Origin: Anaeromonas gelatinilytica
GTDB taxonomy: Bacteria > Bacillota > Clostridia > Tissierellales > SIT17
Direction of reading: 5' to 3'
Assembly: GCF_016820635.1 (NCBI RefSeq)
Contig: NZ_WSFU01000137.1
Location: forward strand, 1-64,000
DNA: 64,000 nt
The notes beneath the pieces were generated by a model. That model had not been told where the DNA came from and did not search any database. It saw nothing but the letters and a program-made list of their open reading frames with translations. Within the stretch, counting starts at the first letter, position 1, and every line of letters begins with the position of its first letter. The translations under genes were made by a program, and so were the position numbers. This document shows positions 1 to 64,000 of the stretch, piece after piece.

Positions 1-288
1 AATGAGAATAAGGCGAAGTTTAGTTAATTCGTAATATTTAGTGTTCATTGGGAAAAGTTTGTAGAGCTATATGGATATAAAATTAGAAAAACTGTTGTTA
101 TTTTTCTTTAAACCATCAAATTAATGAACTTATCTATATTGTGTATAATATAATCTTAATGATAGCTTAGAAGATGAGATTTCATTTTTTAGGCTGTCTT
201 TATTTTAGCTAGATTTTAAGTCATTAATATTCTATTTTAGGGTATTACTAATATAGTTCATTAGTAAATTAAATTAGAAAAAATAATA

Positions 289-317
289 TTGACAATTTTT
301 TTGCTAACTGATAAAGT
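289..317 (+). promoter_or_regulatory. Probable sigma-A promoter for the riboswitch leader
   Basis: A perfect TTGACA (289-294) is followed 17 bases later by TAAAGT (312-317), which has two differences from TATAAT. Transcription would start near 325, just upstream of the cobalamin aptamer. Bases 1-288 contain no gene that I can recognise. Confidence 0.6.
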
Positions 318-343
318 ATTTAATTAGGTACATAGTTATTTAT

Positions 344-520
344 CAGATAATTAAATAAAGAAGTGAGAGGTGCTCGAAAGAGATAATAGGGAAAAAGGTG
401 TAAGACCTTTGCAGCCCCCGCTACTGTAAGCATGACGAAATTCACAAACCACTGTTTTGACATGGGAAGGGTGAATAGTAGGATGATTGTGAGCCAGGAG
501 ACCTGCCTTTAACTTATCTG
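344..520 (+). promoter_or_regulatory. Cobalamin (B12) riboswitch aptamer
   Basis: The cobalamin riboswitch landmarks occur in order: the core GCAGCCCCCGCTACTGTAA near 410-430, a CCACTG block near 450, GGGAAGG near 465, and the B12-box GAGCCAGGAGACCTGCC at about 491-507. A closing stem is visible as CAGATAA (344-350) pairing with TTATCTG (514-520). The aptamer lies upstream of an intrinsic terminator and a five-gene ABC importer. High adenosylcobalamin would be expected to switch the importer off. Confidence 0.93.
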
Positions 521-571
521 CATAGAACTTCGGTGGGAGGTTTAATGGTTTTGATTTCTATATGAATGAAG

Positions 572-602
572 AACACACTCCATCAAGGGTGTGTTTTTTT
601 AA
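572..602 (+). terminator. Riboswitch expression-platform terminator
   Basis: A 9-bp stem (AACACACTC at 572-580 with GGGTGTGTT at 587-595, including a T-G pair) encloses a 6-base loop and runs into a T tract. It lies between the aptamer and the first gene, as expected for transcriptional control. I could not draw a convincing antiterminator by eye. Confidence 0.85.
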
Positions 603-672
603 TCCATAATTTTAAAACAGGGGAAAATTAATATAGAAAACTTAAATGTAAAATAGGAGGATTAAATGGTGA

Positions 673-1620
673 ATGGAGATTAGGAGAAATTATTTATTAA
701 AGAGAATCTTACAATTAATTAGTGTTATGATTTTAACATCCTTTATAACATTTGTTCTTGTGTATATCAGTCCAAGTGATCCTGCTGAGATGATGCTTAC
801 GGCTCATGATGTTGTTCCTACTGAAGAATTATTGGAAAGAACAAGGGAAGATATGGGGTTAAATGATTCATTTATAGTTCAGTATGGAAATTGGATTAAA
901 GGTCTATTGAAGGGGGATTTTGGATATTCTTATTCTACTAGGGAACCAGTGCTTGATATTTTACCTCAAAGGATTTTTATGACTATGAGATTAGCTGTTG
1001 TTGCATTATTTTTCTTGATATTTTTTTCATTTATATTTGGTGTGTTATCAGCAGTTAAAAAGAATACAATATTAGATTATTTAATTAGAAGTATTTCTAT
1101 CATAGGAATATCTATTCCTGCTTTTTGGCTAGGTCTTATGCTAATTTATATATTTGCTGTGAAACTTCGTTGGTTTGAAATAACTAATCAAACATCTTTC
1201 AAAAGTGTTATTCTTCCGGCTATAACTTTAGCTATACCATTAATGGGAAGATATATAAGACAAATAAGAGAGGCAATATTAGAACAGTATTCTCAAGATT
1301 ATGTTATAGGAGCTAGAGCTAAGGGTATAAGGGAGAGTTATATAATGATGAAATATATTTTACCTAATGCTCTTTTAGGAATTATTACGCTTTTGGGATT
1401 ATCTATAGCTTTAATTTTAGGAGGAAGTGTGATAGTAGAAAATATTTTTTCTTGGCCGGGATTAGGCTCTATGGCTTTAGAGGCTATAACTTATAGGGAT
1501 TATCCTTTATTGCAATCTTATGTTATTCTTATGACTTTAATTTATGTTACTATCAATTTTATTGTAGATATTATAACTCAAATTCTTAATCCTAAAATTA
1601 GATTGAAAGGAGAAAAATAA
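673..1620 (+). CDS. Opp/Nik-type ABC importer permease, NikB-like
   Basis: This is the first inner-membrane permease of a nickel/peptide-type ABC importer. The 315-residue length is normal for the family. An N-terminal membrane segment (about residues 10-32) is followed by an extracytoplasmic loop and a five-helix core. The cytoplasmic EAA loop that docks on the ATPase is visible as GARAKGIRESYIMMKYILPN, about residues 214-233. The AGGAGG at about 655-660 sits unusually far (12 bases) from this ATG; an out-of-frame ATG at 666 opens a six-codon reading frame that overlaps the start. The gene abuts the next permease with no gap. Because a B12 riboswitch controls the operon, cobalt (or nickel or corrinoid) is a likelier substrate than peptide; that is inference. 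Confidence 0.88.
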   Translation: MEIRRNYLLKRILQLISVMILTSFITFVLVYISPSDPAEMMLTAHDVVPTEELLERTREDMGLNDSFIVQYGNWIKGLLKGDFGYSYSTREPVLDILPQRIFMTMRLAVVALFFLIFFSFIFGVLSAVKKNTILDYLIRSISIIGISIPAFWLGLMLIYIFAVKLRWFEITNQTSFKSVILPAITLAIPLMGRYIRQIREAILEQYSQDYVIGARAKGIRESYIMMKYILPNALLGIITLLGLSIALILGGSVIVENIFSWPGLGSMALEAITYRDYPLLQSYVILMTLIYVTINFIVDIITQILNPKIRLKGEK

Positions 1621-2439
1621 ATGGGGAATATAAAAAAGAAAAAAATGATTTTTTTGATAATGCTATTTATAGCTATTTTTATGATTATATTAGCGATTAT
1701 ATCCCCTTTACTAATATCTCATGATCCTTTAGTTACTGATTTTGAGAATGTATTACAAAAGCCTTGTAGCGAATATCCCTTTGGTACTGATCAGGTAGGA
1801 AGATGTATATATTCCAGAGTTATTTATGGTGCTAGGGTTTCTTTGGGAACTACTTTTTTACTTTTAAGTATTGTTTTCATCTCAGGCTTAATTATTGGTA
1901 CTATTGCTGGCATGTCAGGTGGCATTATAGATACTATAATCATGAGAATAGCAGATGCGGTACTATCCTTTCCAGATATAGTTTTTGCTATTGCTATTGT
2001 GGGAATATTAGGTCCTGGTATGAAAAATACTTTATTAGCTTTATCTGTTATTTGGTGGACAAAGTATGCTAGGCTAACAAGGGTTTTGGTTATGGCAGTT
2101 AAAGATAAAGAGTATATACACGCAGCAACAATGATTGGGGCAAGTAATATAAAGATTATTACTCATTATATTTTTCCTAATATTATATCACCTTTGATTG
2201 TCCAGTTGGCGTTAGATATAGGGGGAATGATGTTAGCTCTTGCTGGCCTATCATTTTTAGGTTTAGGTGTACAACCTCCAACACCTGAATGGGGAAATAT
2301 GTTGAATGAAGGTAGATCTTATATACAAACGGCTCCTTGGTTATTGATATATCCTGGAGCAGCAATATTTATTGTTGTAGCTGTATTCAATACTTTAGGG
2401 GATAGTGTAAGAAATTTACTTGACCCTAAGCATATATAA
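1621..2439 (+). CDS. Opp/Nik-type ABC importer permease, NikC-like
   Basis: This is the second permease, forming the heterodimeric channel with the upstream protein. The 272 residues begin with a short basic tail and a membrane anchor (about 8-30), then the DPL...FGTDQVGRCIYSRVIYGAR element typical of OppC/DppC/NikC. The EAA-type loop reads AATMIGASNIKIITHYIFPN at about residues 168-187. A late segment, GLGVQPPTPEWGNML, is a hallmark of this permease class. It starts one base after the stop of the preceding gene and shares its operon, implying tight stoichiometry. The substrate cannot be told from the permease itself. Confidence 0.88.
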   Translation: MGNIKKKKMIFLIMLFIAIFMIILAIISPLLISHDPLVTDFENVLQKPCSEYPFGTDQVGRCIYSRVIYGARVSLGTTFLLLSIVFISGLIIGTIAGMSGGIIDTIIMRIADAVLSFPDIVFAIAIVGILGPGMKNTLLALSVIWWTKYARLTRVLVMAVKDKEYIHAATMIGASNIKIITHYIFPNIISPLIVQLALDIGGMMLALAGLSFLGLGVQPPTPEWGNMLNEGRSYIQTAPWLLIYPGAAIFIVVAVFNTLGDSVRNLLDPKHI

Positions 2440-2463
2440 ATAAAATATTTAAGGGGTGTAAAA

Positions 2464-4026
2464 ATGAAAAAGATATTAATTAGTATATTAATTTTATTTA
2501 TGTGTTTTGTATTCATTGCTTGTAGTCAACAAGATCAATCTCAAGAAGCAAAGGATATTAGTGGAGATGCAATCAAAGACGCAAAGAAGACTTTAAATAT
2601 GGCTTTGTTTTGGTTAGATAGTAATATAGAGCCTACAGAAGGATGGAATGGATGGACATTGACTCGCTGTGGTATAGGTGAAAATCTTGTGCAATTTGAT
2701 GAGAATATGAAGTTGAAGCCTGTGATTGCGGAATCTTATGAGCAGATTGATGATAAAACTGTAGTTTTTGATATAAGAAAAGGTGTAAAATTTCATAATG
2801 GGAAGCCTGTAGATGCTAAGGCTGTTAAAGATTCTATAGAGAGAGTCTTGGAAATATCTGATAGAGATGATGTAAAATTCTCTGTGGAATCAATAAAAGC
2901 AGAAGGTCAAAAATTAACTATTAAAACAGAAGTACCATCTCCTACTTTGCTTAATAAGTTAGCAGATCCTGTATATGTTATAGTAGATGCATCTGTAGCA
3001 AATGATGAAAACTTTAAATATAAACCTATTGCTACCGGTGCTTTTAAAGTGGCTGAATTTAATCCAGATTTGGGTTTAACTCTTGAAAAGCATGAAGAAC
3101 ATTGGAGTGGTGATATTGGTGTGGATGTTGTTAATGTAAAATATATACAGGATGCTGACACTAGAAGTATGGCATTACAATCTGGTGAAATTGATTTTGC
3201 TACTCAAATAGATAGTAAAGATTTAAGCTTATTTCAGGATAATGATGATTTTATAGTACAGAAGGGACCAAATTTGCGAGTATTTCTATTGAGATTTAAT
3301 ATGGATAAACCATATATGAAGAGTTTAGAATTTAGACAGGCTCTTGCTCATGGTATAGATAAAGAGACATATGCTACACAAATAGTAAATGGAGTAGCCG
3401 CAAAAGGACCATTTAATGACAAGCTTTCTTTTGGCTATACGGGGAATGATATTTATCCTTATGATCCTGATAAAGCAAATGAGTTGTTGGATAAGGCAGG
3501 GTTTATTGATACTAATGGAGATGGTATTAGAGAAATGGATGGTGAAAATATTGTGTTGAAATTTGTTTCTAGAACTAATCATGGAAATGATGCTAAAGAT
3601 ATAGGTGCATCTATGCAGTCTCAATATAAGGAAATAGGCATAGATGTTGAAGTTATTCAGGTTGAGAATTATGCTAATATGGTGGAAGCAGGAGATTTTG
3701 ATTTATTATGGGAAAGATGGACTTCTGCACCAACATCAGATCCTCAATATTTTCTTGAATCCAGCTATAAAACAGGAAGTTCAGGAAATGATGGGAATTA
3801 TAGCAATCCAGAACTTGATAAGGTTTGTGATGAATTAAAGAATACTTTTGATAAAGATGGAAGGGATAAATTAGGAATAAAAGGATCAGAAATTCTTATG
3901 GAGGATGTAGCTTCTTTATTCTTATACTATCAAGAGGGTACAGTGGTAACCAGAAATAATGTAGATGGAGTACACAGATTTATATCAGAAATATATTATA
4001 TTGATGACAGGATTAAGATGAAATAA
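2464..4026 (+). CDS. Extracytoplasmic solute-binding lipoprotein, NikA/CntA-like
   Basis: This is the substrate-binding lipoprotein (family 5) of the importer. A lipoprotein signal ends in FIAC, giving a predicted lipidated Cys at residue 20. The mature N-terminus carries LFWLDSNIEPTEGWNGW followed by TRCGIGENL. That pattern resembles metal- or metallophore-binding NikA/CntA proteins more than plain oligopeptide binders, in my judgement. The family-5 signature VKFHNGKPVDAKAVKDSI is at about residues 110-127. The 520-residue length fits the family. The gene sits between the permeases and the ATPases in the B12-controlled operon. Cobalt or nickel, free or chelated, is the favoured ligand; di- or oligopeptides remain possible. 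Confidence 0.85.
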   Translation: MKKILISILILFMCFVFIACSQQDQSQEAKDISGDAIKDAKKTLNMALFWLDSNIEPTEGWNGWTLTRCGIGENLVQFDENMKLKPVIAESYEQIDDKTVVFDIRKGVKFHNGKPVDAKAVKDSIERVLEISDRDDVKFSVESIKAEGQKLTIKTEVPSPTLLNKLADPVYVIVDASVANDENFKYKPIATGAFKVAEFNPDLGLTLEKHEEHWSGDIGVDVVNVKYIQDADTRSMALQSGEIDFATQIDSKDLSLFQDNDDFIVQKGPNLRVFLLRFNMDKPYMKSLEFRQALAHGIDKETYATQIVNGVAAKGPFNDKLSFGYTGNDIYPYDPDKANELLDKAGFIDTNGDGIREMDGENIVLKFVSRTNHGNDAKDIGASMQSQYKEIGIDVEVIQVENYANMVEAGDFDLLWERWTSAPTSDPQYFLESSYKTGSSGNDGNYSNPELDKVCDELKNTFDKDGRDKLGIKGSEILMEDVASLFLYYQEGTVVTRNNVDGVHRFISEIYYIDDRIKMK

Positions 4027-4068
4027 TTATTTTTGAAGTTCACGGTTAGAATGGAGGCTGAAAAATTA

Positions 4069-4854
4069 ATGGAAAAATTACTGGAAGTAAAAGATCTCAC
4101 TATCCAATATGACAATAAAAATTATGCTGTTAAAAATATAGATATGGATATAAATTATAAAGAGATTATTAGTATAGTAGGTGAAAGTGGAAGTGGAAAA
4201 ACCACGTTAGTAAGAAGTATTATCAATCTACTTTCTCCTGGTGCTAAGATAATCTCTGGAGAAATGATATTTTGTGGTAAAAATATTCAGAAATATCATA
4301 AAGAGCAGTGGAGGAAGCTTCGTGGTAATGAAATATCTATGATTTTTCAAAATCCTGGTTCTTATCTAAATCCTATTAGGAAAATAGGTAAGCAATTTAT
4401 AGAAAATATTAGAAGTCATAGGGATACATCCAAAATTCAAGCAGTAAAAAAAGCTAATAATATTTTAGGAAAAATGGGGTTTGATGATGGGGATAGGATT
4501 ATGAATTCCTATCCTTATCAGTTAAGTGGTGGAATGAAACAAAGAGTTGCTATTGCTATGGCTATTGCTATGGAGCCAAAACTTATTTTAGCAGATGAAC
4601 CAACAAGTGCCCTTGATGTAATAACACAGACTCAGATAGCCAACGAATTGATGGATCTTAGGAATACATTTGATACTAGTATTGTAATTGTTACACATAA
4701 TATAGGTTTTGCTGCATATATGGCAGATAGAATTATGATTATGCATGATGGTGAAGTAGTAGAATACGATAATAAATCGAAAGTAATTTTAGAACCTAAA
4801 TCTCTATATACCAAAGGGTTATTACAAACAATACCTGAACTGAAAGGATGGTAG
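4069..4854 (+). CDS. ABC importer ATP-binding protein, NikD-like
   Basis: This is the first of two ATPases powering the importer. It has Walker A GESGSGKTTL, Q-loop MIFQNPGSYLNP, the ABC signature YQLSGGMKQRVAIAMAI, Walker B LILADEPTSALD and a switch His in VIVTHNIG. I place the start at ATG 4069 because GGAGG at 4053-4057 precedes it; the open frame extends upstream to a TTG at 4033, which has no convincing ribosome binding site. From 4069 the protein is 261 residues. Its stop falls just before the start of the next ATPase, suggesting coupled translation. Confidence 0.87.
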   Translation: MEKLLEVKDLTIQYDNKNYAVKNIDMDINYKEIISIVGESGSGKTTLVRSIINLLSPGAKIISGEMIFCGKNIQKYHKEQWRKLRGNEISMIFQNPGSYLNPIRKIGKQFIENIRSHRDTSKIQAVKKANNILGKMGFDDGDRIMNSYPYQLSGGMKQRVAIAMAIAMEPKLILADEPTSALDVITQTQIANELMDLRNTFDTSIVIVTHNIGFAAYMADRIMIMHDGEVVEYDNKSKVILEPKSLYTKGLLQTIPELKGW

Positions 4855-4856
4855 TG

Positions 4857-5822
4857 ATGGAGAAAGAGATAATTCTTCAATTGGAAAATATTCAAAAAAT
4901 TTTTAAAGATAATAGAGGCAAAAATTTTAAAGCTATCAATAATGTTAATATTAATTTAGCAAAGGGAGAATGTATTGGCATTGTTGGAGAAAGTGGTTGT
5001 GGTAAAAGTACTCTTGCTAGAATAATAGCTCATTTAACAAGTTCCTCAGAAGGTAGGATAATTTATAAAGGAGAGGATATAACAGATATTTCTAAACAAT
5101 CTGTTAAAAAGTATTATAGAAATGTACAGATGATACTTCAAGACCCATTGGCTACATTTAGTCCAAGAATGAAAATAGGTAGATATTTAATTGAACCTTT
5201 TATTAATTTTAAAATAATGAACAAAAAGAAAGCATATGGATATGCTGAATTATTGTTAAATAAGGTTGGACTTAGTGAAGATTATATAGAAAAGTATCCG
5301 AATGAATTAAGTGGTGGTGAACTTCAAAGAGTAGTTATAGCTAGAGCTATTGGTCTCGAACCGAACATTATTATATCCGATGAATGTACATCTGCTCTTG
5401 ATGTATCAATTCAAAAGCAAATCATAAATCTTTTCTTAGATTTAAAGAAAAAGATAAATTTTTCATATATATTTATAACTCATGATTTAGCTTTAGCAGA
5501 AAGTGTATGTGATAAGATATATGTTATGTATTTAGGAGAAATAGTTGAGGTGCTAGAAGGATGGAATCTTGTTAGAGAAGCAAAACATCCATATACTCAG
5601 ATGCTTTTAGATTCAGTATTTTCTATTAAAAATTTTAATAAAAGAATTGAAGTGAATAAAAGAATAGGGAAAAAGTCTAAAAAAGCAAAGGGATGTGTGT
5701 TTGCGGAGCGTTGCCCGAATAGTACAATAGAATGTTTAGAAAAAAAGCCCCAATTAATAAGAATCAATCGATATGCTAGTGTTGCATGCAAAAAATATGA
5801 AAAAATCAGAGAAATTTCTTAG
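4857..5822 (+). CDS. ABC importer ATP-binding protein, NikE/OppF-like
   Basis: This is the second ATPase of the importer. It carries Walker A GESGCGKSTL, Q-loop MILQDPLATFSP, signature ELSGGELQRVVIARAI, Walker B IIISDECTSALD and an H-loop in FITHDLAL. In Walker B, Cys replaces the usual Pro after the catalytic Glu (DECTSALD instead of DEPTSALD), which is unusual but leaves D and E intact. The C-terminal oligopeptide-type extension has spaced cysteines (GCVFAERCP, then Cys residues further on), typical of OppD/F ATPases that can bind an Fe-S cluster. An in-frame ATG at 4848 overlaps the previous stop, but GAAAGGA fits ATG 4857 better. Confidence 0.86.
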   Translation: MEKEIILQLENIQKIFKDNRGKNFKAINNVNINLAKGECIGIVGESGCGKSTLARIIAHLTSSSEGRIIYKGEDITDISKQSVKKYYRNVQMILQDPLATFSPRMKIGRYLIEPFINFKIMNKKKAYGYAELLLNKVGLSEDYIEKYPNELSGGELQRVVIARAIGLEPNIIISDECTSALDVSIQKQIINLFLDLKKKINFSYIFITHDLALAESVCDKIYVMYLGEIVEVLEGWNLVREAKHPYTQMLLDSVFSIKNFNKRIEVNKRIGKKSKKAKGCVFAERCPNSTIECLEKKPQLIRINRYASVACKKYEKIREIS

Positions 5823-5876
5823 GGAGCATAGGTATATATAAATTTAAGATAGTATATTGATATAAGGAGGTTTAAT

Positions 5877-6749
5877 ATGATAGATGTCGCCATCTTAGTG
5901 AGTGAAAAATATTGTAAACAATCTAATCCTGATGATATTGCATTAAAAAAAGCATTAATGATGTTAGGGCATACATCGCAAATAGTAGCTTGGGATGATG
6001 AAAGCATTGATTTTTCTGCTTTTAAAATAGCTATTATAAGATCTTGTTGGGATTATGATCAAAGATTAGATGAATTTTTAAAACGAATGAATTTTATAGA
6101 GAGTAAATGTTTATTATTAAATCCTTATAGGACTATAAAGGAAAATAGTAATAAATTTTATCTGAAGGATTTGCAGAAAAGAGGGGTGTCGGTTGTTCCA
6201 ACCATATTTATCAATTCTGAATCAGATTTTCATAAGCAATCTATAAATTTTGATTCTCAGCAAGTTATTATTAAGCCAGTTGTCAGTGCAAGTGGTAGAG
6301 ATACATATAGATATAAGAGTGATGATTTTAAAGGAATTCAAGAAACTATTAAGAAAATTGTTGAAAGCAAGTCAGTAATGATACAGCCTTATATAGAATC
6401 AATTGAAACTTCAGGGGAACGATCAACTGTTGTTATTGAAGGTGTACCTGTTTTTACTATGCAAAAAAAACCAGCTGAAGGCGGGTTTTTGGTTCATAAG
6501 CATTGGGGAGGTACTTATAATGAAATAACTGCTACAGAAAAAGATTTATTATTTTTACAAAAAGTTTATGATGTATTAGAAGAAAAGCCCCTATATATGC
6601 GAGTTGATTATGTTTATGATAATAACAATAAGCCTTTGTTGCTTGAATTAGAGTTAATAGAACCAAATCTTTATTTACAGCGAAATGATAGAGGATTAAA
6701 AATACTAAGTGAAAAGTTATCTACTATCTTAAAAAAAGAATTTAAATAA
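5877..6749 (+). CDS. ATP-grasp ligase, RimK/DcsG-like
   Basis: The 290-residue protein has an ATP-grasp fold of the glutathione synthetase/RimK type. It opens with an AILVSEKY strand and an IIRSCWDYDQR motif typical of the DcsG-like branch. The ATP-binding strand IIKPVVSASGRDTYR is at about residues 136-150, and the metal-binding end reads LLELELIEPNLYL at about 262-274. Such enzymes form amide-type bonds via an acylphosphate. The substrates are unknown. A good AAGGAGG precedes the start and 54 bases separate it from the importer, so it may be the last gene of the B12-controlled transcript. That placement would fit a metal-chelator or amino-acid ligation role, but this is speculation. Confidence 0.75.
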   Translation: MIDVAILVSEKYCKQSNPDDIALKKALMMLGHTSQIVAWDDESIDFSAFKIAIIRSCWDYDQRLDEFLKRMNFIESKCLLLNPYRTIKENSNKFYLKDLQKRGVSVVPTIFINSESDFHKQSINFDSQQVIIKPVVSASGRDTYRYKSDDFKGIQETIKKIVESKSVMIQPYIESIETSGERSTVVIEGVPVFTMQKKPAEGGFLVHKHWGGTYNEITATEKDLLFLQKVYDVLEEKPLYMRVDYVYDNNNKPLLLELELIEPNLYLQRNDRGLKILSEKLSTILKKEFK

Positions 6750-6768
6750 AGTTGAAAAATAGATATTG

Positions 6769-6799
6769 TTCCCTTAAATTCTAAGTTTAAGGGATTTTT
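6769..6799 (+). terminator. Terminator after the importer/ATP-grasp operon
   Basis: The stem TCCCTTAAA / TTTAAGGGA (about 6770-6794) with a 7-base loop is followed by TTTTTA. It ends the first operon. Confidence 0.85.
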
Positions 6800-6878
6800 A
6801 TTTAGATAAATTATTTTAAAGTGAGTTTAAAAACATAGAAGTTGTTTAATTGTGTTAATAAAATTATTAATAATTTTA

Positions 6879-7084
6879 TTAAAATATTTAAAAAATTTAT
6901 GTTATAATGAGTTTGTAATAATTATACAAAATTCTTAAATTTATGTGAATTCACCAATTCTTTTAGAAATGATATGTTTATTTAATTTGTACATTTGTAC
7001 ATAAAAATATAAAAGACATAATGCTATACATTCTTTTATTTTGATTTATTTTAAGTAAAAATGTTTTTAAAAGGGGATTTAGAT
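6879..7084 (+). promoter_or_regulatory. Promoter and long leader of the folate operon
   Basis: An extended -10 element (TG at 6900-6901, one base, then TATAAT at 6903-6908) has a weak -35 TTAAAA at 6879-6884. The leader is about 170 bases and holds a direct repeat TTGTACAT-TTGTACAT near 6988-7003. I see no known tetrahydrofolate riboswitch in it, so any regulation by this leader is undefined. Confidence 0.5.
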
Positions 7085-7555
7085 ATGATAGCATATATTG
7101 GATTAGGAAGTAATCTAGGGGAAAGAGAAAAGTTTTTAAAGAAGGCACAACAATTTATGAAAGAGGAAGGCATAACTATATTAAAGTGTTCTAAAATTAG
7201 AGAAACATTGCCTTATGGTTATGTCAATCAACCACTCTTTTTAAATCAAGTTGTTGAGGTAGAAACTGACTTGTCTCCATTTGAATTATTAGAACGAATG
7301 CAAAAGATTGAAAATATGTTGGGAAGAGAACGTGAAGAGCATTGGGGACCACGAACTATAGATTTAGATATTTTGTTTTATGGTGATGAAATTATAGAAT
7401 CACCATTATTAATTGTACCTCATAAAGAGATACAAAACCGTTTATTTGTATTAGAGCCAATGGTAGAATTAAATGCTAATTGTATTCATCCTGTTTTTAA
7501 TGTAACTATGATAACACTTTATGAACAACTTTTAGAAAAATTATCTAAGGATTAA
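7085..7555 (+). CDS. folK: 2-amino-4-hydroxy-6-hydroxymethyldihydropteridine diphosphokinase (HPPK)
   Basis: FolK transfers pyrophosphate from ATP to 6-hydroxymethyl-7,8-dihydropterin, the step before dihydropteroate synthase. The protein begins MIAYIGLGSNLGER, the classic FolK N-terminus. It carries the family signature GPRTIDLDILFYGD at about residues 88-101, including the two Mg-binding Asp residues. I chose ATG 7085 over the in-frame ATG at 7061 because AAGGGG lies just upstream and the canonical N-terminus starts there. That gives 156 residues, normal for the family. It is the first gene of an operon with folP, a PTPS and folE2. Confidence 0.93.
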   Translation: MIAYIGLGSNLGEREKFLKKAQQFMKEEGITILKCSKIRETLPYGYVNQPLFLNQVVEVETDLSPFELLERMQKIENMLGREREEHWGPRTIDLDILFYGDEIIESPLLIVPHKEIQNRLFVLEPMVELNANCIHPVFNVTMITLYEQLLEKLSKD

Positions 7556-7653
7556 TTACATATTTTTATATTTTTAATTGAGATTTAATTCAAAAAATAA
7601 ATTAATATAATAAATCAGGAAAATTGTGGAGGTACATTCTATGATTTTATGCA

Positions 7654-7995
7654 TTGACTATTACCATGGGTATAGTTTTGTTTTTTACTATTTTTTTATT
7701 TTTTGCTGGGTGGAGTTTTTGGACTTTAGGAGAGAGCAAGTTGGCAAGTCTTTTTTCTGATAGTGGTAAAGATATTTTTCAATATCCAGCAGATATATTT
7801 CATCAAAAATTTCAGTTATTTTTAACCTATATACTACCATTTGCCTTTTTTAATTATTATCCTATGCAGTATCTTTTTGAAAAGGAAAATTCTATATTTT
7901 ATGCTCTATCTCCTTTGTTAATTATGCTATGGACAGTGGTTTCTTATATGTTATGGGTGAAAGGGTTAAAACAATATAATTCTACTGGGTCTTGA
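7654..7995 (+). pseudogene. C-terminal remnant of an ABC-2 type permease (COG3694-like)
   Basis: The 113-codon reading frame encodes a hydrophobic protein whose sequence matches, in my reading, only the end of the roughly 260-residue ABC-2 permeases of the COG3694/PF06182 type. Diagnostic pieces are YPADIFHQKFQLFLTYILPF, then FFNYYPMQYL, and the extreme C-terminus VKGLKQYNSTGS. Its best start is a TTG, and the AGGAGG-like site upstream (about 7628) fits an out-of-frame ATG at 7641 better. No matching ATPase or N-terminal half is nearby. It is most simply a decayed fragment between folK and folP, although a functional three-helix protein cannot be excluded. Confidence 0.6.
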
Positions 7996-8027
7996 TGAAT
8001 AGGAAAAATTAAAGGGAGGGAATTAAT

Positions 8028-8837
8028 ATGATTAATCGTGAAGGAGAGTTTAATATTTCTTCGAACAAGACTCATTTAGTTGGCATTGTAAATATAACAG
8101 ATGATTCTTATTATGATGGAGGACGCTATAATACTGTTGAAAAAGCATTAAAAAGATGTGAAGAATTGGAGAAATTAGGTGTAGATATTATTGAATTAGG
8201 TGCGCAGTCTTTCTTTCCTGGTAGAAAGGAGAAAACAGTAGAAGAACAATGGCAAATTTTAAAGCCTGTGTTAAAAGAGCTAACTAAACATACAAAATTA
8301 CTTATATCTATTGATACTGATGAAATAGAACTTATGAAACTTTGTGCAGATGAGGGAGCAAAAATAATGAATATTCTTCAACCTAATGAGTTTCACTTTG
8401 AAACTATTAAAGCATTAAAAAATTATCCAATTGGTTTTGTTGTTATGGATTATAAAAATCATAATAAACCTATCATACAAGCGTTACAAGAAAGGGAAAA
8501 AGAAATATGGAATTGGTGTTTAGATCATGATATAAGTACTAAAAGAATTATATTTGATCCTGGAATAGGATTGCCATATGGTAAGAATACTGAAGAGACA
8601 TTGGAAATGTTTCAAAGAATTGATGAATTAAATGAAGGTCCTTTTCCTATTCTGTTATCTTATGCAAGAAAAAGTTTTATGCAAGATTTGTATTCATTAA
8701 ATGTAGAAGAGAGGTTAAGCCCTACTGTTGCTTTATCATTATATTTTTATGAGAAAAAGGTTTCATTTTTAAGAATTCATGATGTTAAAGATATATTGAT
8801 AGCTTTAGATATTTGGAAAAAAGTCAAAGGAATATAG
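8028..8837 (+). CDS. folP: Divergent dihydropteroate synthase / pterin-binding protein
   Basis: DHPS condenses pterin pyrophosphate with p-aminobenzoate. The TIM-barrel motifs are present but altered. GIVNITDDSYYDGGRY replaces the usual NVTPDSFSDGG. DIIELGAQSFFPGRK replaces the DIGGESTRPG loop. FDPGIGLPYGKNTEETL is near residues 177-193, YARKSFM replaces SRKSFI, and LRIHDV replaces RVHDV. The Asn that binds the pyrophosphate Mg, the FDPGIG Asp and the Lys-Ser pair remain. The 269-residue length is normal. The pABA loop has Phe-Phe where Thr-Arg usually sits, so substrate specificity or sulfonamide sensitivity may differ. Its place between folK and folE2 supports a pterin-pathway role. Confidence 0.78.
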   Translation: MINREGEFNISSNKTHLVGIVNITDDSYYDGGRYNTVEKALKRCEELEKLGVDIIELGAQSFFPGRKEKTVEEQWQILKPVLKELTKHTKLLISIDTDEIELMKLCADEGAKIMNILQPNEFHFETIKALKNYPIGFVVMDYKNHNKPIIQALQEREKEIWNWCLDHDISTKRIIFDPGIGLPYGKNTEETLEMFQRIDELNEGPFPILLSYARKSFMQDLYSLNVEERLSPTVALSLYFYEKKVSFLRIHDVKDILIALDIWKKVKGI

Positions 8838-8879
8838 TGGATAATAAAATATTTTCTTATTTAAAATAGGAGGTACAAT

Positions 8880-9239
8880 ATGATATTAGTCAAAGAATTT
8901 GAATTTGATGCAGCTCATAATTTGATTAATTATAAGGGTAAATGTGAAAAATTACATGGTCACACATATAAATTAGTAGTTAAATTAAAAGGTAGAAAAG
9001 ATAATGAGGATATGATTTATGATTTTGTTGATCTTAAGAAATTGGTTAAAGAAAATATATTGGTAGAATTTGATCATGGGTATATTAATGATTTTATTGA
9101 ACAACCTACCGCTGAAAACATAGCAGAATATATCTGGAATAAACTAGAAAAATTAATTGAGAGAGAAAATGTGAATTTGCATGAAATTGAAGTTTGGGAA
9201 ACAAAAAATTCAGGGATAATATATAATGGAGAATACTAA
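8880..9239 (+). CDS. queD: 6-pyruvoyl-tetrahydropterin synthase family (QueD / PTPS-I/III type)
   Basis: This COG0720 enzyme acts on dihydroneopterin triphosphate. The 119 residues contain the zinc-binding His residues (His13 in DAAH, plus His27 and His29 in HGH) and a catalytic-site motif reading C-E-K-L-H-G-H. QueD has Cys at the first position; as I recall, the CExxHGH form marks dual PTPS-I/III members that can make 6-hydroxymethyl-dihydropterin directly. In this operon (FolE2, PTPS, FolK, FolP, no FolB) that activity would close the folate pathway. A role in queuosine synthesis is possible, but no queC, queE or queF is nearby. AGGAGG is well placed, and the stop overlaps the folE2 start by one base. 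Confidence 0.85.
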   Translation: MILVKEFEFDAAHNLINYKGKCEKLHGHTYKLVVKLKGRKDNEDMIYDFVDLKKLVKENILVEFDHGYINDFIEQPTAENIAEYIWNKLEKLIERENVNLHEIEVWETKNSGIIYNGEY

Positions 9240-10000
9240 TGAAAGATGTACAAGAGCAAAAAGATTATAGAAATGTTTATTTAAATGAAGTAGGTATAAA
9301 AAAATTAAATTTTTTTATAGATATCAAGAAAAAAGATGGAACATGGGAAACAACAAAGGCTGTAATTGGTATGTCTGTTGATTTAGATGAAAGTCAAAAA
9401 GGGACACATATGTCGAGATTTGTTGATGTGATACAAGATAATAATAGATTAGATTTTAATAATATGGATAATACTCTTAAAATTATACGAGATAGATTAG
9501 AAGCTAAGAATAGTTATATAAATCTTAAATTTGATTATTTTATTCAAAAAGAAGCTCCAGTATCTAAAAAGATATCATATTTAGATGTGGGAGTAGACTA
9601 TAAGGCATGGCTTAAAGATGATAATTTTATATCTGAGATGACTGTAAATATTCCAATTACAACACTTTGTCCATGTTCTAAGGAAATTTCAAATTATAGT
9701 GCTCATAATCAAAGGGCAAATGTGGCTTTGACTATTAGAACTGATAAATTTATTTGGATTGAAGATTTAGTGAAAATAGCAGAGGAATCCTCGTCATCTC
9801 CTATTTATGCTATGTTAAAAAGACCAGATGAAAAATATGTAACCGAATATGCTTTTGATCATCCTAAATTTGTTGAGGATGTGTGTAGAGATGTAAAACT
9901 TAAATTAGATAAATTTAAAAATATAAAAAATTATGAGGTTGAAGTAGAGAGTTATGAAAGTATTCATAATCACTCTGCCTATGCAAAGGTAATTTATTAG
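9239..10000 (+). CDS. folE2: GTP cyclohydrolase I type 2 (FolE2)
   Basis: It converts GTP to dihydroneopterin triphosphate, the entry step to folate. The 253 residues show FolE2 features: VIGMSVDLDESQKGTHMSRF at about residues 41-60 and the metal-ligand segment TTLCPCSKEISNYSAHNQR at about 140-158, containing the conserved Cys. The His-rich tail SYESIHNHSAYAKV closes the protein. FolE2 enzymes accept metals other than zinc and often accompany or replace FolE. Translation is coupled to queD by the TAATG overlap. It is the last gene of the operon; a terminator follows. Confidence 0.93.
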   Translation: MKDVQEQKDYRNVYLNEVGIKKLNFFIDIKKKDGTWETTKAVIGMSVDLDESQKGTHMSRFVDVIQDNNRLDFNNMDNTLKIIRDRLEAKNSYINLKFDYFIQKEAPVSKKISYLDVGVDYKAWLKDDNFISEMTVNIPITTLCPCSKEISNYSAHNQRANVALTIRTDKFIWIEDLVKIAEESSSSPIYAMLKRPDEKYVTEYAFDHPKFVEDVCRDVKLKLDKFKNIKNYEVEVESYESIHNHSAYAKVIY

Positions 10001-10042
10001 TATTTAATGTGTGATTATAAAAAATATAGATATTATTTATTA

Positions 10043-10067
10043 GAAGGAGCTGAAAAGCTTCTTTTTT
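10043..10067 (+). terminator. Terminator of the folate operon
   Basis: AAGGAGCT and AGCTTCTT pair around a GAAA loop (one G-T pair) and lead into TTTTTT. The stretch from here to 10220 shows nothing else recognisable. Confidence 0.8.
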
Positions 10068-10220
10068 AGTATAATTAAGTTTTTATTATGAAAGGATAAT
10101 TAATAGATTTAATTTCAAAATTGTAATTTAGAAGTAATAATGATGAAATATTATCCTTATTTATTTTATGTTTAATGAGATAATGAAGAATTTAAGAAGT
10201 AATTAGTAGACTCCATAAAA

Positions 10221-10300
10221 GTTACTAATAGTTACTTAAGTTTCTTAAGGATGCTATTAAGGCAAAAGGCAATCATATAATCTTATAGTAACTAATGAAA
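10221..10300 (+). promoter_or_regulatory. Repeated GTTACT operator-like sites upstream of the XRE gene
   Basis: GTTACTAATAG (10221-10231) and GTTACTTAAG (10231-10240) lie next to each other. An inverted form, CTTATAGTAAC, lies at about 10282-10292. The same core, GTTACTTATAG / CTATAAGTAAC, forms the arms of the palindrome at 10714-10759. The shared motif suggests the adjacent XRE protein binds both places; that is inference. Confidence 0.5.
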
Positions 10301-10321
10301 CTATAAGAAACGGGTGATATT

Positions 10322-10663
10322 ATGGAAATTAATAAAGTTATGTTTGGAAAAAGATTGAAGGAAATTAGAAAGTTAAGAAATATGACGTCTAATAAATTAG
10401 CTGAAGTATGTAAAATAGAGCCATCATTTGTAAGACAAATTGAAAGTGCAGCTAAATATCCAAGTATTCCAGTATTTGTAAAGTTGTGTAATGCACTTAG
10501 GGTTTCTCCTGAGTATTTGCTAAAAGATAGTTTAGATGAAATTGATGAACCAGATAATTTAAAAGCTTTATATAATAAACTTAAAAATTTAACTCCAAAT
10601 GAAATTGAATTAGTTACAGATATATTAGAAGATATTTTAAAGCATAGACAGCAATATTTATAG
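10322..10663 (+). CDS. XRE-family helix-turn-helix regulator
   Basis: The 113-residue DNA-binding protein has an N-terminal XRE/Cro-type HTH at about residues 7-67: FGKRLKEIRKLRNMTSNKLA, then a recognition helix in PSFVRQIESAAKYPS. The C-terminal half is a short helical region (LTPNEIELVTDILEDIL), probably for dimerisation. Most Gly/Asn turn positions match the fold. A GGGTG ribosome binding site precedes the ATG. The flanks hold repeated GTTACT motifs that also make up the palindrome in front of the next gene, so it is probably an autoregulator that also controls the 64-residue neighbour. Its signal and target set are unknown. Confidence 0.82.
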   Translation: MEINKVMFGKRLKEIRKLRNMTSNKLAEVCKIEPSFVRQIESAAKYPSIPVFVKLCNALRVSPEYLLKDSLDEIDEPDNLKALYNKLKNLTPNEIELVTDILEDILKHRQQYL

Positions 10664-10692
10664 AGAGAAATAAATCATAATCATTACACAGT

Positions 10693-10722
10693 TTGACATA
10701 TTTCGCATTTAAATGCATATAT
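10693..10722 (+). promoter_or_regulatory. Promoter overlapping the palindrome
   Basis: A perfect TTGACA at 10693-10698 is followed by an extended -10-like TG-C-ATATAT at 10714-10722 (18-base spacer). The -10 lies inside the left arm of the palindrome, so a protein bound there would block RNA polymerase. Confidence 0.55.
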
Positions 10723-10759
10723 ACTATAAGTAACAAAAGTTACTTATAGTATATATGCA
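10714..10759. repeat. 46-bp perfect palindrome (21-bp arms, AAAA spacer)
   Basis: TGCATATATACTATAAGTAAC (10714-10734) is the exact reverse complement of 10739-10759, separated by AAAA. There is no T tract after it, and it sits between TTGACA and the next gene's ribosome binding site. It is therefore better explained as an operator or a leader hairpin than as a terminator. Confidence 0.9.
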
Positions 10760-10778
10760 AAGATAAGGAGGAAAGATT

Positions 10779-10973
10779 GTGGGTAATGATTATGCGGAGA
10801 TTTTAGGTAAAATAGTTGACATCATAGGTGAAGTAGAATCTAAAATGACTTCTAATGATACTAAGGAAGGTTTTGAAGCGGAAAGATACCTATTGCAAAA
10901 AATCTATGAAGATCTGATAAAATTAGTGGTTAAATCAGAAAAAAGATATATTGAATGTCAGATTGATGTTTAA
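10779..10973 (+). CDS. Small hypothetical protein, 64 aa
   Basis: I do not recognise this protein. It starts with GTG and has a strong AAGGAGGAAAG ribosome binding site. The product is short, soluble and predicted largely helical (AEILGKIVDIIGEVESKM, then RYLLQKIYEDLIKLVVKSEK), with one Cys near the end and no membrane segment. It is preceded by a sigma-A-like promoter embedded in a perfect 46-bp palindrome whose arms share a motif with the region upstream of the XRE gene. A terminator follows at 11036. The strong promoter, palindrome and ribosome binding site support a real, tightly regulated gene. Function is unknown. Confidence 0.65.
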   Translation: MGNDYAEILGKIVDIIGEVESKMTSNDTKEGFEAERYLLQKIYEDLIKLVVKSEKRYIECQIDV

Positions 10974-11035
10974 TAATTGAATTGTAAATATTAATATAAT
11001 AAAAAAATAATGAATTGAATATTTTGGAAGCAGTT

Positions 11036-11077
11036 AAAAACTCATTTTATTGTATAAATATAAAATGAGTTTTTTTA
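11036..11077 (+). terminator. Terminator after the 64-aa gene
   Basis: AAAAACTCATTTTA (11036-11049) pairs with TAAAATGAGTTTTT (11061-11074) around an 11-base loop and extends into a T tract. No gene is visible from here to 11274. Confidence 0.85.
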
Positions 11078-11274
11078 ATGAGTAGATTTTTTATTAAATA
11101 TTTTTAAGTAGAGGTTTTGATAAGAATCAAAGTAAATATATTAACCTTCTATATTTAATAAAAAAATAGGATAATAGCATAAAATAATATAATTAATTAT
11201 TAATATAAATTAAATGTTTAATATATAAATAAATGCATATAATAATGGTGAAAAAATGATTAGGAGGTAAAAAT

Positions 11275-11493
11275 ATGAGAAAACTTTCAGATGCAGAAAT
11301 GTTATCATTAACAAATTTATTAAAGGCTGAAAAAGATGGATTAGCAGTATCTAGGGTTATGCAAGGAGTAATAAGTGATGAAGACTTAAAGAAACAAGCT
11401 GAGGCTGGTATTTTAGCAATGGAAGGTAGAATTAAAGGAATACAGCAGTTTATCAACGAAAATAGAATAACAGAAACAGGGGAGATGAAATGA
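11275..11493 (+). CDS. Small spore-coat-associated protein, partner of CotF-like gene
   Basis: The 72-residue protein reads KLSDAEMLSLTNLLKAEKDG then a helix ending IKGIQQFINENR. This looks like the first helical hairpin of the CotF/ferritin-like coat families, and it is encoded directly before a CotF-domain protein with a 4-base ATGA overlap. In other spore formers such short proteins pair with CotF proteins. A near-consensus TAGGAGG precedes the ATG. It probably acts in the spore coat during late sporulation. The assignment rests on neighbourhood and length more than on any sharp motif. Confidence 0.65.
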   Translation: MRKLSDAEMLSLTNLLKAEKDGLAVSRVMQGVISDEDLKKQAEAGILAMEGRIKGIQQFINENRITETGEMK

Positions 11494-11792
11494 TGACTAA
11501 CTTTTTAGGAAATAGGGTAAAAAACATGACAGATATTAATGATGAAGTAATAGTAAATAATATGCTTGCATCAGCTAAGGGAGCATCTAATGCATATATG
11601 AATGCGACTTTAGCAAGTTCAACGCCTGAGTTAAGAGCAATGTATGGCTCAAGTTTGAATGAAGTAGTTGGAGAACATACAGTCTTAATGAAACTTGCAG
11701 TAAAAAAAGGTTGGGAAAATCCTTATAATTCACCTTCACAGCAACTTACAGATACTTATAATAAATCTCAAAACACAGTATCTATAGAATAA
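11490..11792 (+). CDS. CotF-family spore coat protein
   Basis: The 100-residue product carries the coat protein F pattern: an alternating helical region with NNMLASAKGASNAYMNATLA and SSTPELRAMY, then the C-terminal core GSSLNEVVGEHTVLMKLAVK. It ends with KKGWENPYNSPSQQLTDTYN, very typical of CotF-like coat proteins. It is translationally coupled to the smaller upstream gene. It is expected in the coat of the forming spore. This is one of the main pointers to a spore-forming organism. The second in-frame ATG (11493) could also serve as the start. Confidence 0.85.
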   Translation: MMTNFLGNRVKNMTDINDEVIVNNMLASAKGASNAYMNATLASSTPELRAMYGSSLNEVVGEHTVLMKLAVKKGWENPYNSPSQQLTDTYNKSQNTVSIE

Positions 11793-12046
11793 ATTACTTT
11801 ATGGTAATAGTAAGAATATATATTAATAATGATTTAGATAAGATTTAATTATATTTATATTTTTGGTTAATTATAATTTTAATATTTAATTAACTCAATT
11901 AGTATTTTAGAATCTTATAATTGGATATGAATTTATAAAAAAGAAAGCTGAAAAATTTAAATTAAACAATTTACTTAAGAATGTAGCAGATTTAAAATCA
12001 GTTTTTCTTCAAAAGAGTTATATAATGAGTGTATTAGTCTATATCA

Positions 12047-12624
12047 GGTAGTGTAAATAAATCTGTGCTTAAGTGAAAAATGAGACTCCTTTCTGGCAAC
12101 AATTAACAATAAAATTGAAACCAGAGAGGAGTTTTATTATGCCAACTTTACCAAAAGAAATATTTAGAGAAATGATTAAAGATGGAAATTTAAAGACAGC
12201 AGGGAATCTTCATTCCTATCTAAAAGATATCTTTAAAGATGCCTTACAGGAAATGTTAGAAGTAGAGTTTGATGTGGAACTGGTATATGAAAAAGGTGAC
12301 AGATTAAATAAAAATACAGACAATAGAAGAAATGGACATACAGAAAAGAAGGTAAAGACTGCATTTGAAGACATGGACATAAAAGTTCCAAGGGATAGAA
12401 ATAGCGAATTTGAGCCTGAAGTCGTATCTAAAAATGTGCGGAATATATCAGGAATTGAGGAGAAGATTATATCACTTTATGCAAGGGGTATGTCAACCAA
12501 AGATATTTGTGATCAACTAAATCATATCTACAGAATAGAAGTATCTGCCGAAATGGTAAGTAAAATAACTGACAAAATAATACCTAGAATTAAAGAATGG
12601 CAAAATAGACCTCTTGATTTGTAG
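12047..12624 (+). mobile_element. Truncated IS256-family insertion sequence
   Basis: The left end appears to begin near 12047 with a GTAGTGTAAATAAATCTGTG-like terminal sequence typical of IS256 relatives. The transposase gene follows but is cut short at 12624, and no right-end inverted repeat was found downstream. The element therefore appears immobile. Flanking target duplications cannot be assigned because one end is missing. Confidence 0.7.
12139..12624 (+). pseudogene. IS256-family (mutator-type) transposase, N-terminal fragment
   Basis: Only about 161 residues of a roughly 400-residue transposase remain. Recognisable parts are LKDIFKDALQEMLEVEFD, the NRRNGHTEKKVKT motif, the DIKVPRDRNSEFEPEVV strand, IISLYARGMSTKDI and SAEMVSKITDKI, all standard for IS256 transposases. 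The protein stops directly after EWQNRPLDL, just before the conserved segment with the first catalytic Asp, so all DDE residues are lost. ATG 12139 has GAGAGGAG upstream; an upstream GTG extension at 12073 runs through the terminal region and is unlikely to be used. Confidence 0.88.
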
Positions 12625-12632
12625 ATTAGGAG

Positions 12633-12675
12633 AATAGATAGAGGTATACTAAAAAAATACTTCTATCTATTTTTA
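12633..12675. terminator. Hairpin at the truncated end of the IS fragment
   Basis: AATAGATAGAGGTAT (12633-12647) and ATACTTCTATCTATT (12657-12671) form a 15-bp stem with one G-T pair, followed by TTTTA. It probably terminates transcription coming through the IS fragment. The stretch from here to 12872 shows only a possible TATAAT near 12779. Confidence 0.65.
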
Positions 12676-12872
12676 TTCAAATCATAAATTAAGACTAGAT
12701 TGCTTTTTAATAATAAGATATTTTAGAAATGGATGTAAATGTGTATAGAGAAAGGCTCGTGGTTAAAAATGGAATTTGTGATATAATAAAATTAACTGGA
12801 ATTATTTATTTTTTCATAAAAGATTATAGTTCTTTATTAAAAAATAAATGATATTAAAGGGGGAGCTTTATT

Positions 12873-13940
12873 ATGAGATCAGAAGGTTTTAATGCGTATA
12901 CTAGATATATGATTTTAAAACATGCTTTGAAAGAAAATAACGTTTCCCAAACATGTAAAGTCTGTGGTATTTCGAGAACGACATTTTATAATTGGTATAG
13001 AGATTATCAGAAATATGGAATTACTGGATTACAGAATAAAGAACCTAAAAAACCTAAAATGCCAAATAAGGTAAGTAAAACTATTGAGAATGAAATTTTA
13101 GCCTATGTTGAGCGATTCCCAGCTGATGGTCCGAAAAGAATTTATTATGAATTGAAATCAGAAGGTTTTGAAATTGGAGAATCTGGAATTTATAATGTTT
13201 TAAAACGACATAATTTATCAAGAAAAGCTCAAAGAATTACATATTCTAAAAACAAGTTTTCTAATTTAAATGTGAAAAAAGAGAAAAAACAATCTAAATT
13301 ACCTTTTGATAAGGATAAAGAACCAATTTATCCATGTCATTTTGTGATTCAGCGTATTGATTTTATTGGAAGATTTGATGGAATTGGAAAAGTTTATCAA
13401 TATAGTTTGTATGATGTTTATTCTAAATTGGGTGTTGTGAAGTTGTACAATAAAAAGCAAGATATAGATATTTGGTATTTCTTTGAGATTAAGATTATGT
13501 ATTTACTTAAGATATTTAATTTAAAAATGGATTATTTGATTACTAAAAAAACAAAAGAATTTATTCCTTATTTTGTTAAAGGTAATAAATATAAAGAAAT
13601 TATTGAGAAATTAAATATTAAACATAGTTTTTTTGAAAGAGAAGAAGGTTCTTTATTGAATTCTATGAATGAATTTAATGAGTTCTTAGTCAAAGAATTT
13701 TATAATAAAATAGGAATTAATATAAATATAAATTCTTTTACTAAGTTGGAAAGAACTTTTTATAAGTTTTTAAGGCATTACAATTTTTCTAAAATTATTT
13801 CAGAAGGTTGCAATGAAGGAAAAACGCCAGCAGAGATTATTCTTGAAAGAGCTATTGAAAATAATGTAGATTTTGATATGCTGCCTCTTTGGTTTTTAGC
13901 TTTGTTTAATCAAAAGAAATGGGTTGATGAAAATGAATAA
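12873..13940 (+). CDS. Integrase-fold (IS481/IS3-like) protein, probably domesticated
   Basis: The 355-residue protein has an N-terminal helix-turn-helix pair (KVCGISRTTFYNWYRDYQKY at about 29-48, and a second unit ending at about 115). A retroviral-integrase-like domain follows. The first catalytic Asp survives (Asp163 in QRIDFIG) and a candidate third Glu remains (Glu267 in MNEFNEF). The usual T-D-N-G-x-E-F motif reads T-K-K-T-K-E-F at 224-230, replacing the second catalytic Asp with Lys. That should abolish transposition. The frame is full length, has GGGGGAG before the ATG, and overlaps the next gene, so it looks like a maintained cellular gene, perhaps a DNA-binding regulator. An inactive relic is the alternative. 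Confidence 0.7.
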   Translation: MRSEGFNAYTRYMILKHALKENNVSQTCKVCGISRTTFYNWYRDYQKYGITGLQNKEPKKPKMPNKVSKTIENEILAYVERFPADGPKRIYYELKSEGFEIGESGIYNVLKRHNLSRKAQRITYSKNKFSNLNVKKEKKQSKLPFDKDKEPIYPCHFVIQRIDFIGRFDGIGKVYQYSLYDVYSKLGVVKLYNKKQDIDIWYFFEIKIMYLLKIFNLKMDYLITKKTKEFIPYFVKGNKYKEIIEKLNIKHSFFEREEGSLLNSMNEFNEFLVKEFYNKIGINININSFTKLERTFYKFLRHYNFSKIISEGCNEGKTPAEIILERAIENNVDFDMLPLWFLALFNQKKWVDENE

Positions 13941-15183
13941 AGTAGATTGTAGAGTTGCAGTAATTGGTGGTGGAATTTCTGGTCTTGTTATGGCATCAAA
14001 TTTACAAAAAAAAGGTTATAAAAATGTTACTGTTTTTGAAAGAGAAAACAGAATAGGTGGTAAACTGTATACTATTTGGTATAAGGGTAAATCCTATGAG
14101 TTGGGTGCACTTTTTGGTTTGCCTGTTCAAAAGAATTTACAATATCTTATAAAAACATTAAATATAAAGATTGATGGTCCAATTTTGTGTCGAGTAAATT
14201 ATGATACAAATGGTAATAAAATCATGCAAATTCCGAAGGAGTCATTAGGGGATTTTCTTGAAGAAATTAATCGTTTACCCGATGTTTTGGATGATTATAA
14301 ATCTTTAGAGAAGATTAATATTAAAAATATTGAGTCACCATTAATGTTACCGTTTTCAAAATGGTGTGATATTCATCAATTTAGTGTTTTAAAGAATATT
14401 TATATGCATCATTTTACTAGCTATGGATTGGGAGATATAGATGAAGTCCCAGCGATTTATGTGTTACGTATATTAAGTTATGATACTGTAATGTCTTTTA
14501 TAGAGTTGCCTGAATTTTTTACACGGAAATATGGAATGACATCTCTAGTTAAGACTTTAGGTCAAAGTATTAAAGATTTAAGATTAGGACAAAATGTAAA
14601 AAATATTAATTTGTCAAATCATAATACATTATATGTTTGTACAGAGTTTGAGGAACTTGAATTTGATCGTGTTATCATTACATCTCCCATTGAACAATTT
14701 ATTGATCTTTTTGATGATAATGAAATGAAAGATTTTTTGGAATGTATTAAATATCAAGATTATACTGTCTATGCTTTTATCGGGAAGAATCTCCCAAAAG
14801 GATGTGGATGTGTATTAGAAAATTTATCTAGAGAAAGAAGAGGTCACCTTATTATATGGAATTCTCGTTGGGATTCAGTCAAAGATGAAGGATTATTAAC
14901 TGTTTATGCTTATAATCATCCTAAACTTTCTAGTTTAGAATCTTTTAAATTATTAGAAAATGATTTGATAAAGTTGGGAATTGAAGATCCGAAGTTATAC
15001 CAGTTTAAAAATTGGAAACAAGGTCCATATGTTGATTCGTATGTATTACAAAAGGGATTTTATGAAAAAATGGAATCGATGCAGGGTAAAAATAATATTT
15101 TTTTAGCAGGTGAAATTATGAGTACGGTTTCAATGGAAAATTGTATTCGATACTCCAATTATTTAATAGATAAATATTTTTAA
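13927..15183 (+). CDS. FAD-dependent oxidoreductase, amine oxidase / protoporphyrinogen oxidase-like
   Basis: The flavoprotein has about 418 residues. Its FAD-binding Rossmann motif VAVIGGGISGLVMASNLQKK is near the N-terminus, followed by VFERENRIGGKL, which holds the conserved Glu and GG. The C-terminal FAD signature NIFLAGEIMSTVSMENCIRY is about 30 residues from the end. The middle is divergent and does not reveal a substrate. The start overlaps the end of the integrase-fold gene by 14 bases (ATG 13927; a TTG at 13924 and an ATG at 13933 are also in frame), so translation is probably coupled. Functional linkage with that DNA-binding protein is inferred only from the overlap. Confidence 0.75.
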   Translation: MKMNKVDCRVAVIGGGISGLVMASNLQKKGYKNVTVFERENRIGGKLYTIWYKGKSYELGALFGLPVQKNLQYLIKTLNIKIDGPILCRVNYDTNGNKIMQIPKESLGDFLEEINRLPDVLDDYKSLEKINIKNIESPLMLPFSKWCDIHQFSVLKNIYMHHFTSYGLGDIDEVPAIYVLRILSYDTVMSFIELPEFFTRKYGMTSLVKTLGQSIKDLRLGQNVKNINLSNHNTLYVCTEFEELEFDRVIITSPIEQFIDLFDDNEMKDFLECIKYQDYTVYAFIGKNLPKGCGCVLENLSRERRGHLIIWNSRWDSVKDEGLLTVYAYNHPKLSSLESFKLLENDLIKLGIEDPKLYQFKNWKQGPYVDSYVLQKGFYEKMESMQGKNNIFLAGEIMSTVSMENCIRYSNYLIDKYF

Positions 15184-15190
15184 TGAGTAT

Positions 15191-15233
15191 AAGTTGCTTG
15201 GATGATTTTTAATCATTTAAAGTAACTTTTTTA
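15191..15233 (+). terminator. Terminator after the flavoprotein gene
   Basis: AAGTTGCTT pairs with AAGTAACTT (one G-T pair), with further pairing of GATGATT and AATCATT inside, followed by TTTTT. It separates this gene pair from hypB. Confidence 0.75.
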
Positions 15234-15240
15234 TTTTTAA

Positions 15241-15324
15241 GTATAGTTTACACTTTTTTTCTAGATAAGACTTTTTTGTAGGTTATTATACAGATTTAGA
15301 TTGTCTTAAAATTGTAAACTATAC
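15241..15324. repeat. 84-base element bounded by 12-bp inverted repeats
   Basis: GTATAGTTTACA (15241-15252) is the exact reverse complement of TGTAAACTATAC (15313-15324), and pairing continues for four more bases after one mismatch. A second pair, TAAGAC / GTCTTA, lies inside. It occupies the gap before hypB. It could be a paired operator, a structured leader or a miniature element. Nothing else was recognised between 15234 and 15501. Confidence 0.6.
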
Positions 15325-15501
15325 ATGAAACATAAAATGGTATAGAGCTTGAAAATTAAACAATTATATTATTTTGACATCAGTAAAATTTTGGAATATA
15401 CTGAAAACGATAAAAAAATAACAAAGCAACAAAATTATTTATGATGTTAAATTGTATAAAAAAATAAAAGAAAAATTGGAATAAATTAAGGAGGAAAGTA
15501 T

Positions 15502-16161
15502 ATGGATAAATTTAAAGTTATTGAGATTAAGGAAAGTGTTTTTGAAGATAATGAGCGACAAGCTAATTTACTTAGAGAGAAACTAGAAAAAGAAAACGTT
15601 TTTTTACTGAATTTGATGTCATCTCCAGGATCAGGTAAGACTACAACTGTTTTAAGAACAATTGAAGCTTTAAAGGATGAAATGAGGATTGGAGTTTTAG
15701 AAGCTGATATTGATTCAGATGTTGATGCTCATGCTGTTGTTCAGACTGGTGTAGAAGTAATTCAATTGCATACAGGTGGAATGTGTCATCTTGATGCAGA
15801 TATGACTAAGCAGGGATTATTAGAATTGGGAACAAAGGAAATTGATTTTGCTATTTTAGAAAATGTAGGAAATTTAGTATGTCCAGCAGAGTTTGATACT
15901 GGAGCATCAAAAAATGCAATGATTTTAAGTGTACCAGAGGGAGACGATAAACCTCTAAAATATCCATTGATGTTTTCAATGGTTAATGTTTTATTAATTA
16001 ATAAGATAGATACAATTGATTATTTTGATTTTGATTTAGATGCAGTTAAAAAGCGTGCAAAAAAATTGAATCCAAATATTAAAATTATCCCAATATCCGC
16101 TAAAACTGGTGAAGGTATTAATGAGTGGGTTGATTGGATACGTACTCAAGTGAAAAAGTAG
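15502..16161 (+). CDS. hypB: HypB, GTPase for nickel insertion
   Basis: HypB is the GTPase that, with HypA, delivers nickel to hydrogenases and other Ni enzymes. The 219 residues include the P-loop SSPGSGKTTTV at about 40-50, the switch metal-site segment EADIDSDVDAHAV, the GGMCHLDADM motif with the conserved metal-binding Cys-His, and the base-specificity motif INKID at about 171-175. The N-terminus lacks the His-rich stretch seen in some HypBs, so nickel storage is unlikely. AAGGAGG precedes the ATG. It begins an operon that ends with hypA, yet no hydrogenase structural or hypCDEF gene lies in this window. Confidence 0.93.
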   Translation: MDKFKVIEIKESVFEDNERQANLLREKLEKENVFLLNLMSSPGSGKTTTVLRTIEALKDEMRIGVLEADIDSDVDAHAVVQTGVEVIQLHTGGMCHLDADMTKQGLLELGTKEIDFAILENVGNLVCPAEFDTGASKNAMILSVPEGDDKPLKYPLMFSMVNVLLINKIDTIDYFDFDLDAVKKRAKKLNPNIKIIPISAKTGEGINEWVDWIRTQVKK

Positions 16162-16207
16162 AAAGAAAAATAGACTGAAGTAAAATTATATTTTAGAGGT
16201 GTATATT

Positions 16208-18892
16208 ATGGTAAAAGAAAGGGTATTGGATCTTGCAAATAAGATTAGTAGAACAAAACGTGGTTCAAGATCAGAAATTAAACCAGAAGATCCAGAATAT
16301 AGAATTTTAGAACCCGTAGTTACAGAGGAAATGGCAGAAGTAGCACTTTGTCTTGAATTACGTAAGCCAAAGAGTTCAGAAGAAATTGCTGATTTATGTG
16401 GTAAATCTGTAGAGGAAACAGAGAAACTTTTATGGGAATTGGCAGTCGCTGGTGTTTGTTTTGTTAATGAGATTGATGGTGTCGATAAATATTGGCATGA
16501 TATTTGGATTCCAGGACATATGGAAATGATGGTTAATAATAAGGAAAATGTTAAAAAGTATCCACAAATTGCTGAAGCATTTGAAGCATATGGAAGAGTA
16601 AGGGGGCCAGGGACAGCAGGTAATTTTCCAGTAGGTGTAGGATTAATGCGTGTTATTCCTATAGAAGAATCTATTATGGGAGAGACAAGAAAAGCATCTT
16701 ATGAAGAAGTTTCTAAATATCTTAATGAGAATGAAATTTTTTCAGTTTCGGATTGTTCTTGTCGTACAGCAAGGGAAGCTATGGGAGAAGGGTGTGGACA
16801 CTTGAAGGAAGATATGTGTATTCAAATGGGGCATGCTGCTGAATACTATATTCGTACAGATAGAGGGCGAGAAATTACTCGAGAAGAAGCTTTTGAAATT
16901 ATAAAAAAAGCTGAAGATAATGGTTTAATACATCAGATACCAAATACAGATGGCCCTGGAAAAACTCATGCAATTTGTAATTGTTGTGGTTGTTCATGTT
17001 TATCTTTAAGAAGTGCTGAAATGTTTTTGAATTCTGATATGGTTCGTTCAAATTATGCTTCTCAGGTAGATAAAGATAAATGCGTTGCTTGTGGAGAATG
17101 TGTTGAAAATTGTCCTGTTAATGCATTGAGATTAGGTCAGAAGATATGTACTAAAATACCTATAGTAGAGGAAGAACGTCCTTTACCCTATGATACAGAA
17201 TGGGGACCAGATAAGTGGAATCCCGATTATAGAACTAATAGAAAAGTTGTTGTTGATACTGGAACAAGTCCTTGTAAGGCAGAATGTCCTGCTCATATTG
17301 GAATTCAGGGTTATATTAAATTAGCTTCTCAAGGAAGATATACTGAAGCTCTTGAGCTTATTAAACAAGAGAATCCATTTCCGGCAGTATGTGGACGTAT
17401 CTGTCCTAGAAACTGTGAATCTGAATGTACTAGAACAGATATTGATGATCCTATTGCTATTGATGACATTAAGAAATTTATTGCAGAACAAGATTTGAAC
17501 ATCGATCATCGTTATTTACCCAAAATTAAACATGGATATGGAAATAAAATTGCTATTATCGGTGCAGGACCTTGTGGACTTTCTTGTGCTTATTATTTAG
17601 CTATTGATGGTTATGATGTAATGGTGTTTGAAAAACAAGAAGTACTTGGAGGTATGTTGACATTAGGAATTCCATCCTACAGATTAGAAAAAGATGTAGT
17701 TAATGCAGAAATTGATGTTTTGAAAGAATTAGGCGTTAAGTTTAAGACAGGCGTTGAAGTAGGTAAAGATGTGACTATTAATGATTTAAGAAAGGAGGGA
17801 TTTGAAGCCTTTTATATAGCAATTGGTGCCCAAACAGGTAGGTATCTTGGTATTGATGGGGAAGAAGCTGAGGGAGCTATTACTGGTGTTGATTTCTTAG
17901 GTAAGGTTAATCTTAATAAAGATATAAAAATGGAAGGATCAACTATTGTTATTGGTGGTGGAAATGTTGCTGTTGATGTTGCTCGAACTGCTATACGAAT
18001 TAGTAAATCAGAAGTAGATATGTATTGTTTGGAAAGTAGGAAAGAAATGCCGGCTCTTGAGGAAGAAATTGAAGAGGCTTTAACAGAAGGAATTGATATT
18101 AATAACTCCTGGGGACCTAAGAGAATTCTTACAGAGGATGGACGTGTTACTGGAATAGAATTTAAAAAATGTATTAGTGTGTTTGATGAAAATAAAAGAT
18201 TTAATCCTAAATTTGATGAAAATGAAAGTATAGTTGTTAAAGCAAATAATATATTGATTTCAGTAGGTCAATCAGTAGAATGGGGTAATCTAATTGCAGA
18301 TACTAAAATAGAATTAAACTCCAATAAGACTATTAAAGCAGATTCTCTTACCTATCAAACTGATGAGCCTGATATATTTACTGGTGGAGATGTATTAACT
18401 GGTCCTAAATTTGCTATTGATGCTATTGCTTTAGGTAAAGAAGGTGCTATTTCTATTCATCGCTATGTTCAGCCTGGTCAAAGTTTAATTCTAGGCCGTA
18501 CCAGAAGAGAATATACTGGACTTGATAAAGATAATCTTAATCTTGAAGGATATGATCGTCTTCCAAGGCAAAAATTGAGTCATATTGATGGAAACAAATC
18601 AAAGGATACCTTTAGAGATTTACGTACTACTTTTACAGAAGAACAAGTAAAAAAGGAAACAGAACGTTGTCTTGGTTGTGGTGCTACAGTTGTAGATGAA
18701 TATTTATGTGTGGGATGTGGTTCTTGTGTGACTAAATGTAAGTTTGATGCAATTTCACTGGTGAGAAAATATGATGCTTCTAGTGTAGAGTTGAGTGAAT
18801 TAAAACCTACTATTATGAAATATGCTATAAAACGTAAAGGAAGAATTGCAGTTAAAAAGGTAAAGACATCTTTTCGTAAATTTATTAAGTAA
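16208..18892 (+). CDS. Multi-domain Fe-S / FAD oxidoreductase (GltD/NfnB-like fusion)
   Basis: This is an 894-residue electron-transfer protein. Reading from the N-terminus: a winged-helix-like segment; a cysteine domain with DCSCRTAREAMGEGCGH (about 180) and ICNCCGCSC (about 256); a ferredoxin motif CVACGECVENCP (about 291); a GltD-type Fe-S region with CKAECP and CGRICPRNCESEC; an FAD fold IIGAGPCGLSCAYYLA (about 447); an NAD(P) fold VIGGGNVAVDVARTA (about 580); and a C-terminal half with CLGCG and CVGCGSCVTKC (about 832). Such proteins pass electrons between NAD(P)H and ferredoxin-like acceptors. I chose ATG 16208, which follows AGAGGTG. It lies between hypB and hypA, suggesting a link to nickel enzyme activation or use. 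Confidence 0.85.
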   Translation: MVKERVLDLANKISRTKRGSRSEIKPEDPEYRILEPVVTEEMAEVALCLELRKPKSSEEIADLCGKSVEETEKLLWELAVAGVCFVNEIDGVDKYWHDIWIPGHMEMMVNNKENVKKYPQIAEAFEAYGRVRGPGTAGNFPVGVGLMRVIPIEESIMGETRKASYEEVSKYLNENEIFSVSDCSCRTAREAMGEGCGHLKEDMCIQMGHAAEYYIRTDRGREITREEAFEIIKKAEDNGLIHQIPNTDGPGKTHAICNCCGCSCLSLRSAEMFLNSDMVRSNYASQVDKDKCVACGECVENCPVNALRLGQKICTKIPIVEEERPLPYDTEWGPDKWNPDYRTNRKVVVDTGTSPCKAECPAHIGIQGYIKLASQGRYTEALELIKQENPFPAVCGRICPRNCESECTRTDIDDPIAIDDIKKFIAEQDLNIDHRYLPKIKHGYGNKIAIIGAGPCGLSCAYYLAIDGYDVMVFEKQEVLGGMLTLGIPSYRLEKDVVNAEIDVLKELGVKFKTGVEVGKDVTINDLRKEGFEAFYIAIGAQTGRYLGIDGEEAEGAITGVDFLGKVNLNKDIKMEGSTIVIGGGNVAVDVARTAIRISKSEVDMYCLESRKEMPALEEEIEEALTEGIDINNSWGPKRILTEDGRVTGIEFKKCISVFDENKRFNPKFDENESIVVKANNILISVGQSVEWGNLIADTKIELNSNKTIKADSLTYQTDEPDIFTGGDVLTGPKFAIDAIALGKEGAISIHRYVQPGQSLILGRTRREYTGLDKDNLNLEGYDRLPRQKLSHIDGNKSKDTFRDLRTTFTEEQVKKETERCLGCGATVVDEYLCVGCGSCVTKCKFDAISLVRKYDASSVELSELKPTIMKYAIKRKGRIAVKKVKTSFRKFIK

Positions 18893-18931
18893 GATTAGTT
18901 TCAATAAATAAAATGGAAGGAGTGTTATTTT

Positions 18932-19846
18932 ATGTTCTTTTTCGAAGCAATTCATTGGTATGATGTAGTCATGTGGTTAGCAGTTTTAGGAATTCTTATA
19001 GGGTTGAATGAATTTGTACGTTTAGGTAAATGGAAGAGTATTGCTATGTTCATTATTTTACCAGCGATACTTACTCCAATTTGGCTAATGAAGGAAAGTG
19101 AGATTACATCTTGGTTTACTTGGGTCAAGGTGTATTCTGCTCTTACAGGTAGTATAATTTTTATGGTTATAAGACTCACAGATTATCATGAAAAGCATAA
19201 ATGGTATATTTGTCTTGTTCCAGCTATTTTAGCTATAAATATTTTAGAAGCGGCGATACGAGAATTACAGGTTGGTTTATCTGGATTTAATGGAATAGTT
19301 GATGATATGTATTATATTTCTGGTGGTTGGAATTATGCAAATGCTATTGCAGGTATAATTAATATGTTATTGATTTGTGGATGGTCTGGTATTTATAGAA
19401 CTAAAGGTAAACATAAAGATATGATATGGTCAGATCAGACTATTATGTATATTATAGCTTATGCTGTTTGGAATATTGCATATGTATATTCTTGTGCACC
19501 AGGTAATGCCTTATATTCAGGTGTAGCATTAAATATAGCACCAATTATTCCTGCTTTATTTTGGGCAAAGGGAACTTGGATGGAAAATCGTGCACATACA
19601 TTGTCATTTTGGATGATGTGGGTAATGACTTTCCCATACTTTTTTGCAACAGGAAGTACTTTTAATGTTAGTGTAAGTTATAACCCTGCAGCTAATTGGA
19701 CTATATCTTTAGTATCTTTAGGTCTAAATGTTATTCTTGCAATTTGGCAAGTATATAGAATTATAAAGAATCGTTTTAATCCTTTAAAAGATGAAATTTG
19801 GAATGATACAAAACAATATCAAAAGGCTGCTGATATAACAGATTAA
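18932..19846 (+). CDS. Polytopic membrane protein, DUF5692-like
   Basis: The 304-residue integral membrane protein has about eight or nine hydrophobic segments and ends in a charged cytoplasmic tail. It starts FFFEAIHWYDVVMWLAVLG and is rich in Trp and Tyr; conserved-looking polar pieces include GGWNYANAIAGIINMLLICG and YSCAPGNALYSG. From memory it resembles the DUF5692 group, but I cannot confirm that. It has a GGAGTG ribosome binding site and sits 39 bases after the Fe-S/FAD protein and 62 before hypA, so it belongs to the same operon. A role as a metal permease or as the membrane partner of the oxidoreductase is possible; neither is shown by the sequence. Confidence 0.7.
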   Translation: MFFFEAIHWYDVVMWLAVLGILIGLNEFVRLGKWKSIAMFIILPAILTPIWLMKESEITSWFTWVKVYSALTGSIIFMVIRLTDYHEKHKWYICLVPAILAINILEAAIRELQVGLSGFNGIVDDMYYISGGWNYANAIAGIINMLLICGWSGIYRTKGKHKDMIWSDQTIMYIIAYAVWNIAYVYSCAPGNALYSGVALNIAPIIPALFWAKGTWMENRAHTLSFWMMWVMTFPYFFATGSTFNVSVSYNPAANWTISLVSLGLNVILAIWQVYRIIKNRFNPLKDEIWNDTKQYQKAADITD

Positions 19847-19908
19847 ATTTTCATATATATAATTAAAAGTATAAGTATTTTAATTTAGATGAGTAGAGGT
19901 GAGTTCAT

Positions 19909-20250
19909 TTGCATGAATTAGGAGTTATAATAGAAGTTGTTAAAAAAGTTGAAAGTTTTGCAAAAAAGAATAGAATAGTAGAAATTGATACATTAGTTCT
20001 TCAAATTGGTGAACTTTCTTCGATGGTTCCTAAGTATGTTGAAGCATGTTATCCAGCTGCAGTTGATGGCACATTATTGCAGGATACAAAGCTTAAAATA
20101 GAGATATTACCATGTAATGCTATATGCAAAAACTGTAACAAAGTATTTAATTTAATTGAAGCTCAAAAGAAATGTCCTGATTGCGAAAGTGAAGAATGGG
20201 ATTTGTTGGGTGGTAATGAGTTTTTAATTAAGGAAATTATTGCTTGTTAA
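19909..20250 (+). CDS. hypA: HypA, nickel metallochaperone
   Basis: HypA binds nickel through its N-terminal Met-His-Glu and works with HypB. The product begins MHELGV, preserving His2 and Glu3. Its structural zinc site is two Cys pairs, CKNC (about 69-72) and CPDC (about 84-87). The 113-residue length is standard. The start codon is TTG, with AGAGGTGAG just upstream; the functional need for Met-His-Glu at the extreme N-terminus fixes this start. It closes the hypB operon, before a strong bidirectional terminator. Possible clients are an unseen hydrogenase or another Ni enzyme. The CooS-like protein at 29798 may not bind nickel at all. Confidence 0.93.
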   Translation: MHELGVIIEVVKKVESFAKKNRIVEIDTLVLQIGELSSMVPKYVEACYPAAVDGTLLQDTKLKIEILPCNAICKNCNKVFNLIEAQKKCPDCESEEWDLLGGNEFLIKEIIAC

Positions 20251-20270
20251 ACTTATTTTAGGTTGAGTTT

Positions 20271-20312
20271 TAAAGGCGTTTTTGGCTCGATATCAAGCCA
20301 AAAACGCCTTTA
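20271..20312. terminator. Strong bidirectional terminator between convergent operons
   Basis: A perfect 17-bp stem (20271-20287 with 20296-20312; arm core AAAGGCGTTTTTGGCT) surrounds an 8-base loop. It lies between hypA on the plus strand and the exporter genes on the minus strand and can serve both. Confidence 0.85.
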
Positions 20313-20376
20313 TTATGATAAATTTTGTAGATATAAAATCATTAATTATGTTTTTTGTTTCGTTTTTGTATATTAA

Positions 20377-21132
20377 TTAGTTAGCAGTTTCTTTTTTTAG
20401 TTTCCATATTGCTAATGCAAAGCTACCACAACAGAGAATTATAAATAGCCCAATAACAGGTAAAATGTTTTCTAATAAGATTGATTTTTCAAATATTAGA
20501 CTACGTAAACTGTTAATGATATGTGTAAATGGATTAAGTGTTACGGCTATTGCTAACCCTCCAGATAAGTTTTCTGGAGGAAAAAGAGCTGAGCTTAAAA
20601 AAAAGATAGGAAGCACAATTGCAGTCATAATGGTTTCATAGATAACTTCATTAGGTAGAAAAAGACTAATAGTATAGGCAAGACTTGACATGAAAAAAGC
20701 TGTTATAAAGATTAATAATACCATGAAGGCAATTCCTGTAGTACCCGATGCTATTGTTACTGAGTAAAAAAGACTTACTAGAAATAAAATTATTACTTCT
20801 ATGAAGGATATTAATATTGCTTCCAATATTTGTCCTAATACAATTGATGTTCTACTTATAGGTGCAATTAAGATTCTGAAAAAACTACCATTAGATTTCA
20901 TGATGAAATTAATCATACCACTACTGCAACAGGCACCAAATGTAACGAGTATTATGATGCCTGGCAGAATGAAAGCAGTATAATTAGTGATTCCTGTATC
21001 TTGTAATGTTTGGTTTGCAACAGCACTGTACAAAACAAGCCAAATAAGTGGTTGTAATAATGGTATAATAATGGCAATAGGGTTTTGAATACGCCATTTT
21101 ATGTTACGCCATAAAATATTTATCATTTCCAT
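20377..21132 (-). CDS. ABC-2 type exporter permease
   Basis: The 251-residue inner-membrane protein has six predicted hydrophobic segments arranged as in drug/polysaccharide ABC-2 exporters (NodJ/DrrB type). Visible features are the amphipathic start WRNIKWRIQNPIAIIIPLLQ, a central LIAPISRTSIVLGQILE segment and the late motif LPIFFLSSALFPPENLSG that characterises DrrB-like permeases. It is the last gene of a minus-strand operon whose ATPase gene overlaps it by 10 bases. An AraC/GyrI regulator and a free-standing GyrI-like protein head the operon, so export of a toxic amphipathic compound is likely. Confidence 0.85.
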   Translation of the reverse strand: MEMINILWRNIKWRIQNPIAIIIPLLQPLIWLVLYSAVANQTLQDTGITNYTAFILPGIIILVTFGACCSSGMINFIMKSNGSFFRILIAPISRTSIVLGQILEAILISFIEVIILFLVSLFYSVTIASGTTGIAFMVLLIFITAFFMSSLAYTISLFLPNEVIYETIMTAIVLPIFFLSSALFPPENLSGGLAIAVTLNPFTHIINSLRSLIFEKSILLENILPVIGLFIILCCGSFALAIWKLKKETAN

Positions 21133-22082
21133 TCCTCCTCTTCACTTTCTTTTGAAGATGTTAATGTTAAAAAAACGTCTTCAAGACTAGGTTCTATAAT
21201 TTCAATTGAATCAAATTCTATATTCTGTTCCAAAAGCCATTTATTGATAGATGTAAAAGCTGTTCTACGGTTAATTACATTTGTAAGAATAGAATTATCT
21301 TGTATATTGGTAAATTTAGTGAGTCCTATTTTATCAATAGTATATTTGCATTTTTTTGCTTGTTCAATACTAGGAAATGTTATACGAATCATATTGGGAT
21401 TGATATAGTTCTTTAATTTTTTAGATGTTCCTTGAGTCAATACTTTACCATTTTTCATAATGCAAATACTATCACTTAGTTGTTCAGCTTCTTCAAGATA
21501 ATGAGTTGTAAGGAAAATGGTTGTTTTATATTCATTTCTAATTTTTAAAAGCATTTTCCACATAGCTTTACGAGAATTAACATCCATTCCAATTGTAGGT
21601 TCATCTAAAAATAATATTTTAGGCATTGATATCATATTCATGGCGATGTCTAGTCTGCGTTTTATTCCACCTGAATAGGATGCTGTAGGATATTTTAAAT
21701 ACTTTGAAAGTTCGAAATTATTAATCAAAGAATCTATTCTTTTTTTCGCGATTTCTGGATTTACTTTATATAACTTACTTTGGAAAAGCATATTTTCCAT
21801 AAGGGATAGATGCTCATCAATAGATATACGTTGTGCAACACAAGCAATTTGTGTGCGAATCCAAGTTGAGTTTTTAGATAAATCTTTTCCTAGTATTGTT
21901 ACATTTCCAGATGTAGGGTTATAATACGTTGTTAATATATTAATTAAAGAAGATTTTCCTGCACCGTTTGGTCCTAATAAAGAAAAAATCTCTCCTTCAT
22001 TTACTTTTAGATTTACATTATCTAGTGCTTTAACGCCATTTTTGTATTGTTTAATTAATCTATTGATTTCAATTGCAAGCAT
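21123..22082 (-). CDS. ABC-2 exporter ATP-binding protein
   Basis: The 319-residue ATPase partners the downstream permease. It has Walker A GPNGAGKSSL, a Q-loop, the signature YSGGIKRRLDIAMNMI, Walker B ILFLDEPTIGMD and an H-loop in FLTTHYLEEAEQ. The C-terminal extension of about 90 residues ends ...IEPSLEDVFLTLTSSKE, matching the DrrA-type regulatory tail. It overlaps the permease gene by 10 bases and starts one base after the GyrI-like gene stop. DrrA-like ATPases power efflux of drugs or lipids; the cargo here is unknown. Confidence 0.88.
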   Translation of the reverse strand: MLAIEINRLIKQYKNGVKALDNVNLKVNEGEIFSLLGPNGAGKSSLINILTTYYNPTSGNVTILGKDLSKNSTWIRTQIACVAQRISIDEHLSLMENMLFQSKLYKVNPEIAKKRIDSLINNFELSKYLKYPTASYSGGIKRRLDIAMNMISMPKILFLDEPTIGMDVNSRKAMWKMLLKIRNEYKTTIFLTTHYLEEAEQLSDSICIMKNGKVLTQGTSKKLKNYINPNMIRITFPSIEQAKKCKYTIDKIGLTKFTNIQDNSILTNVINRRTAFTSINKWLLEQNIEFDSIEIIEPSLEDVFLTLTSSKESEEEEWK

Positions 22083-22083
22083 T

Positions 22084-22542
22084 TTATTTCTCCTCTTTTA
22101 GTGGGTATAGAATCTCTGTAATATATTTATTTGGGTTACCTTTTAGAATCATTCCTGGACCTTTTATAAATACTTCTCTCCATGGTCTTTTAACAGATAA
22201 ATTATGTTCCTGTATATAACAGTGCATAGTTTCATAGGCCATTGGTAGAGTATCATAAGGACCAATATGTGTAAGGCATACTACTTTTTTGGGTGACAAA
22301 TTTTTTAGTGTTATACCATTAGCATTCGGAACTTCAGATGTAGGAACACATAATTCTATTTTACCAATGCCAGTTTTTTCATTAAATTCATGGTAGCAGA
22401 AAAAAGGAGCACCATTTGATTTGCCTTTGATTGCTTTAAATATTTTTGGGAAAAATTTAGTTGCCTCGGTTATAGGACCATTATAGCTCATAGTTGCTAC
22501 AGTAATAGGCTCAGTATTTTTTATTTCAATATTATAATTCAT
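22084..22542 (-). CDS. GyrI-like small-molecule-binding protein
   Basis: The 152-residue protein is a stand-alone GyrI/SOUL-fold ligand-binding domain. The two characteristic strands are TVATMSYNGPITE near the start and VVCLTHIGPYDTLPMAYETM in the second half, the latter being the typical 'HxGPYxxLxxAYxxl' element. A conserved Glu that recognises cationic drugs in this fold is plausible at EILYPL near the end. It has no DNA-binding domain. It lies directly between an AraC/GyrI regulator and the exporter ATPase, so it may bind or hydrolyse the exported compound. Confidence 0.85.
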   Translation of the reverse strand: MNYNIEIKNTEPITVATMSYNGPITEATKFFPKIFKAIKGKSNGAPFFCYHEFNEKTGIGKIELCVPTSEVPNANGITLKNLSPKKVVCLTHIGPYDTLPMAYETMHCYIQEHNLSVKRPWREVFIKGPGMILKGNPNKYITEILYPLKEEK

Positions 22543-23427
22543 TTACTTTACCTCCATATGTTTAGATTGTTTTACATTTTTAATTGCTATCCAGACTTCT
22601 GAATGTCCATCTTTTGATTTTGAGTTGTTCGTAGGATAAACTTCTATATCTGGTAATCCAGCATAATCATAACCAGAAAAAGGAAGCCATTCTGTAAGGA
22701 ATCGTTTGAATATAGTTTGAATAGAGTTTTGAAATGGCCCATCGCATTCAAAAATGACCCATGTAGCTGCTGGGATCTCATATTCAAAGAAATTTTTTGG
22801 AGCAGGTTTATTTGTAGAAGCTGAAATATAGTAGTAGATTTTTTCAAAATTTTCATAGACTGTAATACCTAAAATCCCATGTGGAATTTGATTTGTTAAT
22901 TTTCTAATTTCTGAAATTAAATTGCTTTTTATTGTTTTATTCCAAAATTTAGGGACTACTTTGAAATTTTGTTCTTGGTCTTCTTGTAATGCAATCCTGA
23001 CTCCAACAATTCGAATAGGACCTTTTGTTTCTATTCTATATTTCATATTTGTACCTCCAGTGACATTAATAGAAAAACTAATTCGTGGATAAGAATTTAA
23101 TATACTTCCTTCCATGCGTGCAACAGTTGGAGCAACACCATGTACTTTTTGAAATGCACGATTAAAAGATGTAGGTGAATCATATCCATATTTTGAGCCT
23201 ATATCCATGATTTTAGAATTACTTGTTTGTAATTCAAAAGCTGCTTTTGTCATTCTTCTACGACGAATATATTCGGATATTGGAACACCAGTTACATAAG
23301 AAAACATTCGCTGAAAATAATAGGTTGAACAACAAGCAATTTTTGCAGCTTTATCATAAGAGATATCATTTTCTAGATTTTCTTCTATATAATCGATTGC
23401 TTGGCTTAATTGTTTAAGCCATTCCAT
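22543..23427 (-). CDS. AraC-family regulator with GyrI-like effector domain
   Basis: The 294-residue transcription regulator has an N-terminal pair of AraC helix-turn-helix units (about residues 8-106). These include DISYDKAAKIACCSTYYFQR and the second HTH PTSFNRAFQKVHGVAPTVAR. The C-terminal GyrI-like domain (about 125-290) includes IRIVGVRIAL, GILGITVY and ATWVIFECDGPFQNSIQTIF. Proteins of this build (Rob/BmrR-like logic) sense amphipathic drugs and activate efflux. Its stop directly abuts the GyrI-like gene, so regulator, binding protein and exporter form one four-gene operon. Confidence 0.9.
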   Translation of the reverse strand: MEWLKQLSQAIDYIEENLENDISYDKAAKIACCSTYYFQRMFSYVTGVPISEYIRRRRMTKAAFELQTSNSKIMDIGSKYGYDSPTSFNRAFQKVHGVAPTVARMEGSILNSYPRISFSINVTGGTNMKYRIETKGPIRIVGVRIALQEDQEQNFKVVPKFWNKTIKSNLISEIRKLTNQIPHGILGITVYENFEKIYYYISASTNKPAPKNFFEYEIPAATWVIFECDGPFQNSIQTIFKRFLTEWLPFSGYDYAGLPDIEVYPTNNSKSKDGHSEVWIAIKNVKQSKHMEVK

Positions 23428-23655
23428 ATCCTCACCTCCTTAAATTAGAGTTTAGCATAATAAAAAATATATATCTTCTCTTTTGATGTCTAGTTTTGTA
23501 AAATTATTATTTACTTAAGGTGTATTGTTAAAGATATTGTAAGAATAATATTTTTATGGTATTAATTTTAAACTTTTAGTGTTTGAAGGAATTTTATATA
23601 TTTATATTGAATGATTAGATAAATGAATACGAAATAGATATGATAGGGAGATATT

Positions 23656-24582
23656 ATGAATTCTAAATGTAATGAATCAAAATTAGTTTATATTTCTAAA
23701 ATTAATAAAGTACAAGATTATATTGAAAAAAATATAGATGAAGAGTTAAGTATAGAGCAACTTGCTAAAATTGCTAATTTTTCTAAATTTCATTTTCAAA
23801 GGATTTATCGGTATATGACTGGTGAGAGTCTTTATAGTTATATTAAGAGATTGCGCCTTGAGAAAGCTACATTTTTGTTACTTGCTAACAATAAAAGATC
23901 CATTCAAGATATTGCATTATCCGTTGGTTTTTCTAATCAAGCATCTTTTGCAAAAGCTTTTAGAGAAAAATTTGGTATGAGTGCAAGTAAATATAGAAGT
24001 TTAAATCAATTTGAAAATATGCAGATGATTAATAATGTAAAAGAAAAGGATTTTAGCATAAATGGAAAAGTGTATGATTCAAAGATTAGGTATACTAGAC
24101 CTATAAGGTTATATGTTAAACCAATAAAGGATACAAGAGTGATTTATATAAGACATACTGGTCCTTATGAAGGTAATGGCAAACTTTTTGAAGAATTATT
24201 TTTAAAATTATATTCTTTTACTAATTCAAAAAAATATATAAGAAATGATTCAAAATGGTTTGTTGTATATCATGATTTTGATGATTTAACAATGGAAGAA
24301 CAATTAAGAATAAGTGTTTGTATGTCTATCAATGAAGATATACAAGTAGATGGTGAATTTGGAAGTATGATTTTAGAAGGAGGAAAATATGTAGTAGGAA
24401 GATTTCTTTTAAAATCAGATGAGTATAAGCTTGCTTGGAATTATATGTTATCAAAATGGCTTCCACAAAGTGGATATATACCAGATGATCGAATGTGTTT
24501 TGAATATTATCCACCTCAAGGATGCTATGAAAATAAAGAGGAGAAGATTGTAGATATATTTATACCAATAACTCCTCTTTAA
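23656..24582 (+). CDS. AraC-family regulator with GyrI-like effector domain
   Basis: This is a second 308-residue AraC/GyrI protein, encoded on the opposite strand. The HTH pair covers residues about 15-115: LSIEQLAKIANFSKFHFQRI and then IQDIALSVGFSNQASFAKAF. The effector domain begins near residue 148 with IRLYVKPIKDTRVIYIRHTG and ends with WLPQSGYIPDDRMCFEYYP. It starts 228 bases from the divergent AraC gene and stops 14 bases before the TrmO-UvrA fusion gene, so it most likely controls that fusion in an operon and may cross-regulate the exporter. Confidence 0.9.
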   Translation: MNSKCNESKLVYISKINKVQDYIEKNIDEELSIEQLAKIANFSKFHFQRIYRYMTGESLYSYIKRLRLEKATFLLLANNKRSIQDIALSVGFSNQASFAKAFREKFGMSASKYRSLNQFENMQMINNVKEKDFSINGKVYDSKIRYTRPIRLYVKPIKDTRVIYIRHTGPYEGNGKLFEELFLKLYSFTNSKKYIRNDSKWFVVYHDFDDLTMEEQLRISVCMSINEDIQVDGEFGSMILEGGKYVVGRFLLKSDEYKLAWNYMLSKWLPQSGYIPDDRMCFEYYPPQGCYENKEEKIVDIFIPITPL

Positions 24583-24596
24583 AATGAGGAGGAATC

Positions 24597-27500
24597 ATGA
24601 AAAAAATAGAATTTGAATTTATTGGAGATCATAAAATTATAAGCAAAGTTAGTGAAGAAAGAGAAGATATTATAAAAATCAATTTTAAAAAAGGTTTAGA
24701 AAAGGCTATGATAAAACTAGATGATTTTAGTCATTGCCTTGTTTTTACTAAAGATAGTGATGAACTTTTTTGTTATGGAACAAAAATGCATATGGTAGAT
24801 GAAAAAAATGGTCAAATTTTAATTGAAAAAAATAATATAAAAGGTGAGATTATAGATATAAAGCCATATTTTCCATGTGAAGAAAATATAAAAGATATTT
24901 TTAAAAAACAAGAAGCTATTTTGATTCCTTTTAATGGGGATTCTATAGGAGAATATCTATTTATTAATAATGTAGGTGTAATACAGTTTCATGAATCTGA
25001 GTTTTTGACAAGTAAGAAAATAGAGTCAGAGTTAGAAAAGATAAAAGCAGGGGATTATATAAGAGTGCTCTGGTGGTTTCATAGATTTGATAAAAAAGAA
25101 TTTCGAAAGAATTATATGTGTAAACCTCCTTATGAAAATGCACCAAGATGTGGAGTTTTTGCTACAAGATCACCTGTAAGACCAAATCCTATTGCATCTA
25201 CAGTTGTAAAGGTAGAATTTGTGGATAAGTATAATCATTTTTTAAAGATTTGTGGATTTGATGGATTTGAGAATTCAAGGATACTTCAGATTATGTCTTA
25301 TAACGTTGTTGATACATTTAATGATGTTAAGGTGCCAAAGTGGGTAGAACATTGGACTGATTATAAAGTATTTAAAGAATCTAAAGGAAATATTGAATCA
25401 AATTACAGTGAATCAGAAAATATTATGGATGAAGAAAAAATTTATATACAAGAGCTTGAACCGAAAGATGAATTGGAACTAGAAAAGATGAATGTTAATG
25501 AAATTTTAGTAGAGAATGCTTCAATTCATAATTTAAAGAATGTTTCAGTAAAAATACCTAAAGAGAAAATTATAGTGTTTACAGGGGTAAGTGGTAGTGG
25601 GAAATCAAGTCTTGCATTTGATACTATATATCGTGAGAGTCAAAAACAATTTATTGATTTGTTTTTTTCAAATTTACCCATAGATAATAACATTAATGAT
25701 TCAAATGTAGAAAAAATAACTGGTCTACAACCAGCTATTGCTATTGATCAGAAGAACCTAGGGATGAATCCAAGATCAACAGTTGGATCAGTATCTGGAA
25801 CAGCGGATTATTTAAAATTATTATATGCTACTATTGGTAAAAGAATATGTCCTAATTGTCATGAATTTGTTCCTGATAATAATGTTTGTAGTAAATGCGG
25901 TACTATTTATTTTCAATTGACACCATCTTTATTTAGTTATAATAATCCTGATTATATGTGCCCTGTTTGTAAAGGGTTAGGAGAAGAAATGCAGATTGAT
26001 GTTAATTTAATAGTAAGTAATCCACAAAAATCAATTTTAGATGGGGCTTCAGTTTGGTGGGGAAAATTAAGAAAATATAGGGAGAATCCTAATGCAAATT
26101 GGATGAAAGGAGAGGTACTTGCACTAGCTGATGATATGAAAGAGGATTTAGAAGTACCTTTTAAGGAACTTTCTGCTAAATTTAAAGAACAACTTTTTTA
26201 TGGTACAGGTAATAGAAAAGTTAGTTTAAATTATGAAAATTCTAATGGTAGAAAAGGAACTATAACAAGACCTGTTGAGGGAGTAGTGAATACTATTCAT
26301 CGTCTTTTAAAAGATAATAATGCAGATAAATCTATAAAGCACCTTGAACGTTTTATTGTAAAAAGGAAATGTAGTCGTTGCAATGGAGAACGTTTGATGG
26401 AAGAAGGACGGTTAGTACAAATTGGAATGACAAGATATCCAGAAGTTGCGTCTATGAATATTACAAATTTAAGTGATTGGTGTCATAGAATATACAATTC
26501 ATTAAGTGATGATGAGAGAAAAAAATCAAAAGCTATTTTCATGAAACTTTTGTATCGATTAAGGAAAATAGAACAAGTTGGGTTAGGATATTTAAGTTTA
26601 GATAGAAGTATTCCTTCTCTTTCTGGTGGAGAAGCTCAAAGATTGAAGCTTGCGATTCAATTTGGTTCAGGGTTAACAAATATTCTTTATATAATGGATG
26701 AGCCATCTAAAGGACTTCATCCAAGAGATTATAGTTTTCTTATGAAAAGTATTAAAGATTTGAAGAAACTTAAGAATACAGTTATTATGGTAGAACATAA
26801 AAAAGAATTTATTGACATGGCAGATTATATAGTGGAGATAGGGCCAAGAGCAGGAAAATATGGTGGTGAATTAATACGAGCTGAAGAAGTGAATATTGAT
26901 CAAAAATTATCAAAACTAACTGAACAGAAGAAAGGTACTGACAAATTTAATTTTAAGCCTAAGAGTAAAATTATTAATATGGATAGAAAATTAACATTAA
27001 AAGGTGCAACTACTAATAATCTAAAAAATATTGATATTACTATACCACTTTCAAAATTAATTTGTGTTATTGGTGTAAGTGGTTCAGGGAAGAGTAGCTT
27101 AGTATCTAAAACTTTATATCCCTCTATTTCAAAGGCACTAGGGAAAAGTATTGATACTACCGGGGATTATGAAGAAATCATTGGAATAGAAAATTTAAAA
27201 GAGGTTTATTATGTTAGTCAAAATGCAATTGGAAGAACTCCGCGATCTAATCCTGGAACTTACTCAGGAGTGTTTGATTTGATAAGAGATTTTTATGCTA
27301 ATTTAGACGATTCAAAGAATAAGAAATTGACTAAGGAACATTTTAGCTTCAATAGTAAAAAAGGACAATGTCCAAAATGTAAAGGAACTGGTCACATAGT
27401 TGTTCCTATGCACTTTATGTCAGATATTTATACTACATGTTCAAAGTGTAATGGAGAAAGATATAGAGATAAAGTTTTAGAAGTGAAATATAAAGGATAT

Positions 27501-27920
27501 ACTATTTCAGATTTATTAAAACTTGAAATTAATGATGTAAAAGAAATATTCAAAGAAGAGAAAAAGATTTTTTCTATACTTGATATGTTGGATAAAGTAG
27601 GAGTATCTTATATAAAATTAGGTCAAAATGCAACGACTCTTTCAGGTGGAGAAGCACAAAGAATAAAACTTGCAAAAGAATTATGCCTAGGTAAAACAAA
27701 AGATGTATTATATATTTTGGATGAACCTACAATTGGTCTTCATGATGAGGATGTAAAAAATTTAATACATGTATTAAAAGAACTAACTAATAAAGGAGCT
27801 ACTGTTATAGTAATAGAGCATAATCCGTTTCTTATACAGAAAGCTGAATGGATTATTGAGATGGGACCAGAAGGTGGAGATTTAGGTGGCTATATTATTA
27901 ATGAAGGTTGGTTGATATAG
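24597..27920 (+). CDS. Fusion of TrmO-like domain(s) with a UvrA-like ABC ATPase
   Basis: This 1107-residue protein joins two families. Residues 1-100 look like a degenerate TsaA/TrmO unit (LDDFSHCLVF at 41-50, IDIKPYFPC at 86-94, no SAM loop). Residues about 110-265 form a second unit with the intact loop PRCGVFATRSPVRPNPIA (183-200), the SAM-binding signature of the tRNA methyltransferase TrmO. From about 298 it is a complete UvrA-like protein: two Walker A motifs (TGVSGSGKSSLAFDTIY; GVSGSGKSSLVSK), two LSGGEAQR signatures, two DEPS/T-x-GLH Walker B motifs and four zinc-type CxxC clusters. The APVVRGRKGEY-type UvrB-binding region is absent. This suggests a stress or drug-resistance role rather than excision repair. 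Confidence 0.85.
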   Translation: MKKIEFEFIGDHKIISKVSEEREDIIKINFKKGLEKAMIKLDDFSHCLVFTKDSDELFCYGTKMHMVDEKNGQILIEKNNIKGEIIDIKPYFPCEENIKDIFKKQEAILIPFNGDSIGEYLFINNVGVIQFHESEFLTSKKIESELEKIKAGDYIRVLWWFHRFDKKEFRKNYMCKPPYENAPRCGVFATRSPVRPNPIASTVVKVEFVDKYNHFLKICGFDGFENSRILQIMSYNVVDTFNDVKVPKWVEHWTDYKVFKESKGNIESNYSESENIMDEEKIYIQELEPKDELELEKMNVNEILVENASIHNLKNVSVKIPKEKIIVFTGVSGSGKSSLAFDTIYRESQKQFIDLFFSNLPIDNNINDSNVEKITGLQPAIAIDQKNLGMNPRSTVGSVSGTADYLKLLYATIGKRICPNCHEFVPDNNVCSKCGTIYFQLTPSLFSYNNPDYMCPVCKGLGEEMQIDVNLIVSNPQKSILDGASVWWGKLRKYRENPNANWMKGEVLALADDMKEDLEVPFKELSAKFKEQLFYGTGNRKVSLNYENSNGRKGTITRPVEGVVNTIHRLLKDNNADKSIKHLERFIVKRKCSRCNGERLMEEGRLVQIGMTRYPEVASMNITNLSDWCHRIYNSLSDDERKKSKAIFMKLLYRLRKIEQVGLGYLSLDRSIPSLSGGEAQRLKLAIQFGSGLTNILYIMDEPSKGLHPRDYSFLMKSIKDLKKLKNTVIMVEHKKEFIDMADYIVEIGPRAGKYGGELIRAEEVNIDQKLSKLTEQKKGTDKFNFKPKSKIINMDRKLTLKGATTNNLKNIDITIPLSKLICVIGVSGSGKSSLVSKTLYPSISKALGKSIDTTGDYEEIIGIENLKEVYYVSQNAIGRTPRSNPGTYSGVFDLIRDFYANLDDSKNKKLTKEHFSFNSKKGQCPKCKGTGHIVVPMHFMSDIYTTCSKCNGERYRDKVLEVKYKGYTISDLLKLEINDVKEIFKEEKKIFSILDMLDKVGVSYIKLGQNATTLSGGEAQRIKLAKELCLGKTKDVLYILDEPTIGLHDEDVKNLIHVLKELTNKGATVIVIEHNPFLIQKAEWIIEMGPEGGDLGGYIINEGWLI

Positions 27921-27929
27921 ATTTTTTAA

Positions 27930-28136
27930 AAATTTGAATTACTAGTTGGTTATTATGAGTTTCATACAGATGAATTACTAAATTTTCAACTTTATAGATT
28001 TTATAGTTCTGAACTAATTAAATATGAGACTCTTTATGAAGTGTCTAAAAAAATCAAAAATTCCAAAGGTTTTAATATAATGAGTAAGAAGGATGTGTCT
28101 ATTTATATGGGTAATATTGATTTTTTGATTTTATAA
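27930..28136 (+). pseudogene. Possible coding remnant downstream of the fusion gene
   Basis: An open frame of 68 codons without a suitable start runs from the stop codon at 27927 to TAA at 28134. The predicted peptide (with pieces such as YYEFHTDELLNFQLYRFYSS and YETLYEVSKKIKNSKGFN) looks protein-like in composition, rich in aromatic and charged residues in the pattern of a folded protein. No ribosome binding site precedes any usable ATG except a late one at about 28080. I do not recognise the family. It may be the tail of a deleted gene. Confidence 0.35.
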
Positions 28137-28171
28137 TGATAGAATTAAGTCATTGAATCGGCTGATGAAGA

Positions 28172-28220
28172 TCGCTCGTACACTCGTCACTTTAGTGGTG
28201 AGTTAGAGCGACATTTTTAT
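28172..28220 (+). terminator. Terminator-like hairpin
   Basis: TCGCTC (28172-28177) pairs with GAGCGA (28206-28211); inner CACTCGTCAC and GTGGTGAG extend the stem, and CATTTTTATT follows. It probably ends the AraC/TrmO-UvrA transcript. Confidence 0.7.
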
Positions 28221-28272
28221 TATATGTAAATCATATCTTTTATCTAATTTAGAGTAATTTTTTAAGAGTTAT

Positions 28273-28286
28273 CGGTCGGTTGACCG
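28273..28286. promoter_or_regulatory. GC-rich dyad CGGTC-GGTT-GACCG
   Basis: A short inverted repeat stands out from the AT-rich background 49 bases before the next gene. Its form recalls TetR-family operators, but no TetR gene is adjacent. Kept as a weak regulatory candidate. Confidence 0.3.
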
Positions 28287-28334
28287 TCAAATTATTGAAG
28301 TTGTATGATTTATAAATTTATTGGGGTGAAGTAA

Positions 28335-28916
28335 ATGAAAAAAATAGATGTATATGCAAAAATAATTAGAATTCTTACAATTGCACCGATTATGGCATTA
28401 TGTGCTTTAAGTATTCTTTATAGATTATGTCCGGATATATTTATTGGATATTTTGATTATATTGCATCAATTATATTTCTTACAGTATTACCAATATCGG
28501 CTTATCCATTACAACCTTTTATACCTAAGTTTTGTTTTAAAGGTAGAGAAGGACAGCGTAATTTAGCTATTATAATGGGAGTTTTAGGATATTTGTTTAG
28601 TATTGTATTTGCTTTATATTTTAATGTATCTAAAGAATTATTAATTATTTATTTAGTATATTTTATATCTGGTATAGGAATTGTATTGTTTAATAGAATA
28701 TTAAAGATTCGTGCAAGTGGACATGCATGTGGAATAGTAGGTCCTATTTCAATTTTAGTTTATTTTATTGGATTAAAGGCTCTTTTAGGAGTTATTATTG
28801 TTTTATTAGTATACTGGGCATCCCTTAAAATCAAGCGTCATACAGTATCTCAATTATTTTGGGGTAGTTTAATTCCTATATGTTCTTTGATTATAGCAGT
28901 ATTATATGTAAATTAA
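28335..28916 (+). CDS. Membrane protein, PAP2-like
   Basis: The 193-residue membrane protein has about six hydrophobic segments. Two polar motifs suggest a relative of PAP2 phosphatases: RASGHACGIVGP at about residues 126-137 recalls the PSGH motif, and IKRHTVSQLFWGS at about 166-178 recalls the R-x(n)-H active-site region. The first PAP2 motif (KxxxxxxRP) is not clear, so catalytic activity is uncertain. A GGGGTG ribosome binding site precedes the ATG. Neighbours give no functional hint. Confidence 0.6.
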   Translation: MKKIDVYAKIIRILTIAPIMALCALSILYRLCPDIFIGYFDYIASIIFLTVLPISAYPLQPFIPKFCFKGREGQRNLAIIMGVLGYLFSIVFALYFNVSKELLIIYLVYFISGIGIVLFNRILKIRASGHACGIVGPISILVYFIGLKALLGVIIVLLVYWASLKIKRHTVSQLFWGSLIPICSLIIAVLYVN

Positions 28917-29050
28917 TAGATAAGTAGAGAAAGATATAATATGAAAAATACATATGGTGTTGTAACCTTTATAGTATAGTTTGAATAGAATATATTTATA
29001 TATCCTTTTAATATTTATGGGTTTTCAAATTTTTAATTAGGAGTATGATT

Positions 29051-29686
29051 ATGATTGAAACTATATTAATTGCATCATCTATATGTATTGATTCTTTTGC
29101 TTTAGCTGTTACTTATGGTATTAAAAAGATAAGAATTCCTATATTAATTCTATTTGCTATAGATTTATTTTCTATTATTATATTAGGAATGTCTGTTTTT
29201 TTTGGTCATATTGTAAGGCAGTTTATAACAAATTTTACTGCTACTTTATTAAGTAGCATTATTTTGATTATTTTAGGTTCATTACTTATTTTAGAAGGTT
29301 ATATTAAACATCTAGCTACTACTAAAAATAGAGAGGATTCTGAAAAAAGTCTAGTTAAATTTCAGATACCAAAATTAGGAATAATTGTAGATATTGCTCT
29401 TGATGTAACAAAAGCTGATTTAGATGTTTCAGGAGATATTTGTTTAAAAGAATCTCTATATATAGGAATAATATTATCAATTGATTCTTTAGGGGTAGGA
29501 TTTGGTTATGCTATAGGTGGAGCTAATATAATATATTTTCTAATATTTGTGTTTTTAATAAATTTTATATCACTTTTGGGCGGATCATTATTAGGTGAGA
29601 GAATTAAACAATATAAATCACAGCTAAAGACATCTTTTTTAGCCGGAATAATATTGATTACTCTTAGTATATTGAAGTGGGTGTAG
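29051..29686 (+). CDS. ytaF: YtaF-type sporulation membrane protein (MntP-like fold)
   Basis: The 211-residue membrane protein belongs to the MntP/YtaF group. The start reads IETILIASSICIDSFALAVT, with the Asp typical of this cation-transport fold. The central YtaF segment DVTKADLDVSGDICLKESLY is followed by a second repeat ILSIDSLGVGFGYAIGGA. YtaF is associated with sporulation in Bacillus; its transport function is unproven. I use ATG 29051, seven bases after AGGAG; the in-frame ATG at 29045 is too close to the ribosome binding site. Confidence 0.85.
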   Translation: MIETILIASSICIDSFALAVTYGIKKIRIPILILFAIDLFSIIILGMSVFFGHIVRQFITNFTATLLSSIILIILGSLLILEGYIKHLATTKNREDSEKSLVKFQIPKLGIIVDIALDVTKADLDVSGDICLKESLYIGIILSIDSLGVGFGYAIGGANIIYFLIFVFLINFISLLGGSLLGERIKQYKSQLKTSFLAGIILITLSILKWV

Positions 29687-29797
29687 ACAGAATATGATAA
29701 ATGTTTATTTAATATAAAGTTTTGAAATCTAGTTGTATTTTACTGTTTTAATTAGGCATACTAACTTAGAGAATAAAAATTTAAATGGAGGTTAGGT

Positions 29798-31711
29798 ATG
29801 TCTGAAAATATTTTAGAAAGAACAGAAGGTCGTGTAAGTTATCATGATTCTGTGGAAGAGATGCTTAAAAGGATAAGGGATGATGGACTTTCAAGTGTAT
29901 TTTCTAGGTGGGACAATCAGGAAAAAATACGTTGTAAGTTTTGTCTTCAAGGATTAAGTTGTCAATTATGTAGTCAAGGACCTTGTAGAATTAGTGATAA
30001 GGCAGGAGCAGAAAAAGGAGTTTGCGGTATTGGTCCAGATGCTATGGCTATGAGAAATTTCCTCATGAGAAATATTATGGGAGCAGCTACTTATGGTCAT
30101 CATGCTTTTGAAGCCTTTAGAACATTAAAGGCTACAGGTGAAGGAAAAACATCTTTTAAGATTACTGATGTGGATAAATTAAAATGGATGTGTGAAAAAA
30201 CTGGTATTGATACAAATCAAGATATAACTCAATTGGCAATTCAATTAGCAGATCTTTTAGATAGAGAAATGAAAGTAACTCCTGATGAAGAAAGTATTAT
30301 GGTGAAGGCTTTTGCACCAAAGAAGAGAATAAAGGTTTGGAGAGATTTGAATCTTTATCCTACAGGTATAGAACATGATGTACAAAATTCTATAGCAAGT
30401 TGTTTAACAAATGTAGATGGAGACTATGTATCATTAGCGAAGAAAGGTCTTCGTTTAGGATTATCAACTATATATACTGCTCAAATAGGTTTGGAAATGG
30501 TTCAAGACATCTTGTTTGGAACACCAATGCCTCATGAAGTTGATGTAGATATGGGTATTATGAATCCTGATTATGTAAATATAGCGTTTAATGGACATCA
30601 ACCTTGGATAGGGGTTGCAACTTTACAAAAAGCAAAAATGGAAGAATATCAGGAAAGAGCAAGAAAAGCTGGTGCGAAAGGAATACGAATTGTAGGATCA
30701 ATTGAAACTGGTCAAGAGTTACTTCAAAGATTTGAAACAGATGATGTTTTTGTTGGACTTATGGGAAATTGGCTAGCAATTGAACCTTTTTTAGCGACTG
30801 GAACTGTAGATGCTCTTGTTATGGAGGAAAATTGTTCGCCACCAGCAATAGATCAATATGCTGAAAAGTATCAAGTTGCATTAGTAAGTGTTAGTACTAT
30901 AATTGGAGTACCAGGAACAGAGCATGAGATGCCATATTATCCAGCAAAAGCGGATGAAATGGCAGATAATTGTATTGAAATTGCAATAGAGAATTTTAAA
31001 AAGAGACATGGAAAAATAGAGCCTATGGTTCCAAAACATAAAAGAAAGGCTATTGCAGGATTTTCTACTGAAGCTGTTCTTGGAGCTATAGGAAATGACC
31101 TTGATGTCTTAGTTGATGTTATTACAAAGGGACAGATTAAAGGAATAGTTGCTTTAGCAAACTGTGCAACTTTAAGAAATGGTCCTCATGATTGGAATAC
31201 TGTGAATATCACAAAAGAATTAATAAAGAGAGATATATTAGTGGTTGCTGGAGGTTGTGGTAATCATGGTTTAGAGGTGGCTGGATTGTGTAATATTGAT
31301 GCAATTGATATGGCAGGAAATGGACTAAAAGGAGTATGTAAAGCATTAGGAATACCTCCAGTATTAAGTTTTGGTACATGTACAGATACAGGAAGAATAT
31401 CTATGCTTGTAACTGCTTTGGCAGATCATTTGAATGTAGATATTCCTGATCTTCCAATTGCTGTTACTGCTCCAGAATGGATGGAACAAAAGGCTACAAT
31501 TGATGGAATGTTTGCAGTAGCTTATGGAGCATATACACATCTTTCACCAACACCATTCTTATCAGGTGCTCCAGATCTTATAAAGCTTCTTACAGAAGAT
31601 GTAGAAGGATTAACAGGTGGAAAAGTGGCTATAGGGGATGATCCTGTTGAAGCAGCAAAGGATATAGAATCCCATATAATTAATAAAAGAGAAAAAATGG
31701 AGCTTCAATAG
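29798..31711 (+). CDS. cooS: CooS-family protein lacking a canonical C-cluster cysteine
   Basis: The 637-residue protein has the scaffold of Ni-Fe carbon monoxide dehydrogenase. B-cluster Cys residues are intact (C55, C58, C63, C76). At the active site His267 (FNGHQP), Cys346, Cys456, Cys487 and Cys528 (FGTCTD) align with the expected ligands. The canonical GICCTG segment reads G-S-I-E-T-G, putting Glu303 where the Cys295 equivalent should be. The D-cluster also differs: C46-K-F-C49 is present but the usual Cys before C55 is Ser54. CODH-like proteins missing this cysteine, such as CooS-V of Carboxydothermus, have been reported to hold a hybrid Fe-S-O cluster and lack CO activity. No cooC, cooF or acs gene is adjacent. 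Confidence 0.85.
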   Translation: MSENILERTEGRVSYHDSVEEMLKRIRDDGLSSVFSRWDNQEKIRCKFCLQGLSCQLCSQGPCRISDKAGAEKGVCGIGPDAMAMRNFLMRNIMGAATYGHHAFEAFRTLKATGEGKTSFKITDVDKLKWMCEKTGIDTNQDITQLAIQLADLLDREMKVTPDEESIMVKAFAPKKRIKVWRDLNLYPTGIEHDVQNSIASCLTNVDGDYVSLAKKGLRLGLSTIYTAQIGLEMVQDILFGTPMPHEVDVDMGIMNPDYVNIAFNGHQPWIGVATLQKAKMEEYQERARKAGAKGIRIVGSIETGQELLQRFETDDVFVGLMGNWLAIEPFLATGTVDALVMEENCSPPAIDQYAEKYQVALVSVSTIIGVPGTEHEMPYYPAKADEMADNCIEIAIENFKKRHGKIEPMVPKHKRKAIAGFSTEAVLGAIGNDLDVLVDVITKGQIKGIVALANCATLRNGPHDWNTVNITKELIKRDILVVAGGCGNHGLEVAGLCNIDAIDMAGNGLKGVCKALGIPPVLSFGTCTDTGRISMLVTALADHLNVDIPDLPIAVTAPEWMEQKATIDGMFAVAYGAYTHLSPTPFLSGAPDLIKLLTEDVEGLTGGKVAIGDDPVEAAKDIESHIINKREKMELQ

Positions 31712-31716
31712 GATTA

Positions 31717-31748
31717 AAAAATAGAGGTATTATAATACCTCTATTTTA
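31717..31748. terminator. Bidirectional terminator after cooS-like gene
   Basis: AAAATAGAGGTAT and ATACCTCTATTTT form a 13-bp stem with a short TATA-containing loop. It separates the CooS-like gene from the convergent DUF2207 gene. Confidence 0.85.
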
Positions 31749-31754
31749 ATATTA

Positions 31755-33563
31755 TTAGAATCCTCCAGCGCCGCCACCGCCAGCACCTCCACCACCTCCA
31801 GCTGAGAAATTTCCTCCTGAAGATGGGTTAATTGTTTCTCCAAAGGAACTATTTATGCTTTTATCAAACATATTATTATTATTAGTATTTAATAGAAAAT
31901 ACCAGTATATCCAACTATTATTATAGGATGAGTTATTCTTAGAGTCTTCTTTATTAATATTAAATTTCTGCAATATTTTTTTGTCAATTCCTAGGCTTAA
32001 AGAATATATCAAGGATATATCTAAAGAATATTTATTAAAATCATCTATAGAAGAATAGTTTTTAAATGTTTTCATATATTTTTTAAATTCTTTCCAGTTT
32101 TTATATTGATTATATCCATAATCTGAATATCTAAAAAAGAATGAAATTCCATATATTAATAGGATTGTTGATATGATTATACTTGTTAATCCAAACAAAC
32201 TTCCATATACTATTGTAAATATACCAATTAATAGTAGTATAGTGAATGATAATATTAATAATAATCCATATTTGTTTTTACTTTTGTCAAAATATCCTTT
32301 AGATATAGTATTTTCTTTTATTTTTATAACCCATTCACTATAATAGTTCGTAAATTTAGCGTTATTTTTATCACTAAATTCTTTTATTTCCTGAGTAGTT
32401 ACAGATTCTTTATTACCTATCTTATTTATTAACCAATCGATAAAATGCTTTTCGTGACTTAGTAAGTAATCATCTGGTTCTTTCATTTTTGTAATAATAA
32501 AATCTTTTTCAACAGACTTTTTATTTTTCATTTCTTTTCCATCACATACTTTGATATATCCCTTTCTGAAAAGATCAAGTATTGTTGCAATTATAGTGTT
32601 TGGATTTATTGTCTTATTAGTCAAATATGTAGCTATAGCTGGTGTACAATCTTCGGGTATGTTATTATATTGTTGATTTTCAAAAAAATCTTTTTTCCTT
32701 CTAAATTTAGCAAATAATATGATAAATAATGCTAAACCGAGGATTGATACTATTATAGAAGTATCTTCTAATATATTTCCAATAGCTTTTTTTCGTTCGT
32801 TTTTTTTCTCTATATCTTTTTGTAATGAAGCCTCTTCTTCTAATATATTTGAATAATTATTTTTATCAACAATATTGTTTGATAATGGAATAAATTCTTT
32901 TGGAAATAATATTCTTCCTTCAATAAAAGTGTCCCTAGGAACATCATTTACATGTAAATTGAATATATCATTTGTTTTTCTACTTATCTTCCCATTTAAT
33001 GGACCGTGGGCGAAAAGTTTTACTTTATTATCTATGTCTTTTTTAGCAAGTTGAATATCTACTGTAAAACTATCTATAGGAGTTTTATTTTCACTACCTA
33101 AAAATTTATAATATAATTCTCCTATATCATTATATTTTATAGCAACATCTTTAACTAAATAGCTTAGTCTAAAGGTTTTTTGTTGGTTTTTTGAAGGAGA
33201 GAATATTTGAACTATCTTTTTATTTGAATCATTATCAATTACAAATACTCCTTGATCTCCATTTTCAGCATCATCAACCTGGGTATATTCAGTACTTGTA
33301 TCTTTTGATATTTCTTTTATGTTTATATCGGTTACACCTGAAGTTTTTTCTAGAATGATCTCTCTAAATACTCCATTAAATTCATCATTAAATTTAAAAG
33401 TGATATCTTCAACTATATTTAAATCTCCATTCTTTAAAAGATTTGCCTCAACTTCCCATGTTGTAATAGTTAAATCATCATCTGCTTTTGAATTACTGGG
33501 AAAAGAAATAATGAGTATTATTGTAAATAAGAATATTAATATTATATTAAGGTTTTTCTTCAC
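31755..33563 (-). CDS. DUF2207 membrane protein with Gly-rich C-terminus
   Basis: The 602-residue protein starts (GTG codon, GGAGTG upstream) with a signal peptide, IILIFLFTIILIISFPSNSKA. An extracellular beta-rich DUF2207 domain (about 30-230) includes WEVEANLLKNGDLNIVEDIT. Membrane helices follow near 265-287 and 430-470, with a cytoplasmic region between them. The end is a Gly-rich tail, FSAGGGGGAGGGGAGGF, a hallmark of this family. The function of DUF2207 proteins is unknown; they are common in Bacillota. It is a single-gene unit converging on the CooS-like gene. Confidence 0.87.
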   Translation of the reverse strand: MKKNLNIILIFLFTIILIISFPSNSKADDDLTITTWEVEANLLKNGDLNIVEDITFKFNDEFNGVFREIILEKTSGVTDINIKEISKDTSTEYTQVDDAENGDQGVFVIDNDSNKKIVQIFSPSKNQQKTFRLSYLVKDVAIKYNDIGELYYKFLGSENKTPIDSFTVDIQLAKKDIDNKVKLFAHGPLNGKISRKTNDIFNLHVNDVPRDTFIEGRILFPKEFIPLSNNIVDKNNYSNILEEEASLQKDIEKKNERKKAIGNILEDTSIIVSILGLALFIILFAKFRRKKDFFENQQYNNIPEDCTPAIATYLTNKTINPNTIIATILDLFRKGYIKVCDGKEMKNKKSVEKDFIITKMKEPDDYLLSHEKHFIDWLINKIGNKESVTTQEIKEFSDKNNAKFTNYYSEWVIKIKENTISKGYFDKSKNKYGLLLILSFTILLLIGIFTIVYGSLFGLTSIIISTILLIYGISFFFRYSDYGYNQYKNWKEFKKYMKTFKNYSSIDDFNKYSLDISLIYSLSLGIDKKILQKFNINKEDSKNNSSYNNSWIYWYFLLNTNNNNMFDKSINSSFGETINPSSGGNFSAGGGGGAGGGGAGGF

Positions 33564-33769
33564 TTAATCACTCCTTAAATTTATTATTTCATTTTATAAA
33601 AGAAGACATATTTAATATAATTATATTGTATTAATATTTATAATTCAACTAATATAGATATTAGTTGAATATAATTGTATAAAATAAGGTCAAAGTAATA
33701 TAAAGATGATATAATGAATATTAATAGAGATATTATAAAATAATGGATGTATTATAAAGGAGAGAAATA

Positions 33770-34172
33770 ATGAATTGGTTAAGAAAATTTATGGAAGCTA
33801 GATCAGGAGGAGATCAACTTTCTAGTGGTTTAGTAATATTATCAATAATTTTTATAATAATAAGTCGATTTACTAATTGGACTATATTCGTATTATTTAG
33901 TTATATTCCTCTGGCAATATCTATTTATAGAATATTTTCTAAGAATATACAAAAACGTAGAATGGAAAATTATAAGTTTATGATATTATTAAGTCCTGCT
34001 TATTTTAAATTTAAGAAATTATCTAACAGATTAAAAGATATGAAAACTCATAAATATTTAAAAATATTTAAAATGTCCAAATTGTAAGACTAAACTAAGG
34101 TTACCAAAAAACAAAGGAAAAATTAAGATAAAATGCCCTAAATGTAATATTGAATTTATAAAGAAAACTTAA
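33770..34172 (+). pseudogene. Frameshifted twin of the zinc-ribbon membrane protein
   Basis: The intact twin is at 35459. Here the first 96 or so residues match it closely (MNWLRKFMEARSGGDQL, two membrane helices, KNIQKRRMENYKF). A 10-base tandem duplication, AAATATTTA-A-AAATATTTA (34052-34070), then shifts the frame, and translation stops at 34087 after FKMSKL. In the shifted frame the zinc ribbon survives without stops to TAA 34170-34172: CPNCKTKLRLPKN, then IKCPKCNIEF. The mutation therefore seems recent, or the repeat may switch on and off by slippage. The truncated product would still make a membrane protein without its metal site. Confidence 0.8.
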
Positions 34173-34228
34173 TAATATATATATTAAGTATTTATATTTA
34201 AAAAACATGTAAATAGGATGGTGATAAA

Positions 34229-34906
34229 ATGAAAATTAAATATTTGGGGCATTCTGCTTTTATGATTGAAGAGGGTCTGATAAAAGCTTTAATAGATCCA
34301 TTTATAAGTGGAAATTCAAGTAATGGTATTAATATCGATGAATTGAAGGAAATAACTCATATCTTTGTTACCCATGGACATGATGATCATTTAGGAGACA
34401 CAGTAGAGATTGCTAAAAATAATAATGCAAAAGTAATTTGTAATGCTGAAATTGGTCAATATTTATCAGATAAAGGATTATATGTACATACTATGCATAT
34501 AGGTGGTTCTATTAGATTTGATTTTGGAAGGGTAAAGATGACACCAGCTCTACATGGTTCAGGAATTTATAATGGAAAATTTATGATTGATGGGGGTAAT
34601 CCTTGTGGATTTTTAATAGAATTAGATGATAAAAAATTATATCATGCTGGAGATACTGGCTTAACTATGGATATGAAACTTTTAGAAGAAGAAAATATAG
34701 ATATAGCATTAATTCCTATAGGTGGTAATTTTACTATGGATATATATGATGCAGTAAGAGCAGTAGAATTTATTAAACCAAAATTAGTAGTTCCTATGCA
34801 TTATGATACATTCCCCGTGATTAAGGCAGATCCAAATGAGTTTAAGAGGAATATTAAATCTAGAGAAGTAAAGATAATGTCAATAAGAGAAAGTATTAAA
34901 ATATAG
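34229..34906 (+). CDS. UPF0173-type metal-dependent hydrolase (MBL fold)
   Basis: The 225-residue metallo-beta-lactamase-fold hydrolase starts [14 protein letters not shown] and carries the metal motif [10 protein letters not shown] at about residues 47-56. A further His is in PALHGSG, the bridging Asp is in YHAGDTGL, and a C-terminal His is in [10 protein letters not shown]. Length and pattern match the UPF0173 (YtkL) family. Its physiological substrate is unknown. It lies between the two zinc-ribbon twins with its own AGGATGGTG site and terminator. Confidence 0.88.
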
Positions 34907-34916
34907 ATTATTATAA

Positions 34917-34950
34917 GAAAATCGTAGATTAATATTAATCTACGGTTTTC
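34917..34950 (+). terminator. Terminator after the UPF0173 gene
   Basis: GAAAATCGTAGATTA pairs with TAATCTACGGTTTTC (one G-T pair) around a short loop; the 3' arm supplies a T run. Confidence 0.8.
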
Positions 34951-34970
34951 TAGTTATATCTTCTCCTTGA

Positions 34971-35024
34971 AGTTTAACATAAAAGTATAAATATATTTTT
35001 ATATTTATACTTTTATGTTAAACT
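34971..35024. repeat. 54-bp perfect palindrome (24-bp arms)
   Basis: Bases 34971-34994 (beginning AGTTTAACATAAAAG) are the exact reverse complement of 35001-35024, with a 6-base spacer ATTTTT. It sits just upstream of the VOC gene and next to a TATAAT-like stretch (about 35024-35035). As at 10714, there is no T tract after it, so an operator or leader hairpin is more likely than a terminator. Confidence 0.88.
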
Positions 35025-35058
35025 ATATAATATAATTTAGATATTATAGGAGGTGTAT

Positions 35059-35427
35059 ATGATGAAATTTTGTTGGACTACAATAAGGGTAAAAGATTTA
35101 GAGGAATCATTAAAATTTTATGAGGAAATTGTTGGATTAACAGTGAATAGAAGATTTCAAACTGCAGAAGGTATGAAAATAGCATTTTTAGGGATTGGAG
35201 AAACGCAACTTGAATTAATTTATGATGAAAATAAAGAGGAAGGTATTATTGGAAAAGATATTTCTTTAGGATTTGAAATAGATTCAGTTGAAAGAAAAAT
35301 GAAATTTGTCAAAGAAAATGGGATAGAAATATATAGTGGACTATTTCAACCTAATCCAAATATTAAATTTTTTTATGTGCAAGATCCAAACGGATTAAAA
35401 ATTCAATTTATAGAGTCTATTAAATAA
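35059..35427 (+). CDS. VOC-family protein, glyoxalase I-like
   Basis: The small metalloenzyme or binding protein of about 122 residues has paired beta-alpha-beta-beta-beta units. The first runs WTTIRVKDLEESLKFYEEIV-GLTV and ends with LELIYD. The second ends FFYVQDPNGLKIQFIES, the classic VOC DPNG signature. Glyoxalase-type metal ligands are plausible (His is replaced by Trp at the first strand; Glu residues are present at LELI and IQFIE), so lactoylglutathione lyase activity is doubtful. AGGAGG precedes ATG 35059 and ATG 35062. It may act in detoxification. Confidence 0.8.
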   Translation: MMKFCWTTIRVKDLEESLKFYEEIVGLTVNRRFQTAEGMKIAFLGIGETQLELIYDENKEEGIIGKDISLGFEIDSVERKMKFVKENGIEIYSGLFQPNPNIKFFYVQDPNGLKIQFIESIK

Positions 35428-35458
35428 AATGTTGGTTATAAGATAAAGGAGGGAAATG

Positions 35459-35851
35459 ATGAATTGGTTAAGAAAATTTATGACAGGTAGATCAGGAGGA
35501 GATCAACTTTCTAGTGGGTTAGTAATATTGTCAATAATTTTTATAATAATAAGTAGATTTACTAATTGGACTATATTTTTATTTTTTAGTTATATTCCCC
35601 TGGCAATAACTATTTACAGAATGTTTTCTAAGAATATACAAAAACGTAGAATGGAAAATTATAAGTTTATGATGTTATTAAGCCCCGTTTATTTAAAATT
35701 CAAGAAATTATCTAACAGATTAGGAGATATGAAAACTCATAAATATTTTAAATGTCCAAATTGTAAGGTTAAATTGAGGTTACCAAAAAATAAAGGGAAA
35801 ATTAAGATAAAATGCCCCAAATGTAATACTGAATTTATAAAGAAAACTTAA
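35459..35851 (+). CDS. Small membrane protein with C-terminal zinc ribbon
   Basis: The 130-residue protein (from ATG 35459) has an N-terminal amphipathic start NWLRKFMTGRSGGDQLSSG, two adjacent membrane helices (about 20-58) and a basic linker. A C-terminal zinc ribbon has FKCPNCKVKLRLP and IKCPKCNTEFI, i.e. two CPxC knuckles about 20 residues apart. I recall similar proteins annotated only as zinc-ribbon or hypothetical. A near-identical copy at 33770 is frameshifted. AAAGGAGGG precedes the start. Function unknown; perhaps a membrane-anchored nucleic-acid or protein binder. Confidence 0.8.
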   Translation: MNWLRKFMTGRSGGDQLSSGLVILSIIFIIISRFTNWTIFLFFSYIPLAITIYRMFSKNIQKRRMENYKFMMLLSPVYLKFKKLSNRLGDMKTHKYFKCPNCKVKLRLPKNKGKIKIKCPKCNTEFIKKT

Positions 35852-35880
35852 TAATAAAAATCTTACAAATTTAAAATATT

Positions 35881-36612
35881 TTAAGTATATTTTTTTCTAA
35901 ACAAGTATTCATCTAAAGGTTTATTTATTTCCCATACTGTAGAATTTAAATTTTCTATTTTTTTAGCAAATTTATTGGATATTTCTATTTTGTCCTCAAA
36001 ATGCATTGGTATAAGAAGTTTAGGTTTAATTGTTTGAGCAAAATATTTTCCTCCTAAATAATAGTTTTCATCTAGTCTTGGATCTACAGGAACGAAAGCT
36101 ACATCTATATTTTTTTCTTCGATAATATTTATTTCCTTTTTGTAGTCCATTTCTTCTTTTATTTGTGTATTTTTATCATCATTTTTCCAATGCCACCAAT
36201 TTAAGTCTCCTGAATGGTATATATTTAGATTATCTAAATTGACTAAATAAGATAATCCTCTGTCAGTAGTTCCATAGGTTTTTATTATTATATTATCGAA
36301 CTTTAAAGAATTATATTTATTTATATAATAAATATTCTTATTATCTATGTTTATAGATATATCGTCACTAATAATGTATTTTATTTTATTATTATATTCA
36401 GTCCAAGTTAAGATTATAGGGTCAAAATGGTCTCTATGTCCATGGGTAACAAAAACAAATACTTCTTTTTTATTACCTATAAATAAATTCATTAAACTTA
36501 TATTATCAATATAACTATTTGTAATATAATCAAATACTAAAATATAATTTTTAGTTTCAACAAAAAAACCGCTGTGATACATATAAGTTATCTTTGTTTC
36601 ACCTTTCTTCAT
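35881..36612 (-). CDS. Metallo-beta-lactamase fold hydrolase
   Basis: The 243-residue protein has the MBL metal motif THGHRDHFDP at about residues 55-64, an Asp in HSGDLNWW at about 132-139, and a final His in LIPMHFED near 207. The start, TKITYMYHSGFFVETKNYIL, resembles the UlaG/UPF0173 branch. A conserved DPRLDE... segment precedes the last metal-binding region. It is a single minus-strand gene and unrelated in sequence detail to the MBL protein at 34229. Substrate unknown. Confidence 0.82.
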   Translation of the reverse strand: MKKGETKITYMYHSGFFVETKNYILVFDYITNSYIDNISLMNLFIGNKKEVFVFVTHGHRDHFDPIILTWTEYNNKIKYIISDDISINIDNKNIYYINKYNSLKFDNIIIKTYGTTDRGLSYLVNLDNLNIYHSGDLNWWHWKNDDKNTQIKEEMDYKKEINIIEEKNIDVAFVPVDPRLDENYYLGGKYFAQTIKPKLLIPMHFEDKIEISNKFAKKIENLNSTVWEINKPLDEYLFRKKYT

Positions 36613-36890
36613 AAACAGATTATACCTCCTTAATTGGTCATAGTTTATTTATATAGTTATAATTTTATCATAAAGTGACCAAATTAGTCTATTTTTAAAA
36701 TATTTTAGGTGAATTATCTTCTATACCTGAAAGTGCATTTAGAGAAGATTTAACATTATTAATTTACTCCATTTTTTCAAATGGTAGGAATATACGGGGC
36801 AGAAAAATAAAAAATATATGATAAAAGTTTAAATTATATTTTCTGATATAATAATGATAAACAATAAAATAAGTTTCAAAGGAGAATGTG

Positions 36891-37727
36891 ATGATTAAAT
36901 TAGGAAAGATTCAAGAGTTAATAGTCGATAGACTTGCTCCTCAAGGGGTATATTTAAAGTCTATAAAAGATGAGAATAATGAAACAGTTTTGTTACCTTT
37001 AAAGGAAGTAAATAGAGGGGTTGAAATTGGAGATAGAATAGAGGTTTTTGTATATAGAGACTCTAATGATAGAGTTATATCTACAACTAAGAGGCCTAAA
37101 CTCACGTTAGGGGATATAGGTTTTTTGGAAGTAGTAGATATTACTAAAATAGGTTCTTTTATGGATTGGGGATTAGAAAAGGATTTATTTTTACCATTTA
37201 GGGAACAGCGAGGAAGACTTAAAAAAGGTAGAGAATATTTAGTAGGAGTATATATTGATAAGAGTGATAGATTATGTGCTACCATGAATGTATATGATAT
37301 GTTAGATATAAATTCTACATATAAAGAGAATGATAAAGTAGAGGGTATGGTATATAATATTAATCCAGATATGGGTGTATTTGTAGCTATAGATAAGAAA
37401 TATCATGGGTTAATACCTAAACAAAAAGTATTTAGATATTTTAAGTTAGGAGAAAAAATAGAAGCTAGAGTTGTTAAAGTTAGATCAGATGGTAAATTAG
37501 AATTGAGTATAAGAAAAAAAGCTTATAAACAAATGGATGTTGATGCAGATGAGATTATATCTAAGTTAAAATCAAATGGAGGAGTATTAATGTTGAATGA
37601 TAAAAGTTCACCTGATCTAATTAAAAAGCAATTACAAATGAGTAAAGGGGCTTTTAAAAGAGCAATAGGAAGATTACTAAAAGAAAATAAAATTGAATTT
37701 GTAGAAGGTGGAATTAAATTAATATAG
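36891..37727 (+). CDS. cvfB: CvfB-like S1-domain RNA-binding protein
   Basis: The 278-residue protein has several S1/OB RNA-binding modules and a C-terminal winged helix, as in CvfB/YitL. First unit: GKIQELIVDRLAPQGVYL. Second: LGDIGFLEVVDITKIGSFMDWG, with KDLFLPFREQRG. Third: VEGMVYNINPDMGVFVAID and RYFKLGEKIEARVVKVRSDG. The C-terminal helix region reads MSKGAFKRAIGRLLKENKIE. In Staphylococcus CvfB affects virulence gene expression; its general role is in RNA metabolism. ATG 36891 follows AAAGGAGAATG; an in-frame GTG lies three bases earlier. Confidence 0.88.
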   Translation: MIKLGKIQELIVDRLAPQGVYLKSIKDENNETVLLPLKEVNRGVEIGDRIEVFVYRDSNDRVISTTKRPKLTLGDIGFLEVVDITKIGSFMDWGLEKDLFLPFREQRGRLKKGREYLVGVYIDKSDRLCATMNVYDMLDINSTYKENDKVEGMVYNINPDMGVFVAIDKKYHGLIPKQKVFRYFKLGEKIEARVVKVRSDGKLELSIRKKAYKQMDVDADEIISKLKSNGGVLMLNDKSSPDLIKKQLQMSKGAFKRAIGRLLKENKIEFVEGGIKLI

Positions 37728-37949
37728 AATTATATGATTAAAGTGAAATGGTTGAAGCAGCTTCTATAATGCCTGATACAAAACTCATATGAAGTAATAT
37801 TGTATCTTTTATAGTAGAGAAGATATATTAGAGACTTTTATGGCAAGAATAGCACTTATGTATTGTAAATTTATTTCTTACAATAATTAACTTGTTATAT
37901 TGGTATTAATAGTATATAATTGACTTAATGCATATAATCTTTATAATAG

Positions 37950-37990
37950 AGACTTCAGATGAAGGGTCTTCATTTGTGGTCTTTTATTTT
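37950..37990 (+). terminator. Hairpin with T-rich tail in the helicase gene leader
   Basis: AGAC-TTC-AGATGAAG and CTTCATTT-GTG-GTCT pair with an internal mismatch and are followed by TTTTATTTT. It lies about 70 bases before the DEAD-box helicase start, so it may be an attenuator in that gene's leader. Elsewhere between 37728 and 38058 I see no gene. Confidence 0.5.
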
Positions 37991-38058
37991 GTGAAAATAT
38001 ATTATAAAAAAATATATATTGTAAATAATAATGAATAAACGTAAGAAAGGAAAGTTGA

Positions 38059-39642
38059 ATGAAAACAATAAAGTTTAATGAACTAAAAATAAGTAAAGAA
38101 TTGGAGCAAGCAATTAGTGAAATGGGATTTGAGGAAGCAACTCCAATACAAACAAAAGCTATTCCAGAAATATTAAAGGGAACTGATGTCATTGGTCAAG
38201 CACAGACAGGAACGGGGAAAACAGTTGCTTTTGGTATACCAATATTAGAAAAGGTAGATACTACTCAAAAATCAGTACAAGCATTAATTTTATGTCCTAC
38301 AAGAGAATTAGCTATACAGGTATCTGAAGAAATTAGAAGGTTAGCTAAATATATACCAGGGCTTAAAACATTACCTGTATATGGGGGGCAACCTATTCAA
38401 AGACAAATACAAGCATTAAAAAAAGGAGTTCAGGTTGTAATAGGAACTCCAGGTAGGATTATGGATCATATGAGAAGAAAGACACTGAAACTTCAAAGTC
38501 TAAATATGGTTGTATTAGATGAAGCTGATGAAATGTTAAATATGGGATTTAGGGAAGATATAGAAGAAATTTTAGATAAAACACCAGAGAAAAGACAAAC
38601 CTTATTATTTTCTGCTACGATACCTAAACCTATATTGGATATCACTAAAAAATATCAAAAGAACTCTAAAACTATAAAAGTAGTGCATAAAGAGCTTACA
38701 GTGCCTAGTATTGAACAATATTATATAGAAGTAAAAAGAAGAAATAAATTAGAAATACTTACTAGACTAATTGATATACATGATCCTAAATTAAGTTTAA
38801 TATTTTGTAATACTAAAAGAATGGTTGATGAGTTAGTCGTTGATTTACAAGCAAGAGGGTATTTTGTTGATGGCTTGCATGGAGATTTAAAGCAAAATCA
38901 AAGAGATAGAGTAATGAACAGTTTTCGTAATGGTAATGTAGAGATATTAGTAGCTACAGACGTTGCAGCAAGAGGAATTGATGTAGATGATGTAGAAATG
39001 GTATTTAATTATGATGTACCTCAAGATGAAGAATATTATGTTCATAGAATTGGCAGAACTGGTAGAGCTGGTAGAACTGGTCGTGCCTTTACTTTTGTTG
39101 TGGGAAAGGATATATATAAATTAAAGGGGATACAAAAATATACTAAGACAAAGATTAAAAGACAACAGGCTCCTTCAATCAATGAAGTAGAGGAAGCTAA
39201 AGCAGATAAAGTATTAAATGAGATTAAAACAATAATTGATAATGAAAAATTATCAAAAGAAAGAAATTATATTGAAAAATTATTAGATGATGAATATACA
39301 TCGATTGATATAGCAGCAGCATTGCTTAATATGTCAATGGGTAATATTGAAGAAAAAGATAATGAAACAGATGTAGATTTTGGTAATACTGGAGCAGAAC
39401 CAGGAATGGTAAGATTATTTATAAATATTGGAAAGAAACATAAAGTTAGAGTTAGAGATATATTAGGAGCAATTGCGGGAGAGACAGGACTTCCAGGAGA
39501 GATTGTAGGGAAAATTGATATGTATGATAAATTTACTTTCGTAGAAGTACCTGTGGAAAGTGGTCAAAATGTATTAGAAACAATGAAGAATAATAAAATA
39601 AAAGGTAAAAAAATAAATATTGAACCTGCAAATAGTAAATAA
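38059..39642 (+). CDS. DEAD-box RNA helicase with DbpA-type C-terminal domain
   Basis: The 527-residue ATP-dependent RNA helicase resembles CshA/DeaD. Motifs in order: Q motif GFEEATPIQTKAIP, motif I AQTGTGKT, Ia PTRELAIQ, II DEAD (in VLDEADEMLNMGFR), III SATIP, V ATDVAARGIDVDDV and VI HRIGRTGRAGRTG. The C-terminal region (about residues 400-527) contains an RNA-binding DbpA-like domain: VRLFINIGKKHKVRVRDILG and FTFVEVPVE. Such helicases act in ribosome assembly, RNA decay and cold adaptation. A hairpin in the leader could provide control. It stands alone, followed by a strong terminator. Confidence 0.93.
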   Translation: MKTIKFNELKISKELEQAISEMGFEEATPIQTKAIPEILKGTDVIGQAQTGTGKTVAFGIPILEKVDTTQKSVQALILCPTRELAIQVSEEIRRLAKYIPGLKTLPVYGGQPIQRQIQALKKGVQVVIGTPGRIMDHMRRKTLKLQSLNMVVLDEADEMLNMGFREDIEEILDKTPEKRQTLLFSATIPKPILDITKKYQKNSKTIKVVHKELTVPSIEQYYIEVKRRNKLEILTRLIDIHDPKLSLIFCNTKRMVDELVVDLQARGYFVDGLHGDLKQNQRDRVMNSFRNGNVEILVATDVAARGIDVDDVEMVFNYDVPQDEEYYVHRIGRTGRAGRTGRAFTFVVGKDIYKLKGIQKYTKTKIKRQQAPSINEVEEAKADKVLNEIKTIIDNEKLSKERNYIEKLLDDEYTSIDIAAALLNMSMGNIEEKDNETDVDFGNTGAEPGMVRLFINIGKKHKVRVRDILGAIAGETGLPGEIVGKIDMYDKFTFVEVPVESGQNVLETMKNNKIKGKKINIEPANSK

Positions 39643-39644
39643 AT

Positions 39645-39684
39645 AAAAAAATCTTTCATTCTATATAGAATGAAAGATTTTTTT
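39645..39684. terminator. Bidirectional terminator after the helicase gene
   Basis: AAAAAAATCTTTCATTC and GAATGAAAGATTTTTTT pair around a short loop. The A and T tracts allow termination in both directions, serving the convergent gene too. Confidence 0.88.
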
Positions 39685-39754
39685 ATTAATAATATTATTT
39701 TGAATATTTACCTAGATGTAACACTGGTAGGCTAACTAGCCACTTTTATATTTG

Positions 39755-41299
39755 TTATATTAAGGCAAAGTCTGCCATTAATACTCCATTTGTATTTCCA
39801 TCATTATTTTTTACTGGTACGGACATGGCAATGCAATAGTTATAGGAATCTGTAGATATATATGGATCTGATAGATATATTTCTCCGTTCATTGCTTTTT
39901 TAAAATATTCTCTATGCTTAAAATTGTCATATAATTCTTCTTTATTTCCTAAATCAAGTTCCTTATTATAACTTATTGCAGTTGTATTTCCATCTGAATC
40001 AAGTAGAGTTATAATCTCAAAGTTTTTATTATTATCAATGATTTCCTGCATATAGTTTTCAGAAGAGTTTCTATTAAAAGTTGATATTGAAGAGTTTTTA
40101 GTTATAGAGATTAATTTGTCTACTCCTTTATCTATTTCATTTTGGGTAGATGGTTTAATTTCATATGATTTAACAAAAAAATTTATCACTTTTTTTATTT
40201 CTGATGTTTTAGAACCTAATTCTTTAAGAGCGTTAAACATATCATTTATCATATATGTTTGTTGTTCAATAGCTACAGAGGCTTCTTGAGTAGCACCAGT
40301 ATTTTGTTGAGAAGTGGCAGCTACTCCTTCCATAAATTCTTTTATATTATTAATAATATCTTCTTCTTCTTTTGCTAGATTATTTATTAAATCAATGAGA
40401 TTTATAGTTTCGTCGGTAGATACAACTATATTATCGAAATATTTCTTTGCATCATCAGCGATTAAAATATCTTCTTTCATATTATCAGAATCAGATCTAA
40501 TTTCATTGGCAATTGATGAAATTTCTTTTTTTAAGGTATTAATTAATTCTTTTATATGATTTGAAGCATTTGAGGCTTCGTCAGCTAAAGATTTTACTTC
40601 ATTAGCAACCACAGCGAATCCTCTACCCATTTCTCCAGCTCTTGCAGCTTCTATACTTGCATTTAGGGCTAATAAATTTGTGTTTTCGCTGATATCATTA
40701 ACTGATTCTGTAATAACATTTATTTCATTAGCTTTTTCTTCTAGGCGAGTTATTTTATTTACTAAATCAATACTATTATCTGTATTCTTTTTAATAGCAT
40801 CTAGTAATTTATTAAATATTTCACTATTTTTGTTAATAATATCTTTAGTTGATATAGCTTTTATTTTAGCATCTTCAGTTTTAGAAGTAATAATGTTAAA
40901 GTCTTTGATTATCTGTTCAGTATAATCATAAGCTTGTATAATGGAAGAAGATTGCTTTTCTGTACTATTTGCAATTTCTGATATTACTTTAGAACTGTGA
41001 ATTGCACCATCATTTATGTTTTGAGAATCTTCATTCATATGTTCTATAAATTCTTCTACATGGTCTGTAGATGAATTTACATTTGCTATAAATTTACGAA
41101 AATTTTTTAATAAAATATTTAATATAGATCCTAAATTTTTCATAGATCCCATTTTTTTAGGATTAAAAGTTTCTGTAAAATTCCCAGTAGATATTAAACT
41201 AACCTTTGATTCTAATTTTTTTAGCTTAAATAAAGACTTAAAATACATTATTAAAGTTATAATTAATAAAATAAATAATACAATTATAATATATATCAC
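39755..41299 (-). CDS. Methyl-accepting chemotaxis-like protein with C-terminal sensor
   Basis: The 514-residue signalling protein has one N-terminal membrane helix (about 2-20) and no extracellular loop. A coiled-coil and MCP signalling domain follow, whose hairpin tip reads ENTNLLALNASIEAARAGEM and GRGFAVVANEVKSLADEA. After it (about 400-514) comes a Cache/PDC-like sensor: YFKKAMNGEIYLSDPYIST, then IAMSVPVKNNDGNTNGVLMA. In ordinary receptors the sensor precedes the signalling domain and lies outside the cell; here it would be cytoplasmic. Ligand and partner CheA are not visible. Confidence 0.85.
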   Translation of the reverse strand: MIYIIIVLFILLIITLIMYFKSLFKLKKLESKVSLISTGNFTETFNPKKMGSMKNLGSILNILLKNFRKFIANVNSSTDHVEEFIEHMNEDSQNINDGAIHSSKVISEIANSTEKQSSSIIQAYDYTEQIIKDFNIITSKTEDAKIKAISTKDIINKNSEIFNKLLDAIKKNTDNSIDLVNKITRLEEKANEINVITESVNDISENTNLLALNASIEAARAGEMGRGFAVVANEVKSLADEASNASNHIKELINTLKKEISSIANEIRSDSDNMKEDILIADDAKKYFDNIVVSTDETINLIDLINNLAKEEEDIINNIKEFMEGVAATSQQNTGATQEASVAIEQQTYMINDMFNALKELGSKTSEIKKVINFFVKSYEIKPSTQNEIDKGVDKLISITKNSSISTFNRNSSENYMQEIIDNNKNFEIITLLDSDGNTTAISYNKELDLGNKEELYDNFKHREYFKKAMNGEIYLSDPYISTDSYNYCIAMSVPVKNNDGNTNGVLMADFALI

Positions 41300-41520
41300 T
41301 CTACACCCTCCCTATTTTTGGTTAACAATTTAATACTTCTATAAAAATAAATGAATCCCTTTTTATTAAAGATTAAATTTTTGTATAAATAAAAATAGTT
41401 GGATAATTTAATCATTTAAACAATTTCGTATTTTTCGTTAAAGGTAATAAATAGTATTTTTATTTATTATGAATAAGAATAAATAATCTGTATAAGTAAA
41501 AAATAATTAAGGGTGATAAA

Positions 41521-41700
41521 ATGGATAAAGAGAGAAGATTAAAAGAAAAATTTAATAAAACAACCGATGATAAATATTTCACTGAATTTGCAAAAGAAAC
41601 TCATAGATTACCGCAACGGAGAGCATTAAGAAATATATTAGATGCTAGTTTAGAAGGTGTTGATATTAATACAGAAGAAAATTTAGAAGAAGATCATTAA
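41521..41700 (+). CDS. Small hypothetical protein, 59 aa
   Basis: This short gene encodes a 59-residue soluble, highly charged protein: basic first half (KERRLKEKFNKTT, HRLPQRRALRNIL) and acidic end (TEENLEEDH). AAGGGTG lies eight bases before the ATG. A terminator directly overlaps its stop codon, which supports it as a genuine transcription unit. I do not recognise a family. It stands between the chemoreceptor gene and codY. Confidence 0.65.
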   Translation: MDKERRLKEKFNKTTDDKYFTEFAKETHRLPQRRALRNILDASLEGVDINTEENLEEDH

Positions 41701-41716
41701 TTGATCTTCTTTTTTT
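41688..41716 (+). terminator. Terminator overlapping the 59-aa gene stop
   Basis: AGAAGATCA (41688-41696) pairs with TGATCTTCT (41702-41710) and leads into a T tract. From 41717 to 42055 there is no recognisable gene, only AT-rich DNA with a TATAAT at 41861-41866 that may be part of the codY promoter. Confidence 0.85.
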
Positions 41717-42055
41717 GGAATTTAATATAATCAACATTATTTTAATATATTGTAATGTAACAAAAAAATAAAAGGTTAAGAAGTAAGCTATTTCATCAAG
41801 TTTATTCTAAAAATTTAAAATATTTGGTGTAATTATATTTTATAATTGGTTTTTTTAGGGTATAATTAAATTATGCAGAACACTTGCAAAATTCTACATA
41901 ATAATATAAAATTTCTAATGTTATGATATTAACATGACGAATATATTATTAATTAATATTTAATATATTTATGAATATTAGATTGTAAATATTTATTAGA
42001 ATTGATTAGTATACCTAGAAGAAAACAATAATTGTATATATTAAGGAGGATTTAA

Positions 42056-42832
42056 ATGGCAACACTATTAGAAAAAGCAAGAAAATTAAATAAGATATTA
42101 GAAGATGCAGGAACTGCACCTGTGAATTTTACAACATTAAGTGAGAGTCTTAGGGAGGTATTAGATTCAAATACTTATGTAATAAGTGCAAAAGGAAAAG
42201 TTATAGGAGTAAGTTTAAAGGATGATTTAGAAAATCCAATCATTATTGATCCTAAAACAGGAGATAAGAATTTTCCGATAGAGTATAATGAAAAATTATT
42301 AAATATTGATGTTGTAAATCATAATGTTACTGGAGATGGATTATTAGATATATTCAGTAAAGATATCAAAAGTTATGACAAGTATGCTACTATAGTGCCT
42401 CTTAAAAGAAATGGAGAAAGATTAGGTACATTAGTTTTAGCAAGAGCAGAAGAAAAATTTACTGAGGATGATTTGGTTTTAGTTGAGTATAGTGCTACTA
42501 TTGTAGCTACAGAAATACTTAGATCAAAGAGTGAAGTAGTAAAGGAAAAAGCTCGTAAAAAGTCTATAGTACAAATGGGGATTAAGACATTATCCTATTC
42601 TGAATTAGAAGCTTTAACTCATATCTTTGAAGAATTAGATGGGGAGGAAGGCTTATTGGTGGCAAGTAAGGTGGCAGATAGAGTAGGTATAACTAGATCA
42701 GTTATTGTAAATGCTCTAAGAAAATTAGAGAGTGCTGGTATTATAGAATCTAGATCTCTTGGAATGAAAGGGACATACATTAAAATACTTAATGACAAAT
42801 TGTTAGAAGAATTAGATAAAATAAAAAGATAA
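42056..42832 (+). CDS. codY: CodY, GTP/branched-chain amino acid-sensing global repressor
   Basis: The 258-residue pleiotropic regulator of low-GC Gram-positives senses GTP and isoleucine and represses nutrient-scavenging genes. The N-terminal GAF domain begins MATLLEKARKLNKILEDAG, the typical CodY start. The C-terminal winged HTH reads VASKVADRVGITRSVIVNAL then RKLESAGIIESRSLGMKGTY, the strongly conserved CodY DNA-binding segment. AAGGAGG is well placed. It is monocistronic, followed by a 22-bp perfect terminator stem, unlike the Bacillus clpQY-codY arrangement. Confidence 0.96.
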   Translation: MATLLEKARKLNKILEDAGTAPVNFTTLSESLREVLDSNTYVISAKGKVIGVSLKDDLENPIIIDPKTGDKNFPIEYNEKLLNIDVVNHNVTGDGLLDIFSKDIKSYDKYATIVPLKRNGERLGTLVLARAEEKFTEDDLVLVEYSATIVATEILRSKSEVVKEKARKKSIVQMGIKTLSYSELEALTHIFEELDGEEGLLVASKVADRVGITRSVIVNALRKLESAGIIESRSLGMKGTYIKILNDKLLEELDKIKR

Positions 42833-42836
42833 TAGT

Positions 42837-42888
42837 AATGTCAAATAAAAATGACCTATATAGGTCATTTTTATTTGACATTTTTTAA
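42837..42888. terminator. Long perfect terminator after codY
   Basis: A 22-bp perfect stem (42837-42858 with 42861-42882, innermost ATGACCTA / TAGGTCAT) is followed by TTTT. Confidence 0.88.
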
Positions 42889-42915
42889 TTTTATGATAGT
42901 ATATATGAGTCCGTA

Positions 42916-42949
42916 AGTGTTTCCTTGGCCCCACTAAAAAAACAAGGAG
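42916..42949 (+). promoter_or_regulatory. preQ1-I-like riboswitch (H-type pseudoknot)
   Basis: AGTG (42916-42919) and CACT (42932-42935) form stem 1 around a 12-base loop. Within the loop CCTTG (42923-42927) can pair with CAAGG (42943-42947) across an A-rich tail. This reproduces the preQ1-I layout, and CCCCACTAAAAAAACAAGG resembles the family's 3' part. The second stem covers the AAGGAG ribosome binding site (42944-42949) eight bases before the queT ATG, so ligand binding would block translation. Stem 1 is short, which lowers certainty. Confidence 0.6.
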
Positions 42950-42957
42950 TGATAAAA

Positions 42958-43428
42958 ATGAAAAAAATTAATGGAAGGACAATAGCGAAGATAGGAATAG
43001 TAGCAGCAATATATGTTATATTAACAGTAGCTTTTCCATTACTAAGTTATGGCCAGGTTCAATTTAGGATATCAGAGGTATTAACTCTCTTGGCATTTTT
43101 CAATCCTATATATGTATGGGCTGTAACTATAGGAACCTTTTTTGCAAATATAGCAAGCACATTAGGACCTGTTGATATGGTGGTAGGAACATTGGCAACC
43201 TTTTTGGCTGTGTATCCTATGACAAAAGTAAAAAATATTTGGGTTGCATCATTATTACCAGCATTATCAAATGGTATAATAATAGGATTGCAATTAAATA
43301 TATTATTTGGTTTGCCGTTACTTCCTAGTATGCTTTATGTGGCTATTGGAGAAATTACTGTTGTAACAATAATAGGTGTTCCATTGATGAAAGTTTTGAA
43401 TAAAAAATTAAATTTTAATATAACTTAA
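42958..43428 (+). CDS. queT: QueT-family queuosine precursor transporter
   Basis: The 156-residue membrane protein belongs to the QueT family (COG4708), S-components that import preQ1 or related bases, in some cases through ECF modules. Recognisable segments: AKIGIVAAIYVILTVAFPLL, VQFRISEVLTLLAFFNPIYV and LGPVDMVVGTLATFLAVYPM. The true start is ATG 42958; the upstream in-frame extension to 42925 would read through the riboswitch. The preQ1-I-like pseudoknot over its ribosome binding site independently supports the substrate. Together they suggest salvage rather than de novo synthesis of queuosine precursors. Confidence 0.92.
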   Translation: MKKINGRTIAKIGIVAAIYVILTVAFPLLSYGQVQFRISEVLTLLAFFNPIYVWAVTIGTFFANIASTLGPVDMVVGTLATFLAVYPMTKVKNIWVASLLPALSNGIIIGLQLNILFGLPLLPSMLYVAIGEITVVTIIGVPLMKVLNKKLNFNIT

Positions 43429-43489
43429 TAATATTGATGTTGATTTATGTTTAGTAAGTATTTATAATGAAATTAATTAAATAACATAT

Positions 43490-43680
43490 GTGAGAGATGA
43501 ATATTGGAGATATCTACAGAGATAACCGTAGAAGCAAGGAATTGATTATGCCAAAAATTAATTCTGAAACTTTCAGGTTTAATACAATGTTTTGACACAC
43601 CCCTGGAGAGACCCATTTTGGGCGCCGAAGAAGAAACTTATGAAATTAAGAGGAAACTTTCAGGTAAAAAGTACAGGGTG
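43490..43680 (+). promoter_or_regulatory. Tandem glycine riboswitch
   Basis: The second aptamer is canonical: GGAGAGACC at about 43605, GCGCCGAAGAAGAAAC at about 43622, and CTTTCAGGTAAAAAG at about 43657. The first aptamer (about 43490-43595) is weaker but has GGAGATATC, AACCGTAGAAGCAAGG and GAAACTTTCAGG in order. The P1 stem of aptamer 2 (ACCCCTG with CAGGGT) shares its 3' strand with the terminator at 43674. Glycine-stabilised P1 should therefore prevent termination: an ON switch. Confidence 0.88.
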
Positions 43681-43722
43681 CAAAGGAGCATGATTTTTTA
43701 TGCTCTTTTGCACCCTGTTTTA
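43674..43722 (+). terminator. Glycine riboswitch terminator
   Basis: CAGGGTGCAAAGGAGCAT (43674-43691) pairs with 43700-43717 over 18 bp with one G-T pair, then TTTTATT follows. It competes directly with P1 of the second glycine aptamer. Confidence 0.9.
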
Positions 43723-43752
43723 TTGTCTAAATATATATTAAGGAGGGATAAT

Positions 43753-44784
43753 ATGTTCAGTGTGGTAAAAGGTTTAAGTTTATTAGTACTCACATTATTA
43801 GTATTTTCAATATTTAGTTTAAAAGCAAAAAAAGGTGATAAAGCTATGTCAGGATTAGCTGGAGCCGCAGTTGCAACATTTTTAGTTGAAGCAGTGCATA
43901 AATATATTAGTGGTGATTTCTTGGGATTAGATTTTTTAGGAGAAGTAGGATTATCCTCTGGTAGTATGGGAGGAGTTATTGCTATAATATTAGTTAGTCT
44001 CAATATGGGAGTTAATCCAATATATTCAGCAGTAGCAGGTGCTGCTATGTCAGGACTAGACATATTACCAGGATTTATAGCTGGATATATAATAGGTATA
44101 TTAGCCCCATATTTAGAAAAAATATTACCAAAAGGATTAGATATTATATTAGGTGCATTATTAATAGCACCTATAGCACGAATAATAGGAACATTATCCA
44201 CTCCTGTGGTAGATAGTACATTACATTCTATAGGAGAAATGATACAAATGTCTGCAACTCAATCACCAATATTAATGGGATTTTTCCTAGGTGGAATTAT
44301 GAAAATAATGTGTACATCTCCATTAAGTTCTATGGCATTAACTGCAATGTTAGGTTTAGAAGGTTTGGCTATGGGAATAGCATCTATTGCTAGTTTTGCA
44401 GGAGCATTTACTAATTTTATTGTATTTAGGAGATTAAAACTTGGGGAGAAAGGAAGTACATTGGCAGTTATGTTAGAGCCTTTAACTCAAGCAGATATAA
44501 TTACTAAAAATCCGTTACCCATATATATATCTGATTTTATTGGTGGTGGTTTAGGAGGTATAATAGCTGCATATTTAGGAATAGTAAATAATGCACCAGG
44601 AACAGCTTCACCAATTCCTGGGATGTTAGCACCATTTGGATTTAATGAACCTTCAATAGTTTTATTAGCCTTAGGAGTATCAGCAATAGGTGGAATAATA
44701 GGTGGATATATAGGTACGTATATATATATAAGTTATAAAAAATTAAGAGCAAATAATAGAAAAAGAAAATTAGTGTTAGATTAG
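43753..44784 (+). CDS. PTS EIIC-like membrane protein (COG3641/PfoR-like) under glycine control
   Basis: The 343-residue polytopic membrane protein has about nine or ten hydrophobic segments rich in Gly and Ala. The segment SPILMGFFLGGIMKIMCTSP, then LSSMALTAMLGLEGLAMGIA, and later ITKNPLPIYI and APGTASPIPGMLAPFG, fit the PTS_EIIC_2/PfoR pattern as I recall it. No EIIA or EIIB partner is nearby. The true start is ATG 43753 (AGGAGGG upstream); the in-frame extension to 43618 lies in the riboswitch and terminator. Being switched on by glycine, it may export or import glycine or a related compound. That function is inference. Confidence 0.75.
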   Translation: MFSVVKGLSLLVLTLLVFSIFSLKAKKGDKAMSGLAGAAVATFLVEAVHKYISGDFLGLDFLGEVGLSSGSMGGVIAIILVSLNMGVNPIYSAVAGAAMSGLDILPGFIAGYIIGILAPYLEKILPKGLDIILGALLIAPIARIIGTLSTPVVDSTLHSIGEMIQMSATQSPILMGFFLGGIMKIMCTSPLSSMALTAMLGLEGLAMGIASIASFAGAFTNFIVFRRLKLGEKGSTLAVMLEPLTQADIITKNPLPIYISDFIGGGLGGIIAAYLGIVNNAPGTASPIPGMLAPFGFNEPSIVLLALGVSAIGGIIGGYIGTYIYISYKKLRANNRKRKLVLD

Positions 44785-44803
44785 ACTCGTTAAGAGTCTT
44801 TTT
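44783..44803 (+). terminator. Terminator after the EIIC-like gene
   Basis: AGACTC and GAGTCT pair around GTTAA, followed by TTTTT; the stem overlaps the stop codon. Confidence 0.8.
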
Positions 44804-44961
44804 CTATAGTTTAATATGAATTCCTTTAATATGAATAAAAAACTAGAAAATCGAAGACAAATAAAGATTATGAATATTATGGATATTAGGAATATCATTG
44901 AACTATATATCTACATATTATAATATATGGATATAACAATATATAGTGGAGGTGTGAAATC

Positions 44962-45459
44962 ATGAAAAGGAAATCACATATGAATTGGTCATGGATAATA
45001 ATTGTTAGTTTTTTCTTATTATCTATAATTGATTTTAGATTTGGAATATTTGGATTTGTATGTATGGGAACGCCTATATATCATGCATTAAGAGGAAGAG
45101 GAAAGATTCATTGTTCTCATTATTGTCCTAGAGGATCATTTTTAGGCAGGTTTCTTGGGAAAATAAGTTTAAATAATAACATGCCTAAATGGATGCGAAG
45201 TAAATTTGCAAAACATTTATTATTAGGTATTATGATTATATTATTAACTATATCGTTAATACATGCTAAAGGAGATTTTAATAAAATTGCATTTGCCTTA
45301 TTTAGATTCATGGGAGTATCTTTTGTAGTTGGAATTATGATGGGAGTAATTTTTAAGAAGAGAAGTTGGTGTACAATATGTCCTATGGGTCATGCTACAA
45401 GTTTAATTAAGAAACATCAAGATTCAAAAAAGAAAAGTGAACTCGTTCATTTAAAATAG
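44962..45459 (+). CDS. Membrane 4Fe-4S binding protein, NapH/CcoG-like
   Basis: The 165-residue membrane protein has cysteine motifs of the NapH-type domain (PF12801): HCSHYCPRGSFLGRF at about residues 50-64 and WCTICPMGHATSLI at about 137-150, each a C-x2/3-C-P half motif. Membrane helices lie before and between them. Such proteins pass electrons across or along the membrane using Fe-S clusters. Only two short Cys motifs are present, so it may bind one cluster or act with a soluble partner. GGAGGTG precedes the ATG. It is monocistronic; the partner is unknown. Confidence 0.78.
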   Translation: MKRKSHMNWSWIIIVSFFLLSIIDFRFGIFGFVCMGTPIYHALRGRGKIHCSHYCPRGSFLGRFLGKISLNNNMPKWMRSKFAKHLLLGIMIILLTISLIHAKGDFNKIAFALFRFMGVSFVVGIMMGVIFKKRSWCTICPMGHATSLIKKHQDSKKKSELVHLK

Positions 45460-45679
45460 TTTAATTTAAAGTATTTACACAGATCAAAAATATAATCTTT
45501 ATAAGTTTGGGCAAAAGAGAATATATTTTTGGTCTATTTTTATTTTAAAAGTTCTATGAGTTTGTTGAAACAAATGGCCTATTGATATAATATTAGTATA
45601 TATAAGAATAATTAGATTAATGAGTAATTTGAAATAGAATAATTAATAGATTAAAACTTATAATATAATTAGGTTATGA

Positions 45680-46792
<1,113 letters not shown>

Positions 46793-46875
46793 TAAAATTA
46801 TTATAATTCGGGTGATAATATAATTTAATATATAATATAATAAAGACAAGTATAAATTATGAAAGGATGTTGAAT

Positions 46876-48333
46876 ATGAGTGGAGTACTAAGGGACATAA
46901 AGCCATCATCAGTTTTTTATTATTTTGAGGAATTATCAAGGATTCCTAGATGTTCTGGAAATGAAAAAAATGTAAGTAATTATTTGGTATCTTTTGCTAA
47001 AGAAAATGCGCTAGAAGTAATTCAAGACGAAGCATATAATGTTATAATTAAAAAACCTGGAACTGAAGGGTATGAAGGTGCACCTACAGTAATTCTTCAA
47101 GGTCATATGGATATGGTATGTGAAAAAAATAAAGATACAAAACATGACTTTTCAGCGGATCCGTTAAAACTAAAAATCGAAGGAGATTTTATTAAGGCTA
47201 GTGGGACTACATTAGGAGCAGATAATGGTATAGCTGTTGCATATACTATGGCAATATTAGCATCTAATGATATACCTCATCCACCATTAGAAGTATTAAT
47301 TACCACAGAGGAAGAAACAGGAATGGGAGGAGCAAAAGGATTACATAAAGATAATATTTCTGGAAAAATTCTTATTAATATAGATTCGGAAGAAGAAGGA
47401 GTATTGTTAGTTAGTTGTGCTGGAGGAGTTAGAGATAAGGTTATATTACCTATAAATTGGATACAAGTGAATTCAGAAAATTCTTCATATCTATTAACTA
47501 TAAGAGATCTTAAAGGTGGACATTCTGGTATGGAGATAAATAAAGAAAGAGGTAATTCAAATATAATTTTAGGAAGAGTTTTAGAAGATTTAAATCAGAA
47601 TTTTGAGCTATCAGTATATGAAATTAATGGTGGAGCAAAAATGAATGCTATTCCTAGAGAAGCAGATGCTAAATTTGTTTTAGATAGTAATAGTTATGAT
47701 AGTTTAAAAGATAGAATTAAGGAATGGAATAATAAGCTTCAAAATGAGTTTAAAGTTTCTGATCCAGATGTTAAAGTAGATGTAATTGAGATAGATGAAA
47801 GACCTAAAAAAGTTTTTAATAAAGAAACATTAAACAAGTTAATAGCATTATATAGATTAATGCCTAATGGGATTCAAAGTATGAGTGTGGAAATTGAAGG
47901 ATTAGTACAAAGCTCTACAAATTTAGGTGTTGTGACTACAGATAATAAAGAAGTTATATTTGAAAGTGCAATAAGAAGTTCTATAAAAACATTAAAGGAA
48001 GAAATATTTAATAGAAAGAAAGTATTAGCAGATTCTATAGGTGCTAAAGTAGTTGCTGAAAATGAGTATCCTGAATGGCAATATAATCCAAATTCTTATA
48101 TAAGAGAAGTATTTATTGAGGCTTATAAAGATATGTTTAACTCTGAGCCAGAAATAGATGCAATCCATGCAGGTTTAGAATGTGGATTATTTAAGGAAAA
48201 ATTAGGAGATATAGATATGATATCTTTTGGTCCCAATATGTATGATGTTCATACTCCTGAGGAAGCCTTAAGTATTAGTTCTACTGAGAGAATGTGGGAT
48301 TACTTGCTTTCTATTTTAAGAAGAATTAAATAA
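46876..48333 (+). CDS. pepD: Aminoacyl-histidine dipeptidase (PepD, M20 family)
   Basis: The cytosolic Zn dipeptidase of about 485 residues cleaves Xaa-His and other dipeptides. Metal-site motifs: VILQGHMDMVCEKN (His and Asp at about 78), the catalytic TLGADNGIAVAYTMAI, TTEEETGMGGAKGL (Glu pair) and LINIDSEEEG. The end, ISFGPNMYDVHTPEEALSIS, carries the last His ligand. The dimerisation domain lies between. ATG 46876 follows GAAAGGA; the in-frame ATG at 46867 lies too close to that site. Confidence 0.92.
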   Translation: MSGVLRDIKPSSVFYYFEELSRIPRCSGNEKNVSNYLVSFAKENALEVIQDEAYNVIIKKPGTEGYEGAPTVILQGHMDMVCEKNKDTKHDFSADPLKLKIEGDFIKASGTTLGADNGIAVAYTMAILASNDIPHPPLEVLITTEEETGMGGAKGLHKDNISGKILINIDSEEEGVLLVSCAGGVRDKVILPINWIQVNSENSSYLLTIRDLKGGHSGMEINKERGNSNIILGRVLEDLNQNFELSVYEINGGAKMNAIPREADAKFVLDSNSYDSLKDRIKEWNNKLQNEFKVSDPDVKVDVIEIDERPKKVFNKETLNKLIALYRLMPNGIQSMSVEIEGLVQSSTNLGVVTTDNKEVIFESAIRSSIKTLKEEIFNRKKVLADSIGAKVVAENEYPEWQYNPNSYIREVFIEAYKDMFNSEPEIDAIHAGLECGLFKEKLGDIDMISFGPNMYDVHTPEEALSISSTERMWDYLLSILRRIK

Positions 48334-48403
48334 AGTTTTATTAATATCTTTTTTAGTGGGTAAAATAGTTAGTAATTAACTTAAAAGTAAAGGATGAGAT
48401 AAG

Positions 48404-48724
48404 ATGGATAAGGATAATTGTTGTAATGGGAATCATGGGGATCATAATTGTGAATGTGAAGAACATAACCATGAACATGAAGAACTAGAGATGATGCAAA
48501 TTACATTAGATAATGATATGGTTTTAGATTGTCATGTGTTGGGATTATTTGAAGTGGAAGATACAGAGTATATAGCATTAGTTCCTGAAGAGGATGATAG
48601 TGTATTATTATATGAATATATAGAAAGTGATGGAGAAGTTGAACTTAAAAATATAGAAGATGATGAGGAATTTAATATTGTAGCCGAAGCATATTATGAA
48701 TTGTTTAATGATGAAGAGGAATAG
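48404..48724 (+). CDS. DUF1292 protein with His/Cys-rich N-terminus
   Basis: The 106-residue acidic protein has a C-terminal DUF1292 domain: MMQITLDNDMVLDCHVLGLF, EYIALVPEEDDSVLLYEYIE and FNIVAEAYYELF. The first 27 residues form a possible metal-binding extension with CCNGNHGDHNCECEEHNHEH. DUF1292 proteins (YrzB-like) are common in Bacillota; their function is unknown. The gene lies between two peptidase genes and has AAAGGATGAG before the start. Confidence 0.87.
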   Translation: MDKDNCCNGNHGDHNCECEEHNHEHEELEMMQITLDNDMVLDCHVLGLFEVEDTEYIALVPEEDDSVLLYEYIESDGEVELKNIEDDEEFNIVAEAYYELFNDEEE

Positions 48725-48741
48725 ATTTAAGGGGGGATTTT

Positions 48742-50043
48742 ATGACTAAGGAGCTAAATTTTGCTAAAAATTTATTAGATTTTATTTATGATAGTCCTAC
48801 TCAATTTCATACAGTTGAAAAAGTTAAAAGTATTTTGTTAGAAAAAGGATTTAGTGAATTAAAATTAAATGAAAGATGGAATATTGAAAAAGGTAAGAAG
48901 TATTTTACTACTAAAAATGATTCAGCATTAGTAGCCTTTAAAGCAGGAAGTGGAGATATTGAAGCAGAAGGTTTTAAAATAATAGGAGCTCATACGGATG
49001 CTCCTACCTTTAGAATAAAGCCGAATCCAGAAATGATTGAAGGGAATGCTTATTTAAGACTTAATACTGAAGTTTATGGTGGACCTATATTAAATACATG
49101 GCTAGATAGACCTCTTTCAATAGCAGGAAGAGTTACAATAAAAAGTGATAATATATTAAAACCTAAATCTAAGCTATTAAATATTAATAGGCCAGTATTA
49201 GTAATTCCCAATTTGGCAATACACATGAATAAAGAAGTAAATAAAGGAATTGAGTTAAATAAGCAAAAACATACGTTACCTTTAGTTTCTTTGATAAATG
49301 AAGAGTTCGAGAAAGATAATTATTTAATAAATATTATTGCTGATGAGTTGAATATAAATTCAGAAAATATTATAGATTTTGACTTGTTTTTATATGAATA
49401 TAATAAAGGTAATATAATAGGTATGAATGATGAATTTATATCTACCGGAAAATTAGATGATTTAGCTATGGTACATGCTGGTATAAATGCATTGATTGAA
49501 TCTCCTATAACAAAGGGAACTAATGTAATGGTATGTTTTGATAATGAAGAAATAGGAAGTAGAACTAAACAAGGTGCTGCTTCACCTATGTTGAAAGACA
49601 TCCTAGAAAGAATTGTATTGGCTTATAATAAAGATAGAGAGTCATTTATGATGTCCTTATATAATTCTTTTATCATCTCAGCAGATATGGCGCATGCATT
49701 ACATCCTAATTATTTAGAAAAACATGATCCTACAAATAAGCCAGTTTTAGACGGTGGACCTGTTATAAAAATAAATGCTAATCAATCTTATACAACTGAT
49801 TGTGATTCTGGTGCTGTGTATGAGATAATATGTAAAAATGCAGGAATTCCATATCAAAAATTTGTAAATAGATCTGATGAAAGAGGTGGATCAACTATAG
49901 GACCTATATCTTCTAGTCAGTTAGATATAAGATCTATAGATATTGGTGGTCCTATGCTAGGAATGCATTCTATTAGAGAGTTATGTAGTGTAAAAGATCA
50001 CTATTATATGAAAAAGTCATTTGATGAATTTTATAAACTATAG
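48742..50043 (+). CDS. M18-family aminopeptidase
   Basis: The 433-residue Zn aminopeptidase resembles LAP4/ApeA. Metal and catalytic motifs: GAHTDAPTFRIKP (His-Asp at about 80), LDDLAMVHAGINAL (Asp at about 236), MVCFDNEEIGSRTKQGA (Glu pair near 260), SADMAHALHPNY (about 313) and GPMLGMHSIREL near the end with the last His. It removes N-terminal residues, often acidic, from peptides. AAGGGGGG precedes the start. It is nine bases from the next gene, a HAD phosphatase, suggesting cotranscription. Confidence 0.92.
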   Translation: MTKELNFAKNLLDFIYDSPTQFHTVEKVKSILLEKGFSELKLNERWNIEKGKKYFTTKNDSALVAFKAGSGDIEAEGFKIIGAHTDAPTFRIKPNPEMIEGNAYLRLNTEVYGGPILNTWLDRPLSIAGRVTIKSDNILKPKSKLLNINRPVLVIPNLAIHMNKEVNKGIELNKQKHTLPLVSLINEEFEKDNYLINIIADELNINSENIIDFDLFLYEYNKGNIIGMNDEFISTGKLDDLAMVHAGINALIESPITKGTNVMVCFDNEEIGSRTKQGAASPMLKDILERIVLAYNKDRESFMMSLYNSFIISADMAHALHPNYLEKHDPTNKPVLDGGPVIKINANQSYTTDCDSGAVYEIICKNAGIPYQKFVNRSDERGGSTIGPISSSQLDIRSIDIGGPMLGMHSIRELCSVKDHYYMKKSFDEFYKL

Positions 50044-50051
50044 GTGTAATT

Positions 50052-50891
50052 ATGAATTATAAGATTGTTGCAATTGATTTGGATGGGACTTTGTTAACGG
50101 ACGATAAAAAAATAAGTGAGGATAATTTATATATCCTTAAAAGGCTAATGAATAAGGGTATAGAGATAGTTATTGCTACAGGAAGAAGATATTGGTCAGC
50201 AAAAGAATTTATAAATAGTCTTAATAGAAATGTAATAATTATTTCAAATAATGGAAATATAGTCCGAAGTATAAATGATGATAGAATTCTTATAGAAAAA
50301 TATTTAAATATAAAAGACTTTAAAAATATTGTTATTGAAGGGAAAAAACAATGTCTTCATCCTATAGTACATATTAATGATTATGAAAATGAAAAGGATA
50401 TTTTAGTAGAATATGATATTAATGATAAAAAATATAGAAATTATCTGAACCCTGATGAAAAAAGATATAAAATGATTGATAATCTTTTAAATTATAAAGA
50501 AAATAAAGTATTAGTAGTTTGTTATTTAGATGAATATAAAAAATTAGAAAATTTTATGAAAACAATTGAAAAGAAATATCCAGAGAGATTTTCTCATTAT
50601 ATATTAACTAATCTTAAAAGAACTGATTCTATTCTTGAAATTATGACCCCATTGGGTTCAAAATGGAAAAGTTTAATAGAATATGCTTATAGTAAGGGAA
50701 TATCTGCTAAGGAGATAGTTACAATTGGTGATGATAACAATGATATAGAGATGATAAAAAAATCTGGATTAGGTATTGCTATGAGAAATGCTTCTGATAA
50801 AGCGAAAGAGTATGCAGATATTATATCAAATAAAGATAATAATAATTCTGGAGTTGCCTTTGAATTAAAAAAAATATTTAATATATCTTAG
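50052..50891 (+). CDS. Cof-type HAD-family phosphatase
   Basis: The 279-residue HAD phosphatase of the Cof/YidA group has motif I AIDLDGTLLTDD, motif II VIATGRRYWSA, the large cap domain (about residues 85-200), motif III with Lys in GSKWKSLIEYAYSKG, and motif IV TIGDDNNDIEMIKKSGLGIA. These enzymes dephosphorylate sugar phosphates, PLP or flavin precursors; the specificity cannot be read here. The start lies nine bases after the M18 peptidase stop with TAGGTG upstream. Confidence 0.92.
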   Translation: MNYKIVAIDLDGTLLTDDKKISEDNLYILKRLMNKGIEIVIATGRRYWSAKEFINSLNRNVIIISNNGNIVRSINDDRILIEKYLNIKDFKNIVIEGKKQCLHPIVHINDYENEKDILVEYDINDKKYRNYLNPDEKRYKMIDNLLNYKENKVLVVCYLDEYKKLENFMKTIEKKYPERFSHYILTNLKRTDSILEIMTPLGSKWKSLIEYAYSKGISAKEIVTIGDDNNDIEMIKKSGLGIAMRNASDKAKEYADIISNKDNNNSGVAFELKKIFNIS

Positions 50892-50950
50892 TCATATTAT
50901 AATAATTTATTAAATATATTCTATTAAGAAGGCTTTAAGGGGGAGTTCCT

Positions 50951-51136
50951 ATGAGTATAATAAATCTTTTATCAGTTATATTAATTTTAATAGGAGCCAT
51001 TAATTGGGGACTAATTGGTCTATTAAATTTAAACTTAGTAGAATTTATATTCAAAAAAGATTCAATAATATCGAAGGTAATCTATATTTTAATCGGCATA
51101 GCAGGGGTATATACAATTTTATATTTAATAATTTAA
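50951..51136 (+). CDS. DUF378 small membrane protein
   Basis: The 61-residue protein has two membrane helices connected by a short loop: LSVILILIGAINWGLIGLLN and ISKVIYILIGIAGVYTILYL. The INWGLIGL motif is the DUF378 hallmark. Function unknown. A good AAGGGGGAG site precedes the ATG. A 17-bp hairpin overlaps the stop. Confidence 0.88.
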   Translation: MSIINLLSVILILIGAINWGLIGLLNLNLVEFIFKKDSIISKVIYILIGIAGVYTILYLII

Positions 51137-51164
51137 GGGGCAAAAAATTGCCTCTTAAATTATT
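51127..51164 (+). terminator. Hairpin overlapping the DUF378 stop codon
   Basis: AATAATTTAAGGGGCAA (51127-51143) pairs over 17 bp with 51148-51164, with one G-T pair, around an AAAA loop. A strong T tract is missing, so its efficiency as a terminator is uncertain. From 51165 to 51349 no gene is visible. Confidence 0.65.
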
Positions 51165-51349
51165 GAAGAAAATATTATAATAATATATAATCAAGGTTAA
51201 AATGGAAAAAGAAAATGAGTATTTACCTATTACTATGGAAAAATTAAGAAGTTAAATAAGAATAGAAGCATGAATCAATAATAAAATTAGACATAAGTCA
51301 TCTTATCTGATATCATTGTCAGTGAATCTAAAATAAAGGAGAGTTTTAA

Positions 51350-52093
51350 ATGGAGAATAAAGTATTAGCAGTAGTTGAAGGAAGAGAAATAACAGAACAA
51401 GACTTGCAATTATTATTACAAAGTTTAGGACAGCAGCAAGCTATGCAATTTAATTCTGAAGAAGGAAGAGAAAAATTATTAGAAGAATTAATAAATCAAG
51501 AGTTATTTTATCTTGATGCAAAGGAAAGAAAATTAGACGAAGAAGATGAATTTAAAGCAGAATTAGAAAAAGCAAAAGATAATTTATTAAAGCAATATTC
51601 TATGAGAGCTTTATTAAATAAAATAGATGTAACAGATGAAGAGGTTACAGAATATTATAATAGTAATAAAGATATGTTTAAACAAGGAGAACAAGCTCAA
51701 GCTAAACATATTCTTGTTGATAATGAAGAAAAAGCTAATAAAATTATAAAAGAAATAAATGACGGACTTTCTTTTGAAGAAGGAGCTAAAAAATATTCAA
51801 CATGTCCATCGAAAGAAAAGGGTGGAGATTTAGGATTCTTTACTAAAGGTAGAATGGTACCTGAGTTTGAAGAAGCAGCGTTTGATATGAATGTTGGAGA
51901 GATTAGTGAACCTGTAAAAACTCAATTTGGATATCATATAATAAAATTAGAAGATAAAAAAGATGAAAAGCAATTGAGCTTAGATGAAGTATCAGTGCAG
52001 CTTAAACAACAATTAATTGGAATGAAACAAAATAAGCTTTATTTAGATAAAACTAATAAATTAAAAGAAAAATATAGTGTAGATAAAAAATAA
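51350..52093 (+). CDS. Cytoplasmic parvulin-type peptidyl-prolyl isomerase
   Basis: The 247-residue protein has a SurA/PrsA-like helical N-terminal domain (about 1-110, including ELINQELFYLDAKERKLDEE) and a parvulin PPIase domain (about 115-215). The latter has QAKHILVDNEEKANKI, CPSKEKGGDLGFFTKGRMVP and TQFGYHIIKLEDKKD. No signal peptide is present, so unlike PrsA it should work inside the cell, as a folding catalyst or chaperone. AAAGGAGAG precedes the ATG. It is monocistronic with its own terminator. Confidence 0.92.
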   Translation: MENKVLAVVEGREITEQDLQLLLQSLGQQQAMQFNSEEGREKLLEELINQELFYLDAKERKLDEEDEFKAELEKAKDNLLKQYSMRALLNKIDVTDEEVTEYYNSNKDMFKQGEQAQAKHILVDNEEKANKIIKEINDGLSFEEGAKKYSTCPSKEKGGDLGFFTKGRMVPEFEEAAFDMNVGEISEPVKTQFGYHIIKLEDKKDEKQLSLDEVSVQLKQQLIGMKQNKLYLDKTNKLKEKYSVDKK

Positions 52094-52126
52094 GTGAAAT
52101 GGATTATCCATTTCACTTATTTTTAT
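52092..52126. terminator. Bidirectional terminator
   Basis: AAGTGAAATGGA and TCCATTTCACTT pair around TTA. A T run follows on the plus strand and an A run precedes it, so it can also terminate the convergent minus-strand gene. Confidence 0.88.
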
Positions 52127-52314
52127 TTATCTCCTAATATATCTCCATCATTTCTATGTTGAATTAAGTCCATTCCACCTAAAATAATATGAGCAATACC
52201 AAAGCCTACAATACCCCAGGCTAGATTTTTTCTAGTACTTCTTTTAGATATTAAACCAGCTATAGTAACCATAGTTCCTAATATGGTAGGAATAGTACCC
52301 TCTTTAATTGTCAT
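52123..52314 (-). CDS. Small membrane protein, 63 aa
   Basis: The 63-residue protein has two hydrophobic stretches, TIPTILGTMVTIAGLI and LAWGIVGFGIAHIILGGMDL, connected by a basic loop (SKRSTRKN). I recall similar short proteins sometimes carrying the unsupported label asparagine synthase; nothing here supports an enzyme. GGGAGG lies upstream of the ATG on the minus strand. It is divergent from lytS and ends at the bidirectional terminator. Function unknown. Confidence 0.7.
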   Translation of the reverse strand: MTIKEGTIPTILGTMVTIAGLISKRSTRKNLAWGIVGFGIAHIILGGMDLIQHRNDGDILGDK

Positions 52315-52478
52315 GTGATTAGCCTCCCTTTTGAAGAGTATAGTGATATTATATCCAATAAATTATAAATAATAATAGGTTAAATTTACCTTGAAAATAT
52401 ATAATACTTTATAAAAGTTTTATTTTTAAAAATATTATATTAAAATATATATTATAGAATTGAAAAGAAGGTGTAATT

Positions 52479-54173
52479 TTGATTATATATATTTTAGGAA
52501 ATTTAGTTAATAGTGTGAGTATAATAGCTATATTATCATTTATTTTATCTAAATTGACCATAGTTAGACAACTTATATCTAAAGAAAGAATAAAAACTAT
52601 AGATAAAATTATGTTTGCTTTATTTTTTGGATTTTTAGGAATTATAGGCACATATTCAGGCATACCAATAAATGGAGCATTAGCTAATTCAAGGGTGATA
52701 GGAGTATTTGTAGGAGGACTTTTAGGAGGTCCATTTGTTGGATTTTTATCAGGTTTAATAGCAGGGATTCATAGATGGGGAATAGATGTTGGGGGTTTTA
52801 CGACTCTTGCTTGTGCAGTATCTACTACAATTGAAGGGCTTATGGCAGGATTATTAAATAGAAGATTTACTGAATTTAAAAATAAAGGGTTATTTGCTTT
52901 GATATTTGGTGCTTTAGCAGAAGCTATACAAATGATTCTTATAATTTTAATTACTAGACCTATTGATAAAGCTATAAATCTTGTTAGTATTATAAGTATA
53001 CCAATGATAGTAGCTAATTCTATAGGAATTTCTATTACTATAGCAATAATACTTAGTATTTTAAAAGATAAGGAAAGGGAAGCTGCATTTCAGGCACAGA
53101 GAGCTTTAAAAATTGCTAATGAAACATTACCTTATTTTAGACGGGGGTTTAATACTGATACTTCTAAGAAAGTGTCAGAGATAATTTATAAGAGTACTTC
53201 ATTTAAAGCTGTATCAATAACTGATTCAAGTATTATATTAGCTCATACAGGAATAGGAGAAGATCATCATAAAGTAGCAGATAAAATTAAAACAGGATTA
53301 ACTAAAGAAGTATTATTATCAGGAAATTATAAAGTGGCAAATTCTTATAAAGAAATTGCTTGTCATCAAGATGATTGTAAACTTAAATCGGCAATTATTG
53401 TGCCATTAAAGGAAAAAAATAAAGTAATAGGAACACTTAAATTATATAAAATAAGAAAAAATGCTATATCACCAATTGATATTCAATTAGCTTTAGGATT
53501 GGGGTCTTTATTTTCGACACAAATAGAATTAAGAAAGATAGAAATTAATAAAGAATTAGCTACTAAGGCAGAATTGACAGCACTACAAGCTCAAATTAAT
53601 CCTCATTTTCTTTTTAATGCGATAAATACTATAGTTTCTCTAATTAGAACACAACCTGATAAAGCTCGAGAACTTCTTTTACATTTAGGTTTTTATTTTA
53701 GAAAGAATCTTTATAAATCAGAAGATTTAGTTGATTTAGAAACAGAGTTAGAACATTTAAAGTCTTATTTAGAGATAGAAAAGGCTAGATTTGGAGATAA
53801 ATTAGATATTAAATTTAATATAGAGAATTGTTTGCAAATCAAGGTACCACCATTAATAATTCAGCCTATTGTTGAAAATTCAATTAAGCATGGAATTATG
53901 GAAAAATTAGATGGTGGAGTAATAGAGATAGATGTTTATGGTAAAGAGAAAAATATAGAAATATGTATAAAAGATAATGGAGAAGGAATTGAAAAGCAAA
54001 AAATAGAGAAATTATTAGAAGATAATAATAAAATAGAATCCATGGGATTAAAAAATGTTCATAAGAGGATTCAGCTGATATATGGAGATAATTATGGATT
54101 GAATATACAAAGTAAGAGAAATAAAGGAACTATAGTGATTATTACAATTCCAAAAGAAGGAGAATTATTATGA
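52479..54173 (+). CDS. lytS: LytS-family membrane sensor histidine kinase
   Basis: The 564-residue kinase starts with TTG (AAGGTG upstream). N-terminal membrane segments (about 1-195) form a 5TM-LYT sensor (GGLLGGPFVGFLSGLIAGIH). A GAF-like domain (about 215-350) contains a CHQDDC element. The LytS-type phosphoacceptor region reads LQAQINPHFLFNAINTIVSL with the phospho-His at about 376. The ATPase domain has VPPLIIQPIVENSIKHGI and DNGEGI. It overlaps lytT by four bases. Next to a CstA-type transporter, this matches pyruvate-sensing BtsS/YpdA-like systems. Confidence 0.92.
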   Translation: MIIYILGNLVNSVSIIAILSFILSKLTIVRQLISKERIKTIDKIMFALFFGFLGIIGTYSGIPINGALANSRVIGVFVGGLLGGPFVGFLSGLIAGIHRWGIDVGGFTTLACAVSTTIEGLMAGLLNRRFTEFKNKGLFALIFGALAEAIQMILIILITRPIDKAINLVSIISIPMIVANSIGISITIAIILSILKDKEREAAFQAQRALKIANETLPYFRRGFNTDTSKKVSEIIYKSTSFKAVSITDSSIILAHTGIGEDHHKVADKIKTGLTKEVLLSGNYKVANSYKEIACHQDDCKLKSAIIVPLKEKNKVIGTLKLYKIRKNAISPIDIQLALGLGSLFSTQIELRKIEINKELATKAELTALQAQINPHFLFNAINTIVSLIRTQPDKARELLLHLGFYFRKNLYKSEDLVDLETELEHLKSYLEIEKARFGDKLDIKFNIENCLQIKVPPLIIQPIVENSIKHGIMEKLDGGVIEIDVYGKEKNIEICIKDNGEGIEKQKIEKLLEDNNKIESMGLKNVHKRIQLIYGDNYGLNIQSKRNKGTIVIITIPKEGELL

Positions 54174-54946
54174 TAATCAGAAGTATGATTGTTGACGATG
54201 AGCTTCCAGCAAGAGAAGAATTGAAGTATCTTTTAGGGAAATATAGTGAGATTGAAATTGTAAAGGAAGAAAAAAACGGTCTTGATGTTCTTAATAACAT
54301 AGGAAATATAATGCCAGATGTAATATTTCTAGATATAAATATGCCTAAAATTCCTGGTATAGAAGTAGCATCAAAAATAATTGAATATAGGCTTGATAAA
54401 TTACCTTTAATAGTGTTTATTACAGCTTATGATGAATATGCTATAAAAGCTTTTGAATTAAATGCTATTGATTATTTATTAAAGCCTATAGACGATAGAA
54501 GATTAAGCAAAACAGTAGATAAATTAATAAAAAGGTTAAAAGATAAGAGAGCAGAGTATGAAGAGAAATTAAATGCTCTTATTAATGATATACAGAATAA
54601 AAATGAATATAAATATAATAAAATAACTTTATATAGGGAAGGAGCATTTTATCCAATAGAAATAGATAATATTGTATTAGCTACAGTAGAAGATAAAAAT
54701 ACAACTATTTTTACTATTAAAGATAAATTTATATATCATGGTACATTGACTCATTTAGAGAAAAAAATAAATAGAGATGATTTTTATAGAAGTCATAGAA
54801 GCTATTTAGTAAATATAAATTATGTAGAAAAGATAGAACCATGGTTTAATAATACTTATCATATAAAGATGAAAAAATATTCTGACAATGTACCGGTTAG
54901 TAGAGGACAAGTGAAAGAATTCAAATCAATAATGAATCTCATTTAA
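54170..54946 (+). CDS. lytT: LytTR-family response regulator
   Basis: The 258-residue regulator has an N-terminal receiver domain with the acidic pair in MIVDDELPAREEL, the phospho-Asp in VIFLDINMPKIPG (about residue 58), and Lys in LLKPIDDRRL (about 107). The C-terminal LytTR DNA-binding domain (about 155-255) includes RSHRSYLVNINYVEKIEPWF and NVPVSRGQVKEFK. Its ATGA start overlaps the kinase stop. It probably activates the adjacent CstA-like gene. I did not find a convincing LytTR direct repeat by eye upstream of it. Confidence 0.93.
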   Translation: MIIRSMIVDDELPAREELKYLLGKYSEIEIVKEEKNGLDVLNNIGNIMPDVIFLDINMPKIPGIEVASKIIEYRLDKLPLIVFITAYDEYAIKAFELNAIDYLLKPIDDRRLSKTVDKLIKRLKDKRAEYEEKLNALINDIQNKNEYKYNKITLYREGAFYPIEIDNIVLATVEDKNTTIFTIKDKFIYHGTLTHLEKKINRDDFYRSHRSYLVNINYVEKIEPWFNNTYHIKMKKYSDNVPVSRGQVKEFKSIMNLI

Positions 54947-55065
54947 AAACATCTTGATTTCATATAATGCAATTCATTAGGATATTTATACCTTTTATCT
55001 AAAAATCAAGAGAAAAATAATTCTTTATAATATAATATGTCCAAAAGAATTTTGGGGAGGATACT

Positions 55066-56496
55066 ATGGTATCATTTTTAACTTCAATTGTAATCTTAAT
55101 ATTAGGTTATTTTATTTATGGTGTGTTTGTGGAAAAGGTTTTTGGTGTAGATGAAAATAGAAAGACACCAGCTATAGCCATGGAGGATGGCGTTGATTTT
55201 GTTCCATTAAGTTGGCCTAAAATATTTCTTATTCAGTTCTTGAATATTGCAGGATTAGGTCCAATATTTGGAGCAATATTGGGAGCTTTATATGGTCCAG
55301 CAGCTTTTATATGGATTGTTTTAGGGAGTATTTTTGCAGGAGGAGTTCATGATTATTTTAGTGGAATGTTATCGGTTAGACATGAAGGAAAAAGTGTAGC
55401 AGAGATTGTAGGTATATACCTTGGAGAAAATGCTAGAAAGATAATGAGATTTTTTTCTGTAATATTATTAGTATTAGTAGGTACAGTATTTATGACTGGC
55501 CCTGCTCAATTATTGGCTGATTTAAAATTTGCAGGTTTAAGTAGTTTAAGTGTTTGGATAGGAATTATTATAGTATATTATTTTATGGCTACTATCTTAC
55601 CTGTAGATAAGATAATAGCCAAGATCTATCCATTATTTGGTGCTGCTTTATTAATCATGGCGGTTGGTATTGGTTCTATGCTTATTATAAAGGGATATGA
55701 TATTCCTGAAGTAAGGTTTGCTAGTATTCATCCAGAAAATTTATCTTTATGGCCAATGTTATTTGTTACAATAGCTTGTGGAGCGATAAGTGGATTTCAT
55801 GCTACTCAATCGCCAATGATGGCAAGGTGTCTACCAAATGAAAAGTATGGTAGAAGAGTATTTTATGGGTCGATGATTGCAGAAGGTATTATAGCATTGA
55901 TATGGGCAGCTGCGGCTATGGCATTTTTCAATGGTGGGGTAGTTGGATTAAATAATGCTTTAACTAACAGCGGAGGTACTGCAGGAGTTGTAAATATTAT
56001 ATCTAAATCATTGTTAGGAAAAGTTGGTGGAATATTGGCCATGTTAGGAGTTATAGCAGCACCTATAACATCGGGAGATACAGCATTTAGAAGTGCTAGA
56101 TTAGTCATAGCTGATGCTATAGGATATAAACAAAAGGAAACTAAAAATAGATTAATAGTAGCAGTTCCATTATTTATTATAGGATATTTGTTAACAAGAA
56201 TTGATTTTACTATCATATGGAGATATTTCTCTTGGTCAAATCAAACATTAGCAATGATTGTATTATGGGCAACAGCAGCATATTTAATAACTAATAATAA
56301 ACTTCATTGGATTGCTACAGTACCAGCAACATTTATGACTGCTGTAAGTATCACTTATATATTACAGGCTCCAGAAGGTTTTAAATTACCACAGACTATT
56401 TCATATCCAGTAGGAATTATTGCTGCTATAATAGCTATAGTGTTATTTCTACATAAATTTAAATTGAGAAATAAACCAGTAGCAGATAGGATATAA
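55066..56496 (+). CDS. cstA: CstA-family carbon starvation / pyruvate-peptide transporter
   Basis: The 476-residue polytopic membrane protein is a shorter Gram-positive-type member of the CstA/BtsT family. Recognisable parts: YGVFVEKVFGVDENRKTPA, FLIQFLNIAGLGPIFGAILG, GGVHDYFSGMLSVRHEGKSV, GFHATQSPMMARC and ITSGDTAFRSARLVIAD. E. coli homologues import pyruvate (and peptides) and one is controlled by the LytS/LytTR pair BtsSR. Here the gene follows such a pair by 119 bases, supporting the same signal logic. A TTTATAATATAATATG promoter-like stretch and TGGGGAGG precede the start. Confidence 0.93.
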   Translation: MVSFLTSIVILILGYFIYGVFVEKVFGVDENRKTPAIAMEDGVDFVPLSWPKIFLIQFLNIAGLGPIFGAILGALYGPAAFIWIVLGSIFAGGVHDYFSGMLSVRHEGKSVAEIVGIYLGENARKIMRFFSVILLVLVGTVFMTGPAQLLADLKFAGLSSLSVWIGIIIVYYFMATILPVDKIIAKIYPLFGAALLIMAVGIGSMLIIKGYDIPEVRFASIHPENLSLWPMLFVTIACGAISGFHATQSPMMARCLPNEKYGRRVFYGSMIAEGIIALIWAAAAMAFFNGGVVGLNNALTNSGGTAGVVNIISKSLLGKVGGILAMLGVIAAPITSGDTAFRSARLVIADAIGYKQKETKNRLIVAVPLFIIGYLLTRIDFTIIWRYFSWSNQTLAMIVLWATAAYLITNNKLHWIATVPATFMTAVSITYILQAPEGFKLPQTISYPVGIIAAIIAIVLFLHKFKLRNKPVADRI

Positions 56497-56500
56497 TTTA

Positions 56501-56540
56501 ATAAAGGGTAGACAAAAAATGTCTATCCTTTATTTTTATT
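56501..56540 (+). terminator. Terminator after cstA
   Basis: ATAAAGGGTAGAC and GTCTATCCTTTAT pair (one G-T pair) around an A-rich loop, followed by TTTTTATT. Confidence 0.87.
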
Positions 56541-56599
56541 GTATTAAAAGAATGATATAATCTAGAATAATATTAAGAATTAATAAAAGGGTGAATAAA

Positions 56600-57553
56600 A
56601 TGGATGAAAATAAATATTATAGAAAATATTCTAGTTATTTAAAAAATAAATATGGAGAAAAAGTATATAAATTACCTATTCATATTCCAACTACTTGTCC
56701 TAATAGAGATGGATGCGTTGGGACAGGAGGATGTATATTTTGTGGAGAAGAAGGAGGAGGATTTGAGTCATTATCTAATGAAATGTCTGTAAAAGCTCAA
56801 ATACAAAAAAATAAAGATTATATTAAAAAGAGATATAAAGCTAAGAAATTCATAGCTTATTTTCAAAATTTCACTAATACCTATATGGAATTTGAAAGAT
56901 TTAAAGATATAATTAATGATGCAATAATAGATGATGTTGTAGAAATAGCTATTTCTACAAGACCAGATTCAATATCTGATAAATATCTTAAATTTTTAAA
57001 GGATATTAGTTTGGAATATAATATAGAGATTACAATAGAATTAGGATTACAAACTGTAAATTATCATACATTGAAGAAAATTAATAGAGGACATACTTTA
57101 GCAGAGTTAATTGATAGTGTAATAAGGATAAAAAAATATAATTTTGAAGTCTGTGTACATCTTATTTTAAATCTTCCATGGGATAATATTGATGATGTTG
57201 TAGAAAATGCAAAGATAATATCTGCTTTGGGGATTGAACAAGTAAAACTTCATTCTCTTTATATTATTGAAGGTACAATATTAGGAGAGATGTATAAGGA
57301 CGGAAAAATTAATATTATTTCTAAAGAAGAATATATTGATAGAGTAGTTAAGTTTATTAGATATTTAGATAAAGATATAGTTATACAAAGATTAATAGGA
57401 AGAGCACCTGAAGAGAATACATTATTTGTAAATTGGAGTACTAGTTGGTGGAAAATTAAAGATGAAATTTTAAACGAAATGGAAGTAAGAAATATAATTC
57501 AGGGTCAAAAGTGTGATTATCTTAATGGTAAAGCTTTAAGAAAATTTGATTAA
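56600..57553 (+). CDS. YhcC-type radical SAM protein
   Basis: The 317-residue protein of the YhcC/TIGR01212 group has a radical SAM cluster motif spaced C-x(n)-C-x2-C within TCPNRDGCVGTGGCIFCGEE at about residues 33-52. Radical SAM core features follow, including ISTRPDSISDKYL and IELGLQTVNYHTLKKINRGH. The conserved end includes HSLYIIEGTILGEMY and NWSTSWW. The reaction is not established for the family with certainty; tRNA modification has been suggested for relatives. ATG 56600 follows AAAAGGG; an in-frame GTG at 56591 is less likely. Confidence 0.9.
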   Translation: MDENKYYRKYSSYLKNKYGEKVYKLPIHIPTTCPNRDGCVGTGGCIFCGEEGGGFESLSNEMSVKAQIQKNKDYIKKRYKAKKFIAYFQNFTNTYMEFERFKDIINDAIIDDVVEIAISTRPDSISDKYLKFLKDISLEYNIEITIELGLQTVNYHTLKKINRGHTLAELIDSVIRIKKYNFEVCVHLILNLPWDNIDDVVENAKIISALGIEQVKLHSLYIIEGTILGEMYKDGKINIISKEEYIDRVVKFIRYLDKDIVIQRLIGRAPEENTLFVNWSTSWWKIKDEILNEMEVRNIIQGQKCDYLNGKALRKFD

Positions 57554-57558
57554 ATATT

Positions 57559-57590
57559 AATAGATAAGGGGAATATTCCCCTTATCTATT
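57559..57590. terminator. Bidirectional terminator
   Basis: AATAGATAAGGGG and CCCCTTATCTATT form a 13-bp stem around AATATT between the convergent radical SAM and DUF1540 genes. Confidence 0.82.
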
Positions 57591-57765
57591 AATGCATGTC
57601 TTTGTGTTCAAAGGTTGCACAATCTGTTTCTTCAATAGTTCTAGCATTCATTGGATTTACTTCTATTTTTTCTGCATTACAGTGATTTCCAGTGTCATTA
57701 TAATAACAAGTGTTTACAGTACATTTAACTCCTGGAAGATGATGTTGTGTTTTTTTTATATCCAT
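57589..57765 (-). CDS. DUF1540 small cysteine-rich protein
   Basis: This 58-residue protein reads MDIKKTQHHLPGVKCTVNTC, then YYNDTGNHCNAEKIEV, and ends ETDCATFEHKDMH. The spacing C-x4-C-x8-C...C matches the DUF1540 family of small, probably metal-binding, Bacillota proteins. AAGGAGG lies eight bases before the ATG on the minus strand. It overlaps the terminator shared with the convergent gene. Function unknown. The open frame on the opposite strand here is a shadow. Confidence 0.87.
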   Translation of the reverse strand: MDIKKTQHHLPGVKCTVNTCYYNDTGNHCNAEKIEVNPMNARTIEETDCATFEHKDMH

Positions 57766-57898
57766 AATAAACCTCCTTATGATTTTTTAGGATATTTTTA
57801 GTATGCGTTAAAATTAAAAATGTATTCTTAAGAATTAATTTGAATTTTTCACAAATAACTAATAAAATATAAACTATAGTTGTATAGGAGGATTCATA

Positions 57899-58198
57899 AT
57901 GTCAAAAAAGGAAAGACTTGATAAAATACTATCAAACTTAGGTATGGAAGTAGAAAAGAAATAAAAAAACAAAATTAAATAAACCTCTGGAGTTATTTCT
58001 ATAACGGAAGATGATTTTAATAAAACTGTTATAGACTTAATTGATGAAAAATATAAAGCTTTTAGACCTTTTCTTGTAGGACGACTTGATAAGGATATTG
58101 AAATAAATTCCTCAAGCAAAATATCCAAAGGATATGTTACAATAAAAGAAGATAAATTTCATCAAATTAAAAGAATGTTTAAAGCTTTAAATAAATAG
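57899..58198 (+). pseudogene. Decayed RsuA-type pseudouridine synthase
   Basis: A fine start (TAGGAGG and ATG 57899) encodes KKERLDKILSNLGM, the first strand-turn of an S4 RNA-binding domain, and then hits a stop at about 57962. A second frame continues with ISITEDDFNKTVIDLIDEKY, then FLVGRLDKD, the catalytic GRLDxD motif of RsuA/RluB enzymes. After a deletion it resumes with YVTIKEDKFHQIKRMFKALN, the C-terminal K-FHQ-x-KRM signature, ending at TAG 58196-58198. About 60 percent of the normal gene is missing. It is a clear relic; a functional RluA-type paralogue lies at 59493. Confidence 0.85.
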
Positions 58199-58221
58199 AT
58201 TTATTAGTTAGGGTGTAAAGT

Positions 58222-58773
58222 TTGAATTATATAAAAAAAGAGAGTATATTTGACAAATTTTTTAGTCATAGAGATTTATTAATAATGAGATTTGCGGATG
58301 GGGATATTTCTAAGAAGGAATATATTATTGAAAATATGGAATTCATAAAAAATTTAGACGTAAAACCGTTTAAGAATATTGATAGTTTTGAAAAGGGAAT
58401 ATATAATTATCAATATTTTAATATGTTAGCAAAATACTATTATATGGAGGCAAAAGAATTAAAAGATCAAGGAGAACCTGAAAAATATTATCAATCTTTT
58501 CATGAGGAAGGATATTATTATTATCAACAAAAGGATAAGTGTACGTTGGAATTACTTAAATTCTTGAAATTTAGTAATATGGAAGCTTATTATATAGATG
58601 TAGAATCTGATAGTTTACATGGTAAACTATATGAGATAAATTTAAAAGATTTTGATAAAGCTATATTACATTCTAAAAATTATAAAATACTTGATATTTT
58701 AAGAAAAAAAGGAGTATTTGTAGATAATATGCAAAAATCTCTTATAGATCGATATGTTAATGTGAAATATTAA
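58222..58773 (+). CDS. Hypothetical protein, 183 aa
   Basis: I do not recognise the family with confidence. The product is soluble and helical, rich in Tyr, Lys and Glu, and contains KEYIIENMEFIKNLDVKPFK and a tyrosine-rich stretch, HEEGYYYYQQKDKCTLELLK. No membrane segment or catalytic motif is seen. The start is TTG with AGGGTG upstream. It lies right after the RsuA relic and before a bidirectional terminator. Conservation cannot be judged here. Confidence 0.7.
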   Translation: MNYIKKESIFDKFFSHRDLLIMRFADGDISKKEYIIENMEFIKNLDVKPFKNIDSFEKGIYNYQYFNMLAKYYYMEAKELKDQGEPEKYYQSFHEEGYYYYQQKDKCTLELLKFLKFSNMEAYYIDVESDSLHGKLYEINLKDFDKAILHSKNYKILDILRKKGVFVDNMQKSLIDRYVNVKY

Positions 58774-58812
58774 AATAAAAAATTCCTCCTAGGAGGAATT
58801 TTTTATTTTATA
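58772..58812. terminator. Bidirectional terminator
   Basis: AAAATAAAAAATTCCTCCT and AGGAGGAATTTTTTATTTT form a nearly continuous stem between convergent genes, with A and T runs on either side. Confidence 0.88.
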
Positions 58813-59321
58813 TTAGCTAATGTTTTTATTATATTATCAAGATCAGAGCCTTTATTAAATGTAAATTCACCTGATCTTAGTTTAGTTTCAAGCTTTAAAG
58901 CTTCAGCTCTATCTATAAATTTATCAACATCATCTATTAAATCATTGTCTAATAATATTTGAGCGGTATCAGAAGGTAATGATCCTTGAGGAATTTCAAT
59001 TGCTATTTCTTCATCATTCTTACTAGATTTATCATCTTTAGAGGATGAACTTTTTTCATCATTATCTTTATTTTCTTCAGAGTCATTTTTTTCTTCTTTA
59101 TTAGCATTAGAATCTTCTTTTTCTTTTTTAGAAGAATTTTCATCAACATCTTTTTCTATTGAGTCTATATTACTAGTAATTGCTTCTGTTTCGTTATCAT
59201 TAAATAATATTTCTAATCTCCATCCAATAATCCCACCAATTATAACTACTACTAAAATAATTAAAACATAATCTATGTAGTCATATAAGAGATCTTTTAT
59301 TTTTTCAAATTTATTTTTCAT
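58803..59321 (-). CDS. MltG/YceG-like membrane-anchored protein (short form)
   Basis: The 172-residue protein has one N-terminal membrane helix (about 17-35). A low-complexity acidic linker (about 55-107: Lys, Glu, Ser, Asn and Asp rich) follows. The C-terminal domain of about 65 residues reads IAIEIPQGSLPSDTAQILLD ... LKLETKLRSGEFTFNKGSDL, which resembles the LysM-like N-terminal part of MltG (YceG). The catalytic transglycosylase domain is absent. Short versions like this occur in Clostridia; a peptidoglycan-binding or regulatory role outside the membrane is plausible. Confidence 0.75.
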   Translation of the reverse strand: MKNKFEKIKDLLYDYIDYVLIILVVVIIGGIIGWRLEILFNDNETEAITSNIDSIEKDVDENSSKKEKEDSNANKEEKNDSEENKDNDEKSSSSKDDKSSKNDEEIAIEIPQGSLPSDTAQILLDNDLIDDVDKFIDRAEALKLETKLRSGEFTFNKGSDLDNIIKTLANIK

Positions 59322-59492
59322 ATTAATCCTCCTTAAATTACTTAAGCGTAATATTATATTATGCCTACATATTAAATGATATCATAATTATATGCTAATA
59401 ATCAATAAATATAAAATACAAAATATACCTTGTATTAATATACCTATAAGTATTATTATAATAAGTATATTAAAGATTAAGGATTGATATTT

Positions 59493-60446
59493 ATGAAAAA
59501 AATAAAAATAGAGAGAAATGATGAAAATCAACGATTAGATAGATTTTTATCTAAATATATGGATCAAGCCTCTAAAGGATTTATACAAAAAATACTTAGA
59601 AAAAAAAGAATTAAATTAAATAGTAGTCGTGGATATCCAGAAGATATAGTGAAATATGGTGATGAAATAAAATTATATTTAGCTGAAGATACAATAAATA
59701 AATTTCAAACTAAAACAGAAAATATAGAAACAAATATTGATTTAGACATAATATATGAGGATAAAAATATTATATTAATTAATAAAAAATCTGGACAATT
59801 ATCTCATTCTAATAATGAAAATAGTGATAGTATAGTAAAAGGAGTAAAAAAGTATCTTATTGATAAAGGGGAATATCATCCACAGAATGAAAAAACTTTT
59901 AGTCCATCTATTTGTAATAGATTAGATTTTAACACTTCAGGTATAATTATTGCTACAAAAAATTATAATTCATTAAAGATGATAAATAGAGCAATAAGGG
60001 AACATAAAATTGAAAAATACTATAAGGCTTTAGTAAGTGGAAAAATAGATAAAGAAATATTATTACAAGGATATTTAACTAAGAACAGAATCAATAATAA
60101 GGTTCAGATACATAAAAAATGGATGAATAATAGTAAAGAAATACATACAAGGATAATGCCTTTAAAATTTAATGAAGAATATACTTTATTAGATATACAA
60201 TTAATTACCGGAAGAACTCATCAAATTAGAGCACATTTAGCTTCAATAAATCATCCAATAGTAGGAGATAGAAAATATGGAAACAATAAAATAAATAAAA
60301 AGTTCAATTTAGATTCACAATTTTTAGTAGCATATAAAATAATATTTTCTGGATTAAAAGATGATTTAGAGTATTTAAATGATAAAATTTTTCAAGTTGA
60401 AGATAATAAAGCATATAAGATTGTGGAGGAGAAAATTTTAAAATGA
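59493..60446 (+). CDS. RluA-family pseudouridine synthase
   Basis: The 317-residue enzyme isomerises specific uridines in rRNA or tRNA. An N-terminal S4 domain begins ENQRLDRFLSKYMDQASKGF. The catalytic domain has the Asp motif CNRLDFNTSGIIIATKN (N-R-L-D instead of H-R-L-D), and later LLDIQLITGRTHQIRAHLAS and HPIVGDRKYG. The HRLD His replaced by Asn is seen in some subgroups. Exact target uridines are not predictable. ATG 59493 follows AAGGATTG; an in-frame TTG at 59484 overlaps that site. Confidence 0.92.
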   Translation: MKKIKIERNDENQRLDRFLSKYMDQASKGFIQKILRKKRIKLNSSRGYPEDIVKYGDEIKLYLAEDTINKFQTKTENIETNIDLDIIYEDKNIILINKKSGQLSHSNNENSDSIVKGVKKYLIDKGEYHPQNEKTFSPSICNRLDFNTSGIIIATKNYNSLKMINRAIREHKIEKYYKALVSGKIDKEILLQGYLTKNRINNKVQIHKKWMNNSKEIHTRIMPLKFNEEYTLLDIQLITGRTHQIRAHLASINHPIVGDRKYGNNKINKKFNLDSQFLVAYKIIFSGLKDDLEYLNDKIFQVEDNKAYKIVEEKILK

Positions 60447-60463
60447 TTTGTTAGGGGGATATT

Positions 60464-60934
60464 ATGAAAATTAGGAGAGCACGAAAAGAAGATATTGATG
60501 ATATTTCAAAATTATGGAAGAAATTATCTGATTGTCATGCTGAATTTATTGATTACATGAGTTTGTCTGCTGAATGGCAAAAGAATCTTTTGGAAATGTT
60601 TTATAATGATATAAATTCAAAAAACAGTATTATATTTGTAGGAGAAATTAATAATAAAATTATTGGTTTTATAAGAGGAGAGATAAAAGAAATAAATGGA
60701 ATATTTGCTAGTAATAAAATTGTTTTTATTACAGATATTTTCATGGAAGAGTTATTTAGAGGTAAAGGATTAACGAAAAATTTAATAGAAAAAATAGAAG
60801 AGTATTGTAGAGAAAAAGAAATATTTAATATTAAATTAAACGTGAACACACAAAATAAAAGAGCAATAGGGTTCTATAAAAAGAAAGGTTTTATAGAGGT
60901 TAATAGAACTTATAAGAAAGATTTGAATGTTTAA
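60464..60934 (+). CDS. GNAT-family N-acetyltransferase
   Basis: The 156-residue GNAT protein starts MKIRRARKEDIDDISKLWKK. The acetyl-CoA binding segment is at ITDIFMEELFRGKGLTKNLI (R-G-K-G-x-x-x-x-L) and the C-terminal NTQNKRAIGFYKKKGFIEVN is the usual motif B. The substrate is unknown. GTTAGGGGG precedes the ATG, 17 bases after the RluA gene, so they are probably cotranscribed. Confidence 0.9.
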   Translation: MKIRRARKEDIDDISKLWKKLSDCHAEFIDYMSLSAEWQKNLLEMFYNDINSKNSIIFVGEINNKIIGFIRGEIKEINGIFASNKIVFITDIFMEELFRGKGLTKNLIEKIEEYCREKEIFNIKLNVNTQNKRAIGFYKKKGFIEVNRTYKKDLNV

Positions 60935-60988
60935 AATTTTATAAATTACATATCCTAATTATATATTTGAATATAAGGAGGATAAAAA

Positions 60989-61417
60989 GTGAAAGTAAGA
61001 GAAGTTATGACTGATAATGTAAGGGCTATGCTTAATAGTGCATCTATTAGGGACATTGCTAAAGAAATGAATGTTCTTGGTGTGGGATCAATACCAATTA
61101 CATCTAGAGATAATAGAGCAGTTGGCATTGTGACAGATAGAGATATAGTAGTAAGAGCATTAACGTCAGAAAAGAATATTAATGATCCTATAAGTAGTAT
61201 CATGACAAAAGATTTAATCTCAATATCTCCAGATACTGATATACATGAGGCTGCTAGGTTGATGGCAGAAAAACAAATTAGAAGACTTCCAGTAGTAGAA
61301 AATGGTAAATTAGTTGGAATAGTTTCTCTTGGAGACTTAGCGGTTAGAGATGTATATGCAAATGAAGCAGGAGATGCTCTGTCTAATATTTCATTACCAG
61401 ATAAAAGTATGAGGTAA
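60989..61417 (+). CDS. CBS-domain protein
   Basis: The 142-residue protein consists of a pair of CBS domains. The first is VREVMTDNVRAMLNSASIRD to VGIVTDRDIVVRALTSEKN. The second is VSSIMTKDLISISPDTDIHE-like (ISSIMTKDL...) to LVGIVSLGDLAVRDVYANEA. Such proteins bind adenine nucleotides and regulate partners. No catalytic domain is attached. The start is GTG with AAGGAGG upstream. Confidence 0.92.
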   Translation: MKVREVMTDNVRAMLNSASIRDIAKEMNVLGVGSIPITSRDNRAVGIVTDRDIVVRALTSEKNINDPISSIMTKDLISISPDTDIHEAARLMAEKQIRRLPVVENGKLVGIVSLGDLAVRDVYANEAGDALSNISLPDKSMR

Positions 61418-61450
61418 TAATAAAACCCTATATATAGGGTTTTATTATTA
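61415..61450. terminator. Terminator after the CBS gene
   Basis: TAATAATAAAACCCTAT and ATAGGGTTTTATTATTA form a 17-bp perfect stem with a two-base centre; the 3' arm carries the T run. Confidence 0.82.
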
Positions 61451-61490
61451 TAAATTATGTATAGGGTATAAAAAAATAGGGGGAGATTTG

Positions 61491-63155
61491 ATGGAAAAAT
61501 TAGATATAAAAATATCTGAGATTGGAAATTTTAGCGTTGATAAAGGAATTAAAATAGAAGATTTTATAAAATCATCAAAAGATTTAGAGAACAGTAAATA
61601 TCTATGTGCTCGTATAAATAACGAAATTATACATCTTGATTATACTATAGAGAAATCTGGAAGTATAGAATTATTAGATATAACTGATGAAGATGGATCT
61701 AGGGTTTATATTAGAACTCTAACATTTATATTATTAAAGGCATTGAATGAATTGTTTCCCAAGGCATCAGTTTCTATAGAACATTCTTTAAGTGAAGGAT
61801 TATATATTGAAATACATAAAGAGAGACCTTTACAATGTACAGAAATTAATACTATAAGGGAAAAAATGCAGGATATAATTAATAAAAAATTACCAATAAA
61901 TAGAATACTTATGTCTACTAATGAAGCTGATAATATATTTAGGAAACAAAGAATGAAAGATAAATTAAGATTATCAAAATATAGGCTTAAAGAGTATGTT
62001 CATGTATATGAACTTGATGGATTTTATGATAAATTTTATGGGTATTTAGCTACATCTACAGAATATATTGATAAGTTTGATTTAAAATATTATCATCCAG
62101 GCATAATACTTCAATATCCGAGAAAGGAAAGTAATTATAAAGTTCCTAAATTTCAAAAACAAAATAAATTGGCTCAAATATTTAAGGAAGCAGAAGATTG
62201 GGGAAAAATTTTAGATGTAGAAGATGTCGGATCATTGAATGATAAAATAGCAGAAGGTTCTATTGAAGAAATTGTACGAATAAATGAAGCATTACATGAG
62301 AAAAAAATAGCATATATAGCTGATAGAATAAGTAATGATAATAATACAAAAATAATTTTAATTGCAGGACCTTCTTCATCAGGAAAGACTACATTTGCTC
62401 AAAGATTATATACTCAATTAAGAGTAAATGGAAAGAGGCCAATTTCTTTATCTTTAGATGATTATTTTGTAAATAGAGAAGATACTCCATTAGATGAAAT
62501 GGGAAATTATGATTTTGAATCTATTGACGCAATAGATATAAAAAAATTTAATGAAGACTTAACTATTCTTTTAAATGGTGGGCAAATAGATGTACCTAAG
62601 TTTAATTTTTTAACAGGTAAAAGAGAAATAAAGATTATGGGATTTTCTATAACTGATGATCAACCGATAATAATTGAAGGAATTCATGGACTTAATGAAA
62701 AGCTTACTAATAAAATTTCTCATAAATATAAATTTAAGATATATGTTAGTGCATTGACTCAACTTAATATAGATAAACATAATAGAATACCTACTACCGA
62801 TAATAGACTGATAAGGAGAATTGTTAGGGATAGTAAATATAGAGGAAGATCTGCAGAAGGGACTTTGGAGTTGTGGAGTTCAGTTAGAAGAGGGGAAGAA
62901 AGAAGTATATTTCCTTTTCAAGAAAGTGCTGATGTAATGTTTAATTCAGAATTAGTATATGAATTGGCTATATTAAGAAAATATGCTGAGCCGTTATTAA
63001 AAGAAGTTAAAAGAACAAGTATACACTACGCAGAAGCAAAACGATTATCAAAGTTTTTAAAATATTTTAATTTTATTAGAAATGATGATATTATACCTAG
63101 TACATCTATTTTAAAGGAATTTATAGGTGGCAGTTGTTATAGAGAAGAAGAGTAG
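61491..63155 (+). CDS. Nucleoside kinase: ThrRS-like N-terminal region fused to uridine kinase
   Basis: The roughly 554-residue protein has an N-terminal region (about 1-235) similar to the TGS/SAD part of threonyl-tRNA synthetase: SVSIEHSLSEGLYIEIHKER at about 99 and LRLSKYRLKEYVHVYELDGF. A uridine kinase/phosphoribulokinase domain follows, with P-loop LIAGPSSSGKTTFAQRL (about 288), DDYFVNRED and IEGIHGLNEKL. It phosphorylates uridine or cytidine in salvage, or a related nucleoside. This fusion is widespread in Clostridia and Bacteroidetes, so it is a normal arrangement. ATG 61491 follows GGGGGAG. Confidence 0.93.
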   Translation: MEKLDIKISEIGNFSVDKGIKIEDFIKSSKDLENSKYLCARINNEIIHLDYTIEKSGSIELLDITDEDGSRVYIRTLTFILLKALNELFPKASVSIEHSLSEGLYIEIHKERPLQCTEINTIREKMQDIINKKLPINRILMSTNEADNIFRKQRMKDKLRLSKYRLKEYVHVYELDGFYDKFYGYLATSTEYIDKFDLKYYHPGIILQYPRKESNYKVPKFQKQNKLAQIFKEAEDWGKILDVEDVGSLNDKIAEGSIEEIVRINEALHEKKIAYIADRISNDNNTKIILIAGPSSSGKTTFAQRLYTQLRVNGKRPISLSLDDYFVNREDTPLDEMGNYDFESIDAIDIKKFNEDLTILLNGGQIDVPKFNFLTGKREIKIMGFSITDDQPIIIEGIHGLNEKLTNKISHKYKFKIYVSALTQLNIDKHNRIPTTDNRLIRRIVRDSKYRGRSAEGTLELWSSVRRGEERSIFPFQESADVMFNSELVYELAILRKYAEPLLKEVKRTSIHYAEAKRLSKFLKYFNFIRNDDIIPSTSILKEFIGGSCYREEE

Positions 63156-63185
63156 TTAATAACTTAGTTATTGACTATTTTTTCT
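63153..63185 (+). terminator. Terminator after the nucleoside kinase gene
   Basis: TAGTTAATAAC and GTTATTGACTA pair (one G-T pair) around a short loop and run into TTTTTTC. The stem overlaps the stop codon. Confidence 0.78.
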
Positions 63186-63234
63186 TTTTGATTTATTTTA
63201 GATATAGTGTAATTCATTAAGGAGGGGATTGATT

Positions 63235-64000
63235 ATGGAGGATATATTAAGAAAGTTAATAGATAAAAATAGAAATGTTACTCAAGAGGGCAAAGTTGCA
63301 ACTTACATACCTGGTTTAGGAAAAATAGATCCTTGGGATTTAGGGATATGTGTAGCAGATATGGAAGGAAATATATATAAATCAGGAAATTATGATAAAA
63401 AATTTACCATTCAAAGTATATCAAAGACTATTTCATTAATGTTGGCATTGATAGATAATGGAGAGGAACTTGTATTTGAAAAAGTTGGCATGGAGCCTAC
63501 AGGCGATGCTTTTAATTCTATAATAAAATTAGAGACAATTATGCCTTCTAGGCCTCTTAATCCTATGATTAATGCAGGAGCTATAGTAATATCTTCCTTA
63601 ATAAAAGGTAGAGATGAGAAAGAAAAATTTCGAAGACTATTAGATTTTATCAGAAAAATATCAGGAAATGATAAATTAAATATAAATGAGGAAATATATT
63701 TATCAGAAAAAAATACTGGAGATAGAAATAGAGCTATGGCTTATTTCATGAAAGATGTAGGAATTATAGAGGGAAATATTGAGGAAATTTTAGATATGTA
63801 TTTTAAACAGTGCTCAATTGAAGTGGACTGTATAGATATTGCTAAAATCGGTTTATTTTTAGCGAATAGGGGAGTATTACCTGAAACCGGTGAAAGAGTA
63901 ATATCAGAGCGAATCGCTAGGACAATAAAAACTTTTATGATTACTTGTGGAATGTATAATGGATCAGGAGAGTTTGCTATTAAGGTAGGAATACCTGCTA
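63235..64000 (+). CDS. glsA: Glutaminase, 3' end truncated by the window
   Basis: Glutaminase A hydrolyses glutamine to glutamate and ammonia. The first 255 codons are present; the gene continues past 64000. Active-site motifs of the serine-dependent beta-lactamase-like fold are visible. FTIQSISKTISLMLAL (about 62-77) holds the nucleophilic Ser followed by x-x-Lys. RPLNPMINAGAIVISS (about 103-118), LSEKNTGDRNRAMAYFMKDV (about 157-176) and the Tyr-type segment near TCGMYNGSGEFA (about 239-250) follow. GGAGGGG precedes ATG 63235. The missing end should contain the last 50 or so residues. Confidence 0.93.
   Translation, partial: MEDILRKLIDKNRNVTQEGKVATYIPGLGKIDPWDLGICVADMEGNIYKSGNYDKKFTIQSISKTISLMLALIDNGEELVFEKVGMEPTGDAFNSIIKLETIMPSRPLNPMINAGAIVISSLIKGRDEKEKFRRLLDFIRKISGNDKLNINEEIYLSEKNTGDRNRAMAYFMKDVGIIEGNIEEILDMYFKQCSIEVDCIDIAKIGLFLANRGVLPETGERVISERIARTIKTFMITCGMYNGSGEFAIKVGIPA

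Follow-up and report, generated by a model that had tools for sequence, protein, structure and literature searches.

Why a tandem glycine riboswitch precedes a gene for an EIIC-like membrane transporter, and what that transporter moves, are the questions raised by a locus in the 64,000-nt stretch of Anaeromonas gelatinilytica DNA analysed here (contig NZ_WSFU01000137.1, positions 1 to 64,000; hereafter the window). An Rfam search of the organism's own draft genome (2.89 Mb) detected two glycine aptamers (RF00504) on the forward strand, aptamer 1 at 43494-43597 (34.2 bits) and aptamer 2 at 43593-43685 (55.5 bits, E 9.9e-09); an Rfam scan of the whole window found aptamer 2 alone. Aptamer 1 is the weaker of the two, and the consensus CCGAAG reads CCGUAG there. 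Both scores exceed the Rfam cut-off of 32 bits, so the tandem aptamers of the preliminary description hold up, and with one expression platform they have the form that is common, though not universal, in RF00504. The bit scores, together with recurrence across eight genomes, rule out a chance or false riboswitch.

The expression platform is an intrinsic terminator at 43673-43718 on the forward strand, located by a terminator scan that counts up to 20 pairs and given as 21 bp with a 4-nt loop by folding; the folding z score of the leader against shuffles was -4.86. The terminator starts one base 5' of the 3' strand of aptamer-2 P1 (43674-43680), which lies within its 5' arm; this strand has two rival partners, the 5' strand of P1 (about 43598-43605) and the 3' arm of the terminator. 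The competition between P1 and terminator described earlier is borne out by this common strand, and the terminator length given then, 18 bp, becomes 21 bp by folding. Judged from its architecture, the leader is an ON-type glycine riboswitch. At low glycine the 21-bp terminator would form and transcription would stop before the EIIC gene; at high glycine aptamer 2 would close P1 and claim the terminator's 5' arm, letting transcription run on into the EIIC gene. A candidate sigma-70-type promoter for the riboswitch transcript (43440-43468, forward strand, TTGATT-17-TATAAT, 10/12 matches) ends 25 nt 5' of aptamer 1; promoter-like sites are not in excess in this region (20 vs. 21.1 in shuffles). 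An independent promoter after 43722, which the preliminary description had set against glycine control, was looked for and rejected: the sole promoter-like site between that position and the EIIC gene (43723-43752, 9/12) abuts the start codon, and the count is at background level.

The EIIC gene (43753-44784, forward strand) starts with the ATG at 43753, about 35 nt 3' of the terminator and behind a ribosome-binding site, AAGGAGGG (43740-43747, forward strand), and encodes a protein of 343 aa. PF13303 (PTS_EIIC_2, 208.9 bits) is its sole Pfam match, in line with the family first assigned to the gene downstream of the switch; the Na_Ala_symp profile (AGCS, PF01235) gave no match to this protein in Pfam. 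A terminator-like hairpin at 44783-44799 (forward strand, terminator scan) indicates that the gene is probably monocistronic. The flanking genes are codY, queT, a Fer4_5 membrane protein, mnmA, an M20 peptidase and an M18 peptidase. Pfam found no EIIA or EIIB among them, confirming that the gene has no PTS partner in the window neighbourhood, and none was recognised beside the relatives, where Pfam was run on part of the neighbours. The Fer4_5 membrane protein (window 44962-45459) and the M20 peptidase (46867-48333) follow EIIC in the window, in L005/G001 and in L006. The window also holds a long terminator-like hairpin between codY and queT (42837-42882) and a cobalamin riboswitch (351-524, forward strand, 111.9 bits).

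Which proteins does this transporter resemble? A PDB sequence search with the window protein gave no credible relative. Its predicted structure (pLDDT 86.5, pTM 0.81; model built from just 23 sequences) had glucose-superfamily EIIC proteins as sole convincing PDB fold neighbours, namely 8qsr (PtsG), 9lgt, 3qnq (ChbC) and one PtsG model. These matches are modest (TM 0.50-0.55, E 1.1e-03 to 6.6e-03), the structure search hit to 8qsr having TM 0.55, E 1.1e-03 and probability 1.00. By family profile and predicted fold the protein fits a glucose-superfamily PTS EIIC, the fold match being modest. It has the Pfam family PTS_EIIC_2 in common with these proteins, which are its closest solved folds, and differs from them in its glycine control, in having no EIIA/EIIB seen nearby and in being only 10-14% identical to the solved structures.

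The pairing of switch and EIIC gene was then traced in other genomes. A scan of GTDB genome contigs yielded nine relatives, of which three (L005, L006 and L013) carry a glycine aptamer directly upstream of EIIC, and class and phylum genome surveys added G322, G214, G448 and G486. The eight switched EIIC genes (window genome G000, L005/G001, L006/G779, L013/G780, L020/G322, L021/G214, L026/G448 and L027/G486) span at least four families (f1, f71, f138 and, for Caloramator, Clostridiaceae). Sensitive searches found both aptamers in all eight leaders (E <= 0.001), aptamer 1 of G779 scoring 30 bits, just below the cut-off. In most of the eight, aptamer 2 outscores aptamer 1, which fits the pattern given for transporter targets in the available part of PMC6944388. 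The terminator 5' arm contains the P1 3' strand in 8/8 leaders, so that ON-type glycine control, as proposed initially, is supported on sequence grounds at every locus; for G322, G214, G448 and G486 the strand sharing was read from folds, since the automatic terminator scan missed the first and misplaced the other three. P1 and terminator covary, with CCCUG/CAGGG in five leaders, UCCUG/CAGGA in G214 and CUCUG/CAGAG in G448 and G486. Recurrence of the pairing in several other bacterial families makes it very probable that the transporter handles glycine, not sugar. The tandem leader of G448 (L026 2579-2768, reverse strand) was called as glycine-GGAnGA (RF03166, 116.5 bits), not as RF00504. In the L013 record a frame change interrupts the Caloramator EIIC gene; since the genes around it are split as well, this is likely an assembly error.

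A tree of 24 proteins groups the 21 relatives in a clade set off by long branches from other PTS_EIIC_2 proteins of the same genus; the window protein shares 21-24% identity with these others. The closest named relative by EIIC protein is that of Anaeromonas frigoriresistens (L005, 86% identical; Thermohalobacteraceae in the tree output). Seven of the eight switched genes cluster (support 85/91, drawn open) and G322 stands apart, so two changes of riboswitch state are needed to account for the tree.

Next, we compared the glycine metabolism of these genomes. Genome searches found grdA alongside the switched EIIC in seven of the eight genomes, G322 being the exception; gcvP was found in G214, G448 and G486, which combine gcvP, grdA and the EIIC gene, and not in G000, G001, G779, G780 or G322. 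Within the window's genus, a comparison of four genomes and hence of small numbers, G000 and G001 have the EIIC gene without gcvP, and G002 and G003 have gcvP without a member of the EIIC clade; in the latter two a tandem glycine riboswitch lies about 1.6 kb upstream of gcvP on the same strand. EIIC as a simple replacement for gcv fits these four genomes and is contradicted by G214, G448 and G486, where the co-occurrence of all three genes indicates that a valve would not merely stand in for glycine breakdown.

Other glycine leaders served for comparison. The window genome's only other glycine switch precedes its grd (glycine reductase) operon, in which Pfam confirmed GrdA and the gene names otherwise come from sequence reading. 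This switch shares the ON design of the EIIC leader, as do others and all five gcv leaders examined; for the grd leaders of G780 and G375 the design was not clear from strand reading. ON-design leaders also stand before carriers, AGCS in G779 (L087 278-472) and APC in G214 (L060 265-462); for AGCS genes the reported switches are OFF, the reverse logic. In two others, the leaders of AGCS in G322 and of APC in G655, the terminator comes 81 and 58 nt after the aptamer, which would suit an OFF design; read by eye, the terminator 3' arm of the G322 leader can pair with the aptamer core GGAGAGACU.

Some EIIC orthologues have no riboswitch. Five of them (G099, G375, G192, G602 and L010/G781) adjoin a histidine kinase and a response regulator; Pfam recognised a YcbB domain in 4/4 regulators and a histidine-kinase ATPase domain in 3/3 kinases tested. 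These kinase and YcbB-type regulator loci are L080, L082, L084, L086 and L010. G192 has, on one strand, the order gcvT-gcvH-gcvPA-gcvPB-glyA-kinase-regulator-EIIC (SHMT and gcvT named by Pfam, gcvP by genome search, gcvH from sequence reading), and this stretch had no Rfam match. There is a weak hint of an operator motif common to the upstream regions of the two-component-linked orthologues. By its gene context, the kinase with its YcbB-type regulator is a candidate glycine- or amino-acid-sensing two-component system. The YcbB domain is also that of GlnK-GlnL (YcbA-YcbB) of B. subtilis, a two-component system linked to glutamine. The earlier proposal that the family moves glycine or a derivative is strengthened by the G192 cluster and by the serine-biosynthesis neighbourhood of G322, where downstream of EIIC lie a T-box, serA, an isocitrate/isopropylmalate-type dehydrogenase, a class V aminotransferase and DUF1015; overall, the earlier interpretation is partly supported.

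From the aptamers, the strand sharing, the recurrence and the fold resemblance, we infer that a tandem ON riboswitch responding to glycine controls a PTS-independent EIIC-fold carrier of glycine or a very close compound, with outward flow somewhat likelier than uptake, and we give this reading a probability of about 0.48. The substrate is most likely glycine. The EIIC-like protein would move it, or a very close compound, across the membrane without phosphorylation, and outward flow would act as a relief valve upon glycine accumulation. It is a tentative extension, with the odds against it, that this clade within PTS_EIIC_2 consists of glycine exporters, amino-acid carriers with an EIIC fold and no dependence on the PTS, which glycine would turn on via an RNA in some lineages and apparently via a YcbB-type two-component system in others, as a safety valve where glycine cleavage is absent or insufficient.

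Our preference for efflux over uptake is a leaning, held without confidence. It draws on G322, which has an ON-switched EIIC together with an AGCS carrier under an OFF-like leader: in a genome where neither known glycine-degrading system was found a glycine-induced importer would make little sense, and the opposite kind of AGCS leader likewise favours export. It draws also on the four genomes of the window's genus, in which EIIC and gcvP do not occur together. The ON design as such was rejected as proof of export. AGCS and APC permeases are usually importers, and the AGCS leader of G779 and the APC leader of G214 are also ON; such carriers in glycine reducers favour import there, and uptake is a serious rival. 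Under the same ON switch, the protein may import glycine for glycine reductase, induced by its substrate and co-expressed with the grd operon. We regard this as unlikely on balance, because G322 carries the ON-switched EIIC without grdA or gcvP, with its AGCS leader OFF-like, and because G002 and G003, of the window's own genus, have grdA and glycine switches and no member of the EIIC clade, even though the window genome's other glycine switch controls grd, grdA accompanies seven of the eight switched EIIC genes and importer-type carriers stand behind ON-type leaders in G779 and G214.

Rather improbable is a glycine-controlled carrier of a related compound (serine, sarcosine, betaine, a peptide or a one-carbon product) whose flow must follow that of glycine: the genes after EIIC in G322, and the M20 peptidase after EIIC in the window, L005 and L006, would suit it, yet such neighbours are not common across the clade, and what most loci have in common is the glycine switch itself. 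The fold and the Pfam name, both those of EIIC, speak for a conventional sugar EIIC of the PTS, or else a regulator in the membrane, with a riboswitch link irrelevant to the substrate; we consider this very improbable given that no EIIA or EIIB was seen beside the gene in the window or the other loci, that the clade is just 21-24% identical to other PTS_EIIC_2 proteins, that the switch occurs in eight genomes and that one orthologue sits in a gcv-glyA cluster.

How does the preferred reading, a glycine-switched carrier of glycine, compare with known systems? The leader resembles gcvT- and grd-type ON glycine riboswitches (RF00504) in its tandem aptamers, in the strand common to aptamer-2 P1 and terminator and in its ON logic; the target there is glycine breakdown, whereas here it is an EIIC-like membrane protein. 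OFF glycine riboswitches precede AGCS Na/alanine symporters in Vibrio and S. pyogenes (cited in PMC11477304, available part); they too place a glycine switch before a transporter, but here the logic is ON and the transporter family unrelated. A PF03458 'Glycine transporter' (UPF0126) gene behind a glycine riboswitch (L066) is another membrane family in this position, although unrelated to the EIIC-like protein. The available passages give glycine cleavage or transporters, the latter exemplified by sodium:amino-acid symporters, as switch targets (PMC6944388), gcv, grd and AGCS as targets in C. difficile (PMC11477304) and a count of three glycine transporter orthologues, names not given (PMC3766115). 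EIIC-like targets are not mentioned in these passages, so the switch is an ordinary class member and the target is the new part. The preliminary statement that known switches govern gcv genes or Na/alanine-type carriers was too narrow, as glycine switches here also stand before the grd operon, APC permeases and the PF03458 gene, and grd is a target in C. difficile (PMC11477304). A pairing of glycine riboswitch and EIIC was not reported in the open literature searched, and nothing was found there on COG3641 or PTS_EIIC_2, the one paper matching PF13303 being about oligosaccharide harvesting. Clostridium acidurici has an EIIC without enzyme I according to the available part of PMC3519856, which indicates that an EIIC can exist without a working PTS; EIIC and glycine riboswitch stand there in separate passages, unpaired.

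The orphan EIIC-like clade, present in several Bacillota families, thereby gains a testable substrate. If the reading is true, the EIIC fold would serve for an amino acid that is not phosphorylated in transit, glycine switches would govern both import and export, depending on how the cell metabolises glycine, and the two-component system next to the orthologues that lack the switch would become a candidate sensor of glycine.

Three further loci were recorded. L062 (284-3827) has a glycine riboswitch with three genes behind it, for a small ACT-like protein, for a second ORF product and for a threonine/serine dehydratase-like enzyme (names from sequence). In two genomes of the same genus, another PTS_EIIC_2 paralogue comes directly after a gene with HTH_11 and 3H domains (L092 802-2447; L093 1277-2867); this gene looks NiaR-like, which suggests that other PTS_EIIC_2 family members also move small metabolites. 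A third type of PTS_EIIC_2 gene (L094 1124-3501) is followed by fdrA.
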